A DNA stretch of 64,000 bases from Beverwykella pulmonaria (taxonomy: Eukaryota; Ascomycota; Dothideomycetes; Pleosporales; Melanommataceae): contig BCHH01000017.1 in the NCBI GenBank assembly GCA_001599595.1, positions 263,054 to 327,053 on the forward strand. The letters run 5' to 3'. The translations under genes and the position numbers were made by a program. The notes below the pieces were generated by a model, which did no database searches, was not told where the DNA came from, and saw only the letters and a list, made by a program, of their open reading frames with translations. This document shows positions 1 to 64,000 of this stretch, one piece after another; positions within the stretch are counted from its first letter, which is position 1, and every line of letters begins with the position of its first letter.

Positions 1-730
1 GAAGCCACCATACATTCCGAGTTTATCCTTGGGCACGAATTCGTACGTCATAACGGTTGCGAGCGAGTAGCACCCTGCTCCACCCATACCTTGGAATGCG
101 CGACAGATGATTCTGTGTGGTCAGCAACAGGTAACGATAATGGCTCGAAGTGAGGAGCGTACAGTTGGGTCATTGTCCGCGATGCTCCGCAGCCGGCGGA
201 CCATATTGTGAAGATGGCCATGCTCAATATAAACATGCTCTTCCGACCCCAAATATCGCTGAGCTTTCCCCACACGATGTTGAAACCTAGATGTGGCGTC
301 AATTCTGATGAACCAATCTAAAAGACCCAGGACGTATCCTACCCATATACGTGACTAGATAGCCACTGACAACCCAGCTTGTTTCGCTGAAGCCTTGCAG
401 ATCGTTGGTGATGGCCACGAGTGATGTCCCGACAATTGTAACTTCGAGGTTCACAAGAAGAAGCGACATGACTATTCCGAGTGTTGTGCAGTGTAGCCTC
501 CATCCTGTGATGTAGCAGTCGGGGGGCGCATCTTCAGTAACAGGTAGGTCTAGCTTCTCCGGATCCTCGGTCGTCTTTGATTCCAGTGTTTTTGAATTTC
601 CATTAGGTCCATGTTGCGCTCCATTAACCTCCTCCTCCTGTCCATCGTACACCTCGCCGGATGTCGAGGCTGTCGACTCCGGTTTCTGAATGTGCTGCAT
701 CTCATACGTCTCTGTACTGTGGTTGTTCAT
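1..730 (-). CDS. MFS multidrug transporter, DHA14 type (partial, N-terminal part)
   Basis: Drug:proton antiporter of the major facilitator superfamily, acting in the plasma membrane. The gene starts at the ATG at 730-728 and runs off the left edge. Exons are 343-730, 163-286 and 1-112, with introns of 56 and 50 bp. A hydrophilic N-terminus of about 80 residues, rich in Glu, Ser and Thr, precedes the first membrane helix (LHCTTLGIVMSLLLVNLEV). Next come the family signature ETSWVVSGYLVTY, motif A (GKLSDIWGRKS) and the helix with FQGMGGAGCYS. Substrate unknown; export of a toxic or secondary metabolite is the family norm. No biosynthetic genes lie immediately downstream inside the window. Confidence in the family is high; the C-terminal half is not visible. 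Confidence 0.9.
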
Positions 731-2394
731 TCTGGGATGCCACAGCCGTTATCTGGCGTGGCTTGAAGGGAGCGGCGCCGACGTGTTGTAGGTTCGACGT
801 GACGACAAAAGGCATGGCAGACCTCGGGACGGGAAGTTGAGGCTTACTGCCAGAGCTTGTTTAAACACTGCGCCGCACGGGAGCGGTTCACGCTCGACAA
901 AATGGCCAGCCCAGCCGCTGATCCCTTCCCCCGCCCGCCAGGGGGCCCCTCCAATCTGTCTCATAACCTGAGCACTAACATGTCGGAGGCCGAGTCCTGC
1001 ACTCACGTTAATCTAACGTGAAATCGGCAGAACGCGAATGGCAATGAGCGACAAATACTCCACAAAAGCACTGCATCGACACGAGTTCTTAGAGCGAACC
1101 AATGTGCGAACCCAAGCGATACGGTTGGCTCGGAGGAGCAGACTCCGCGTCCCAGTTTTACCACAGCTCCGTTTGTAATGGCAGCGCTTCCCCGCACGGT
1201 GCACACCACGCGCAACTTGACTTTCGTGTTTGATTGTCCAATTCTCCGCCGAACAACCTTCCTAGAGTAGCATTTGTAAAAGAGCACCCCGCAGCGTGGT
1301 CGTTGTGGATGAACCGTCAGCACAAAACACGGAATGCAATTTTATGACTATCGCGCATGGAACACGGTAGGAACAAACTTGATACATCGGCTCAACAGAT
1401 CCCAGAGAGAGACCACGCTGCAAAGTACTGTGTTACTCAGATCCTGCATCAGTTTGCAAAATTGACCCTCCTGTGTTCCGATTACGGGAGCCAATGCGAA
1501 TGAGTGGAATGAGCTCACTGATCGATTCAATATGATGCTGCGACGCATGCCACTACAAATGCGTTCCAGCTTAAAGGTAGGGCTCTACTGTAGCCGTAGC
1601 GCTATGAATCAAGCTATGAGTTTGGCCAACACACTGGCAGCGGGACGACAATAAGCGCGGAACGGCAACAATGACAGCGGGAGGCGACACGGACAGCGGG
1701 ACGGGCGCCTGCCAGATCTCCACGTCAATGAAGGTAACCATGCAAACAGCGGGATGGGCGGAGCGCCCAAATCCACAGTGCAACGAGCGTAGGAGAGTGA
1801 CAATGACACCGTAGCAAGCAGCGGGAAAGGGCACAATTACCGCGTCACCCTCCTCTCTTGGAAAGTGAGCAAGGCGTCCCACGAACACGCCATCATCGGC
1901 ACGGCGTTGCCGTCCCGTCCAACCAGCCGCCATGGCCGTTGAAAGGATCGCTACCCTAGTCTTCCCGTCGCCGATTGGTGCCCGTTAGCGCTCCACCGGG
2001 GCTGAAGGTTATATTGACTGCAGCATGTGAAGGATCATGCAGAATTAGCCTGTGCTTACGTTCTGCGCTGCTTATTGCCCCGAAACTGTCGTCGGTCCTC
2101 GGAGCACTTTTGCTCCGAGGTTGTCGGCTCACTCGCGCGAGTGAACAGTGGTTGTCGCCAGCAAGCACCGTTAATGGACTGAGTGGCAGACTTGTGCACG
2201 TGAAGTTTCTCGCAAGGTGGGGCTCTACAGCGGTATCCCGGTGAACTTTGTGTTGCGGTAGAATTTCTATGTACAATTGATCATTAGGTATCATATCGTC
2301 AAAGGCCGTCTTCGATTTATCAATCGATAGTAGACGGTATATGTGAACCGCCCGAAAATGCAAATACAAGAGAAAACTTCCCCCAGGTCGATTG
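731..2394. other. intergenic region, no supported gene
   Basis: Lies upstream of the MFS transporter and downstream of the rhodopsin-domain gene. Several open frames of 60-120 codons exist on the minus strand, but none has a recognisable motif, an adjoining spliceable exon or a convincing start. I see no RNA gene or repeat here. Confidence 0.5.
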
Positions 2395-3786
2395 CTACTG
2401 TGGATAATACGACGGCGCAGTGAAAACTTTCGTTGGCCCCTTCCCCCCTCTGACATGCACAATGGCGGGCGTCTGCACCCACGGCCCGGCATCCTCGCGC
2501 TCCACACTCGCCACTGTCGTCTCTGTACACATGACCAATTCATGGTACTCGATATCGGTGATGACTTCAGACGGATTCTGATGCTTTTGGTGTCGGTCGC
2601 TCCAGTCTGGGGAGTTTGCGACTTGGAACATTGTGGAATGGGGTCGGCTGGAGATTGGTTGGTTTCGTATAATGCGGATGAACTGTGGTAGGGAGGGAAG
2701 ACAGGGAACGAGGACGCTGGATGCAACTTCTGGGACAGTCCAAAGCATGACTGCATCTGCCATGTAGTAGGTTAGATCATCGGTGGGCCACTGAACTATA
2801 GTTTGCCAGAGCCGGATAGCAGAGCATATGCATGTACTACGTTAAGAATCAGTTACTTGCTCAGTTGCACATGTTCAATAAACTCACAAAGTTCCCACCA
2901 AGAAAAGGGGAGTAAGTTCCAGCTTTCGTTTGGTAGATAAAGCGAGACTCCAAATAATGCGCTGAGGAAGAAACATGATGAGCATCTCAGTGCCCAAATT
3001 CATCGCGCTGGATGCAATCAGATATGAATGCCGGTCGATACATGTCCCAGCTTGGTAGAACTCCCAGATCTTTTTTCGCGGCCGGCATGAGAAGATCTCC
3101 ATCAAGGTAAGAGCGAGCCAGAACACCGTGTTGGCTACGATGAGAATATGTGATGCCCAGAATGTGAAGTTCCGGGCGCCTGGAGGAACGAAGTGTCGGA
3201 GGACTTGCATGATGATAGCTATTCGGAGGAGCAGCATCGTGACGCAGAAGAGCAGTGTCCCATGGTGGAAGAGCTGTTAACGTTAGTTGCTGTGAGACTG
3301 CGGATTTTGGCGAGGTTGTACATGAAGATAGTGGACAAAGTCCTTGACTCGGATATTGTATTGATGCGCACCAAGGTTAACCTTGTGCGCCTGATAGATA
3401 ACTGTGTTGAATCCTGTTACAAATAGAATCTACCAGCGCCACCAGTTAGACAAGTTGAATAGTAGTATGGAGGGGCATATTCACCCATCCTGATAGAAGT
3501 ATTACTGCGCGAGTCAGTTGCTTGTTCATGCTTCCGGAGGTTGTACAGCAGCTCTGAACTTACGGTCTTCTAGTATGAATTTCCGTGTTAATATCCATCT
3601 TGTGTAAAACCGCATGCCAACAAAGAACCCAGTGATAACAGCGCAAATTGTGCACATGATGATGAACTCGTCGGATAGATCCTTTGGGTTTGCGAAGTTC
3701 GACTTGACCCCATCCGGGGGCGCAAGGGCTGGACCCTCGAAGAATGCATGTATCTCAGCCGGGGATTTCCCGTCGAGAAGACTCAT
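2395..3786 (-). CDS. rhodopsin-domain (PTH11-like) integral membrane protein
   Basis: Seven-helix membrane protein of the fungal rhodopsin-domain family, which includes PTH11-like putative receptors; ligand unknown. Five exons were deduced: 3564-3786, 3485-3504, 3322-3429, 2888-3273 and 2395-2836, with introns of about 48-59 bp. The second exon is only 20 nt and encodes the LILLSGW stretch of a membrane helix. The protein shows an extracellular N-terminus, a first helix (IIMCTICAVITGFFVGMRFY), the usual TRW..RK..LED link into helix 2, and later helices around FWASHILIVANTVFWLALT and ADAVMLWTVPEVASSVLVPCLP. In this family the last helix is followed by the cytoplasmic tail, and that is the case here. 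The translation is continuous only with these splices, which supports the model. The product's role is not shown by its neighbours. Confidence 0.85.
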
Positions 3787-6189
3787 CTTTTCGAGCGAGA
3801 TGTTCTTCTTCCTAGGAGAATTGTCATTGATGATGAGACGGCGGCAAGGCGGCGCGACGATGTGGTGGGGTAGTGAGCGTTGGATGAGGGTTGAAGGCTG
3901 AAGGCAGACACAAAGGCTAATGAGCGTAAGCAGTCATCGAGGGTTGGCTCGGTCGGCGGAGAAGAGGTCAAGGCTACTGATGTGACCAATCATGAGTGTC
4001 TGAGAGGATCGGGAATGCGATGCGGTGATAAAAGAGATCAGCGGTAGAAGGCTGGGAAGGTGGTAGGGAAGTATGGGCTCATAGTCCCCGATAATCTATT
4101 TGGCAGCCCGACAACTCGTATCGCCTGCTTGCACTCTGTGAGAATCGCGTGTCGAGAGCCACGCGCATAACCTGCAGGGCGTTTCGAAACCGAAATTACA
4201 ATGCACTGTAATGACACCGAAATCGAATTACCAAACCAACATCATGCCTAAAGTTAGAGTAACGACGGAAGAGCTGAGGGCCTTGCGCAGAGGATTTCTG
4301 TGTCCGGGGATGGAGTAGAGTACAGGGAGGAGGAACCGTCCAGGGGAGGCGGGTGGGTATCATATTATCCATGGTCTAAGCCACGATAACCGCAGCCTCT
4401 TTCCATTCTCTTGATCGGGGCCCAGTAACCCCGGTCCATCCAAGATCCTTGCTGACACACGTGTAATAAAGGGCCTGAAGATCATTGGCGGATAAGAATA
4501 TGAGTGAGCGGCAAAATAGGCCAAAGGGTTGTTAGCCAAGGATGTTGGAAGTCCGAACCAGAATGATGAAGCGACGCGGTGTAGTTGGAGCTTCCTGAAA
4601 GAGCCACTGTCGTGCGAGACGTCTTCCGACTTTTCTAGTTGCTACAACATGCCCTTGATCTAGGTAGTTTCAAGTCCATTACTTCTCAAGTTATTCGCGC
4701 GTATCTTCGGTGACGGTAGTGAGAGCGCGGACTTGACTCATCACGTGGTCGATCCGATGGTTGCGCATGTCTAGCCAAGATAGCGTCTTTTGCGACTTAC
4801 ACAATCATATGCTGGCAAGGTTTGTAGCTCGATTGGCGATGGGGGTGGGAGCGGGTGAGACGTGCTGAACGGCGCGCGAACTTGGTGTCGGTTGCCTGAC
4901 GGCTACCGAGCTCTTAGTACGAAACGAACTAGCCTTATTTACCAAATTTCATAGGTTGTAGTGTCACGTGACCTACTTCCACTTTAGTATTCAGCGCCCT
5001 TGCTTCTCGATAAACGCAATATCAATGAATGGCCTGAACGCGCAGACTTCTTTTTAGGGAATTTACCTTTAAATCTGTTCATAGCGGTTGATATTCTAAT
5101 ATGAGGATTATTCAATGTACACTTTGACTATGGAGCAACAGAATTTTTCATCGTCTGATAATTATAGACAATGAACAGCAGTAGCAAAACACTTGCTCAA
5201 AAATATTTGGCAATCATCAGCTAAGTAAAGTACCGGAAAATATCCTTTCCTTACTACGCCACTTTCAAACTTCCCAAGAGCGCATCGTCAGCGCAATGCA
5301 GAGGCTGGGTTGCAGGATCTTATATGGCTTTGCACCTGTTGCAAGACGGAATTTGACTCTATCTATCAAGATATGGCGGAAAGTGCCGATCTCCATGATG
5401 AAGGCGGCATTGACAGGGGCTTGGCGCCCTGGACGATGTTAACCTTCATGACGCCGAGAGGGGTGATGGATAATTAGACCATTTTCTGACTTGCGCTCAA
5501 GGCATGTTCATGGATTGAGCACCTTCCAAGAAGATTCTACCGAAGATGATACAAGTGCTGATCTGAGAAATATTAATAGAATAAATGAGAATATTCGACG
5601 AACATCACGACACGCTAGGTTACTTTTATATCTCGTTTGCGAAAAACATCTTCGCAAACACCTTGTGAAGATGTGATGATTTAAATTCAAATGGAAAGTA
5701 CGCATGGGATCATCAAATTACGCCTGGAAACATTGGCGACATTCGAGAAGCCCTGATGGATAAACCTCGATATAGTGGAAAGCTACGCTAGCTCCTATCA
5801 ACGCAACCACACAGTCGCAGTTTTGGAGTATTAGGATAGTGGAAATGACAACAAGAGTGGAGATAACACCACAAACACCAAGCAAACAAGTAAGTATCAA
5901 AGGTAATATAGCTGCTGGGACAGGCCGGAACGGTACTGAGAGCAGGCCACAGTTTGATCCTTATGGTGGCTGGCGGAGGAATGCATGGCCGCTGGTAAAG
6001 AAGAAGAAGAAGGTGGAAGGACTTGTAGTGCGTGGAATGTGTCAGCTATGTAGAATTGAGGATATCTGCGCTATTTCAAAATAATGATGGAACGGTCTAG
6101 CTTCCATTAGTGGACTTACATGGAAGTGAATCTACGTCGTTGCAGGCCATCTTAAACTATCTGGTAGTTAAATAGGTCTAACTAATTAA
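3787..6189. other. long intergenic region, no supported gene
   Basis: About 2.4 kb between the start of the rhodopsin-domain gene and the end of the MFS gene. The stretch from about 4920 to 5250 is AT-rich. Short open frames (5491-5676 and 5839-6084, plus strand) lack motifs and look random. No RNA gene or repeat was recognised. Confidence 0.45.
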
Positions 6190-7707
6190 TCACTCGCTCT
6201 CCCCTTCTTCATCAATTTCGTGAACATGATGTGCAGCCCACGGGCTTCTCTTCCTTAGATCCTTTCCGCACTTGGTCAGCACGTACGGAACTGGAACCAT
6301 TCCTACAGCCATAATGGTAAGAACAAAGCATGCTTTCTGTGTGCCCATATGTAGGAACATCTTTCTCCCGATAAGTGGAAACCCAGCCCCAGCTACGTTC
6401 CTTACAAATCCAATTCCCGCCAGTGCTGATGCCGAAAAGGTCTTATATGCATCTTCGGTGTATGTCAACGTCATCAGAATAAGGGTATAAAAAGACCATC
6501 CCCACAATGTCGTAGCTAGGATTGGGATGATGGGGTGGACGTCTGGGGTAGCAGTAAACGCAAAGATGAGAAGCGAGATAGGCAAAACAACAGCAGCGAC
6601 TTTGGCAAGGTGGATACGGGCTTCCGGAACATCGTGGCCCCCAGCTCGCGATACCTCTCGCTTGAAATGACGTTCCTGGTATATGTTGGTCAACAGGCCG
6701 ATACAGATGCCGACCACGATGCCAAGAAAGGAGAGACCGACGCCGACGACGTCAAAGCCATACCCGTCTGGTCCGAATATGATGTGAAAGGCCCCGTTGA
6801 AGAGGAATGAAAGGCCGTAGAGATACCCGTTGTAGAGAGCAGAAAATTGTACTATTGCTTCGGTAGCGAGGAATCGAAATGGACGCAAGAGAGCGGTTCC
6901 GAACAGCTCTCGGGGTCCTTTCTGCCTCATCTCTTCCGGAACCTCGACACGCTCATTCTCTGCGGATCTTTGCAGAGTCTTTGCGCGCCGTAAGAGCAGG
7001 ACGCTGTGCCTAGTCTCGCCAAGGGAGTAGAGAGCCACAACCAATATGATCCAAAAGGCGAGGCAAATGGCGAACATGATGCGCAAGACATGATGCCACG
7101 ATCTCCCCTTTGCAATGAAAGAAAAGATGACAAAGCCAGTCGGAGATCCACCAGTCGCAGCCCAGAGGAAGAGACTCATTGCGGGTCCAGTGTCATGGTG
7201 ATGGAATAGATCTGCGATAGAGCCGCCGAAATTGCTGATGGTCACAGAGGAGAAGTATCCTGAAAATGTACGCAGGACCAAAAATAGCGCGAGATTGTTG
7301 GTGTAACTCGATCCGAGAAGAAGGAGTAGAAAGATGGCATAAGAATAGACATAGATAGGCCGTCTTCCAAAGTATTCAGAGAGAGGTGCCAGGCTCATGG
7401 GCCCAAATGCTAAGCCCAAGACATACATGCTCAGTCCCAATGTTGCTATGTGATTGGACACGCGCATGTCCTTTGCAAAGTCGGGTGCAGTGGGGGAGAA
7501 TCCGGAGGCGCCCCAGCTCACACTGAGATCTATGGGCATGATGGCCGCGACCGTAAGCCATTTGCGTATTGGAGGCCAGTTTCGGGGATCCTCTGGGTCT
7601 CCGGGGAGAAACTCCACGACTTCATGGTCAGTCGCGACATGAGAGTGGCTTTGGCGTGATCGAAGGAGCAAGTCGTTTTCCGTTGCCTCCGTTGCACTGG
7701 AACTCAT
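6190..7707 (-). CDS. MFS transporter, DHA1 (polyamine/drug) type
   Basis: Single-exon 505-residue drug:proton antiporter with 12 predicted membrane helices. The ATG at 7707-7705 is the first real start; the frame extends upstream only through non-ATG codons. The cytoplasmic N-terminus carries the family hallmark DPEDPRNWPPIRKW before helix 1. Motif A in the loop between helices 2 and 3 reads PLSEYFGRRPIYVYSY. The second half keeps the GFVRNVAGAGFPLIGRKMF signature seen in the yeast TPO/FLR relatives. A central cytoplasmic loop separates the two six-helix halves. The substrate is not predictable; polyamines and xenobiotics are typical. It stands alone, with more than 1.5 kb of apparently non-coding DNA on either side. 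Confidence 0.93.
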   Translation of the reverse strand: MSSSATEATENDLLLRSRQSHSHVATDHEVVEFLPGDPEDPRNWPPIRKWLTVAAIMPIDLSVSWGASGFSPTAPDFAKDMRVSNHIATLGLSMYVLGLAFGPMSLAPLSEYFGRRPIYVYSYAIFLLLLLGSSYTNNLALFLVLRTFSGYFSSVTISNFGGSIADLFHHHDTGPAMSLFLWAATGGSPTGFVIFSFIAKGRSWHHVLRIMFAICLAFWIILVVALYSLGETRHSVLLLRRAKTLQRSAENERVEVPEEMRQKGPRELFGTALLRPFRFLATEAIVQFSALYNGYLYGLSFLFNGAFHIIFGPDGYGFDVVGVGLSFLGIVVGICIGLLTNIYQERHFKREVSRAGGHDVPEARIHLAKVAAVVLPISLLIFAFTATPDVHPIIPILATTLWGWSFYTLILMTLTYTEDAYKTFSASALAGIGFVRNVAGAGFPLIGRKMFLHMGTQKACFVLTIMAVGMVPVPYVLTKCGKDLRKRSPWAAHHVHEIDEEGESE

Positions 7708-7975
7708 CGAACAAAGAAGAAGAGGAGTGGCTGGCCCAATGTTATACAATAACTTTTGAAGGAGGGCAGAGAGGAGGGGCGGAGAGGAGAAGAGAAGAGG
7801 AGGGGTGAAGACTAAGATGCACTAATGCGGTAGTGGTATTGAGTTTTGCGCTATCCGACATCGGATTGGCGATCGGAGTGGCTTTGCCGAAGTTGTTCCG
7901 TTTCCTTTGCACCTTTCAAACCATCTCCTCGTTACACATGTGCTATGTTACCCATTTCATCGTAACAGTTCATCC

Positions 7976-8005
7976 ATGTATCCATGTTCCATGTATCCAT
8001 GTTCC
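7976..8005. repeat. tandem 15-bp direct repeat
   Basis: Two perfect back-to-back copies of ATGTATCCATGTTCC. No function is apparent; it lies about 270 bp upstream of the MFS start codon. Confidence 0.8.
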
Positions 8006-8319
8006 GAATGAATGTCTTTGTCAGTAGTAGAATATGCTAGGCACATAAGATGGGTAGTGACTATATCAGCATCGATAACGAAAAAGAGATCGCGAACTGC
8101 TCGTCTCCCCACAGCATGCACTGCATGACAACTGACTGAATTGTACATGTTTCCTTCTACAATGAAATTTTTTTACGAAATCCTTTTCTTTCCCTCCGCT
8201 CATGACCTATTCTTTGTTTGTCCAACAACACAAGTCCAGACTGATAATGTGCGCGATACCTACTGCGTCGTCAGTTCGGTCGCAAACACCAGGGCTTACA
8301 TTCACCTCTTGGTTCGTAT

Positions 8320-8640
8320 CTAGCTCTTCATCTCACCGTCTCCGGTGCCGATATTACTAGTGGCACTGCTGATGCGACTGATCTGGCATACTTGGGTGTT
8401 TGCCGGCCGTGCGCGCTCATCCGAGGCGCGCAAATCAAGCCTTTCCGCAGGCGTCAAGACAATGTCTGTGGGCAAGACGAACCCCGGAGGAAATTCTATG
8501 TATTTCTTCTTGCTCACACCCCATTCCCTGTCCGTGTGGAGAATGACGCTTGTGTTGGTGACAACAGATGCACCAGGTATACGCCAATAGGCTTGTTTTG
8601 TGATGGTTGGAGGCGAGTGTCGATCCCATTGCAATGTCAT
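8320..8640 (-). CDS. small hypothetical protein (weak)
   Basis: Open frame of 106 residues starting at an ATG (8640-8638). I do not recognise it. The first two thirds have an even amino-acid mixture (for example KQAYWRIPGASVVTNTSVI and EWGVSKKKYIEFPPGFV), and many codons end in C or G as in neighbouring real genes. There is no signal peptide, membrane helix or known motif. It may be a real small gene or the 3' exon of one; the upstream sequence gives no clear companion exon. Treat as tentative. Confidence 0.3.
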   Translation of the reverse strand: MTLQWDRHSPPTITKQAYWRIPGASVVTNTSVILHTDREWGVSKKKYIEFPPGFVLPTDIVLTPAERLDLRASDERARPANTQVCQISRISSATSNIGTGDGEMKS

Positions 8641-9723
8641 TGTGAAATCTGTGGTGAACTATATGGCCATTCAGAGGCGAAGAAGGCAAAACTGAAAGCT
8701 GGTGAATTGATGAAAGTTTATACGAAAATGCGAACGCCAAATGAGGCATCTTTCAGCAGAAGGTGTGCATCATCATCTCCGACTTCGGATTTTGGACGGT
8801 CGACACAGTTACCATAACGTTTGATCGTATCCCCATACTGAGGTTCTACTACTGGGCAACTTTCCAAAGACCGTGGATTTGGAAGATTCTTCATCAATCC
8901 GCAGGAATGGTTGACCAATGGTGAATCATCAGAGCCGTTGTGCTACGAAGACGGACCTGCGTGTCACCAACACCACTATGTAGGTCTGAAAAATCATTTC
9001 TAGTTCCAGGCTATGCCCCAACCAGACCTTGTCGATCAGTTCCCTTGCATAAACTGATTTTCATGCATGTTCAGACACTGCTCTGATATGACTTTGCGAG
9101 GACAGTCCCAGCTTCTCTCGGAGTCTCGATGTTCTACAGAGAGGCGAGGTAACAAGGGTCAAGTGAGCCACGCAGCACCACCTTGCAACCCGACAAATGG
9201 TGATCATGAGACTGAACCTGAATGTTTTGATTCGGCAGCGTTGTGGTGAGACCAAAAGCCATGAAATAGAGAAAGCTAGCCTTTCATCAACTTGTACCCC
9301 GGAATCACGTACACAGTAGGATTGCGAGTTTGGGGAAGCTGGTGATCGGAATTGGATAGGCCATTGTGATCGAAGCAGCCAATCAGTTAGAAGAGGCGGC
9401 GTGGTCTCAAACTCATCCAAAGCCGCGAGGCCATGAATTCACCATGTGAATAACGTAGATTTTCGGACAAAGAGGGACGTATATGTGTATGATGAAAAGG
9501 CAAGGTGTGACAATCTTTATTTCTGCACCCCGCATTGAAATGAGACACTGAAGCGGCATCGTACATGCATACAATAGGAACCAACTTCATCAGACGAGAT
9601 CTTCTCACTCTGGGCGGCAAGGCATTTTCAGGCCACCCGCTTGACAACCTCTCTCTACGCCTCTCCGTATCCCTAGCACCTGGAACTTCCTGTGCACTCC
9701 GGCCAGCATCCTACTTCTAGCCC

Positions 9724-10518
9724 CTAAACGTTGATAATCTGCTTCTTATCTGTCATTTTTGCGAGTACTCCCGTATTAGCTGTAACACCGATGCTCTGCC
9801 CCTCTAAGTCCCAGTATACCCTCTCCTGCCCCCCAGTACTAAGATACGAGTACGCTACCTGACTGTCACCACTGACACGTTGACTGGCTGTTGTCCCCGT
9901 CCAGCGAGAGTGTGTGCCCCCGGCCGCAGCATACTTGGCATGAAACCTTTGGTATATTATGCGGATGACAAAAAGGCCGTGGATGCACCTATATATCACT
10001 GTTAGCCTCCAACCTGGTTCGGGTAGAAGACAGAGAACATACATGTTGACCATCAACGGCACCGTAGTGTACGTCCCTAGTATCATGTCCTGGGGCGAGT
10101 TGTTTTCGTAGTTTCCCGTATACTGTAAGCGTTTGCACGTGTGGCTTATGCTAGCCAACAATCCTGCTGCCAGCACCAGATCTGCAGCAAACAGGACACA
10201 AGTCTGTATCTTTTGTCTGGCGTCTTCGTTTTTGGGAAATTTAACGGCTCGGGTCCAAGATGCGGGGATGGAGAGGTACACTAGGCCGGCGGAAAATAGA
10301 GATGAGAGAGTCATGAATGTGAAAGCGAGGGCCAAAAAGTCCGAGGCGCTGTTCGTCGACGGATAGGTGTACACATCGCTCACGTGCAGAGCGAAGGGGA
10401 TTCCGAGGCCCAGAGCAAAAGCATAGGTGAATATGCTGATCTTTCGGAGAGTAGTCGAGGTTACAAATAAACCGTCGTTAGAAGACATGGTGATGGCAGC
10501 GCTATGTGTGACGGACAT
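9724..10518 (-). CDS. four-helix membrane protein, function unknown
   Basis: Not recognised beyond being a fungal membrane protein. The first ATG is at 10518-10516; a second in-frame ATG at 10488-10486 has a better context (ATCACCATGTC) and could be the true start. A 54-bp intron at 9989-10042 (GTATGT...ATATAG) is likely: removing it joins a helix to GLFVIRIIYQRF. Because its length is a multiple of three without a stop, retention would add 18 residues. Four hydrophobic stretches are visible (ISIFTYAFALGLGIPFAL, FLALAFTFMTLSSLFSAGL, VLFAADLVLAAGLLASI and the spliced last one), then a hydrophilic tail of about 85 residues with many Ser, Thr and Gly. Repeated TCACRTGAT motifs lie about 180-240 bp upstream of the first ATG. 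Confidence 0.65.
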   Translation of the reverse strand: MSVTHSAAITMSSNDGLFVTSTTLRKISIFTYAFALGLGIPFALHVSDVYTYPSTNSASDFLALAFTFMTLSSLFSAGLVYLSIPASWTRAVKFPKNEDARQKIQTCVLFAADLVLAAGLLASISHTCKRLQYTGNYENNSPQDMILGTYTTVPLMVNMYVLCLLPEPGWRLTVIYRCIHGLFVIRIIYQRFHAKYAAAGGTHSRWTGTTASQRVSGDSQVAYSYLSTGGQERVYWDLEGQSIGVTANTGVLAKMTDKKQIINV

Positions 10519-12122
10519 ATGCAGTGCGTAAATTTGGAGTGGAAATGCCTCCAAAAAAAAAATCTTGCTATAAGTCAACTGCCTTTGAATATTCAGAATC
10601 GTATGCAGAAAAGAGAGAAACATGGACATATGCACGATTACAGCAAAGAGTTGTTTATTTGATGACTAGAAAGTACGCCTTGCATTTGTGTTGGTATCAC
10701 ATGATTTCTCAGCGTTGATATCACGTGATTTCCCCGCTCTGGCGGCGGTCACATGATCAGCTTTCTGAGTCAAGGATCCTCAAGGATCCTCGTATCTTAG
10801 AACCTTAAGAATATCATCACCACACAAGCAGGACACTAATACTACGGTATTGGAGCCCACTGCTACGTGGTAATACATTCAACCAGTCGATTACCTCTAC
10901 TGTGACCGTGAATAACCTCGGGGTTACCGACAATTTGTTTACCCCTCTAAAATCCTTCAAATACACATCCTATGCAATGCAGCTTACTTGGTGGCAGTGG
11001 CAATATCCCTCAACCAATAGAGTTAAATCATGAGCCTTTCCAGATTGATTCTTTATAGTGGGGCGCCGCAAGGCGTTGCTGAGGCAGAATCCGCACTTGA
11101 TATCATTCTTTATAGGAATTTCGCGATTTGACGCTAACGGTTTTCAGTATTTAATACTGTATCTGGACAAATATTTCAGAGAGGAAGAACAGCCTGTACC
11201 TACCAGCCTACTGAATGTAGTCGCCATGTGACGGTTCTCTATCCTCCTTAAATTACAAGCCTAAATTTCGAGTTGGTCCATACCAAGGTCGAACTAGCAC
11301 TCGGGCCTTTTCCAGCCATCGCATATATCTATCAGCTTGCTTAGCCCGTGAGGCGAGCGTGGATTTTTTTTTTCAGTCACTTTGGGGTGCAATAGGGCGA
11401 GTTGGAGCATGTGTGAGATGTAAAGGGGTATCTGTGGGTTTCATGGGTGCTTAGTTGGGATTTGAACTGTGTGCCTTATTTGCGTATCTTTCACCCAAGC
11501 CAGCAGCACAGGACGAGAAGAACACTGAGATGAGCAGATGTCGCTGTTGAATTATCGATGAGTACATGTATCGCTGGGCCTGCATCCACGAAATTCGTCC
11601 GGCCCTCCACCCTATACTGACGAGAACTTCTCCTCAGCACGCCATGTGTCTTCCCGCTTCTGAGAGCCTCCCCTTTCACATGCAATCATTCGGAACATTA
11701 TCGGAATGTTTTGTTTTGGCGGCTGGGAAGCGCCGAAGAGCAGCGGGCGCTGATCGGGTCGGGCCGCCGTGATGGACTGTTTCTCATGAATTGCCCGAAT
11801 AGGCAGTTTGACGGCCGTTGCCGGCTCAGAGGAGAAGTTCACGATGCTTGGGCTGGGTGCGATCATCGACTGTATTGAAGAGCAGAGTGCAAGGATTGCG
11901 AATGAAGAGAATGGGAAAGAGTTTCACAAGCAGATTCGGATTTGGATTCGGTGGTATTGCGGGGTTCGCGGAGTCATGGCGCTGAACCTCAAGCAGAGAC
12001 CCGTCTTCCAACAGCAACTTTTGGCGACCATGTGTCTTGCATACACCTTCTTCTGCTATACCAATTTTTCTTATCCTTGATTCTGCATGTCCCCAACTCG
12101 ACCCTCTAACTCTCCTGCACGC
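10519..12122. other. intergenic region, partly AT-rich
   Basis: Runs from the start of the four-helix gene to the stop of the copper transporter. Two adjacent copies of TCAAGGATCC occur at 10770-10789. A poly-T run lies near 11365. Open frames at 11566-12080 have no motif and overlap on both strands, so I take them as chance. Confidence 0.45.
10695..10757. promoter_or_regulatory. cluster of TCACRTGAT (E-box-like) motifs
   Basis: Three copies lie within about 60 bp: 10697-10705 (TCACATGAT), 10721-10729 (TCACGTGAT) and 10749-10757 (TCACATGAT). The first two share a longer 14-bp context, TATCACRTGATTTC. CACGTG cores are the usual target of fungal bHLH factors (Cbf1/Pho4 type); assignment to a factor is inference. 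They sit upstream of the four-helix membrane protein gene. Confidence 0.45.
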
Positions 12123-12728
12123 TCATGCGCAGCAGCCCGTTGGACCCGCTGCCTCAAATGACGTATTCGGATTGTCCTTCTCTCCCGGCCCCCCATACGG
12201 TATCCGCACCACCATCCAGTCGCACAGGAACTTACCAAGAATCGCACCAAGGATGATGGAGATGATGATGTAGCCGTTGTAGTACATGGCGAGCAGCATG
12301 ACAATGTATGCCAGGCCCAGAGTGACTCCGTGGATGACGGCCCGGACGAGTTGCTGCAGAGGCGTCGCTCGAAATGTCGCATACTGGGCCGCCCGCGCAA
12401 CGGGCGACGAGCAGCAATCCTCAGACGCAGCTTCAGCCGTCTTTGGAGAGCGTAGGTGTCGCTGGAACTGCCGAAGCAGGTATGCGTCATGCTCCTTTCC
12501 GATGCGGCGCATGAATTCGAGGCAGACGACGAGAAGCGCGACACCGATGCACGAGGCCGCAAACATGCCACGGCTGGTAATGTGCCACGACTCGGCAAGG
12601 AAGCAGGCATCTATCGTGTACCAATTCCACAACATCTATCTCCAAGTCAATCGCAACCCGGGAATCTTTGCCGATAGTCGACTCACCGTTGTCATGCAAG
12701 TGCTATTGCTGCTCATCGCCATATCCAT
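12123..12728 (-). CDS. high-affinity copper transporter, CTR family
   Basis: CTR-type Cu(I) importer of 184 residues, expected to form a trimer in the plasma or vacuolar membrane. Exon 1 is 12687-12728 (14 codons) and exon 2 is 12123-12635; the 51-bp intron runs from GTGAGT to ATAG. The N-terminus is Met-rich (MDMAM, then MTTMLWNWYT), the usual extracellular copper-binding segment, followed by DACFLAESWHI, characteristic of fungal Ctr3-type proteins. Three helices follow: FAASCIGVALLVVCLEF, then VIHGVTLGLAYIVMLLAMYYNGY and IIISIILGAILGKFL. The MxxxM signature of CTR helix 2 is seen in MLLAM, and GAILG corresponds to the Gx3G packing motif of helix 3. A Cys pair ends the protein (GCCA). It is divergent to a ferric/cupric reductase, which would supply Cu(I). 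Confidence 0.93.
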
Positions 12729-13286
12729 GGTGGATGCTGTTTTCGCTTCTGCTCTCGCCGGGTTTCGATGAGTGAGTATTGATTTCGGTGCGAATGACCA
12801 CTAGGAAAGAGATATAATATATATATGTGTGTGTATCTGTATATGTATATAGAAGCGGAGTGAGAGACGGAGCGCAGCGTGTAACGAGAACGTTCGAAAA
12901 GTCAACACACTTGCAGGTCCTCGGCCGGATATAAACGCAGCGACCAGAGCAAAAGTGGAGATAAACCTACACACACGCGAGAGCGTCGTGCCTGGCTGGC
13001 GGAGAGAACAGTTGCCAAGGGCGGCCCACAGATTCCGACCCCGGCACTTGGGTGGGTTTGTGGGTCGCATCGTTCTCAAACTTGCTCACTTTGCGCGGCC
13101 GTCCACTTCCAAGCCTTTTCGAGCCCTGTTCGGCACATTCGCGGCATCGTCGCCGCAGACACATCGAATTGGCTTCATGTCATCGTTGACTATAAAAGAC
13201 ATTTGTGCCGGCTGCTGGTGGCTGCACCTCCGGATTGACCCTCACATGAATTCCCCTTCTGGTTGCCCAGAACTCCGCCCGCAACC
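12729..13286. promoter_or_regulatory. shared divergent promoter of copper transporter and ferric reductase
   Basis: The 558 bp between the two start codons hold sequences resembling the Mac1 copper-response element TTTGC[TG]C. GAGCAAA at 12947-12953 is TTTGCTC on the minus strand, TTTGCGC is at 13090-13096, and a one-mismatch TTGCTCA is at 13082-13088. A TATA-like box (TATAAAAG, 13191-13198) sits about 90 bp upstream of the reductase ATG. An alternating TA/TG run lies near 12816-12850 on the transporter side. Copper-starvation control of both genes is inferred. Confidence 0.5.
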
Positions 13287-15293
13287 ATGTCTGTCTCCGT
13301 TGCCCCCCTCCTTGCCGCCCGCGCTCACATCCAGAATATGAGCGAGGCCAAGTTTCTGGAGCCTCACTGGGGTTACGTTCCTCGCTCGAAGCCCTGCACC
13401 AACGACGCCGGCTCCTGCGAGTATCTCGACATCGTCTACCACAGCCATGACCTAGGCATTCTGTACTCGGGCATTTTCTGGGCTAGCGTTGGCGCAATAC
13501 TACTATTATGGGCTGTTGGTCGCCAAGTCCTATGCTCACATCCCTCGGGGGTTCAGTTACCAGTGCAGGCAGGCGAAGGACCGACATCACGGGCGGGTGC
13601 CCTTCAACGACTCCAGCGAACCATCCCATCTCTCGCGCGTAGATGCCTCCTTCCCGACGCCCCACGGTTCATCTTCGGCCGCACAACCCGCACCCAAGTT
13701 CTCACCCTTGTCGCCCTGACGGCCTACCTAACCATCTGGACCTTCGTTGGCATCGTCTACAAGAAATGGGTCACCCCCGTCAAAGCCTCTCCTGGCGTCT
13801 ACAACACCAGAACCAGTCTTGGGCCCTGGTCCGACCGTGTCGGCATCCTCGCCTACGCCCTCACGCCTCTCTCTGTCATGCTTTCGAGCCGAGAGTCCAT
13901 CCTCTCGCTCGTCACTGGTCTGCCCTATCAGAGCTTCAACTTTTTACACCGTTGGCTTGGCTATATCATCTTTGCACAGTCCTCGATGCACACTATCAGC
14001 TGGTGCATCATCGAGATGCGTCTGTACCAGCCCCAACCCACCGTCGCCATCGAATGGATCAAACAGCTCTACATGATCTGGGGTGTCGTCGCCATGTTCA
14101 TCTTGGTGCTGCTAGTTGTTTTATCTACACCCTGGGGAATCCGCCTTACCGGCTACGAGTTCTTCCGCAAAGCCCACTACGTGCTTGCCATGCTCTACAT
14201 CGGCGCCTGCTGGGGCCATTGGGCTCAGCTCTCTCCCTTTCTGCTCTCATCTCTCGTTGTCTGGTTCATTGACCGCGGCGTCCGCCTTGCTCGAACTGCT
14301 CTTCTTCACTACAACTACCTCCCCTCCGGCCACATGGGGTTCCGGAGTGCGACCGCAAACATCACCTTCTTCTCGGATCCCATCAACGGAGATGTTGTCC
14401 GTCTGGATTTTGACCACCCGCATGATGCGTGGAACATAGGCCAGCATTTCTACCTATGCTTTCCCGAAAGCAGCATTTGGCAATCGCACCCCTTCACACC
14501 TCTGAGTCTTCCCATGATTGGCACGGGCAATCAGCGACACAGCTACATTTTCCGCGCCAAGAAGGGAGAGACAAGACGCATCGCCGAACTGTCCGCCCGC
14601 CGCGCCAATAAGACGCCCGTAGTGGAGACATCTCCTCTCTCTGACGCGAAGCTATCCGTCATACTCAACGGACCCTATGGCGAGGACATTGCTCGCGGTC
14701 TTGCGCATGAGGCCAACGTTCTTTGTATAGCCGGTGGCACAGGTATCACCTATGTCCTCCCAGTCTTGCTCTCCATCGCCGCACAACCGCACCCCCGTGA
14801 CCGTCGAATATCTCTTGTATGGGTTGTCAGGCACAAACAGGACATCGATTGGGTCGGTCCCGAACTAGCTGCACTGCGGGGCTTTGTGAAAATATCTAGC
14901 ATGACAATCCGCATATTTGTCACGCGCTCAGGGCAGGAGGCAATATCTCACAAGCACGAATCAGGCTCTGTACTGCAGGAAATGGAAGGAAAAGAAATGC
15001 AGACAAAAGAAAGCGCTGTTTCATCGTCTGATAGCGCACTCTCTATCCACGGACTATCAGACTCCGAATTGGGCATGGACCATGTGCATAATCGGCCGAA
15101 TCTTGACGAGGTCGTGTCTAGCTTTGTGGAAGGGAATGTCAGAGGAAGGACCGATGTGTTTGCGAGTGGGCCTGGTGAAATGATCTCGCAGCTGCGGAGT
15201 ATCGTTGCGAAGCAGAATGCGCCTAGGAGTGTGTGGAGAGGCGAGGAGAAGAATGACGTTAGGCTTACATGTGATGATCGGTTGGAGTGGTAG
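13287..15293 (+). CDS. ferric/cupric reductase (FRE family, NADPH oxidoreductase)
   Basis: Plasma-membrane metalloreductase, 668 residues, one exon. It moves electrons from NADPH through FAD and two hemes to extracellular Fe(III) or Cu(II). The ATG at 13287 has a strong context (GCAACCATGTC); the frame upstream lacks another ATG. The N-terminal ectodomain holds a Cys pair (KPCTNDAGSCEYLD) and is followed by a helix. The ferric-reductase membrane domain has the heme ligands in FLHRWLGYIIFAQSSMHTISW and a second His pair around RKAHY and GHWAQ. The FAD site is HPFTPLSL and the NADPH site AGGTGITYVLPVL. The usual Cys-Gly-Pro near the end is replaced by ASGPGEM. The tail (VWRGEE...DDRLEW) matches the family. 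An acidic, Ser-rich insert lies before the last motif. Divergent to the CTR gene. Confidence 0.95.
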   Translation: MSVSVAPLLAARAHIQNMSEAKFLEPHWGYVPRSKPCTNDAGSCEYLDIVYHSHDLGILYSGIFWASVGAILLLWAVGRQVLCSHPSGVQLPVQAGEGPTSRAGALQRLQRTIPSLARRCLLPDAPRFIFGRTTRTQVLTLVALTAYLTIWTFVGIVYKKWVTPVKASPGVYNTRTSLGPWSDRVGILAYALTPLSVMLSSRESILSLVTGLPYQSFNFLHRWLGYIIFAQSSMHTISWCIIEMRLYQPQPTVAIEWIKQLYMIWGVVAMFILVLLVVLSTPWGIRLTGYEFFRKAHYVLAMLYIGACWGHWAQLSPFLLSSLVVWFIDRGVRLARTALLHYNYLPSGHMGFRSATANITFFSDPINGDVVRLDFDHPHDAWNIGQHFYLCFPESSIWQSHPFTPLSLPMIGTGNQRHSYIFRAKKGETRRIAELSARRANKTPVVETSPLSDAKLSVILNGPYGEDIARGLAHEANVLCIAGGTGITYVLPVLLSIAAQPHPRDRRISLVWVVRHKQDIDWVGPELAALRGFVKISSMTIRIFVTRSGQEAISHKHESGSVLQEMEGKEMQTKESAVSSSDSALSIHGLSDSELGMDHVHNRPNLDEVVSSFVEGNVRGRTDVFASGPGEMISQLRSIVAKQNAPRSVWRGEEKNDVRLTCDDRLEW

Positions 15294-15637
15294 CAAAGCA
15301 GAGCTGTTCACTGCCCTTGTAAATAAGCGAGTTTGAGAAGAGAACGTGATACCCAATGCCTACTTTGATAGAGTTTCTTATGACTATCCGATGACACCCT
15401 CTCCTCCTTTGTTTGCTAGAGATCAGAATTTGGTGATATGCATGCAAGGATGAGAGAGATAGACTAAACATTTAGCATACTTGCCATTCTCCATTAAGCG
15501 CGGCTTTTGTTCATCTTGCTGTATGACTTGACTAGGATGATCACTATTTTAGCTGTTCTCCTCGCTCAGAATTTGGACACGGTGATTTGACCATTGCTTC
15601 TAAAACAGAGTGGACTTAGGCATCTCCCAGCATTGGT
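15294..15637. other. intergenic region downstream of the ferric reductase
   Basis: No coding signal; presumably contains the 3' end of the reductase transcript. Nothing else is recognised. Confidence 0.4.
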
Positions 15638-16467
15638 ATGGAAGGGTTCAGATCCATGATGGTCGGCGTCGTTGCTCGTCTCGTCGCTGAAGGGTCGGTA
15701 CTTGTAGAACACGTCACTATAGAACATGTCACAAGAATGATACAATCTTCCCACCACTCGGCTCGTTATATCTATGGGCATAAGAACGTGTATTTGGAAG
15801 CCATGGCCCATGGCGGTCGAAGGAAAAGAACGACTTGCAATCCAATTCGTCGATTTACCAGAGATTTTCTCAAAATATTCACGAACGCAGCGAGATCAAG
15901 GACAAAAATGATCTATACCTCCAAATCCGTTTTTACCCCAGAGCAACATCAATATCTAGACACATTCATAGGTAAGTCTATGCCACGCCAGACCAACAAA
16001 GGTGCGCCATGGGGGTTCTGAAAACGAGCATGGGAAACCGAGAAGCAGGACTGGGAGGCCAAACCCACATCGCAGCGCCTCAAAGCCCTGGTCGAGAAAC
16101 ACGCAGTATGACTCAAGGGCATGGGTCCAATTTCCTGCTTCGTGTTGGGGGCGTTGGAAAATAATAGAAAGAGGTCGTATGTCTAGTACCTCACTACGTG
16201 CATGATCAGGGATACTTTAAAGACCGCGCACTCAGAAATATCTCGAGATTCAGGCGCAAGATCCGGCATACTACAGTGAGTGTTTACGCATAATGGGTGA
16301 TCTAGGGATTTAGACGGCGACCAGGCACAAAGGCCTGCTGAAAGCCTCAGAAAATACATTCGTTATATTTATCTCACCTAGTGCGTCCATCTACCAGAAC
16401 ATCGCGGATATCGCCACCGAGTAGGGCAAGCTACCGCTCGCAATGCTCTACAACATCATCGAAGGCA
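15638..16467 (+). pseudogene. decayed gene with C-to-T type stops, product unknown
   Basis: One frame starting at the ATG at 15638 stays protein-like for over 600 nt but is broken at least three times, by TGA near 16019, TGA near 16109 and TAG near 16183. Each is one C-to-T change from Arg or Gln. Protein-like segments include FTPEQHQYLDTF, AWETEKQDWEAKPTSQRLKAL and MGPISCFVLGALENNRK. After a likely intron, a further segment (ASIYQNIADIATE, stop TAG, GKLPLAMLYNII) ends near 16463. I do not recognise the family. The pattern suggests repeat-induced point mutation or plain decay. Confidence 0.55.
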
Positions 16468-17258
16468 AGTATCTGTTTATTCCCATAGCGAACCAAACTG
16501 CGAATGTGCCAGCCAAAAGTGTTGGTTGACTATAAGAACGCGTGTGGTGGGAACAATTCCAACGACTTCCAGCAAGATGTTAAATTCGATGGCAGAGCGT
16601 TTGCAGAGAGAGAGAGAGAGAGAACCGCAGGGTGAATGAGCCCCCGCCTGTGGCGAAGATTCCGAAGCGTTACAGAGATTATGGACAGGATAAGATTGAG
16701 AAGTTGAAGAAACAGTGCATGTTAGCAAAGATATCGAGTTTTAGAGATCTAAAGTGGAATAAGGCGTTGGATAAAATCCTTTGTTCAAATTGGTTTGTTT
16801 TGGTCCGGCTTGTCTTCACTCATCCTTGTCAAATCTTTTTGCAGAGTCGGGATTTACATTTAATGCCCCTTAACGTTCAATTTGTCTGCAGTTCCCCTTT
16901 GTCAATGCTCTTTTACAGTTCGGAAGATTTCTTGCGATCAAGGGGAGCATTGATTTGGTGATGATTCTCGAGTGTAGACCGTCCTCGAACATGATGACTT
17001 GTGTAATAATTTAACGTGGAACTCAGGCTGCTATTTTGAAAATTGCTTTAGTACTTCATGTCGCATTGTTTGTAATCTATTTAACCCACTTCATATCCTG
17101 GCTTTGGGATCCACTTCTCAACGTGGCGCAGCAAGTGTGGCATCCGCTATCTTCTCTTCTCAGCAGAGTATTTATAGTCATGCTGACAAGTACCTGCCAT
17201 TTCTCTCACGAGCATAAAATAAACCTAGTGTAGCCATAAAGCCATTTCTCACATCAAT
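16468..17258. other. intergenic region with a GA microsatellite
   Basis: Contains an uninterrupted (AG)n run at 16605-16623. An open frame at 16632-16961 (plus strand) is rich in Leu, Phe and Cys in its second half and has no motif; I regard it as chance. Confidence 0.4.
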
Positions 17259-17903
17259 ATGTTCTTACCGCTTTTTTCGGCAGTTAACCACCCTCGATCC
17301 AATATGCCCATTTCAAAGATCTTGAAACCCCCTCTCCATCCCATATATTTTCCAAAACTTGGCGAGATAGCGTTATGCTTACACCGTCGTGGAGCGCGCT
17401 GGTACCTCGTGTATGGTCGCGAATATGGCATGGCGGCGGACCGGAAGCTGTTCGCTGCGCTCAATGAGCCTCGACCACAGGACACCAACTCTCAACCCCC
17501 GTCTTCGCACTCGCACCTCAACTCGCGATTCTGGCTTAGAGATGGTTCCGATTGGGAGGGCGGTAATTCAATACTTTCATCAGACGATTTACTAAGAGAG
17601 GATGTGGATACACCACTGCTGAGAGATACCGGATTAAGAAGGACTGTTATTGTAAAAGGTATTGAAGATGAGGGGAAGGAGAGTACATGCGAGGAAACAA
17701 AGTTAGTGGAAGGAAGTGAAGGAAGGGTTGTTGAGGAGAGGTTTGTCGAGGTGCTGCTTAAGGACGAGCAGCTTGCTCAGCGATGCGCGTATTGTGGGAG
17801 GTGGGAGTATTGTTATGAGGGTGGTAAAAGACATAAGAAAATAGTGGCGCGGAAGAGTGGGAGTAAAGTCTATTATTGGTGTGGGGTGAGTGATATGCCT
17901 TAA
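17259..17903 (+). CDS. hypothetical protein with C-terminal cysteine cluster
   Basis: Single-exon frame of 214 residues from an ATG (17259); family not recognised. The N-terminal 70 residues look folded (PKLGEIALCLHRRGARWYLV, REYGMAADRKLF). A polar Ser/Asp-rich middle follows (SDWEGGNSILSSDDLLREDVD), then a Glu-rich segment. The end has cysteines spaced as CAYCGRWEYC and, about 25 residues later, YYWCG, which could bind one zinc ion. No signal peptide or membrane helix. Length, even composition and absence of overlapping alternatives favour a real gene. The next features on both sides are pseudogenes, so it lies in a decaying neighbourhood and could itself be inactive. Confidence 0.5.
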   Translation: MFLPLFSAVNHPRSNMPISKILKPPLHPIYFPKLGEIALCLHRRGARWYLVYGREYGMAADRKLFAALNEPRPQDTNSQPPSSHSHLNSRFWLRDGSDWEGGNSILSSDDLLREDVDTPLLRDTGLRRTVIVKGIEDEGKESTCEETKLVEGSEGRVVEERFVEVLLKDEQLAQRCAYCGRWEYCYEGGKRHKKIVARKSGSKVYYWCGVSDMP

Positions 17904-18630
17904 CGCCACCACTGACTGAAAAGACGATGCTGACGAGTGTCGCCTAGGACTGTTCAAGGGCACCGAACCCGTTCTCCAAATATTGGTGGTTAGCTCCAGA
18001 GACATTGAATGACTCGGTATACTTCTTCTGCAAACAACCTTGATGTTGTGGATCGCTTCCACTCTTCACGATTATAAGATGTTTAAAGGGAAAAATTGTC
18101 CACCGCTACTACCTTGCATCATAACCGAGGCTTGCCATCAGCCGCTACGACGGAGCTAGTATTTTATTAATACATGTCCAAAAGATTGCCGGTATTGCCT
18201 CTATAGCTTTAATAACAATATGGTAGTTCCTAATAGAATGAGAATGTACTCTCTAGCATAGTATATATCTTCTACGATTCTGTCTCTAGTAGAAGTTAGA
18301 TTCCCAAGTTAAAAGTTATATCAAATAATATTAGCTCCTTAATGACATTGTGTGTAATATTGTCTCTTTCTGCTCAGGGTAGCGTATATTCACCGTATCG
18401 TGGTTGAACTCATATTGCTATATGTGACCATGCCTTGTCCAAGTCACTATTTTGAACAAGCAAGTGATTACGTTGAAGACATTTTAGTTGTTAGAATTGT
18501 CCATAATCGGTTCAAGCTCGCGGGTTTCGGTTTCCCAGATGGCAATAGCCTACGCTGTATCTAACAATCATGCGCTTGCCATAACCCGCAACCGAACATC
18601 AAGACCAGTACTGAAAATCTCTCAAAACCC
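17904..18630. other. AT-rich intergenic region
   Basis: Notably AT-rich between about 18160 and 18480, unlike the coding neighbourhood. No open frame or RNA gene is recognised. The AT richness is compatible with repeat-induced point mutation of an old repeat. Confidence 0.4.
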
Positions 18631-19788
18631 GATTTCAATCCTCATATCAGGGGCGCGCATCGCTGCCTCTTCGCTGGCTCTTGTACTCGAACGTCATCCC
18701 TCGTTCAACACCGAGCCCATCATCACACTCATCGAGCACTCCACCAAACCGCTCTCCACTGGCCGGGCCATCACATTCTCACAGTGACCCTGCTGCTGGC
18801 GTCATTCGTAAGCTTGACCTCGGGGTAAAAAAAGCAAAGACACACGACCGAAGTTGGTATTACATGGGTGAACACGAAGGAAGACCGGATTGCGAGCTTC
18901 GATGTGAGCAGCGACAGCGAGAAGCAGAGCTTTACCGCGAGAGAGTAGGAGATTCTGCGTGGGGAGTTGGCCGAGTTGCAGCTGGGGGAGCTAGACGCTC
19001 TGAAAGGGCACGAGGAGGAGAACGTCAAAGCGGTATAGGTCGAAAACATCAAGTCGTTGAACAGTGAGGATGAGGTTGTGGTGGTAGAGTTTGCGAGCGG
19101 AAAACTTGAAACCCAGAAATTCGACGTTGCTGTTGCAGCGGATGACATGACGTTGAGGACTCGGCCTATGATGTTCGAGAAGTGTAAGTCTCCGGACTGC
19201 GTCAAGTTAATGGGGTGGTACATCGCCTTCACCGCGCCTCGCATTGAATCTGACGAGGTTCGCTAGCCCTGGTACAACGCGCCTGGTGGTTTAGCCGTCC
19301 ACATACAGTCGCACCGCAATAAATTGACTATGAGTGTCTATTTTTCCACTACGAGTTCGATGAAGTGACGAATCCCCGGGATAGAAATAGTACTTGCCAA
19401 GGACGTAGTGGCACAAAAGTCATCGTTACGCAAGCGATTCAAGCATGTCGGATGGCACGTTGAGCGTTTTCGATACCATAGATCAGGCCAGCGAATTCCA
19501 CTTATAGCAAATTTCCGGGATCATCACGCCGTAACAGAACCAGGACAGATTTACCCCCATTAGATATTCAGCGCGTTGCACCATGGGTGTGGGAACGAAT
19601 TACGCCATGATTGGTGCATAAATAGTCGCCGAAGAGCTGGTAAACATGAGCACAAACGATTCGACTAAGGTCGCTACGGCACTCGGACGATATGAGAAAC
19701 TCTTTCAAACTTTAGTGGAAAGGCACTAGACCCTATCAGCAGGGTTCCAGCAACTCGCGAATCCACAAACCAAATTGGGTGTCGGTGT
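18631..19788 (+). pseudogene. FAD-dependent monooxygenase (TetX/salicylate-hydroxylase-like) pseudogene
   Basis: Readable in pieces as a group A flavin monooxygenase. The N-terminal Rossmann strand is present (ISILISGA) but the glycine pattern is lost, since GARIAASSL replaces a GxGxxG loop. Further recognisable parts are DPAAGVIRKLDLG, FASGKLETQKFDV followed by AADDMTLRTRPM (usually ADG..S.TR), LMGWYIAF, WYNAPGGLAVHIQ, and a C-terminal GTNYAMIGA...VAEELV with YEKLFQTLVE and LANPQTKLGV. At least two frameshifts (near 18780 and 18850) and several nonsense codons break it; most stops are TAG or TAA where CAG or CAA would fit (about 18947, 19036, 19264 and 19726). It cannot encode a working enzyme. 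Confidence 0.8.
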
Positions 19789-19995
19789 ACTACACATGAC
19801 GTTGAAGTTTAGCATACTGGACCACGCTTGACAAGTTTCTGCAACGGTGAGTGACACGCCGAAGAAAGGATGGACATCGCCCGACTATGGGTTTAAATGT
19901 CTGCCTGGGTAAATACCCGTGAATTGGATATCGAAGACGGATATCGTGATTGCAAGCGATGTGGTTGGGATTCATCTGTAAAGCGGCATAGGCGC

Positions 19996-22900
19996 CTAGA
20001 CACAGTCCTGACAACGTACCTCCCTCCTGTGATCATTGCCTGAACGACTCCTCCAGATTACCCGATACCAACCAAGTCCATTACATCTCACACAATCTGC
20101 TCGTTTTGTAGCTTCAGTTTTATCCACTGGCCGAAAATTATCGTGGTAAACCGTTCTTCCACGTGCAGCTGCTGGCAATCGTTCTCTGCGCCGTTGTTCT
20201 GGGTGCCATTGGTGGTCAGGCTCAGCTCTTGTAGGAGAGGGAAGCCACTCATTGGAATTGTGACTTTGAGCTTGGTGTGTTGTTTTTGGGTCGTAGGGAG
20301 TCTCTAGTGAGCGTGCACGCTGTCGTTGCGAATGAGGTGGATACTGTCGAAACTTAGAATATTTAAGACATACTTGTCAACCATGGTACTTACAAGGAAC
20401 TGGGGGCTCCTCGGGGCATCCCCCGGCGAAAATGCTCTTGAAATCTCTGCAGTGGGCACGTATCTCGGAGGCGGTTGCTGTGAAGCTGGATGAAAGTTTG
20501 ACGAAGGAATATGGATGTGTGGAACAGATGGACGAGAATTGAGGTCTCGTGGGATGCGATGTGTTGACGCAGATTGCTTCTCCGCTGGAACATCTCTGCT
20601 AACACCTTGATAGTACGTTCTGAAATCGAGATCATGGTCCGCTCGAGAGCTTGGTTGCATGTTTCTCCTATATGGTAGAGGAGATAAAGGAAGCGACTTC
20701 AGCATCTTGGTATCCTCGTCTGATTTGACTAATTGCTTGGCGTTCTCCACGTCCTTGGATTCAAATGAGCGCAGTGAACATACTGATCCAGATGGAGATG
20801 GGCCCGATGCAGGAGAAATCGTCACATCCATCGGGATATTGCTGTGTTCCCCATCCGGTCCATTCACTTCAATAGTCGGATGCGGTAAGCCTTCTTTCCC
20901 GATATTATCATCTTCGTCTGATGCTAATTCCTCTACTTTTCCTTCAGACTCCATTGCCTCTCTGCGTTCTACTTCTTGTTGATGATCAGCAGCCTTGAGA
21001 AGGTCTATAAGTTTCATTACTGGGTCCATAGCGTTTCTGATATGATCTAAGATCATGGGTGGCGCTCCGGCAGCAAGTGCAGCTCTTGTAATGGCGACTC
21101 CTTTGCGACCTCTCAAACTCCCAGACTTCCCACTCACAACGATAAATTTTTTCAGAACGGCCGTTGTAACACGCCCGCAACTCTTGAGTAGGCCCATATC
21201 CCCATCACGTCTCCAACGAGCGACCGCGGTGTCAGTTTTGCCTGCCTCTATTCGCAATTGGCTTGGGTCTCGAACATCGTATTGCACAAGAAGCGCCTGC
21301 AAATCTCGGTCCCTTCGTTCGAGAGCAAGGTCCCTGATTTCTCCGTAGTCCTTGCTTAGCCATGCACCAGCCTCCAGCAACATCTCAGTGATTGCCCAAT
21401 CTCCCTTGCCAACGGCTTGATACAGCGCATTCACGTATTGTGAATTGCTTGCGAATATGTCCGCACGGTGCTTCAAAAGAATACGGGTGATGTTCTTCCT
21501 GCCACCCATCGTGGCAGCAATAAGTGGTGTTCCGTACTTCCCACCGCTCGAGCTAGGATTAGCGCCGTAATCCAATAAGAGGCGCACCATGTCTTCTCTG
21601 TCTAAAGTGACAGCGGCCTGAAGTGGTGTTCCGAACTTCCTACATCGTGCATCAACATAATTGTAGTTTTCTAGAAGCTCCCGGAGCATTGGCATGTTAT
21701 CCGACAAAATTGCACTGCATAACTCGTCCCCGACAAGGGCGTAGCCTATCTTCATGGTTTCGGCTAGGGCTGTCTCTTCCGCCCTCCAATCGCTAGAGTC
21801 AACTGTGCACATATCATAGAAATCTGCGCTTCGAATAAAGTTCTCTGGCCTCCAGGGATGATACAAGTGGTGTACGTCTTGTGCCCAGACATACGTGTAG
21901 GTAGGTACGGAGCGAATCAGACCAGAGGTTAACTGCACGTCAACTGTGACTAACCTCCTTTGCAGTAAACCTTTGGAAGCAACGGTCTGCAGTGATAATC
22001 CGTCATCTTTGGACTTCACCCGTGCACGTTCAAGTGATTCCCTGTTTGACGAAAATACCAGATCGCAATATCTGAGTGCCTCCTCCGTCAGGTTGAGGAT
22101 GAGGAATCCAGTGACCTCTCCAGATGGCGGAACCTCGAGAGGCGAGAGATTTCTCTCGTCTCGTTGATCGATAATTCTTGTTGTACTAGATGCATCTTGA
22201 ATTGCAGCACAGTTCATGCGTGAGGGGCGCCAGACGTCGTAGTCCTCCAGCCGGGCAGGTGTCATCGCTTCTGCTGCCTGCTTGATCGAGACGTCTACTT
22301 GGGCCCAATCTTTCGACGAGAGTACGAGGCGCCTTTGATGTAAAGGAGAATATATACCTTGTGTCGAACGTGCGGCAAATGAACGAAGCGCGCTGGGAAA
22401 CATGAGGCGTCCATACACAAAGAGGTTGCAGCTACCCATAGTTGGATCAGCCGCTCGAATTTCTTTCATGGAGAAGTGATTTGAGCCGGCAAGAATGTAG
22501 GATGGCACCAAGGTAGACTTTGGCAATGGATGGCAGTCTTTCAGATCCAGAGGTGGGGGTTTCAGCGGCTCAGGCGAGACAATGGGCATTTCATCCAGAT
22601 CTAGAGGCTCCTCGCCCGATTTTGATGGCAAAGGCCTTCGATCTTCGCTGAGGCCGAAGAATCTTGAAGATGAACCCATTTTCTCCCGCTGGTTAAATTG
22701 TGATTCCCCCGCAAATCTAACTTTCTTGGCTCTCTTCGGCGAAACTGGTACACCCTCCCGAACTGGTATTGGCAACGGATTTTCATCTCCCACTGAAGCC
22801 TCAGCTGCCATTTTCTCGTCCGTCAATTTGTTCCCAGGCTCGTTTAGAGAAAGTTTGGGGCTACATATGGGTTCTTCGAGCTTATCAGGAGGTGGTATTA

Positions 22901-24669
22901 CAGGTTCGTCTTGACTATCTCCCTCGCTACTCGTTCCATCATCAAGACAGCCCGATTCAGTCGCCACCTTAATCACACCAGTGTCTTCTAGTACCTTGGA
23001 CGTGACGGTATCATCTTCGTGTTCGGTATTATGTTCCCTGCCGCGCCGCATATAAGATTGCAACAGGGACCCTGTGATAATCTCGACCGGAGACCCTTCA
23101 TCAGACTTTGTGATAGAAATAGGCTCAACTTCATTGTGTTCGAGGCAGCTGAGACAAAAGAACCTGGTGTCACTTTGATTATCCACAATTTTGGCCACGA
23201 TTTGAGATGCGGTAGGACGGTCTTTTGGCAATGTCTGCAGCATCTCCTTCACCCACTGCAGAGTCTCCTTGTCTTCAGAATTAGAGCTGGCTCCTAATTT
23301 CTTAATCCAACCTTCAGTTCCTTTTTCATTTTTCCAAAACTCTCTACAGTTCGTTTCATTGGTGGCATAATAGGCTTCCATATCATCGAGGGAATGATCC
23401 AGCAATACGGTCGCCATTTCGAGGAAAACACATCCCATGGACCAAATGTCACAAGGGTATCCACGAGACTGTCGACGATTAGAGCAATTCAACATTAGCT
23501 AAATAAACGAAACTTACCTCCTGGTCGACAACTTCAGGTGCGCAATACCGCGTAGTTCTTGCATCGGTCTTGCCCGTCGAAAAGCTTCGGCTCATATCTC
23601 CCAGGACTCTGGCCGTTCCAAAATCTGTGAGATACACGTTCTCTTTCTTGACCAGCACATTCTGGGGTTTAATGTCTTTGTGGAGGATGCGGTGCATATG
23701 GAGATACTCCAGTGCGTTGATGAGGCAACCGAAGAAAGTTCGAAGGCACTGCCTCTGGGCGTTTCGATCCAGCTCGCTTGCCCTCTTCTGTATTAAATAT
23801 GCTTTGAGGTCTTGATCCGCGACAGGTCGCATTATTAACCCGACATATGTGGGATCTGTGTAAGAAGACACAAGTTTCACAAGATGTCGATGCGATGCCG
23901 CTTTCAATGCCGTAAGTTCCTTATCGAGACTGCCGAGGGCACGTTCGTCTTGCAAGGCCGACATCCCTCGATGGATTCGCTTTCGAGCAAAATATTTCAA
24001 CGTAAAGGTTCCGTAGACTTCATCCACTATACCAAAGCCGCCCTGGCCTAATATCCTGATAGGGGAGAAATAATCGTCGGCCGAAGCACGAAAGTTGAAA
24101 TGTGCACTACCCTCCTCTTCAAGCTCGTTGAGATGTTGACTAGACAGCACCAGAGCTTGAAGTCTCAAAAACTTGGCTCGGGCTTCTGCTCCTTTAATCG
24201 CATCCGGGAGGTTTCGATCGTTATACGGAAGAAACGCGTCAGTTCTTCTCATCGCAACAAATGATTCCATGACTTCAGTGCAACCAAGTATGCGCAGTAT
24301 ACAAAATGTCCTCGGCCGCAACGCCCATTCGCCGCGTCCAAACTGTCGAAGTAAATCACTGATGTAAGAGAAAACTCCATCGCGCAAAACTGGAAGCATG
24401 TCCAAGGGGTCATTGGGCCGGGGTATGTTGACCTTATCGAGCTTCTCATCTAATTCTTTTTCTGATATTTTCCTCCTCACTGCCTGCAGAATTAAATGAC
24501 CAAAGCTTGATCCCCTTCTCTTAAATCTAGGTCCGGGGCGTTGATCTTTAGCAGACTCATGGTTGTTTGCTAATTGCCGTACAACCTGGGTTTCCCTGGG
24601 CGCTTGCGTGCTGTCGGGTAAGCAACCCTCCGCCGAGGGAGTCTCGTGTCTGTGGCTACTGTTATGCAT
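19996..24669 (-). CDS. multidomain kinase / GGCT-like / ankyrin-repeat protein
   Basis: Protein of 1524 residues in three exons (23518-24669, 20394-23468, 19996-20343; introns 49 and 50 bp). Residues about 205-480 form a Ser/Thr kinase domain: glycine loop ILGQGGFGIVDEVYG, Lys in KYFARKRIH, catalytic loop HKDIKPQNVL (HKD instead of HRD), DFG in LTDFGTARVL, then YCAPEVV and CDIWSMGCVFLEM. After a long polar linker, residues about 730-930 resemble the gamma-glutamylcyclotransferase/AIG2 fold (NLFVYGRLMFPSAL at the start). Residues about 975-1110 hold ankyrin repeats (FGTPLQAAVTLDREDMVRLL, YGTPLIAATMGGRKNITRIL). The last exon ends in a CVRCNGLGW...CQDC pair, like a small zinc ribbon. The true start is the ATG at 24669. 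A signalling role is inferred; the substrate is unknown. Confidence 0.85.
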
Positions 24670-25798
24670 TGTTTTCAAATGTATTAATTATGACGTCAGA
24701 GATTGATAGTTTTTCTGAAGGTTGAGAGAATTTGCAATCAGAATTGCAGGAGGTAGTCTGCAGACTTTATCAGCGTGACAAGGCTGAACATATGATCGAG
24801 GGGCTGTGGGCGACCGCCAATCATTTAAAAACAAGGCGTATTATGTGTAGCATGAAGGATTTGCGTCCAGTGGGCTGTTCTCCCGTTGGATAGCCGAATT
24901 TCAACCCAAAGCGGTTTTGATAGGCGAAGGTCACCTCATCCCCTCTGGCATATTTGCGACATTGAAGGATCGGCATTAATCGATACAATATTAGCATGTG
25001 ATCTCACTCCAAACCCACAGAAGACTATTTTCGGCACGCGGATGCCCCGAAATACGAAATAGCCTATCACTCAAATGTGAATCCACATTTATGACATTTT
25101 TCACTGGCGAGGAAAGCAAAACGTAACACGAAAACTGACGATTCTTATTCCATCAATGCAGCACATCGCTGTCGCGGTCTTCATAAAGATATGAATGTTA
25201 GCAGCTGTCCACTGCCTAGATTAACCAGTCATTTGCTTCACCGTATGATTGATCGAAAATAGGCTTCTAAAATAACATAAATTCGCTATCAACATGAACA
25301 TAATGCAATGTAGGTCCATAAAAAAGACCTACCAGTCACTAACAGCGACTATATTCATCGTACGTATTCACTAACGTTGTAATTACTAGAGGGGGATTGG
25401 AGGGGATATAGCGGTCGGTGCACAATATACGTAAAGGTTCTGATTGGTCAGAATCGCTTTATAGGACAGCAGGCTCGTGAATACGGTATACGGCCTTGGC
25501 GCGACGAAGTCTAGGGCAGAAGAGGATTGAAGACTGCCAAAGTTCGCAACCCTCGCCTTTTGAGGAATAAATGACGCGAATATGCTTACTATCAGGGGTG
25601 AGGCGGTCGGACGAAGTCTTCGCAGCTTAAAATTTAGAGAAGTATAAAAGAAATATCGACTGCTCCCACCTCAATATGATGCAGTACCCATTCTTCCATA
25701 CTTTCAGTGTTAAATTTTAGCTGTTCTTCGCTCTTATTGTGAATCTTCTGAGGCAAGCCGTGCACAAATCAGCGAGTCAACTGAGTCCCTCAGCTGCC
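24670..25798. other. intergenic region between kinase and BBE oxidase genes
   Basis: Divergent promoters of the two genes must lie here. Mildly AT-rich, with no open frame of note and no RNA gene recognised. Confidence 0.4.
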
Positions 25799-27457
25799 AT
25801 GACACGCACTGCTGCAAAATTGGCTGCTTTAGTGGCTTTCCTCAAACTATCGATAGGGGTGGCCTCAGACGTTACCGGCTTTCCTCCCGTAAGTTGAAAC
25901 CCAAGCATGGTTTTCCCCTATGTTCTCACATATTTGGAGCCGGAATTGACTACGAAGCCAGTGTGATACCCTGATCTCCGCCGGTCTTGGTGATCGTGTC
26001 CTCCTAGCAACCTCAGATGCATATGAAACCCGTGTGCAGAGTTGGTGGAACGCAGCTGAACGTCTCCGTCCCTGGTGCTTCTTTCAGCCGTATAATACAC
26101 AGGAGGTTTCTGTTGCCATCAAAGCCTTGGCTGCCAGTGGCTCCGGAGCTGGAGACTGGCATATTGCAGTTCGCAGTGGTGGACACCATCTTCCTGAAAT
26201 CAACAACATCGCTAACGGCGTCACTATCGACCTCGGGATGATGAACAGCTCGCATTACGATCCTGGTCGGAATATAGCCAGTGTCGAGCCTGGTGCTACC
26301 TGGAAAGACGTCTACTACAACCTTCTTCACAGCAGCAGTGTCACAGTGACTGGCGGTCGCGATGGTGGCGTTGGCGTCGGAGGATTTCTCCTCGGTGGGG
26401 GAAACTCATATTATACAGGGCGTAATGGCCTTGGTTGCGATAACGTCGTCAATTTCGAGATCGTACTCGCGAATGGAAATATTGTCGATGCAAATGCCAA
26501 TGAAAACCCCGAACTGTGGAAAGCCTTGAAAGGTGGCAGCCTCAATTTTGGTATAGTTACCCGCTTCGATATACGGGCCATCCCTGCAGTCGATCTTGCA
26601 TATGGAAAAAGCATCATCGCATCAAACTACTCGGATGAAGTCGTCGATGCTATGGTACAGTTCACGGATCATCCGGAGGAGCTTGGAGCAGATGCGTCTT
26701 TTGCAGTCTTCACACATATCGCAGGAAGCAGTGCGGATGTGACAATAGTGGTTATTCGCGTAAACACTTTGGGCAATCTCAACACCACAAGCTTTGACAA
26801 AATCAACATGATTCCCACGTTGAAGAGCAGTTGGGAGCATATGTCGCTCGCAGATGCAGCGAATGCCTCGCAGATTCCCGCTGGGACTAAGTGCGTCGAG
26901 CCCCCTTCCACAGTCCAAGAAGATCTGCTAATCTTCTGTCTTTCTGTAGGAATATGGCTACGACACTGACCTTTCTCAACTCTCCTACTATCCTCCACAA
27001 AGCCGTATCTCTACACACAGAATTCGTCTCCTTCCTCTCCCAGACAATCGGGCCTGAGAACTTCAGCACTCAGATGGTCTTTCAACCTCTTCCCAAGTAC
27101 TTTAGTACCATCGGGCAACGAAACGGCGGCAACGTACTAGGTCTAGAGAGAATCTCGTCTAACGCTATTCTCTGGACTGGGGGTTTCTCCATCAACAACG
27201 GAGATGACGCTGCGTTGGCGGTCGCGAAGGCACAGTGGAGCGTGTTGACCGGCAAGTTGAAGGAATATGCGGTGGTAGAGGGTGTAGACACGAGTTTTGT
27301 GTACTTAAACTACGCAGACGTAAGTCAAGACCCATTAGGAAGCTATGGGCCTGAGAACGTGGCGTTTATGAAGGATGTAGCGAGGCAGTATGACCCGGAA
27401 GGTTGGTGGCAGCGCAGAGTTCCAGGGGGATTCAAAATTTCTAGGGTGGTAAATTAG
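25799..27457 (+). CDS. secreted FAD-linked oxidase, berberine bridge enzyme (BBE) family
   Basis: Flavin oxidase of 508 residues in three exons (25799-25888, 25962-26890, 26950-27457; introns 73 and 59 bp). It begins with a signal peptide (AALVAFLKLSIGVASD). The PCMH FAD-binding domain carries RSGGHH, whose first His (about residue 105) is the normal covalent FAD attachment site, then GGRDGGVGVGGFLLGGG and the DNVVNFEIVLANG strand. WKALKGGSLNFGIVTRFD is conserved in the family. The usual 6-S-cysteinyl site is not seen, so FAD is probably attached through His only. The C-terminal BBE motif is YLNYADVSQDPLGSYG, followed by DPEGWWQRRVPGGFKIS. Typical substrates are sugars, alcohols or secondary metabolites; the actual one is unknown. 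Confidence 0.93.
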
Positions 27458-27719
27458 AACCTGAATTCATGCCCAGCGGAGCGTATGGCATTGCCATGCT
27501 TTGTGGACCACGGGGACGGGGAAAGGTTGCGGCGGAACGAGTTAGACACGCATATGAAGTAGGCTAGTTGATATTTCTCGACATCTGGCCTGGGGTTTCT
27601 GCTATCTTTGTTTTGTACTCGAATTTGGCTCTTTCGCTAATTTCTTACCGGCTATACGCTAGAATGTTCTCTCCAACCAACTAGAATATCTTACGATGAT
27701 CCTAATTCACATCTGCAAT

Positions 27720-28475
27720 CTACAACTTTGCGATTTCTTCATCCAACCCCCTCATGTCTTCGAGATACGCATCGTTCTCTCTCCTAATTACATCCTGATC
27801 TTCGTATATGTCGTCCGTCCACCTCCTCACATACACAGTCTTCATCCCCACCGCCTTTGCGCCTCGTAAATCCGAAATATGTGCGGCTACGGTGACGCAC
27901 TGGTCAGGCCGTAGCTTGAGCAGTTCCAATGCCCTGTGATAGTTTTCTGGTGCGGGTTTGTAATGCCCCAAGAGCTGGCTTGAAAATAACATGTCGAACC
28001 TCAAACCCGATGATCGCACAATATCAAGCTGCAGCCGCGTGGTGCCATTCGCGTGCACGTAAATTTCCCATCCCCGCTCTTCCTTGAGCTTCCGCAGTGC
28101 CTCGGAAACATCGGGCCATGCTTTCTGGTTGTGCCATGCTGCAACTGCCTTCTTCTGGACATCTTCTGTGAAATATGGTGCTATGTCCGGGCGCCTTTTA
28201 AGCATTTCTAGCAACGTCCGTCGGTGGGTAATGTCAATGTCTTCCAACGACTCGCCATTGCGGATTCGTGCTGTGTTGGCGTCGAAGTAGGCTTGTCGCC
28301 ATTTGAGAGCAAAGTCGGATCTTATTTCTTCGGAAAGAGCGGATGGAAGAACGGAAGAGATGCTGGAGTGCCAATCTAGGCAGGTGCCCATAAAATCGAA
28401 GAGAACTGCCTTGATTTGGCCTTCACTGCTGTCCGCTGGTGTGGACATGATCTCGCAAGTATCCGTGTTATGCAT
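27720..28475 (-). CDS. haloacid dehalogenase-like (HAD) hydrolase, type II haloacid dehalogenase family
   Basis: Single-exon cytosolic protein of 251 residues; a second ATG at 28448-28446 is a possible start. Motif I is VLFDFMGTCLDW with the nucleophile Asp at residue 27. Motif II is VHANGTT, where L-2-haloacid dehalogenases usually have SNG. The Lys motif is GHYKPAPENYHRAL and motif IV is VAAHISDLRGAKAVGMKTVYV, close to the VAAH.WDL.GA pattern of type II dehalogenases. A helical cap domain lies between motifs I and II. It could hydrolyse 2-haloacids or phosphate esters; the family name does not prove the substrate. Convergent with the BBE oxidase gene, with a gap of 262 bp. Confidence 0.9.
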   Translation of the reverse strand: MHNTDTCEIMSTPADSSEGQIKAVLFDFMGTCLDWHSSISSVLPSALSEEIRSDFALKWRQAYFDANTARIRNGESLEDIDITHRRTLLEMLKRRPDIAPYFTEDVQKKAVAAWHNQKAWPDVSEALRKLKEERGWEIYVHANGTTRLQLDIVRSSGLRFDMLFSSQLLGHYKPAPENYHRALELLKLRPDQCVTVAAHISDLRGAKAVGMKTVYVRRWTDDIYEDQDVIRRENDAYLEDMRGLDEEIAKL

Positions 28476-29716
28476 TTGTGGAGTCGCTCGTCACACCACA
28501 TACGGGACTTTTATAAGCAGCAAGCCGCAGATCCGCCCTTTGGTTATCTCCGATCGTATAAAGTTAGAGCGAAATGAACGGAATGGGTCCGCTTGCACAC
28601 ACCAATCGCCTCTTACCGCCCGTGCTAGTGCTGACCTCAAAAATGCGCAGTCAATGATCTGAAAATCTAGCCAATCAACACTCGTGCACCCCAAAATTCG
28701 CCACACATAAAATCCGATAGGACAAGTGTAAGTAAAGTTGGCGGTAAGTAAGAAGATGATAGAAGGTAATACCGGTACCCACTTTGAACAGATACTGTGT
28801 CTGATGCAGGCCTAATGTTTGCATCTCTTGCAATGATATACTTTATGACAAAATCGAATTATTCAGATTAGCTCAAGTCCCAGAGGAACCATTACTTTTG
28901 ATACTATCGACTATCCCTTTGTCCTCTCGTTGGCCTAACTTCAACCCTCTCTTCTCTCAACTTCTAACGAAAAACGTCTGTCGTCGTAGTGACTAGACAA
29001 GCCCTTCAACGCCTTTGCGTAAGTGGTTATTGTTCTGCATTGGAGTGAATGGGTCAGTGATTTACTCCATCCGTGAAATTGATCCTCGATATTTTAACGG
29101 TGGGGTATAACGAGGGAAAAGAGAATGCTTAGAAGAGTGTATGAATTCTTAGGAAAGTACAGGTTCTCATGTTTTGGTCCTAGAAGACAAGCCGCTCGAT
29201 ATATTGTCTAACATTGGTCACAGTGCAATCCATTCTTGGTGAGTAGCAATAACGAGCGTCCATATACTTGTCTACTAGAACACGCCTGGAAATCGCATTA
29301 CGGGAAGTCCTTTACCGATGATACCAACATATCGCCTCTTGTAATTGGGCTGTCCAAAGCAAATATGGTCAGGTCGTTGGAATAGTGCATAATTTCAAGT
29401 TGCAGCCTCCTGCAAGCTTGTTGACTTCCTTCTCCACATAAAGGTGACATTCTAGTGCTGAAAATACCGAGCAGAAAGTATGCTTCGTCTTTAGGTCTTA
29501 TACTCCCTCTTGAATCGGTCTAGTTGAACTTCTCAACAAGTTAAAATCTTTTCAACGCATTCCGATCTCGAAGGAGTTCTATTACGATGGAACAATCATT
29601 CTCGATTTTTTAAGGGATTTTGAATTCACTTTTACTTCCCAGAATGGCATAGAACTTGTAATAAAGCTTCACGTTTCAGATGCTATCGGTTTTGAAGTGT
29701 CCGTGTCGGCCGATCG

Positions 29717-30074
29717 GTCACATGATGAGTCACCTCGATGTTTGCTCATGTGACTCATGTTGAAATGTGAGAGCTCTGAGTGGGAGGGGACATAATAATA
29801 TTGCTTGAGGTGCCAACATGGAACCAGGCTGGTGCTTTATACTCGGACATCTGCCCAGCCATTTTGGTCACGTGTCTATCATGTGCCTGTCACGAGGATG
29901 TCACGTGTCCAGTCTTGGCTAGCCGGCTGCCTTTCAACAACTCACTTCCATATTTGTTATCTGTAAGCTGGAGGGCGGAGGAAAAGGTGTGTCAAGATGT
30001 GTATTGTATGTGATGTATGTACAGCTGATATATATATGTGACGGACTGATTAGTCAGTGGCATATCCACGTGAC
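29717..30074. promoter_or_regulatory. dense E-box-like motif cluster
   Basis: Inverted arms GTCACATGA (29717-29725) and TCATGTGAC (29746-29754) are followed by GTCACGTG at 29867-29874 and 29900-29907 and CACGTGAC at 30067-30074. These are palindromic bHLH-type sites at unusual density. No intact gene starts nearby, so a target is not assigned. Confidence 0.4.
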
Positions 30075-30208
30075 ATTATGGTGTCCTCGGCTTACATTAT
30101 CACTACCTTGACAGGCTCCTACCGTGCTTGGTAAGACGATAGATATTTCTTCGGTAGCTCCTCTGTAGCATCAATACAACAATCATCACACTCTCTCGAT
30201 CTACTTCG

Positions 30209-30421
30209 TCACATCACGACAGTCCGCCCTCTATTGATCCAAGAGCTGGTCTGGATTGAGAGACGACGCGTTGATGTAGCGCCAATGTCATCGAGGTATG
30301 CAGAGCAAATCTCAGATTGCTCATGCCATTTGTACGTGTAATTCATCGCTTCAGAGAGCTTGGCGCCGCTCGTTTTGTTAATGCAGTAGTTGTCTACCCA
30401 CACTATATATCAGCGGTACAT
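30209..30421 (-). pseudogene. HET-domain relic
   Basis: The minus strand reads IVWVDNYCINK, then SEAMNYTYKWHEQSEICSAYL and SSWINRGRT. This matches the central part of fungal HET domains, which run YIWVDTCCIDK, then SEAIN.MY.WY..A..CYAYL and ..WF.RGWTLQEL. Key Trp and downstream sequence are lost and a stop follows shortly. The upstream part of the domain is not intact. This is a fragment of a former incompatibility-type gene. Confidence 0.65.
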
Positions 30422-31606
30422 TGCATGTATCACACACATGAGGTCACACAATACACACCATCATACCCCCTCAACACCAACCGTCCTTACATCGACAAAT
30501 TCGCAACGAGAGATCTTCAGGGCATAATGAATTCCGACACCTTCGCTGATGAACTTGCTGGAGTGCCTGCACACTTTTGAAACGGTTGAGGGCTAGGAAT
30601 TTTAGACTGCGAAGAAAATTGTTCCAGCTAGTATCACACAAAATACTCCCAGTTGATTAGCATAACCCCTCTCGAAGAGTTCGAATATAAGTTCGTCAAA
30701 TTCGAACATTTTAGGTACCTAGTCGATAAATACATGTGCGTTATGGAGTTGGTTTCGTAAGTAATGGACTCTTAAAGAGCAAACCTTCGAAGGCCAATGA
30801 AATGAAGACGTCTGCCAGTGTTCTACCTGCCAAGGTCATACACAGCCCAGTAGCGATCTAAAAATCAAAAGTGAACGCCTGGAGCAGAGATCGAGATAGT
30901 CACCGAGGGGAAACGTCTCGCGAATGCTCTTATTCAATGAATCGCACCTCAGTATTCTGATTTCGTGGAGTTTAGGCAAAGCAAAGTTCAACCACCTAAG
31001 TATAGCCACAGAAGAGCCGCTTTCTTGAATCGGAAATCGCGTTGTTTGCATATCCAGGGACAACCCAATTACCATCATCCCGGAAACTTACCCCGAGTAC
31101 AATGCTAAGCGGAGCTGAGATGCTTCAGCCTCATCGGCGAGGTGTTAAGCCAGCCTCGAATTTAAGCGAGGGCATGGATGGCGACGCTCCGCCACTCTAC
31201 GACCAGTGCAAATCCCTTCTGAGTTAACCCAAGTCGAAGTTCAGCTCCACATTTTAGACGCTCTCAACGCTCAGCGCCAGATTTCGACCGCTCCGCCTCT
31301 TCAATCATGCAAATTGTAACGTCATCTTGCAACACGAAACTAAAAAGCAGCGGTCTAAGTGCAAGTCCGGCTTAAATGGCAAGTACCTAGATACATAAAT
31401 GGAGACGAGAGACTGCAGAGAAGTATCAACTTAGTTCAATCTGCTCGTCGCACAACCACACACTCTCTCTACTCGTCGCACACACACACCCATATACACA
31501 CATTCTCTCTATTCCTCGTACACACACCACACACCGACCGCGCGCATCCATATATAGAGAGCGAACTCGATCGTATTAATTGTCTTATTTCCCCGCATTC
31601 ACCAAA

Positions 31607-31963
31607 ATGAAGTTCGCCCTCGCATCGCTGGCTGTCGCCATATCTTGCTTCACAAGTGTCGCTGTTGCCGACAATTGCAGACCGCACTTCTACTACTGCG
31701 GCTACAATCTACTTCGTCGAGGTACTGCCCTCCCATTCTACTAGCACCGATATCAAAAGCTCAAATTCTATACAGGAGACTATTACAGTACAATTCGAAA
31801 CGATCTTATTGATAGAAACCAACAAGTAAGCGATTACTACATCAACAACACTCTCTTCCTCTGCAAGAAGGACGGGGGTAAAGGAGGCATCATGACATTT
31901 ACACAATGCCGGAATGGCTGCACCGATGGTGGATCTGGGAAGGACGACTACTGCACCGAGTAA
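31607..31963 (+). CDS. small secreted cysteine-rich protein (effector-like)
   Basis: Protein of 100 residues in two exons (31607-31721, 31776-31963; 54-bp intron from GTACTG to TACAG). A clear signal peptide (KFALASLAVAISCFTSVAVA) leaves a mature protein of about 79 residues. The mature part has six cysteines: DNC, YYC, FLC, QC, GC and DYC near the end. The layout, with YCGYNLL near the start and CTDGGSGKDDYC at the end, recalls a widespread family of fungal secreted proteins of unknown function. Three disulfides are likely. A TATA-like box (TATATAG, 31551-31557) is about 50 bp upstream of the ATG, and CA/CT repeats fill the leader. A role outside the cell, such as host interaction or competition, is inference only. 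Confidence 0.85.
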
Positions 31964-32949
31964 CGATGGTTCAACTGCATTGGCTGCGGAATGGAGACCA
32001 GATGGGAAGATTGAAGGCGTTGTATGTATATATTTGAGAATCACTTGTAAATAGCTGAAAGTAAACAGCTCGACAACATAAGGATTTTTTTCTGTAGTGT
32101 TGTATTGATGTTCATGAACCTCTCAAAACCATAGACATAGATTTTGTGGTATCTAAAAAATACACTACAAGCTTCGAGAAAATGTATGCGAATAATCTCA
32201 CTGAGAGCAAAGTGGGCGGCGCATTGAGAGAGCTCAAGTTTGACGAAGAATGAAAACTAAGAGAGGAGCTGAGAACGATGCGACAAGGGGGAAATATCCA
32301 GACTAAGACATCCGAATCTACAAATCTTAGCTCCGAAGGACCTTTACCATGTGTAAAGTCCCTTCAATTTCAATTCTGTGGCAAAGTGTTTGAATTGGCC
32401 AAAAAATGTTAATCTCCAAAAGCTACATTTAGAAATGTTTCGGTCTCTATTCTATGAAAGTATGAAATCATGCCATGGGACACTGTCTGCTACGTCCTCC
32501 AATCTCGAACGATGTCATGTTTCTCTTCTCGTCCGTCACCACTCCTTGGGCTGCATTCCGTAATAGGCTTAGCGTGGCTTTACATTCCCAGGCACGTGCC
32601 AGGGAAGAAGTCATAAGTGTGAAGTATGAACGTGCACATGAAAATGAATCTTATTAGGAGCGGATCAGATTTAGGATCTAGGTATTCTTGTTGCTGGCTT
32701 TAGTTTTTGACGTATAAACGCAAAGCCGGTTTTGATTGGTTAGAATTGTGCAGCGGAATAAATACAGCTTACTTATGCGAATAAAATTCGGCATTAAATC
32801 CTTGGGAGCTAAGCGCTGCACACCGCCTTGGAATTTTCTTATCATCGTGATCATTTTTCCTGCCATCAACCGCGACGGTGAACAGACTGGATAGCCAAGG
32901 CATCTGTTATACTTGAAGTCATTGCTCTTCCATAGCCCCATCCGCCATC
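31964..32949. other. intergenic region
   Basis: No convincing coding or RNA signal. It presumably holds the 3' end of the secreted-protein gene and the promoter of the small zinc-binding protein. Confidence 0.4.
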
Positions 32950-33303
32950 ATGCCTATCTCTAAGAAGGACAGAGTAAGTACTTCGGAAACCTCTCCTCGA
33001 AACTAAGGCTTACCCGCCCCGCAGATCCAGCGCGAGCACAAGAAGGCCGATAAGGCCGGCACACGCGCTCCAGTGAAGCCAAACGGTCTTCCTGTCAAGC
33101 CTCCCAAACCAACCTCTATCGTAAGTGCTAGAGTCCACAACTTGAAAAGAAGAAGATAGCCTGATAGTACCGTCGCGATCCAGTGCCAGAACTGCCGCCG
33201 GGAGATTGTCAACACCAACAAAGCCCAGCTGGAGGCGCACGCTTTGACCCACGATCAGACTCTTTGGCCGAAGGAGAAGTGCTGGCCCAACGACTTTTCA
33301 TGA
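32950..33303 (+). CDS. small zinc-binding protein (At2g23090/zf-met2-like family)
   Basis: Three tiny exons (32950-32973, 33025-33120, 33184-33303) encode 79 residues. The N-terminus is MPISKKDR followed by the basic IQREHKKADKAG. A Pro-rich link (PNGLPVKPPKPTSI) precedes a zinc-finger-like end with CQNCRREI and HALTHDQ, that is two Cys and two His in C2H2 spacing. The end KCWPNDFS fits the short eukaryotic family with Arabidopsis At2g23090 as structural example. Introns of 51 and 63 bp have clean GTAAGT donors. Cellular role is poorly known; a conserved housekeeping gene. Confidence 0.88.
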
Positions 33304-35958
33304 GCAGCAACTTGAAGATGGGGATTCGAGTATATGTTCGAGCCTGATGTGGCGAAATAGTGTTTGGGGCTAGTTTGGGTAGCGTGGGAGAGTAGTCGAT
33401 TGAACGCTTCATGGAAAGATGGATGAAGCTGATTTTTGCAGCATTTGTGTCTTTTTTTCTCTTTTTTTCTTGGTCTCATTTTCCGCATGCTGTTGCCCCC
33501 GACGTCTTCAGCCCTCTCAGCGAAACCACATATCACATGGGAGTTGGTGCGGAGAAATCAATATCGCAGGCCATACAAACGGACTCAATGCATTCTGCAC
33601 ATGGATTTTCTAAAACTAATAGACAGGGGCTGGGCGTACCCACAAGCGAAATATGAATTCGTCTAGGGTTCAATCATTCGATGGTAACAATTTTATGCCA
33701 TCTAGCTTAGTGTGTCCGGGGATCTCAAGGAGGAGCAACCCAGAACTCAAAGGCGCATCACCATACGGACGGAGGCTTCCTTTGTCGGCACACCCTTAAT
33801 CGTGACTCAAAGAGATGAGCCTAGGACGGAAACGCGTTCTGACACACTTAGGTATTCACCTTTGGTTGACGCCGCACCGAATTTTGCGTCTGACCTTCAT
33901 CTGGACGTCAACCAGAGGTGGATTGAGTAGGACCACCATCCACGCCTTGCCGTTAACCAGCAGATCTATGTCTAGGAGCGTCAAGCCATGTACGCCAGTT
34001 GCCAATCCGTCACTAGCGCTGTTGTCAAACGAGAGAAGAGCAACCAAGCTTTCTACAAAACTTTGACCTGCTATTATGCCTTCAACCTAGCGCTTTTGTT
34101 GCAAGCTGTAGTAATGATATGACGATGACCACGGAGAGTCTTCAGGCCATCTATCGGATGTATCAACGCAGTCGGTTACGCAATCCCACAATGGAGAGAT
34201 GGTTGGTTCTATATCACGTGGTTGATGCCAAGTTCCGGCACGGGCCTTGGTGCCTCAGGGCAAAACTTCGTCCTTCTCCTCCACCTTGTCCATCTCTCCT
34301 CAACTATCATCAACAGCCTCATTGTACGCTCAATAGGCTAATATGGCTCGATTTGTATCCCCACCCACCATCCCAACAAGCTCGACACGAACTCAAACCC
34401 TACTTGCGTTGTTTTTTGTATTTATTTGATTCTTTGCTTTTCTGTATATAGCCCGAGGCCGGGTGGCCAGCTCCCACTTAGAGTACTACGTACTCTCCAA
34501 TCTTTGTAGGCCCCTGAGTACCCTCGGAGGGTATCTCATCGCTCGCACGTGACTGGGCTATGAGAGCTCTCACACGAGACTCGACTACGGGAGCTGCCCC
34601 AGAGCTTACGCCCCCAAATCAAGCATTACAAACAAGATAAACACCTACTTCTCTGATGATGATGCGTGAGAGATAGATGCGGCTCAAAATCGTCTCAAAC
34701 TGGCTGAAAATGAGATCCACAGAAGTCCTCTTAGTTCGCTTTTTCACATCAAGCTCTTGTTCAATAACTCAGAATGGTCTGCGCCAGTCACATTGAGCAC
34801 AGCCGGAATGGCAGCTTAAAATGCTTGGGAGAAATTAAGGAGGAAGTTGTGGTAGATTTTCTCACCTTGAAGCCCGAATATGCACAGACACGCTTTTCAA
34901 TGCTGGGATCTGGAGGAGTTTGATCAACCTCAGTTTGTAGTCGCGTTGGTCATTATTCTCCCACCACGGCTTTGTTGGTAGCATCAAGGAGATTTATACA
35001 GTGCTTTCAGTCTTCTGAAGCGCAATGTTCGAAGCCACTGGTGGAAGGATCAAGATTCTCACTGTGTGGCAGGGTGTTAGATGCAAAACTCTAATAAGGC
35101 TATTCAAGTAAGCACCACCATAGATATCACTTGTGTAGAGGTTTATTACGGTCTAGCTCTTCATAGATCCAGATCTCCTTCCTTTCCAATCCGGAAATTT
35201 CCCAGTCTGCAGTCACATACTATAAACGAATACAGATTATTTTCTTCTAAAGCATCTGCCAGAAGTACTCTAGGTTCGAGTTTACCTAGGATACGAATAT
35301 ATCAATGGGTATGGCTGGGCTTGAATAACGCTTGCTAAAGACTTATGGCACAACGGGAAGACGTGGCATCCTGTATGACTTGAGCTTCCTTGGTTGAAGT
35401 CTTCTCTGGCAACGTGATGCATACGTCACGTCACTGCGACGCATTAAATACTACGAGCATGAGCAGATGTCATCTTGGCCTTGGATAGAAGTCGTTAAGT
35501 CGAGAAGGTACATAAATATTCCATTCGCATCCGTCAATTGGAGCGAAAACATCATATCCCAAATCTAAGCGCAAGGTACTGCCAAAAAAAGATGATTCTG
35601 AAGCGCGATTAACCGAACACTTGGGTGCCATCGTGAGAGACTTTCTGAGAGAAATATCAAAAGATTATACTGAATCGAGAAGAGGATTCGACATTGCTAC
35701 CGCAAGTGAGCTGCGTTGTGGTTGGAACGGAACGGGTGGACGAACCAGCAGAATCTCAGAAGTGTTATGCCATTCTGATTGCACCTGAGAGTAGCAAAAG
35801 CAAGAGAAATGAATACTAGAGGATGGGTGCTGCTGCTTTAGAGCGGATGTGGATACCACTTGAGAAAAAAGCGTCTAGGTACGTATTATTTAGTTTATGG
35901 AATTAGAAGGATTGTCGGGCTTATCCCTGAGTTGCATTTGTCTCACAATGCAAATTCC
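33304..35958. other. long intergenic region, about 2.7 kb
   Basis: Convergent space between the zinc-binding protein and the sedolisin gene. Scattered open frames (33712-33930, 34119-34451 and others) have no motif and overlap one another. No repeat, tRNA or transposon was recognised by eye. Confidence 0.4.
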
Positions 35959-37844
35959 TTAGGCAGTCGAAGTCGCAAAAGTGAGCAGAGAGCCGTAGTT
36001 CGGCGTTCCAAGTCCAGTTGCTGGGTCCCATCCAGCAACGGCGCTAAACCCAGCACCAGATATCTGACCACTACACCCAGTGATCTTACCCGACTTGATG
36101 TCGGTGAACCCAGTGCTGGCAGTGTTATACAACCACGGATTTAGGAACCCTAGACCCTTCTTCCCTGCCGCAATTCGCCCGCTGTTCAATAACTGTATTA
36201 TACCTGCAGTTGTAGGAGCAGAGCACGATGTTCCTGAAACGCCGCTGGAGCTTCCACTAGCAACAATAACGAAGTTGGTTGCCTGGGCAGAAATATCAGG
36301 ATAAGCGCGTCCAGATGCGTTGAAGTACTTTGCCACCGCGGTGTGTGTGGTATCCGTTGTGAGCCAGTTTGACACTGTCGCATCCTGGTAACTGGGCCTG
36401 CCGAAGATCTCAGAGAATCCACCACCTCCGCCGGACCAAGCTGCTTCAGGAGAGTTGCCAGTCGTACCGCCGACAGTTGTAACCCAGGGACAGGCTGCGG
36501 GGAATGAGGTGGTGAATTGCGCGTTGCCATCAACAGTGCAGGTGTCACCGACACCAGAATCGCCCGAGGAAACGAGGATAGATACACCTCTCGCGCCGAG
36601 TTGGGAGAACAAATTGCAGGCATTTGTAGCGTAGGCGAGAGGAACGGTGGCTTCGTCGTCACCGTACGAAATGGAGAGTGTGTTCGGCAGTGACGCATCG
36701 GGAAGCGCAAGCATGTAGTTTAGGAACTCGAGATACGGCTCATTCGTGTTAGTTCCCGATCCAAGCCACTGGCCGCGACCCGCGGTGCTGTAGTATGTAT
36801 TCGGGACGGACGTCGAGATGGAGCCGGCGTATTGAATGTCGAGGTTTGCTTCGATACCAGGGGGAGATGAAGGACAAGATCCACCATTCACAACAGTACA
36901 CGTGAAGGTCTTAGCTTTGTTGGCAAAGAAAGCATAGCTGTTTAGAAAAGTGGTGAAGTCGGCTTTGATGGCGTACTCCTCAAGGAACCCGGCAATACCG
37001 AGAAGACCAACCGTCTGGACTTCGGCGCTGGTGAAGTTGTATAGATTTGCGAGACATGTTGGTGTGATGCGGGTACCTGTGCATCCGGTGACTGCCTGAA
37101 CGGCATTGGTGTTGAACTCTTCTCCGAGGTCCTCGACTGGGTGGACTTCGGAGATAGTCGATCGTAGCGTCTTGAGACCAAAGAATGTGGTCGGTTGGAC
37201 CATATCAACGTGGCCTTTGAGAACATCTGGGAGACTGTATTCGAGGGTTCTGAGAGTCTTTTCGGAAGTTCCAGGGCGCACTACATGAGTTAGAGAAGAG
37301 CAAGCGCGTGCATGATGTTACCCACCGAAAATGCTGTATTCTGCGCCCAGGAGCTTCTCAACCATATTGACGCTCGCCTGGAGAGTGACATAGTCACCCT
37401 TCAGCGTGACCTTAGCTTCGCTGCTCGATACCTGGGTCGCTAGCCACTGCATGACAAGTTCGCTTGATTCTTGCTTGGGAGCAATCATCGAGAGAATAGC
37501 TTCTTGGGACATATGATTTCCGTACTCTGCGTGCCCTGGTGTTGCGATCTATCGATCGATATTAGCATTGGTTCATAGGGCTCATAATATGTACCAAGAA
37601 ACCTTACATTCATAGCAAGCTCATGGAACTTGTCCATATCCTGGTTCACGAGATGAATCTTCAGCGTCACCGTAGTGGTATCCTTATCTAACTTCGCGGC
37701 CTCGTCTTTCACCCAGCCAACTGGAGGGCTCTTGAGCTTCTCCACGACACTGCTCTTGAAGTCGACATCTTTGCCAATTGCCGGTAGTGCGACACAGGCT
37801 GTCGATAGAGCGACGATCGCGGAAAGACTCTTGAGAAAGAACAT
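35959..37844 (-). CDS. secreted sedolisin (tripeptidyl-peptidase, S53 family)
   Basis: Secreted acid serine-carboxyl peptidase, 593 residues, three exons (37608-37844, 37326-37548, 35959-37280; introns 59 and 45 bp). It has a signal peptide (KSLSAIVALSTACVALP), then an activation prodomain of about 180 residues (PPVGWVKDEAAKLDKDTT, TPGHAEYGNHMSQEAI). The catalytic domain shows the Glu/Asp pair in GIEANLDIQYAG (about 297 and 301), the oxyanion Asp in VSSGDSGVGD (about 394) and the Ser in SGTSCSAP (about 505). The C-terminal calcium site is in DIKSGKITG and GWDPATGLGTPNY. The family removes tripeptides from protein N-termini at acid pH, for external nitrogen use. The second intron uses a GTGGGT donor and is the least certain boundary. 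Confidence 0.94.
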
Positions 37845-40373
37845 GATGCCAAACAGTGCAATCGGTCGACCCAGTAAGCGAGCGAAGGACTGGAGAGCAA
37901 GAACAACATTCTCAGATGGACGAGGCTCGTTTTAAAGGCATCGTTGGCATCGGATCCGCAACCAATATGGGTCCGACACCTGCCCAGTCTTACGCCTTGC
38001 ACCATCGAGGCGAAGTGCCTGATCGACCAATACAATCAAGGGAATGGAAGGGAACGCCCGCGCCGATCGCATGAAAGGATAATGCTCCAGAGACAAGCTT
38101 CCTCTTGGAGCCAGTACTGCCGCTGCGAATACATTGAGGAGCCACATGGGTATTTGAGGCTTACCAATGATTGGCAAAGCTTGGAGAGGCTTCCTCTTGG
38201 GGCAAGCTCTGAATGCATGGGTAATCGACGCTTATCGCTATTTCGGTAAGCTTAAGGCGGCTAAGAGGCTGGTGATCGAAGTTGATTGGCCTTGTTTTGA
38301 TCGTCCGAAACACACCTGGACGGCGAGGGGCTTTAACAGGCAACTCGTCCCTGGCTGTTGTGGGTAGAGAGAATATTCGAAACTGAGAGATGCCTATATA
38401 GATCTACGTTCAAAGAAATGTCTGTATGATATAAAGCTTGGCGCAATGACCTGCCGATTGCGGCCTAGCAAGTCTGAGACAGTCCGCGTGAGGCGCTCGG
38501 AACGGTGCTTGATATCAAGATTGCAGAATACATTCTAGACAAACGATCAAAACATACACAAATACTTCGATATCCCCCTCTCAAACTGGCGCCGACATTT
38601 TTATTCACAGGTCCTTGGGCGTTGGCATACCAAACTAAGTGTTTTCGTCCTTGTTAGAGATGAAAAGATTCCAGGACTGGTCATAGCAGCCAGCACGCTG
38701 GATATCCCGATCCTAGATATCATACGCCGGAGAAGTTGTGTCAACCGTTTGACAAACTAGAAGCAGATAATGATTTTACGTGAAGCAGCTTATCAGGCTG
38801 TTCACGTGGATATTGCTGTCCTAAACCTTGCAACAACAACATTGTATCCTGCACCCATCTAAAACCTAACGTCGAATCTTAGAGCTGCGCATGAAGGTTT
38901 CGTGCACAGTCCGCAGCGACGCGGCGCGGTACAGGAACTTCAACGTGAATCGCGCCGCTGACAACGACGTCACGTTCCCACATACAGACGCGCCAGGTTT
39001 GCCAAACACGCGCGACTTCGGTGTTCATTCGCCGAGTATAAGTGCTACGAGGAGTGGCTGTTCGGGGCAAGCCTTAGCCAGTGGGGGTTGGAGGTCGCGA
39101 TCGACTTGGCTGTGACCGGATTGGCAGCTAGGAATTGGGTTGGTTTCCATGGTAATTATGAGGTGTTTTTGACTACCGTGTTAGCCTTTGACGTGATAAA
39201 ATGAATAGCGACGCCTGCAGCAGTGCAACGTCTGGCGGATAGAATTCGATGCTATGGGCACAGCAGAACGGTGTCAGGAGTTTATTGCTTTGGGCTTAGG
39301 AGACCAAATCTCGTTTGATGTGAAAGTCGAAGAGGACAGTACATTTAGTAGGTTAGAAGAGGCTGAATAGGGCAATTTTTTGCAGCGGATTGGAGATGGG
39401 GATGATGGAGCTGGCAGTGACTTGCAATACGCCAAGCACCGGAAAATCTCTGGCGCCGAGCCCCTCATTTGTACATTTGCATTTCACACCTTGGCGGTCC
39501 TCATCCCTTATTAATGACTGTCCACATTTTCATGCAACATGCATGGGTTCCACTATATGCGAACAGGTAGCGTCTTGTTCGGAAACATAACGCGATCGAC
39601 CTTTCCCACGGTTTCGACCCTCAAACACAAAAAACTCCCTCTGAACACTCGGAGCTCGCTCTTACGATCTGTTCTCATGATGCTTTAGCTAAAGAGATGG
39701 CACCGGATGGCCGAAGCATCCGTCTGGAGACGCGAGAGTTGAGGATGGAGCGAAACCGCAAGGGCCGGGAAGGTGGATACAACCCAGACGTTATACAAAT
39801 TGCTGTCGGCTTGGAAGAAACAACGACGACGGTTGAAAGGCATTTGTCAAGCACGCGAAGTGAACAGAAAATCGTTCAATGTCATTTCATTCGGTGCCTC
39901 TCAACACCAAGAAACAAAAATTGTTTGAGGAGAGCACCCCGGTAGTGCCGGCGGCTATGATAGTAGACAAGAGACAGTACAGTACCCCGAGCGCTGCACG
40001 TGCCGCACTGTTGGCTACATTACGACAACCTCAGCGTCTACGAGAGCACCGAGTGCGTAGCGAGACTATTGAAGTACCTACATCTGGATTCTGAGCTCAT
40101 CCTCCGAAAGACCCGAAATAACTTTGCGTCCAAGCGCCAGCTTCAGGGCCGTTTCCGCATCGCCACCAGTTTCAGCTCGTCCGTCTCACGTTTCGCGTTT
40201 CGCCTTGCGTGGCACACCTTGCGCCACCTTCTGGCGAATCGCCATATCCACGTCCCTCGCCCTCTTACACCTCCCCAATATACCATTTGCATCTGCTTCT
40301 CTTCCAACCATCTTTCATTTTGCACTTTCGTCATCACTCCCACTTTTCCGTCCACCACAATACCTACTCTTCA
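37845..40373. other. long intergenic region, about 2.5 kb
   Basis: Divergent upstream regions of the sedolisin and VTT-protein genes. Short overlapping open frames at 37856-38367 and 38879-39115 have no recognisable domain. The last 200 bp before 40374 are C/T-rich, as often seen in fungal promoters. Confidence 0.4.
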
Positions 40374-41465
40374 ATGCCCGACGATATTGAGATGAACAGG
40401 ATGGAGCCCATTGCGGCGGGAAAAGAGAGGGACTTACCGCGTAGGGATCAGGACACAGAGTACAAACCCATAAACTGGAGGAAGATCTTTTTCTCGCCCA
40501 AATATATACGTATGCGCAATTCCGCCCAATTCCTGCTTGTCGCGCCACTTCGAATATTTGTCTGACTTCACATAGCTTGGCACATACTCGGTATTGCAAT
40601 TCTTCTGGCTACAGTTTTCATAACAATAAAACATGACCAAGTCGTCGAAGTAAGTGCGCACAATAATGGCTACTCTTGCGGGTCGCTAATCCCATTCAGA
40701 AACTCCGCCCATGGTCCGAAAAGGTCCGCGACCTCCCCGCAGGATGGCTCATACCCATCGCAATTCTCATTATCATTTCTTTTCCTCCGCTATTCGGTCA
40801 CGAGATCGTAGCGCTGCTATGTGGTGTTGTCTATGGGCTATGGATTGGCTTCGCTATTGTCGCGGCTGGCACATTCCTTGGTGAAAGTGAGTGCATGCAT
40901 ACATATTGTCATTCAAAATCACGCTAACTCGATGCGCAGTCGGCACATGGTTCGCATTCAAATATGCTCTTCGAAGAAAAGCAATGAAGCTCGAGCGAAC
41001 AAACCTCAACTACGGCGCGCTGGCGCGCTTGACGCGAGACGGTGGCTTCTGGGTACGTCTACCGTCGCATTCTCCACCCCATCGAGTACACTTAACTAAC
41101 CCCTCGCCCCTCAGATTGTTCTTGTAATCCGCCTCTCCGCAATACCCGCCCACTTCTCGACTGCCGTATTCTCCACCTGCGACGTGAACTTCTTTTTCTT
41201 CGTGATCGCGACCTTCCTCTCCCTCCCCAAACAAATCTTTCTCGTCTACCTCGGAGTCCTACTAGTTCAACAGTCTAACAACAATACCATCAAAACTGTC
41301 ATGTTCGTGGGAGTTTTTGTAGTTACGATTGTGATGGCAGTATGGATATGGTATAAGATGAGGGCGATCAAGAAGATGCTTTTGGAGGAGCAAAGTGAAA
41401 GGAGGAGAGCAAGGGATAAGGAGGAGGAGATTCAGAGGGATGAGCAGGGGGTGGCATGGATATAG
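40374..41465 (+). CDS. Tvp38/TMEM64-family (VTT/SNARE-associated) membrane protein
   Basis: Golgi/endosome membrane protein of 286 residues in five exons (40374-40509, 40576-40649, 40700-40886, 40940-41052, 41115-41465; introns 50-66 bp). The VTT domain is clear: PPLFGHEIVALLCGVVYGLW, then GTFLGE..TWFAFKYALRR, RDGGFW, IRLSAIPAHFSTAVFSTC, and FLSLPKQIFLVYLGVLL. The N-terminus is polar and cytosolic, the first helix is ILGIAILLATVFITI, and a last helix (VMFVGVFVVTIVMAVWIW) precedes a charged coiled-coil tail (LLEEQSERRRARDKEEE). DedA/VTT proteins are linked to lipid scrambling and vesicle traffic; yeast Tvp38 is the nearest named relative. All splice junctions restore the conserved frame. Confidence 0.92.
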
Positions 41466-42118
41466 TGTGGGCGGTGGGTTATGATTCTTGAATTTAGCGT
41501 AATGTTGTCTTTTTAATCTCTTTTTTGTTCAGGTGCATTGGGAATGGTGTTTGGGGGTTCATTTACAGATGCTTTTAGGGCATAGTGTGCATGCATTCCA
41601 TGATTATGATGAGGGTATTCGGGCTGTTTGGCTAGCACTACCCAGTCGATCTTGAGAGCGTCTTCATCGCTTCTGTATAAAGAAGCATAAGGCCACAAGC
41701 CAAGAACCTACACGAATAAAGGCACATTTTTCACTTTTGAATAGCCCTATGCGCTCGAGTTTAGCAGGTGGCGATAGTATTCAGATGATACTACTTAACT
41801 TATATGGCAAAGATTATAAGAGAACGCGTTAAATAGAGTATGTAGTCTAGGTTGTTGCTAGAACTGCTTTTAACGTTTGCATCGCAATCTAAAAAGGCTT
41901 CAACGGCTTGTCTAAAGCTTTTGTTAACGTTGCATACTTGGAATATTGATTCATTGTGATGTCAATCCCTAGGGCCAGGAGGACTGAGCAGAAGCAGATT
42001 GGGATTTTCGGAGCAGACTAGAACAGCGGAATTGATAAGAACCTCACCGAAAATTATATAAGCGCAACCTGTATGCAGAGAAGATATTTTTACTACTAAA
42101 AACAAAAAATTCTATTCG
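41466..42118. other. intergenic region, AT-rich
   Basis: No coding signal. AT-rich from about 41760, leading into the mutated relic that follows. Confidence 0.4.
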
Positions 42119-43640
42119 TCATTGTCATCGTCGTCGTCGTCCAGCTCGTGGACGACGCCGCGGAGCGCACGAGCGACACGGCGGCAGCAGTATTATACAG
42201 TGCCTGATAACAGAACCATCAGCATCGCCGCGGTGAACAGCTTCTACTACACTACTGTATACCTCCGCACAGAGCTGCTTTTAGTTATTACGAACCCACT
42301 CTAGCCAGGCCTAGTCACAGAGAAGCCAGACGTCTACGACGTACTGCTGGAAGAGCCGCCAGTACCAAAACAGCACTATTGTCTCGCTAGAACGGGGGTG
42401 TAGGTAGCAATAGTACGCCTGCTGCGATAAAGACAACCGCTGCCGCGAACCGTCTAGGTTCTGTAAGAATAAACTAGGAAACCAGCTACAGTCGCCGTGC
42501 GGGAACATCAAGACGTAATGCAGCGGAAGACAGTGCTCCTGACAAAGTACGGGCCGCAAGGACAAGAAGACAGACTGTTTTTCCTGCTGCGGTATCTGGA
42601 ATAACTAATGCAACCTCATCTGCTGTAGGAGTATTCTCGCAGCGGTAATTAGCGCCTGTATCTAGGGCTAGCGTAAGGTTACTAGTTAATACAATACAAG
42701 CTTAAGTAGAGGCTAAACGGAGCCGTTCACGGGCAGTCTAGTAGATGGAAATATACTAGTTTCTAATTTTGTGTAGTATAGTAGTAAGATTTTGGATAAC
42801 AGAGAGCTGCAGCTAAGGGCTCTACTTGTAGCGGGCGTCTGTAGCATACTGCAGATTGTAAAAGTAGAGCTGTGCATACTACAGAGACATACCTAGAATA
42901 GAGGAAGATTAACCGCTCCTTCTGTACAGCAGGTAGAGAAACGAGGATTAGATGCTGTAGACCTGGAAATATGATTGTTAAGTCAGTAAAACGCACTGCA
43001 AAAAAGACAAGACTGCTGTTGTAGAGAACTAATATTAAATTAGTTAGCATCTAGCAGTATTGTAAGAAGCTGGCGCGGGTCTAGTGTAGGCAGGATATTA
43101 GGAGCAGTCTTACCCTAAGCATTGTTATTAGGAGGAGCAGGTATATGATTAAGAGTATAAAGTATAAGAGGCTGCCTTCTATAACAGAGCCTTTGCGGAG
43201 AGGGCGGCGCAGAAGTAGTGGACTAACACGAGTGGTGGCGGCGGCTTGTCTAATAGTAATTAGCAGAAGTTACAGGTCCAATGTAATAAGTACAGACCGC
43301 ATGCAGTAAATCGCGGAAGAGGGCTGGCTAACAGCTAGCAAATAGTCAGGAGGATTAATAGCTTGCTTACGCTGCTGCTGCAGAGAACCACGTCGCAGCA
43401 TGTTGACAAACAAATAAAAGAGGTAGGAAAAACAGATAGCTGCAGTAGAGCATAAAGGGCGAGACTATCAAAACAGAAAAACAGTTTTACTGTTATGGAG
43501 CTGACGGGCCTTCGCACAGACCAGATCAGTGGGCACAGACAAAAAGTGCATACTTTGGACGACGACGACAACAGGTAGAGATGGTTTGGACGACGACAAC
43601 AACAGCTAGAGAAGGTAAAAAGTTAAAAAAAATGGTAGTA
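42119..43640 (+). pseudogene. heavily C-to-T mutated relic of a former coding element
   Basis: The plus strand is full of TAG and TAA triplets. In the frame beginning at 43063 about ten stops occur in roughly 170 codons, and all are TAG or TAA, never TGA, exactly what CAG/CAA-to-TAG/TAA changes would give. Between the stops the frame reads like protein (EAAFYNRAFAERAAQK, QKLQVQCNKYRPHAVNRG, SFTVMELTGLRTDQISGHRQ). A Cys-rich frame is similarly interrupted at 42415-42660. A run of GTC/GAC triplets lies at about 42128-42160. The pattern fits repeat-induced point mutation of a transposon or duplicated gene; the family could not be named. Confidence 0.5.
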
Positions 43641-43650
43641 GAAGAAAGCG

Positions 43651-43723
43651 GCGGTCCTAACGGACCGCAAGGTACCATTTGCTGGACCTAACTTCCGCGC
43701 TAGCGGGAGTTAGGTCCAGCAAA
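43651..43723. repeat. two adjacent hairpins at the edge of the mutated relic
   Basis: The first hairpin, 43651-43668, has arms GCGGTCC and GGACCGC with a 4-nt loop. The second, 43678-43723, has 21-nt arms beginning TTTGCTGGACCTAACT and a mirror-image right arm, with a single mismatch and a 4-nt loop. Such a structure is compatible with a transposon terminus; no matching copy at the other end of the relic was found by eye. Confidence 0.7.
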
Positions 43724-44443
43724 ATTATTATATAGAATTCAATTCAATAGCGCCGGCCCCGCTCGGAGATATCCTTGTTTGGTGGGGCACCCTAGCATCC
43801 ACCCCATCTTTTATAGACAATTCTAAAATAACCGGCATCAGGAGCCGGAAATATTTCCCAGTTTCTTGTAATTCACGCATTGTGCATACACTTCAACTTT
43901 CTCGTTAACTTTCTTATCCAGCTACTCCGCGTTCAACAAAAGTTCATTCTCTCGCATTCATTCTTTAGCCTCATAGCAACGGAGGCCAATACTGTAGGAT
44001 ACATAGCGATTCGACCTTCGTGCAATCTAGATAGACTATGAATGGTGCAAAGGGCTTCTGCATCTCCAGATGTCGCGTCATATTCCCGCTTCCCGCCCTA
44101 CCGCTACCCGCACTACCGCTACCCGCCCCATGTAGTGCCATGTGTTCCTGCACATACCCCTCTCTATCCCTCTACATCCCCTCCAATAAATTCACATCAT
44201 GGATTTGATATACGGGTAGACGGCATATTAGACATGTTCACAATGCCCAAACTGGGCGGGGTCGAGTAAATGTTGGACGGATCTATCAATCTCGGGATAT
44301 TCCAGGATATCTCAGGAATTTTAATCAGAGCGAGTGCGAGATAGGATATATATTTTGTAGAAATCTCGCTCTGGACTACTCCTCGTTTTCCAGAGACATT
44401 GACATTGCTTCTCTATCAGCGTTTAAGTTACAATTTTGTCAAT
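43724..44443. other. intergenic region upstream of the oxalate decarboxylase
   Basis: Contains a short repeat based on CCGCTACCCGC at about 44089-44130 and a TATATAT stretch near 44345, about 95 bp before the start codon. The open frame 44042-44269 follows the C-rich repeat and is not convincing. Confidence 0.4.
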
Positions 44444-45982
44444 ATGAAGCTCTTACACACACCTTGGTTTCTTTCAGCAGCTCTGGTAAGTGCAATTCCT
44501 GCACCACTGGCTGATCTCATCGATGCTACAACTCCGGAGCCTTCTGGAGCCTCTGGTTTACTTAGGGGCTCAGAATCCTTACTCGGATACGCGCCTTCAA
44601 ATCTGGTACCGAAAGAACCTTCCACAGTGATTCCGCCCGATGAGTTTGAATTAGCACCTGGACAATCTGAAGACGCCAGCCTGGGTCTCTACCTCGATCT
44701 TACAAACGTGAAAAATCCACAAGCGATTAGAGGTGGATCGACGGGGCCGACTGATCCAGGTCCTAGGTAAGTAGGCTATTTACTCTGCTCAAATTCATCC
44801 ATGCATCATGAAGTAAAGCTCTTGCTGATATTGTGTTGTAGGACCGAGGCATACGACCGTCTCAACAGTGACTTGTATATTCCCCCAACCACTGATTCAG
44901 GAGACGTTTCTAACGCCAAATGGCCCTTTGGTCTTTCCCACAACCGACACGGCCTTGCAGGCGCTGGCTGGGCTCGCCAACAAAATGTCGATCAACTTCC
45001 CATCGCGAAAGCCATGGCCGGTGTGAACATGCGACTATCCCCCCACGCCTACCGCGAACTTCATTGGCACAAGGACGCAGAGTGGGCACTTATGTTGAAC
45101 GGAAGTGTCCGCATCCAAGCCGTAAATGAAGACGGTCAGACCTTCGTTGACGATGTAACAGCCGGAGACGTATGGTTCTTTCCACCAGGCATTCCACACT
45201 CTATCCAAGCCTTTGAGAATGGCTGTGAGTTCCTGCTCGTCTTCAACTCAGGCGATTTCAGTGAGGACAATACCTTTCTCCTCTCGGAGCTCATGGAACG
45301 TACTCCCGAGGTGGTCGTCGCAAAGAACTTCCGCACCTCAGTCGAAACTTTCAGCAAGCTTCCTAACGGCCAGTTATGGATATTCCCAGGAACTCCAGCG
45401 CCAAGTGATATCGCAGATCAAAACGTCACCGGTCCTGCCGGTGCTATACCGCAGAGTCTGTCGTATAGCTACCACTTCTCCAAACAGGAACCTTACAAAG
45501 TCCCAGGAGGCTCCATAAAAGTAATCGACCCGGCCACCTTCCCCATCGCAAACACGTTCTCTGCAGCCCTCATTACCGTGGAACCCGGTGCAATGCGCGA
45601 GATGCACTGGCACACCTCTTCTGATGAATGGACTTACTTCCTGCAAGGGAGTGCACGGTTAACGGTCTACCAAGCCCCAGCCTCCTCCCGCACCTTCGAC
45701 TTCTCTGCCGGCGATGTTGGATACGTGCCTGTACCCAATGCACATTATCTCGAGAACACGGGAAATGAGACATTGATATTTCTTGAGGTGTTGCAGGCAA
45801 AACAGTACAGCGATATTAGTGTGAATCAGTGGTTAGGGCTCACACCCAAGCAGATTGTGAAGGATCATTTAAATGTGGATGATGGTTTTGTAGGGTCTCT
45901 GCCGAAAGTTAAACCTTTTATTGCACCAGGGAATAAGGATATGACGACCACAAATTTTACGGAGAGCCATTTCAAAGGTTAG
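44444..45982 (+). CDS. secreted bicupin oxalate decarboxylase
   Basis: Manganese bicupin of 487 residues that converts oxalate to formate and CO2. Two exons (44444-44766, 44842-45982; 75-bp intron). The ATG at 44444 starts a signal peptide (KLLHTPWFLSAALVSAIPAP). Cupin 1 has metal ligands in HWHKDAEW (His 182, His 184, Glu 188) and GDVWFFPPGIPHS (His 227). Cupin 2 has HWHTSSDEW (His 363, His 365, Glu 370) and NAHYLEN (His 409). The lid next to cupin 1 reads SEDN (248-251), close to the SENS lid whose Glu distinguishes decarboxylase from oxidase activity in the bacterial enzyme. A secreted enzyme of this kind would remove the fungus's own or plant oxalate and raise pH. Confidence 0.95.
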
Positions 45983-46665
45983 AGGGAAGTTATCTGTGGA
46001 TGTGTACTAGTGCTTTCATATATCAGATTTTTACTGGACCACATTCGTGTGAACAGGAGCTACATGGTCAACTTGGGTTGAAATTTCGATGGCTGCAAAG
46101 GTATAAAAGCTTGCTTAATGAAACCAATGATAAAGGTTAGGGAGAGACTAGCTTGCTTTCGGTCAGGGATGTGAGAAAATCGTGGTATGGATCAGCCATA
46201 CCAAGGTCACTGTGGATATACTATTGATATTTGAAAAGATGAAAGACAATTCGTTAGCCTAAAAAGGTGGATAAAAAGAGTTGGATAACGTCAAAAAAAA
46301 TTAACTTCACACATCGTTATCGGGGAGATAGAAGTGTGAACAGAGTTGTTACATAGTAACGGAGTCGCATCTACAGTTGAGCCAAGCAAGAGCAAGCGAG
46401 CTCGAACTTCTTCGTGATTATTGAGACGCCCACATCTACATATATAAATGTGGTGAGTGGTGCAATGACTAAATATACGCACCCATATGGAGCTTACTAT
46501 AGTAAGTATTATTTATACGCTCCGAGTCTTATATATACGCTATATGGTTTAGGTTGGCTAGTCCTTCTTGGTGGACTGATGCCATCTCGCCATACACCCA
46601 TCACATAAATGAGTATTGTATCAATTCTAAGTATGTCTAACCAATTCACCACAATAGCAACTCTA
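45983..46665. other. convergent intergenic region
   Basis: Lies between the stop codons of the oxalate decarboxylase and the first O-methyltransferase. AT-rich; no gene recognised. Confidence 0.45.
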
Positions 46666-48058
46666 CTAAGAATTTGAGTTCTCCCATTTCACAATGATTA
46701 ACCCAAGATCGGCTCCCTCTGATTTCTTTATCTCGTGTATTCGAAACCTCGGATCAGCCATTTCAACTAAACCGTGCCAGTCTTTAACGCTCCGTTCTTT
46801 TCCATTTTGGATTGATTTCATGGCTAGATTCATCGCACTTTGTTCCAGAAATGTCAGGTATCTAAGAATTTTGCTAGGAGGGAGTAGTCATACCGTGGTA
46901 AGCGCTGTTTATACAACGACGTTGATCCTGTATACTCGGGAAGGAGAGTCTCATTCAACACTACCCAAGCGCCGTCCTTTAGTGCCGGAATGAGCGCTCG
47001 CAGGATTCGGACAGCATAGAGATCAGACCAATCGTGCAAGATCCACCTCAGGAAGTATACATCGGCGCCATGTATTGGCTGCTCGGTGAAGAAGTCATGC
47101 TCCATGAAGCGAATTCTACATTTGAGGTCTTGCTGTTCCGTTTGGATTCTTTTCCTTGCTTCAACGATAACCTTTGGAAGGTCTTGCACAACCACGGTGA
47201 TGTGGTCAAATGCCTCCGCAATACTAATACTCGCTTTCCCAAAGCTACCTCCTACATCGACGACTTGCGTCACGCTTCTCCAGTCAAAACCTTCGACGAT
47301 GAAGCCTGGATGTCGTTCGGGCCTCATGTCCCACCATTTCATTGCCATTGCGACGTCTTTCATCTTTCTCTCGTCTTCAGCGAGAACCTTGAAAATGGGG
47401 TGGTCCGTCTTCATCGCGATGTTGAACCCGGCTTCATTCGGCTCTTGTGATGTCGGCCATCGTTCCATAGCTTCGACCAACCCTGTTGATGCTTGAAGGA
47501 GAGGGCCAAGAGGGAAAGCTATCCAACCACATAACTCGGGGTTCTCAGCCAAGAGACGCGAAGATGCTGTATGGGCCACCACGCCGAGAGATGGCTCGTG
47601 GAAGATGCGGTAGGTCATGGCATGGCGAATAATGCTGGTGGTGTCTTGTACTGAGATGTTACATTTTTCTGCTATGCTGGAGAAGGTGGTAGTGGATGAT
47701 GGCGGAAAAGATGATGCAATGTTGAAGTGAACGATAGCTTGAAGGGATACCGTGGCGTTATGCTACAGCAGAGGTATTAGTACACGTATTTGAAATGGAC
47801 GATGGGCTGCAAGACATCATAACCGCCAAAACTCATAAGAGAGTTCTGAGGCCCTTGAACGAGCTGAGACAGCTCATCTGCGGCTTCTAGGAGCGCTTGT
47901 TGCGCTTTGTAGGTCTCCTTTGGAAGCTCTGCAGCGGCAGATACATCGAAAGAGAGCGGAGGTTGATTGTTGGCTTTGAGGAAGGCGTCGATGGACAGAG
48001 CGTTCACCTGAATTTGGTTGGCAAGGTCAACGATGCGACTTGGAACTTGGTGGTTCAT
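46666..48058 (-). CDS. SAM-dependent O-methyltransferase (candidate RiPP-cluster member)
   Basis: Class I O-methyltransferase of 428 residues, fungal family 2. Exons 47816-48058, 46915-47762 and 46666-46861. A helical dimerisation domain (IVDLANQIQVNALSIDAFLKAN at the start) precedes a winged-helix part (FSSIAEKCNISVQDT) and the SAM fold. Motif I is VVDVGGSFGKASISI and the loop with catalytic His is RWILHDWSD. The C-terminus ends DLGLIIVKWE. The first intron is inferred with a weak GTCTTG donor; the second (53 bp, donor GTATAA) restores the family alignment (MNLAM..IQNGKERSV.DW). It shares layout and N-terminal motif with the O-methyltransferase at 56390-57837, so the two flank the precursor and UstYa genes. 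The substrate could be the ripening peptide or a small phenol. Confidence 0.87.
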
Positions 48059-48763
48059 GTTTGCTTGTTTTTCGATTTCTTTGAACTGTTCCCAAGCAGC
48101 GTTGGGAGTTTGTGAGGCACTTTCACACTATCCATAGTACCATCTCTTACTTCCCCCGGCACGGCCCTGATGCTCGGCCTTCTTCCGCAAACGCCCTTGC
48201 GGAGACCACAGTACGAAAATGTTCGGATGCGTATTTGCTAGCAGCGACTAACTGACCGAAGGCTTCCCTACGGAGTGGCTGTAAATTCGCTTGTGTCAGT
48301 GCGCAGCTTATGTGGCGTTGTTATTGCCCCCGAAACCTGCGTGCTACATGCATATGTACCAACGCGGCGCTAAAGAAGTGCGTACCAGGGACACCCCGAA
48401 GCTTCCCCATCTTCAACAAGTAATACGCACAGACGCTCAGCGGTTACCCTTCACACCCACCTGCGACATTCTCCAAGTCCGATACTCCAATAAACCCACT
48501 CATGATAGTTGATTCCCGATGCACAATGGAGGAATCGGTGCTTATGATTCGCACCCTAATCTGAGGCCTTTTGTTCCGTAGTCTTGCGACCTTCGCAGAA
48601 TATACGGACATGGGCCCCGACCATACACCACGATACTTTAATTGCGAGCCGCTGCACTCTGTAATCTACAACCCCGTCGTAACAATATATTATCCCACTG
48701 CAAACCAGGTCGGTGGAATTCTGTATTTCAGTGTCTCACTCAGTTCAGCACTTGTCGATCATT
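48059..48763. other. divergent promoter region
   Basis: About 700 bp between the starts of the O-methyltransferase and rhodopsin-domain genes. No coding signal; could coordinate the two genes. Confidence 0.4.
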
Positions 48764-49913
48764 ATGCCAGCTCCACCATCTGGATCTCCACCATCTGGAC
48801 CACCACCTGGGATACCACCAGCATTCCTGAACCGACCAATAGATGGTGATGTCACGCAGGGTCCAGCCTTGCTAGCGGTTACGTGGACATTTGCTGCCAT
48901 TTCAGTCGCAGTTTTTTCTTTGAGAGTTTACTCTCGTCAAGTACTTACCCGGAACCTGGGAGTCGAGGATGCTATCATGGTCGTTGCTTTGGTGGGTTCC
49001 ATCTTCGTTGAATTTTCTTAAGTCTCGGCTCACAAAATAATCCAGCTCCTCATCTTCGTTGAAAGTTCCTTGGTAACAAAAGCGGTCGAGCATGGCATCG
49101 GACGCCACATGTTCTTTGTCGGTCCTATTGAATTCCCAGAGGCCCTGAAATGGCAAATTATTGCAGAGCCCTTCGCCATCATGGGGGCTTGTGTGCCGAA
49201 GCTTGTTGTTACCATGCTCCTCCTGAAGATTCTCGTTCCAGGCAGATTGGTCGCGGCTTTCTTTTGGACAATGAACGCAATACTATTCTCAATCTCGCTC
49301 GCGACAAGCGTAGTCGTGATCGTGCAGTGTACACCTGCTTCGGCGCAATGGACACGCATGGGGACGTGCTGGGATCCAAGCATTTCTACCAATGTTGGAC
49401 TTGCACAGGGATCCTTTGCCGCGTTTGCAGATTTTGCGCTTGCGCTCTTCCCCCTCACTGCTATCTGGAGTTTGCAGATGAGCTTTAGCAACAAGTTGGG
49501 GGTCTCATTTCTCATGGGCATGGGGCTTTTGTGAGTGCTCTACTTCCTCATGCGAGAGCAGAATCTAACTAATAGCGTGCAGCTCTGGTGTTGGTGCCAT
49601 AGTTAAAACTACCAAGTTGACCAAGTTGACCACCAAAGACGATATTACTTGGGAACTGTGGTCTCTCGTTCTTTGGGTCATGCTCGAATTGAATATCGTA
49701 TTCATCTGCGCATGTGTCCCCGCCATCCGCCCGCTTTGGACCAAGTACTCTCCAAAGATATACAGCACCAAGGGCAGCGGCGGCACGCCATACGCGTACG
49801 GGAGTTCGAAGAAAAGCTCATATGTTCTCCGCTCGAAAGGCAAAAAGTTTAGTGCTGAGAAGGATACTGATGCGACAAGCCGGAGCAGTGAGACACAGCT
49901 TACCGAGCCGTGA
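48764..49913 (+). CDS. rhodopsin-domain (PTH11-like) membrane protein inside the candidate RiPP cluster
   Basis: Seven-helix membrane protein of 347 residues in three exons (48764-48991, 49046-49530, 49583-49913; introns 54 and 52 bp). It opens with a Pro/Ser/Gly repeat (PAPPSGSPPSGPPPGIPP) and then has helices including LLAVTWTFAAISVAVFSL, ACVPKLVVTMLLLKIL, ILFSISLATSVVVIVQCTP, SFAAFADFALALFPLTAIW and LWSLVLWVMLELNIVFICACVPAI. The R.YSRQVLTRNLGVEDA link between helices 1 and 2 and CTPASAQW are family marks. The tail is Ser/Lys-rich. Members of this family are common in fungal secondary-metabolite clusters, with unknown function. Whether this one belongs to the peptide cluster is inferred from position. 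Confidence 0.88.
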
Positions 49914-52179
49914 AATGTTGCTGTACAAGTTATTTGCGATTTATTATGTTGAGATACCCTTCTGTTAGTATCTCAATTTTGGTTTCATAGTTGGTTGTCC
50001 AACATTTGGTCATGTAGAGACTTAAAGTATATTATTTTCATGCCTTTCATGTAGAAACCTTATCTTGTCTGAATATGTTTGCATGAAAATTCTAAACTTA
50101 ATAATAACTGCAAAGCATCTTAATAAAATGATTATGTGTGATGAGATAGTGCGGTTCTATCCAACACAGCACTGGTTGAAGCGCTGTGTTCCGTAGAGAA
50201 TTGGTCTGCCTGTATATTCGTAGCAAATGCAGCGCCCTCTATCGTCTGCCTTACGCAGCATTCATACCATAAAGTAACTTAAGGGATTAAAGGCAAATTT
50301 CTGTAGACGAATCTCCAACACATGACCGAGCAATTGTATGCTTGGCTCTTATCTTTCCACTGTCTCGTAAGCCTAATGACAGGATGCCCGGTAGAAACAG
50401 GTAAACGACAATTCCTCCACATGGCTCATACTATAGAATACATTTGGGATATCGGAAACGGCAGATGTCATGAAAATCCACGGACTTTGCCTGCGGTAGG
50501 AAGACGCCATACGAGGAGGAACTCGCAGTGAGACAGACCATTAGTCACCGAGTCTCGCTCAAGAAGTTCGGGACGCTCGCGACGCTCCTCTCATGCACCC
50601 TGTGAGATGCATGAGCTAGGAATAGCTACTCGCGAAGGACACTTTTGCCAATAAAAAGAATGTGACTCGGGGTTGAACTGGCATCTCTTTGCAAACTCCG
50701 CATGAGTTTGTGCGTTGCCGTGATATAATTCCAAAATCAAAAGCACCCAGCCTAGAGATCCGAACTCCGTCCTGCCAAAAATGTTTCTAATTGCAAAGTT
50801 CAAATAGAAATCCTTCGAGAAAGGTGCTATTCTCTTAGCCGCTTCAACGGGTTGGAGCTCAAAGAAGCTAGCTTGGTGGAACAATAACCGATGTCAGACA
50901 ATGCTACCGAGCCGCAGGATGCAAAGGAACCCAAACTTCAGCCAGAGGTGCATATTCACGTGGGCGGAGAAACAACCATGCAAGTTATATTAAACCCAGA
51001 CAGGGTTCATAAAAGAGACCTAAAACCCGAGCATGACACGGGCCTCGGGTTCCGCGCAATGGTGGCGGGAATTCGGGAAGACATGGATCATTCGCATCAA
51101 TCCTGGACCAATGCGCGAACAGTTGCACAAATCACATCCGATATCGATATGCACATGAGTATTGGCTAGCCGCGGCTTGGAGACACCAATTATACCACAA
51201 CAAAGTCAATCAAGGAGGTCAGAAATCGACATGATTATTTAGACCAGCAAACAGTTCTAGAAATCTGATTGGACCCAACCCAGTTGTGCTACCAAAATGT
51301 CACTTCCCACCTGCATTGGTTTCCTTGCAATGCGTTGACATGATTTTGAATGAGTTGAAAGTAGGTTGGAAACAAAATCATGGGCATGAGGTGTAAGAAA
51401 ACTCAAAAACAAGAATCTAAAGGGCATCTAAGCTTAATGGGATCTCAAATGCGAATAACCGAGTTAAAAGCTACAGGGTAAGGAGAATAAAACTTTGTCT
51501 CGAGTCCGCTCGGTCTACAGCGTAAAAGCAGGGTATCTTGACCTAGCAGGATTTCTTGACCGGAAACAGTCGTTACGTGAGACAGGAAGAGGGCGAGAGT
51601 TATACCTTGTGGCTTAGACGATCTCAGATCACTGTTATGCTAGATTTGATACACATCACTCAGAGTTTATCCTCCACTATTTCCCATTTTCTGCAATAAA
51701 ATACCTGATCCAGTCAATATTTTCCAAACTTCAATATATATCCCCAATAAAACCGATAAATCGAGTCAGACCAAATTGAGGTGATAAACAAGGATTAACC
51801 AACAATTCCCGATATACCGTACACCCCCTCCCATGAACGAGTGGGCAGCGTGAGCCACCGCACAGACAGAATTTGTATGGCAAAAGGTCGACTTGAATGG
51901 AAATGCACGGACGCACGCTACCAACCCGCCAATGAGAGGGGAGTGTATAACACTCGACTTCCGATCGCGTGACATCCAAGCGAATCCCTTAATCCAGGAT
52001 ATGGGCCTTATTCCTACCGGATCTTCTAGAAAGCAACTCGGGTAATACGTTGGGGCCCTAGCTCGTTGACAGACGTAGGGTTTTTTTGAAGACACATCAT
52101 TTTCCCCAGCCTCTTGTCATCATTTTATCTCTTGGTTGAATTCGTTTGCCATTCATCTTCCAGTTTCGTATCACGAACC
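49914..52179. other. intergenic region with one possible small gene
   Basis: About 2.3 kb. The open frame 50891-51169 is listed separately. The rest is AT-rich in part (49920-50160) and shows no convincing gene; a minus-strand frame at 50591-50884 lacks motifs. Confidence 0.4.
50891..51169 (+). CDS. small hypothetical protein (tentative)
   Basis: ATG-initiated frame of 92 residues with an even polar composition (EPKLQPEVHIHVGGETTMQV, DTGLGFRAMVAGIREDMDH). No signal peptide, helix or known motif; family not recognised. It lies in the gap between the rhodopsin-domain gene and the first UstYa gene. It could be a real small protein, but no splice or conservation evidence is available. Confidence 0.35.
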   Translation: MSDNATEPQDAKEPKLQPEVHIHVGGETTMQVILNPDRVHKRDLKPEHDTGLGFRAMVAGIREDMDHSHQSWTNARTVAQITSDIDMHMSIG

Positions 52180-52979
52180 ATGGAGTCCTCCAAAACAAAC
52201 CTTCAAAAATATCATCTTCTTCAAGATGAAGACTCGAGCGATGACAGGTCCGAAAAGATGCATCCCATTCTCGAATTTAGACGACCATGGCTCAGTATTT
52301 TATACGTAGTGTGCGCCATTTCTGGATTAATTCTTCTGGGCGGTGTAGCTGGATACAGTCTTGGGAGAGTATCGGCCAGAGAGAGTTCGGCATCACCAGT
52401 AAAATGTAGGGCTTTTGGAATATTAAATGGCAAGGCATCATTAACATCGCTTAGATGAGATGGTCACTACATCCTTCACATACAATCGGACATTCGCAGA
52501 AGCGCCTACACCCGAAAACGATGCGTTGTGGGAGGATCTTATTCCGCCACATGGCGGATTCTTTCACGATCGGGCTATAACAAAATATGGGGCATCGCTA
52601 GCAGCCTATCACCAGCTTCACTGTCTCGTAAGACGATTCCCTCGTGTTCCCTACAGTCACTATCTAACAACCATATTAGAACGGAATTCGTCACGGATAT
52701 TGGATCCTCCATGATGCGGTAGTCTCTGGAAAAAATGTTACCTTTGAAGAACTTCCGGATTACAGTCAGCCGTGGCACACACGCCATTGCATTGATTTCT
52801 TGCGGCAGATGTTAATGTGCAATGCGGACGTCACCATTGAACACACGATACCAGAGCTGGGCGGAATCAAGGGATTCGAAGTACAGCATCAGTGTAAACG
52901 CTGGGATGATATTATTCAGTGGACAATTGATAGACAAGAAGCGGGAAAGAAGCAAGCAGTACCGAATTCCGTGTCATAA
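52180..52979 (+). CDS. UstYa-family (DUF3328) oxidase 1
   Basis: UstYa-type protein of 232 residues, three exons (52180-52405, 52455-52627, 52680-52979; introns 49 and 52 bp). UstYa proteins are copper-dependent oxidases that build the macrocyclic ether links of fungal RiPPs such as ustiloxin. An N-terminal cytosolic part is followed by one membrane helix (about 40-62, WLSILYVVCAISGLILLGG). The luminal domain has TFTYN-type start (TSFTYNRTFAEAPTPE), W..LIP..GGF, and both hallmark motifs: HQLHC (128-132) and HTRHC (166-170). CNAD and HQCKRWDDI near the end are also typical. It lies tail to tail with the second UstYa gene, 259 bp apart, and about 1.8 kb from the repeat precursor. Confidence 0.93.
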
Positions 52980-53238
52980 TGGTAGATAGATTTAGAGACC
53001 AGGCGATATTTGCTGTCGTTCTAAGTAAACTGGCTGTCTTCATTGTGACAGCAAAGGTATACCCGAATTGTTGCCTTCAGAATTCCTATATACGGTTGAA
53101 TAAAATAAATATTCTGTTCGATGTATACATATGGAATGCACAGAGTAACTCCTTGGTAAAATGCAATAGCATTCGATTATTCAATTTGAGGAAGCCACTA
53201 GGTTGGCTTAACCAAAACAATACGCATTACTATGAAGA

Positions 53239-54199
53239 CTATGAGAGTGGATTCACCATACCGTCTATTTCCTCGAAGGGAATCACTCGTGGTACAATAG
53301 ATTCCATAAATACTTCCCAATCCACACAAGTCCGTTCGAATCTTGCTATGTCTAGGGTTGGTCTCGGTGCTCCAGGTGTCCAGGTGAAAGTAGTCAACGA
53401 TGTATCCGGATTGCACATTACCGACTGTCGCAATAACTCGACGCAATGATCTAGAGTATGTAAGCCTTTGAATAAAGCCTACAGATGATCTAGCAGAAAT
53501 GATCTACTTACTCATATGAACTTCTAGCTCTTCTGACTCTGTGTCAGTCATATTTGAGAAATACTCGTCTCGGTAATTCAATCGTCGAAGCTTTTTCTAT
53601 GAGCGTGGGTCAGTACTTGTAAGTTAATGCATGGTGTCAAAATTAGAGCACGTACAAGACAGTGTAATTGATGAAAGACACCTATCCAAGCCATGTGACC
53701 GCCCTGCGGTAAAGCTACCGACTCATGGTGATTTCCATTGCGATTCAATTCGGCTTGCGAGACCCGAACACTGATGTTCGCAAGCAATTCGCTCCAAGCT
53801 TCATCGGCCTGTGTTGAAGAGCCACCTACGAACGGGCTTTGGCCGATCGGGATGTTCTCGGTAGTTCTAGTACGTATTGTAAGGTTCGATAATGCTATGA
53901 AGTCTCAGAAGTTTACACGATATACTCAAGTTCTAGCTAAACATACCGTTCGATAGTAAAAGCGGCTTCGATGAACACATTTGAAATTGATGGAGAAGAA
54001 CAAAGGCGATGGTATATGAGAATATGAGAGCGGCGTGAAGTAAGCATCCGCGACGAGTGAAATTTCTCACTCTTCGGTCGAAATCTTGTTCGTGTTGTGT
54101 GTGTGAACATTTGTGATCGCTATGACCATGCTCGATGAGGTTTTGAGTTTCTTGAATTTCAACGCTGTGTTTCTCCATTTTTGGGTTCAATTTTGGCAT
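53239..54199 (-). CDS. UstYa-family (DUF3328) oxidase 2
   Basis: Second UstYa-type protein, 262 residues, four exons (53947-54199, 53656-53894, 53512-53596, 53239-53450; introns 52, 59 and 61 bp). A His-rich cytosolic N-terminus (EHGHSDHKCSHTQHEQ) precedes a helix (about 51-70, GCLLHAALIFSYTIAFVLLH). The luminal domain contains DEAWSELL, GGHMAWIGVFHQLHCL (HQLHC at 159-163), NYRDEYF and HMNHC (191-195) followed by VELLRQSVMCNPD and TFTW. Both HxxHC motifs are intact, so it should be active. It starts head to head with the repeat precursor, sharing 554 bp. Dikaritin clusters usually need one or more UstYa partners, and the two here differ greatly in sequence, so each may act at a different site or as a pair. 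Confidence 0.93.
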
Positions 54200-54753
54200 T
54201 CAAGAAAGAAAATGAAAAGTATCTATTGAATTGAATATGGAGTAGGTGGGCAAAAGTTAGACCCTGAAAACGCCAAACGATACTCTAAGCCTCACTGAGC
54301 GCACCCTCCATTTGGGGAAGCACGAAACGTGACGCTCGTTTGTAAAAGCTTAGAAATTGAGCTAACACCCCGTAAATCGTTAAATCCCGAAGCAATCATC
54401 CACAGTTACTAAATTCTTACACAATGTTGGGGCTGACCACTTCCTTGTAAGTCGGAATCCGAGAAAGTGATACTTGCTTCTTAGCGTGCCTCGGTGAGTG
54501 CCCAGGTAGACCTTCTTGTGGTTTAGCATGATGAAGAGCCTTGGAAGTCCGGTCGTTGGGCCCGAAATCCTTAGAACCTTTGTTCTGGCTTCCAGGTTAC
54601 CGGGATGAGACATATATGCAGTACTTCTCAACACATTGAAGCTATCTCTGTCAATCTCATCGAAGACGGCCAACTCAAACACCGACAATTCTAAAGTTGA
54701 TCAAAATACAATCAATTCATCTCTTGATAAAGAACTTCATATACTGAGCGGCA
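54200..54753. promoter_or_regulatory. shared divergent promoter of UstYa oxidase 2 and the precursor
   Basis: The 554 bp between the two start codons should drive both genes. A minus-strand open frame (54380-54688) begins at a non-ATG codon and is not supported. No specific factor site was identified. Confidence 0.5.
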
Positions 54754-55240
54754 ATGCATTCCTCCATCATCCTTGTAGCACTTTTCAGTGCCTTTGTTAT
54801 GGCCAGGCCTCTTGCTGGTAAATGTCCCACGTTAATATAACCACATCACACCCCAATATTAACCCCTCATAGAAAGCCCTTTCACTCTAGTTTCACGTGG
54901 CTCTGTCGATCGTGATGAAGACATTGTCTATCCAGACACTGGCTTATACGCCGAGAATGGCAAACGATCCACGACCGACCGAGACGAGGACATTGTATAC
55001 CCAGACACGGGTCTCTATGCTGAGAATGGAAAAAGATCAGCTCCCGACCGAGACGAAGACATTGTCTATCCAGACACGGGTCTCTATGCTGAGAATGGGA
55101 AAAGATCAACTGTCGACCGCGATGAGGATATTGTTTATCCTGATACCGGTCTATACGCTGAAAATGGGAAGCGTTCGACTGTTGACCGAGATGAGGATAT
55201 AGTGTATCCCGACACTGGTCTCTATGCTGAGCAAGGTTAG
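54754..55240 (+). CDS. Kex2-processed repeat precursor of a candidate UstYa-type RiPP
   Basis: Precursor of 143 residues, two exons (54754-54817, 54873-55240; 55-bp intron). A signal peptide (SSIILVALFSAFVMARPLA) sends it to the secretory path. After about ten more residues come five repeats of 23 residues (the last 21). Each unit has a variable dipeptide, an acidic stretch DRDEDI, then VYPDTGLYAENG; the first four end in KR, the Kex2 site, and the fifth ends EQG before the stop. This is the architecture of ustiloxin- and asperipin-type precursors. Two Tyr per unit (VYP and LYA) offer phenol oxygens for UstYa crosslinking. The head-to-head UstYa gene and a second one nearby support the call. 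The exact core is not known; the segment around YPDTGLY is the best candidate. The product could be bioactive; no activity is shown. Confidence 0.9.
54899..55237 (+). repeat. five-unit 69-bp in-frame tandem repeat
   Basis: Units: 54899-54967, 54968-55036, 55037-55105, 55106-55174 and 55175-55237 (63 bp). At the protein level the units differ only in the first two or three residues, plus one Asn-to-Gln and the missing KR in the last. At the DNA level units 1 and 4 differ by a silent change in 15 of the 20 shared codons. Confidence 0.95.
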
Positions 55241-56389
55241 AGGGTCGATGAGTCAGGTTATTTGAGTCGCAGTGAACAACTTGGACAAATTTAGGTGGAA
55301 GCGTGGATCTAATAAGTGTCGCGGTGGGACGAAGTTTGATAGAGAGATAAATTTTGATTGTATTGATTCTACAGACGAGCTACCGAAGAAATATCTATGG
55401 TTTTACCAAGCACACTAAGAGCCTACCCAGATAGTGAAAGCAAACACTGAGGTGACCCACCATGTGACCCACGGGCCGACAATAACAAATCTTGGGTTCA
55501 TATTATATGTTGGTGGATTCATTTGAACAATCCAAAATAATAATAAAATGTGGACTAAATACAACTCGTTGATCATATACCGATACAACCTTGCATCTGA
55601 ACTCCTGGTCGACTTTCATCATATTTCGAGCAGTTTCAAACGCTTTCAACTAGAAGTGAAAACTTTCGGGAATGTGTGATTGAAAACTACCTTCAGCCAT
55701 AGCTACGTGTAAAATAGTTTTGCAAGTCTTTCAAGTAGGTAGATCTATGGCATAAACGAAGCTACTCCTCGGCCACTTGCATGATTTTCAACACGAAATA
55801 CCGTATTGGCCCGTAAGCAGCTACTGCGTTGAAATTTACAGTAGCACGGAATATGTATGCTTTGGGGAGGTTGGAGGTGGCTCGCTACGAGCTTATGCGA
55901 CAAGGGTCTTTTTGGAATTTCCTCGCATTCTACCCCACATAATCAGCAATAGTCTCGGGGAACAGTAATGAGGCACGGCATAACCAAGAAGCCGGGTTTC
56001 TGAAAACCAGGCAAGTCATGCAATCCTATTCCATCTAAGCCTTAACCCTTGCTTGTAATATATTTTCGGTGTACCAGAACGCCACGATAAAAGAGTGCGT
56101 GGGTAGCTCATACAACGACGCGATTCGGTCAATAATTACCGGCTCAGGTGCTCAATCCTTCGTATGAGCCACTCAGAGCCTCCAACTGAGATACTAGTCG
56201 CCGTGTTGTTGGGTTCGGGATGCCGCTTGGGCTCGCTGACTGCATACTAGTCACCCATAACGGCCTTTACCTTACCGGAACGACTTCGCCCCCAACTCAA
56301 CTACAGTGCCGCACAACTACGCCTTAACGGGAGATATAAAAACGAGGAGGGTTGACATCCGTTTAGTCCTGACCACGACGAGACCAATT
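55241..56389. other. intergenic region between precursor and second O-methyltransferase
   Basis: About 1.15 kb. No gene recognised; the last 150 bp presumably hold the methyltransferase promoter. The open frame 55777-55968 has no motif. Confidence 0.4.
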
Positions 56390-57837
56390 ATGGCTTCAAC
56401 TACGAACATCATTGAATTGGCAACCGCCGTTGCAGAGAACACTGCTAAACTCCACGCCTACTTAACCGAAAACGGCCTTCCATTGCCATCACATGACCCT
56501 GCCCTTCAACCTGGTCCTCCTCCTGAACTACCCCAAGAAATTGTGGCCGCTCAGGAGGCCGCAATCAACGCAACCTATGAGCTGCATGAGCTTCTCATAG
56601 GACCATATGTCTTGCTTTTGAACAGTTTGTTTCAGAGTAGTCGACCGATGGCCCTGAGCTTCATTCACGAAAACAAGATCGCACAGGCATTCGAGAGCAA
56701 CGAGACCAAGACTTTTGCAGAAATTGCAGCTTTGCGCAACTTGGATGAAGATGACACAAGACGAATGCTCCGTCTTGCTATGACCAACCATATCTTCACG
56801 GAGCCAACGCCAGGGGTTGTGGCTCATACAGCCTCATCACAGGCTCTTGCTTTAAATCCCCTGCTTTTTGCATGGGCTGGCCTTACTGTTCAAGATCTCT
56901 GGCCTGGATTTGTCAAGGTATGGCATATACCTCGTTTCATGCGACAATATGTTCAGACTAACAGTATTCAGATGACTGAAGCAATCAAGAAGTGGCCTGG
57001 ATCGAAGGAGCCAGAACAGACGGTACATTTGATAACTCCAAAATTTTCTCCCAAGAACAACTCTAATCAAATGCTAGGCCTACGCACTTGCAAAGGGATA
57101 CAAAAACCCTCCTTTTGTGGAATGGGAGAAGGAACCCGCCCGAGCCAAGCAGTTCGGCGATGCGATGAGATTCCTGGCCGCCAAAGACACCGCTGAACAC
57201 GTTCTCTTTGAGTACCCATTTGATTCCAAAGACTCGGTCCAGCTTGTTGATTGTGGGGGCTCCCACGGCGATGTTGCCATTCTGCTTGCCGAAAAACATC
57301 CCAAGCTGGAGTGCGTTGTTCAAGATCTACCTACTGTTATCGCAAACACCGAGGGCCACATTCCGGAGCATTTGAGGAGTAGAGTAGAGTACCAGGTGCA
57401 TGACTTCTGGACTGAGCAACCTCTCAAAGGCGCCGACATTTACTTCTTCCGAAACATTTTCCACGACTGGTCGGATCCGTATGCCATCAAGATTCTGACT
57501 CAACTGCTTCCAGCACTCAAGCCTGGCTCACGCGTCATCATCAACGACGCCTGCATCCCGCCCAAGGGTATATTGACCAACAAGCAAGAGATGGATTTGC
57601 GGTATGTCTCAAATCCTCCCTGTTCGATGCCTCCAAAGTTTCACGTGCTAATTACTGGTTCAAACTTGTAGAACGGTCGATATCTTGATGAAAACAATGA
57701 CGAACGCCAAAGAGCGCGATTTTGGAGAATGGGAACTCCTGTTTAAGGAGACGAGTCCTGGATTCAAGTTTCTGGGAGTGAGCCACCCGCCCGGGACTAG
57801 GAATGCCGTTATTGAAGCTGAATGGGTGGGAATTTGA
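56390..57837 (+). CDS. SAM-dependent O-methyltransferase 2 (candidate RiPP-cluster member)
   Basis: Fungal O-methyltransferase of 422 residues, four exons (56390-56917, 56972-57022, 57078-57601, 57672-57837; introns 54, 55 and 70 bp). The first intron is a multiple of three and stop-free. The ATG at 56390 is the first in frame. The helical N-terminus (IIELATAVAENTAKLHAYLTEN) and winged helix (KTFAEIAALRNLDEDDTRRML) lead to motif I LVDCGGSHGDVAILLA, then VVQDLPTVIANTEGH, and the catalytic His in RNIFHDWSDPYAI. The end is GTRNAVIEAEW. It resembles the O-methyltransferase at 46666-48058 in size, N-terminal helix and domain order. Methylation of a ripening peptide is possible, since ustiloxins and related products carry methyl groups, though often N-methyl. 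Confidence 0.9.
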
Positions 57838-58296
57838 ACGTGGGTAGGTGAAACAAATATCAGTCTTCCAAGTCTAAGACTGTGATACTTTCATCAGTTG
57901 TTTTAGAATCCCGTGTAAAGGGAATTATTAAATGTACAATAATTTATGTTGGAAGGATTTGGAGCTAAAAAAAGAAAGCTGTCCATGACTCAGTGCGTGT
58001 CGAACGATAATTTCCCTTGTGGAAGTTTTAGAGCGCATCAAGAGATAAATCAAATAATTGGGTTAATTCTCAAGGTCACTATCTTGAATGTCAAAGTGTG
58101 AACAGAAACGTTTTCTTGTAGCCTAGCAGCATATAGGACTGCGGTCCTACCTAAACGCCTAGGTAGTATCGTCAAACCAACCTTGGGGCTAAGCAGAAAT
58201 TTTTATCAAATAGGAGTTGATCAGTTATGTAGAACGTTGTTTCTAAAAGAAATCATGATTTCGCTACGTTAATATGTTAAGAGCGGGAAAGCTAGT
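57838..58296. other. convergent intergenic region
   Basis: Between the stops of the second O-methyltransferase and the seven-helix membrane protein. No gene recognised; a likely right border of the candidate peptide cluster. Confidence 0.4.
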
Positions 58297-59764
58297 CTAC
58301 TTCGCAGGTTCCACACCTACTGGTTCATGTTTCCCAATCTCGCTATCACCAATCGATAACACGGTCATATCCGTGTCACGCCGTACAATCTCAGGAGCAA
58401 GCACGACCTCGTACTTGTCTGATAGCTGTCCTGTAAGAGCCGCAACCGCGCCCTTCCTTCCAATAAACAAAAGCTCGACAATAACTGGCACCCACGTTGA
58501 GAGCGCCAAGATCTGTCCGAATGACCATTCGTCATCCTTGTTGGTGCTCCCAGCAAGTCTGTTGAATGCTGACCGGTAATAAACAAACAGAATCAGAGTT
58601 GCCCACATGCTACCGAAAGCGAGTATGCCCGACATCCACCACCAGTTTTTGCGGAACTTCTTGAGCCTCGGTCTTCCCTTGCTGCGGAGGAACGGAATTC
58701 GAAAGATGTTCTTGAGGATGGTGAGATAGAAGATGGTGGATATGGCAATGAGGAAAATTGTGAGAAGGATAACGGATAAGAACCCGTAAATCACACCATG
58801 GTCCACACAGTTCAACTCCCATTGATTCTGATGCTCCGAGTCTGCCACCTTTTCCAAGTATGACTCTGTACTTGCTGCGGCTTCTTTGTTGCCTGTTTCG
58901 ACTTCGATGGATCCCCTGAGTCCAACGATTGCAGACGACCCGACGTTGATAAAAAGAGCCATAACTGTGATGGTGAGACAACCAACGAACCACCAGACCC
59001 CCTGTCTGAATCTTCCCCGCCGCAGATGGTTCGATGCGCAGGCATGTATTATTATTGTAGGAAAGATGGTGAAGAGCGATATAAGGGCCGACGAAAACTG
59101 AACGTATGTGGTGATGAGAGTGTTCGGATTGCTCAGCGCCTTTGCAAAGATATACAAAGTAGCCACAAGCATGACTAAGGAGAACAGCATGGCGGCGTCC
59201 AGGAATGATTTTGTCGATTCTTGTACCGCAACTAGTACACGTTCGTACTTGGGGCTCTTCTTGAAGATTCTTGAGGACTTGTTGAGTCTTCCAAGGCCTA
59301 ATATTATCATGTAGAAAGTCGCCAGTCCAGCCTGAACAAAATAACTGACAAGCATCTGGTGACTTCGTTAGCACTCTGTGCTTACCAACCACAATTGTTC
59401 AACCTACGCCACGGCCACTGAGGTCGGCATTCCCTTGCCATGGTAAAATCTTGCAGTAATCTGCCTTACAGCTGTTCTGAACGAAATTTACAATAGCGTT
59501 CACGATGGTAAGCACAATTGACTGGTCGGAAGACTGCATAGTGTCGATCACGAAGGCGGCAATTTCACCGGCGGAGGGCTGAGAGATGTTTTCGGCATTC
59601 CAATATACTTGTAAGCCATTGACGAGTAGTGCTATAGTCTGCTGTATCGGTACGTCACCCGTGGTCTGCACTTGCGCTAGGAAGCTGCCAGCAAGAGTGC
59701 AATTCGAGAATGCGATTTGCGTAAGGTCTCCCGGAACCCATGGCGGAATGCTGTTGACCGCCAT
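58297..59764 (-). CDS. fungal seven-helix membrane protein with cysteine-containing ectodomain
   Basis: Protein of 471 residues, two exons (59408-59764, 58297-59355; 52-bp intron GTAGGT...ACCAG). It has no obvious cleaved signal; an extracellular N-terminal domain of about 115 residues carries cysteines (NCTLAG, NSCKADYCKILPWQGNADLSG). Seven hydrophobic segments follow, among them LATFYMIILGLG, AMLFSLVMLVATLYIFAK, ISLFTIFPTIIIHACA, WWFVGCLTITVMALFINVG, IYGFLSVILLTIFLIAIST, WMSGILAFGSMWATLILFVYY and LALSTWVPVIVELLFI. The layout recalls conserved fungal membrane proteins of unknown function, with receptor-like topology. It is next to the peptide cluster but I see no mechanistic link. Confidence 0.8.
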
Positions 59765-60641
59765 GGTAAATTGTGTTGACGTGCAAAGTCGTAAATTACG
59801 TCTGTTGGCGTGAAGTCGTGAGATTTTGCGCAGTGCGAAGTGCGACGCTCTCTGTTTTATCGTCAATTGTCGTCAATTGGGGCCAGAGCAGTAGTGAGAT
59901 TTCTTGAAGCCTTTTGCCGAATATGGTAAGCGAAAGTTTTATGAGGCTTGCTCTTTACCCTGTTGTCGGTTACAAGTCCAATCATCAGCGGGGTTGATAC
60001 GGAGTTTTGAGATTTGTGGCCAATCCTTGTTAAGATTTGTTTCTCGAAATAGTTTGTGTCGAGGCTAAAATCATTGGGGGCGAGATGGATGTGCTGCATT
60101 GTCCACGAAAGGGCTATAAGTAGGCGCCCCAAGCCGGGGTCGAAAACTATTGGTGCTCAAGTTCCTGCATGAAAAAACTGAGTTTCTTTGCATTTAATAA
60201 TGAAGCGCCTCCTCTGGGAGTTCTTGATCCCTTCATCCTCAAATGTAAATACCCTTCTCTTACTAAACCTACATCTTGACATTAGAAAGCGAACGAAACC
60301 TAGCTGCAAGATAAAACCCATCTCTTCATGGATCTCCGCCCCTCCTACACTTATTGGTGTCGGTGGCCCCTGACAGCACATCCTGAAGCATGGTCAATCC
60401 CCTCATGTTTTTCTAGAGACATCCTTCAATCCTCACAACCTTAGGCTCATCTCCGGTAGTGGCAACATGTCCCTTCAGGCGTGGTGTACATTCCTAGAAC
60501 GGCACAACTTGCATATCGCATCCACCACGATCTGCTTTCACCTGGAGACTTCTTGAACATCTTCTCAGCAGACTCTCATGTAATCCAATATGCCGGCTTG
60601 TGGTGTTTTCCCCTTGGGTTCTTCCTTATTCCGTGCAGTTT
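59765..60641. other. intergenic region
   Basis: Upstream of the seven-helix protein and downstream of the next gene. Contains no convincing gene; short overlapping frames at 60188-60807 lack motifs. Confidence 0.4.
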
Positions 60642-61421
60642 TCATCCACCTCCAAGCTTCTTTCCAGGTTTTTTGAGCAATCCACCCAACAAAGCCGGAT
60701 CCAGCGGCCCCGCCTCAGGTGCATCGACCCCACACTTCACATACATACTCCTCCACTTCGCACCCACCGTCCTCTCCTCTGGCATGAAGACGACGGTATT
60801 GACATAAGTCGATGTTGTATTGAGACAACTCGCCATCGTGAACAACTCAGCTTCGCAATTGTCATTCTTGCCCGCCCAGAACACTCCGCAGCGTGCCTCG
60901 CTTGGCAAGTCAACGCAGGACCCATTCTTCCAGGCGCTAGCTGGCGGGGGGATTGTGAGCTTCTGAATGAGTTGGCCGCGGCAGTGTTTGGGACCTCCAG
61001 AACCGGTATATGAGAGAGCGAAGATGGGGGACTGTGGACTGGGTGCCGGCAGTGGGGTCTGGACAGGTACTTGGGATTCGATGGGTCCAATGTATCCCTC
61101 GTCGGTGGTTGATGCGGAGGGCCGTGGAGTTGGTGTCTGTCCAATGAATCCTTGTCCATCTGTAGGTTCCGCATTCAGAAAGATTGTTGACGCCGTTCCC
61201 GGCACTAGCGTCGAAGTGCCGCTCAGAATGTCTGCGCGATCGATACTGGTGTTATTCAGGCTCGCTTTGGCTTTGAGGGTGAAGTCGTTCTGGGCTTGCG
61301 CAACGATAATTAGTTTGGATGGTTTCGCGCCGAGTTCGAGAGAGGATGCAAGAGATACGGCAATAATGAGCATGAGAAGTACAGACGACGCGAGGACGAT
61401 GGCGCGACGTGGTATCGCCAT
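60642..61421 (-). CDS. membrane-anchored secreted protein, cysteine-rich, function unknown
   Basis: Single-exon frame of 259 residues from the ATG at 61421-61419. A short basic start (MAIPRRA) and a hydrophobic segment (IVLASSVLLMLIIAVSLASS) form a signal anchor or signal peptide. A Ser/Thr/Pro-rich linker (TPTPRPSAST, VPVQTPLPAPSPQSP) probably carries O-glycans. The C-terminal part holds regularly spaced cysteines (KHCRG, GSCVDLPSEARCGVFW, DNCEAELF, ASCLNT, KCG), suggesting a disulfide-stabilised extracellular domain. Family not recognised. It is preceded by an in-frame extension without an ATG, which I excluded. Confidence 0.65.
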   Translation of the reverse strand: MAIPRRAIVLASSVLLMLIIAVSLASSLELGAKPSKLIIVAQAQNDFTLKAKASLNNTSIDRADILSGTSTLVPGTASTIFLNAEPTDGQGFIGQTPTPRPSASTTDEGYIGPIESQVPVQTPLPAPSPQSPIFALSYTGSGGPKHCRGQLIQKLTIPPPASAWKNGSCVDLPSEARCGVFWAGKNDNCEAELFTMASCLNTTSTYVNTVVFMPEERTVGAKWRSMYVKCGVDAPEAGPLDPALLGGLLKKPGKKLGGG

Positions 61422-62062
61422 TTTGCAAAGCTGAGAGAGAAATCTGGGGAAGACAGAAGGATGGAGTCGATGTACGGGAAGATGTAGCTTTGCCAAGACG
61501 GTTCATACTGTGGGCGTTTCATCGCGACTGAGTTCCGAAACACGAAAATTGTTGAAGACTTGGCATGCGGATTGTGCATTATGAAGCCAGTATGGAGCTG
61601 GTACACGGTAATAATTCCATGAATTCGATGTTGAAGCCTACAAGTGCGGATTGCTTCATGTGGGAATTCTCAAGCCATGAACCTGCCAAGAGAATCTTGA
61701 TAGCCTCTCCAATCTCGGCCCTACCTCTATCCCACACCTGAGCCGAAGCAGTCACTGTTATCAAAACTCGCAACCCTGCCCACTGGAACGGTGGAGAGGA
61801 GAACTAAGTACATAGTGAACGGATCCAGGGTAAGCCTTGCCCGTTTGGAGTCAACCTTCCCCGCCCGGGCTTGGCCTTTCACCATCCAGCTCGTATCTCA
61901 CTTGTACTCCAACATTCTCTGTCATCAGAAAATAACCGACCATATAGTATGCACTCTTATGTGATGTTCTTATATGCCTTCACGACTCATACGGCCATAT
62001 GACTAGATGATTTTCTGCCCATCTCTTTCTGCACCCCAAAGACACAAATTCAGATACAGATC
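61422..62062. other. divergent promoter region
   Basis: About 640 bp between the starts of the cysteine-rich secreted protein and the HET-domain gene. No gene recognised. Confidence 0.4.
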
Positions 62063-64000
62063 ATGCTACAATACATGGGTGGGAACCAGGTCCCTCGAAA
62101 ATATCCAATTCCTCAAGATTTAGTTCTCCCAGCACCAATTACATCGCTTTGCACGCTCTGCACCTCACGCTTGTGGACAACGAAACTGTGTTCAGCCTTG
62201 CGAGCGGAGCCAATCGATAATACCTCATATGTCACATCGTATGAAGTGAGCACTTCAGCATTACGAGACTCAACTCTTGGCGGGTGCAAATGGTGCATAA
62301 CGCTTGCGAACGGAGTCCATGGTCGCATCTTCCTCGATGCTGTCTATGAGCAATGGAACAAAACAGAGAGCTGGGCTTCGGAGGGAAACAATGACGACGA
62401 TAATGACGACGAGGACTCTGACCAGGAAAAGGTAGAAGAGGGAAATGAAGATAGTAAAACGGGTGAAGGGGCGGACAATGAGTGCGGCACCGCTACTGCG
62501 TTCAATGATGATGTCGACGATGATCCCACCGGCGGATGGAACACATACGACGACGACCAGGACACGTTAGCCTTATCATGCAAATTCTCGGTCACCTTGT
62601 CCTTTGAACGGGGAGATGGGGGTCTCTTTACCTTTCTCAATGCACATATCGAGTCCATTGATGAAGAGAAAGATGAAAACAACGCAGCGCAAAAGGTTCG
62701 GGGCGAGAAGGCTGTTGACTTGCGTTACCATATCAGCATGAGCGGTGCGTATTAGATATCGCAAACCACGGCTCAAAATACAACATCACTAATGATGTCC
62801 AAGGAATCGACAAATCACGTACCGAGCCCTTTCCACTCACGACAACTAGTACTATACTAGGCTCAGAATCGAACATACAAACGATACGCAATTGGTTACA
62901 AAACTCAAATAACCTGAGTCCGTCGTCTAGCGAGAACACGCTTACAATTCCCCACAGACTGATAGATATTAGCAAAGAAAGTTTACGGATTGTCAAAACT
63001 TCGAGCATATCTTGTAGCGTACCAGAGCGCTCTCGTGGATTTGCGGCGCTCAGCTACGTCTGGGGCACAAGCCAAACCTTCATCTTACTTAGTTCCACCG
63101 AAGACGAACTTATGAGATCTTTCGATATCTCAAAGCTCCCGCAGACGATCCAAGACGCGATCACGGTAGCGCGAAGAATCGGATATCAATATATTTGGGT
63201 CGATGCACTGTGGGTTTATGCTCTCAAATACCTGTCTGTGCAACCTTGATGACGATCTAGATGTATTATGCAAGACTCCGATGCAGACAAGGACCAAGAG
63301 CTTCCCAAAATGCGGAAGATATACCAGACCGCAAGCATCACAATCGTGGCAGCCGTCGCCAAATCTGCGACCGAGGGCTTCCTCCACATCCCAATGGAAA
63401 CATCGTACTTCATCAAACCTATCCCAATCCCGTATTACAGCCAAGGCAATTCGACCCCAGAACCCCAGCTTATCCTTAGCTATCCGGCAAGCTACATGCG
63501 TTCAAAAGATCCAATCAACGATCGTGCCTGGACATTCCAGGAATGGATCTTACCACCCCGCATTGTCAGCTTCTCATATAGTGGTATAGAAACCATTGAC
63601 AGAAGAAACATTCCCGATGCAGACGGTCTGACATCCAAAAAGTATTCACAACTCCCTAATCTACCCTGGTACGGGAACTCTCTCGCTTTAAAACCAGACT
63701 TCGAAAACCTGCGTCAAGTCTGGCTCTCAATGCGGGAAGAATATAGCAGACGCAAGCTTACCTATGGAGGCGACAAGCTTGTCGCAATTGCCGCTGTTGC
63801 AGAAGAAATTGGACGATCGTACGAGTGCCGATACCTTGCAGGGTTGTGGGAAAGAGATCTGGAGTTAGACTTGCATTGGGCCCGCAACGACGAGCCCATT
63901 ATAGCTTTAAAGCCACGACCAAGTCAGTATGTGGCTCCCTCATGGAGCTGGGCATCTAGAGACGGCGAATTTGAAGACCGCGCCTCGGAGGTTGAAAGGA
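62063..64000 (+). CDS. HET-domain protein (partial, runs off right edge)
   Basis: Heterokaryon-incompatibility-type protein. Exons 62063-62744, 62861-63209 and 63261 to beyond 64000; introns 116 and 51 bp. The N-terminal 230 residues hold a cysteine group (LCTLCTSRLW, GGCKWC) and a long acidic stretch (NNDDDNDDEDSDQEK). The HET domain then shows its three conserved blocks: RGFAALSYVWGTSQTF, then FDISKLPQTIQDAI with ARRIGYQYIWVDALCI, and DRAWTFQEWILPPRIVSF. The sequence continues with SWSWAS, typical of the C-terminal half of these proteins. HET proteins trigger cell death or restrict fusion between unlike strains. The second intron was placed because WVDAL is normally followed by CI.QD. The downstream end is not visible. 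Confidence 0.9.

Follow-up and report, generated by a model that had tools for sequence, protein, structure and literature searches.

The window, by which we mean the whole 64,000-nucleotide stretch of DNA that was analysed, carries within 46666-57837 a gene for a repeat precursor peptide, two UstYa genes, two methyltransferase genes and a gene for a Fung_rhodopsin-domain membrane protein (Table 1). The intron and exon limits of the gene models were picked by splice consensus and homology.

Table 1. Genes and other features of the locus
Feature	Position	Strand	Remarks
Methyltransferase 1	46666-48058	-	PF00891, one exon-sized frame scanned; possible member of the set
Fung_rhodopsin-domain membrane protein	about 48764-49913	+	PF20684, 73.6 bits on frame 49022-49534; limits by reading
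UstYa1	52180-52979	+	Exons 52180-52405, 52455-52627, 52680-52979; 232 aa; PF11807
UstYa2	53239-54199	-	Exons 54199-53947, 53894-53656, 53596-53512, 53450-53239; 262 aa; PF11807
Intergenic region, UstYa2/precursor	54200-54753		Divergent; 554 bp
Precursor exon 1	54754-54817	+	N-terminus hydrophobic; signal peptide probable on hydropathy alone
Precursor intron	54818-54872	+	GT-AG, GTAAAT...ATAG, 55 nt
Precursor exon 2	54873-55240	+	
Core array, five units, 23-aa period	54908-55237	+	DRDEDIVYPDTGLYAENG, KR after units 1-4
Methyltransferase 2	56390-57837	+	PF00891; 422 aa; introns 56918-56971, 57023-57077, 57602-57671; probable member of the set

The precursor and its relatives

The preliminary description had proposed a secreted-type precursor with Lys-Arg-delimited repeats, and that is what the gene encodes: 143 residues from the ATG at 54754 to the stop at 55238-55240, with a Kyte-Doolittle mean of up to 2.93 at the N-terminus, followed by the five units, the first four of which end in GKR and the last in AEQG and the stop. 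The array is the top of the window's nine rows in Tandem Repeats Finder (score 344, period 69, 4.5 copies). Across the five units 17 of the 18 core residues are identical, with synonymous sites near saturation (pS 0.83 versus pN 0.026 for 18 core codons, five units and 10 unit pairs); the encoded peptide is under strong purifying selection. Recent duplication does not account for the repeats, and the near-saturation also disposes of recent slippage or a low-complexity artefact as their origin. Computed linear monoisotopic masses are 2328.039 for STVDRDEDIVYPDTGLYAENG, 2330.019 for STTDRDEDIVYPDTGLYAENG, 2296.013 for SAPDRDEDIVYPDTGLYAENG and 2040.891 for the core alone, DRDEDIVYPDTGLYAENG. AlphaFold, run on the single sequence of P0012, returned a mean pLDDT of 38.4 and a model of no use.

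Searching for the repeat elsewhere, as the preliminary description suggested, produced related peptides by profile; the first single-sequence search gave non-significant matches only (E 1.9 and 5.5), and the family depends on both having been taken into the profile. The relatives mostly have a single C-terminal core, and one of them comes from Byssothecium circinans (P0009). Nine, including two that built the profile, carry DRDEDI-YPD-G-Y-AE-G at their extreme C-terminus, and the motif common to the window core and its relatives is DRDEDIxYPDxG(L/I)YAExG; the conserved unit extends beyond VYPDTGLYAENG and begins at DRDEDI. Our alignment, A2, comprises residues 1-51 of the window precursor and nine of the 11 profile matches, leaving out P0011 (E 4.6) and also P0007, whose 52 aa match the end of P0005. 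A dibasic site is absent from six of the eight one-core relatives in A2, with P0001 having KR and P0005 RR. A new product is still likely, only with a core that is one member of a wider, mostly one-core precursor family rather than an isolated sequence. The core strings are absent from the literature searched.

UstYa proteins, methyltransferases and neighbours

One UstYa gene had been placed head to head with the precursor and a second converging on it, an arrangement borne out here: UstYa2 is divergent from the precursor and UstYa1 and UstYa2 converge, scoring 136 (UstYa2) and 95.4 bits (UstYa1) against PF11807, for which the curated cut-off is 25 bits. Both genes are intact, and each protein has two HXXHC motifs (HQLHC and HTRHC in UstYa1, HQLHC and HMNHC in UstYa2), the proposed mark of RiPP-related DUF3328 proteins (PMC12048977). 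It is possible that the intergenic region acts as a promoter common to UstYa2 and the precursor. A first UstYa2 model, of 267 residues, aligned at 47% identity over 239 columns with a PF11807 protein of Parastagonospora nodorum, the sole UstYa2 match among 335 candidates. That model had HTLDHC where the alignment reads HINHC, and it was replaced by the 262-residue model, which outscores its 128.3 bits against PF11807. Among solved structures we found none related to UstYa2 (best E 0.23).

The set had also been seen as flanked by two methyltransferases of one family. The family stands, with both proteins matching PF00891 and 39% identical over 268 aa. The flanking is interrupted: methyltransferase 1 is parted from UstYa1 by the Fung_rhodopsin-domain gene and by some 2.2 kb in which no gene was recognised, so that on that side the set is not contiguous. 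For the exons of methyltransferase 1 there are 58 candidate two-intron readings. In a motif test for PF00891 class I O-methyltransferases, both proteins have the SAM-binding glycine motif and the HDWSD-type histidine region (VDCGGSHG and FHDWSD in methyltransferase 2, VDVGGSFG and LHDWSD in methyltransferase 1); in these enzymes the VDxGG motif binds SAM and the HDWSD histidine is catalytic.

The eight proteins or frames scanned inside 46666-57837, which cover part of the small exons, include no recognisable peptidase, transporter or regulator, and all ten that were scanned in this region and around it are without a peptidase or transporter. Tyrosinase (PF00264) has no match on this contig, and 38 exon matches genome-wide at E ≤ 0.001. 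One gene in the genome has the P_proprotein domain of a Kex2-type protease. Elsewhere in the window there are an MFS gene (6.2-7.8 kb) and a Pro-kuma_activ ORF (36.0-37.3 kb), both at too great a distance to be assigned to the cluster.

A candidate pathway and its rivals

We think that the locus probably makes a UstYa-type, dikaritin-like RiPP, crosslinked by the two UstYa proteins and possibly methylated. The precursor would enter the secretory pathway and be cleaved by Kex2 after each Lys-Arg, with carboxypeptidase trimming to follow, which would leave STVDRDEDIVYPDTGLYAENG and similar peptides, roughly 18-21 residues long. Both UstYa proteins would crosslink the core oxidatively, the bond most likely joining the side chain of a neighbouring residue to either invariant tyrosine of Y-P-D-x-G-L/I-Y, or to each of them. 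A tyrosine or an acidic residue may then be O-methylated by one of the methyltransferases or by the two, and the final product would be secreted. A dikaritin, as PMC10512285 defines it, is a KEP precursor cyclised by a UstYa homologue. The locus has a multi-core Kex2 precursor and a nearby DUF3328/UstYa protein with two HXXHC motifs, and a core crosslinked into a ring by the UstYa proteins is predicted. The five-gene definition of Ding et al., in the wording that PMC12048977 quotes, includes a tyrosinase, a methyltransferase and a transporter or peptidase; of these the locus has a methyltransferase, and there is no tyrosinase match on its contig. The class given in the preliminary description, a Kex2-processed repeat precursor with UstYa, is the best reading and is supported by the sequence, with cyclisation predicted. 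Its view that a precursor plus UstYa suffices was too strong, since UstYa/DUF3328 proteins also serve non-ribosomal pathways (PMC12048977) and the tyrosinase of the five-gene definition was not found on the contig. We examined 11 of the 31 UstYa neighbourhoods in the genome: five, counting the window, have a repeat precursor and six, by the criteria used, do not, so a UstYa gene alone does not imply one.

The peptide might instead be secreted linear and unmodified, as a signal, an effector or something pheromone-like, with UstYa genes that act elsewhere or are coincidental neighbours. One-core relatives exist, the high acidity and the conservation of the core might suit a receptor ligand, and of the 7,878 Kex2-repeat proteins catalogued, 6,120 lack a DUF3328 gene among their 15 nearest (PMC7329392). 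We nevertheless consider this unlikely: UstYa2 and the precursor diverge from a gap of 554 bp and UstYa1 adjoins UstYa2, only 1.4% of the genome falls within ±10 kb of a UstYa gene, and a single-sequence search of that genome gave no second copy of the precursor. Ascomycete alpha-pheromone precursors have the Ste13 signature XA or XP, according to PMC6339444. The residues right after the KR sites here are ST, SA, ST and ST, the signature in one of four, and this together with the UstYa neighbours puts a mating pheromone out.

That the RiPP is of the UstYa type and the methyltransferases are unrelated neighbours, leaving a crosslinked, unmethylated product, is a serious possibility, if somewhat short of an even chance. 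PF00891 is common, with 25 loci in the genome, the Fung_rhodopsin-domain gene parts methyltransferase 1 from the set, and 1.15 kb separates methyltransferase 2 from the precursor. Against it, three of the 23 PF00891 loci outside the window have a UstYa gene no more than 10 kb away where 0.33 would be expected (binomial P 0.004, assuming independent loci with an even spacing). When the paralogues of methyltransferase 2 outside the window are ranked by closeness, these three fall in the first four (three of the closest six; the cut at four was set after the list was seen). One such paralogue locus has a convergent UstYa pair and another repeat precursor, YPESYKR x14, which the precursor family profile matches at E 1.2e-5 in total and 1.7 for the best single unit; given the latter, we do not claim core homology with the window. 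Nor do the Fung_rhodopsin genes of the two clusters, being only 22% identical, give evidence of shared clusters. At C3:4.546-4.552 Mb lie a methyltransferase, a tyrosinase, one UstYa gene and a second UstYa-like gene (4.5514 Mb), graded weak because its motifs read HQLHY and HICHY, the PF11807 list does not include it and its tblastn E is 1e-7. The locus of the closest UstYa1 paralogue, C9:1.3585 Mb, has neither a repeat precursor nor a methyltransferase match in the 10 kb examined. The proteins with the methyltransferase fold might also be pericyclase-like or otherwise non-methylating, which strikes us as very improbable. Among solved structures, methyltransferase 2 is closest to 7bqj, a Methyltransf_2 domain protein (2.6e-36), and to HpiI, 7bqo (1.7e-29), followed by gedA and lepI, and we take 7bqj/HpiI and lepI to be pericyclases. 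Both window proteins, however, have HDWSD and VDxGG, and gedA also has HDWSD, where 7bqj and HpiI read HKEPD and lepI RDFPD, a weak argument in that 7bqj and HpiI retain the histidine.

If the methyltransferases of our dikaritin-like pathway do act on the peptide, O-methylation would enter dikaritin-class chemistry; O-methyltransferases have never been reported in dikaritin clusters, according to a 2025 lichen survey (PMC12048977). More tentatively, and on balance doubtfully, the locus may belong to a separate UstYa RiPP lineage, with the conserved core DRDEDIxYPDxG(L/I)YAExG, one-core elsewhere and five-core here, tyrosinase-free, with its own O-methyltransferase subfamily and an oxidase-methyltransferase module that a single genome has reused on unrelated cores (YPDTGLY, YPESY and others). 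Were this true, conservation of the core from one fungus to another would suggest a target that is itself conserved, as opposed to a species-specific toxin. One-core and five-core precursors with a common core offer a natural comparison for UstYa recognition and for the purpose of the repeats.

Comparison with known systems

By 2022 the dikaritins on record numbered only five (PMC10512285). Ustiloxin and phomopsin share with the locus a secreted multi-core precursor with Kex2 sites, at least two UstYa-family proteins and a methyltransferase gene nearby. Unlike them, it has no tyrosinase match on the contig, and in the set neither a peptidase nor a transporter was recognised. Its core differs from those that the preliminary description gives for ustiloxin (YAIG) and phomopsin (YVIPID); its methyltransferases are of the PF00891 type, whereas the ustiloxin pathway uses an N-methyltransferase (PMC12048977). 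Asperipin-2a also has a repeat precursor adjoining UstYa, and its crosslinks come from internal tyrosines (PMC9233826), which the window core has too. It has one UstYa protein (PMC7329392) where the locus has two; the locus has methyltransferases, and its core differs from the asperipin core that the preliminary description gives (FYYTGY). Clan R1 of Parmeliaceae lichens resembles the locus in two DUF3328 genes with HXXHC and an O-methyltransferase, and differs in having a tyrosinase and no recognised repeat precursor (PMC12048977). Compared by gene content only, C3:4.546-4.552 Mb is nearer to Clan R1 in its kinds of genes than the window is.

The KEPs of PMC7329392 have the architecture of our locus, and several types are rich in Y and D, and some lie beside DUF3328 genes. 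That survey predicted 838 types of Kex2-repeat precursors, and by 2020 there were 1,758 such precursors with DUF3328 among the nearest 15 genes, 22% of genes (PMC7329392). With so many similar clusters already predicted, one more is less remarkable. It is credible that this cluster adds to a known kind and is not a new class; what makes it interesting is its family of conserved cores and its link to methyltransferases.

The precursor and the genes around it

The preliminary description had placed a repeat precursor beside two UstYa genes with a methyltransferase on either flank, and our gene models and the PF11807 and PF00891 matches confirm this arrangement (table). After a hydrophobic start (MHSSIILVALFSAFVMARPLA) the precursor runs into five 23-residue units of the layout DRDEDIVYPDTGLYAENG-KR-S(T/A)(T/P/V), the last of which closes with AEQG at the stop codon. 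The five units are identical at 17 of 18 core residues, and their DNA has drifted far apart: over the 18 core codons and ten unit pairs, synonymous changes number 99 in 118.7 sites (pS 0.83) and nonsynonymous steps 11 in 421.3 sites (pN 0.026). Old repeats that keep one peptide are the mark of selection on that peptide, so the reading frame is real and every copy matters.

UstYa2 diverges from the precursor across 554 bp and converges with UstYa1; both score far above the PF11807 cut-off, and each carries two HXXHC motifs. HDWSD and a glycine-rich SAM-type motif are preserved in both methyltransferases, which are 39% identical over 268 residues. Among solved structures, those nearest to methyltransferase 2 (PDB entry 7bqj and HpiI) read HKEPD where the window enzymes have HDWSD, which weakly favors real methylation. 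Beyond methyltransferase 1 lie a bicupin and an open reading frame that is possibly a sedolisin-type peptidase exon.

Features of the window and of other loci in the same genome (C2, C3 and C4, contigs; L-numbers, extracted stretches)
Feature	Position	Strand	Details
UstYa1	52180-52979	+	PF11807, 95.4 bits
UstYa2	54199-53239	-	PF11807, 136 bits
Precursor	54754-55240	+	143 aa; one 55-nt GT-AG intron
Methyltransferase 1	48058-46666	-	PF00891; span of predicted gene
Methyltransferase 2	56390-57837	+	PF00891; 422 aa
Oxalate decarboxylase-family bicupin	44771-45982		TIGR03404, 530.6 bits; ~0.7 kb from methyltransferase 1
ORF, 452 aa	35959-37317		weak Pro-kumamolisin activation match only (26.4 bits); ~9 kb from methyltransferase 1
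Protein kinase and ankyrin-repeat ORFs	20304-24687		perhaps a single gene
Similar kinase/ankyrin pair	L033:379-3175		by reading only
Heterokaryon incompatibility (HET) exon	62719-63249		PF06985; close to window end
YPESYKR precursor	C3:344939-345511 (L013:4440-5012)		14 units, mostly (N/T)DEAIAYPESYKR; adjoins convergent UstYa pair
Methyltransferase-tyrosinase locus	C3:4545800-4552000 (L015-L016)		one UstYa gene; weak second UstYa-like match
Five-copy precursor	C2:703312-704130 (L018:2313-3131)		34-aa units ending LLAPRIGYKR
Repeat precursor with KR	C4:335414-336025 (L021:7915-8526)		units ending ILGKR; near UstYa gene
Repeat precursor with KR	C2:3685326-3685526 (L024:327-527)		DNDVDALETRIYYK units; near UstYa gene

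Relatives of the core in other fungi

On its own the precursor found two matches, both non-significant (E 1.9 and 5.5) and both closing with its motif. A profile of the three sequences found at least 11, two of them by construction, having built the profile; eight more fell between E 1.3e-19 and 1.0e-8, and P0011, from Trypethelium eluteriae, at 4.6. Both searches scored some 8,000 candidates sharing most words, so the matches are a lower bound. The Byssothecium circinans entry, P0009, is a hypothetical protein by its annotation; the sources ena, jgi and lgn supplied P0001-P0008 and P0010.

We aligned nine relatives (P0007 and P0011 left aside) with the first 51 residues of the window precursor. 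Eight hold one core and P0010 two with KR between them; in each of the nine, the final residue of the motif is also that of the peptide. Six of the eight one-core relatives have no dibasic pair, the exceptions being P0001 (KR) and P0005 (RR). DRDEDI, YPD, G, Y, AE and G are invariant in all ten rows, making the conserved unit longer than the core first proposed, VYPDTGLYAENG. Both tyrosines, six residues apart, are among these positions and so would be the best candidates for crosslinking. A single arginine (VSR, VAR, LSR or AVR) stands about ten residues ahead of the first YPD in most one-core relatives (P0001-P0009), and LVSR precedes the first unit of the window precursor; processing might occur at this arginine as an alternative to the dibasic site.

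Parallel loci in the same genome

The 45.6-Mb genome (31 contigs, the window on C17) has introns, UstYa genes and homologues that suggest a filamentous ascomycete. It has 58 PF11807 exon matches in 31 neighborhoods of ±10 kb. We read 11, the window included, and by a simple repeated-word criterion five have a repeat precursor (the window, C3:0.345 Mb, C2:0.703 Mb, C4:0.335 Mb and C2:3.685 Mb) and six have none. The closest parallel is C3:0.340-0.360 Mb, where the YPESYKR precursor adjoins a convergent UstYa pair. Outside the window, this pair contains the top match to UstYa2 and the runner-up for UstYa1, and within about 14 kb lie two methyltransferases (one of them PF00891), an amidase and a P450. 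UstYa genes and a PF00891 methyltransferase likewise accompany the five-copy precursor at C2:0.697-0.705 Mb. The combination of precursor, UstYa and methyltransferase is thus found at several loci of this genome, and the cores differ among them.

PF00891 occurs at 25 loci, and of the 23 that fall outside the window, three have a UstYa gene within 10 kb (expectation 0.33; binomial P 0.004). All three rank among the four paralogues nearest to methyltransferase 2, a cut set after the list was seen (at six, 3/6).

A probable dikaritin-type pathway

For ustiloxin-type pathways, two papers describe a secreted precursor, Kex2 cleavage after Lys-Arg and crosslinking of the core by UstYa proteins (PMC9233826, PMC10512285). 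By analogy, the window precursor most likely follows this course: it would be secreted, cut by Kex2 after Lys-Arg (one gene in the genome has the P_proprotein domain of a Kex2-type protease) and crosslinked by the UstYa proteins, probably at one or both of those tyrosines; the methyltransferases may act on the core peptide. The dikaritin-type class proposed at the outset is supported, and its new product is putative.

A literature search covering few subscription papers and neither survey's supplementary tables, where the core may be listed (PMC7329392, PMC12048977), found no occurrence of DTGLYAENG, YPDTGLY or DIVYPDTG, nor of YPDRDED, GLYAES, DEDIRYPD and GIYAEAG from the relatives or YPESYKR; YPDTG appeared in six papers that, by their titles, concern unrelated subjects. 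Two points make the cluster of interest: a core family that comes in one-core as well as five-core precursors, and the presence of methyltransferases alongside UstYa genes. Of 7,878 Kex2-repeat proteins in the 2020 survey, 1,758 have a gene for a DUF3328 protein within their 15 nearest neighbors (PMC7329392). The lichen survey states that O-methyltransferases had never before been reported in dikaritin clusters, and describes one with two DUF3328 genes in its Clan R1 (PMC12048977). In its kinds of genes, the locus at C3:4.546-4.552 Mb resembles that clan. Besides the methyltransferase, a tyrosinase and one UstYa gene, it has a weak second UstYa-like match whose two motifs are changed to HQLHY and HICHY, and perhaps a secreted peptide with a single core that, under putative splicing, ends in DDEVVYSDYNQ.
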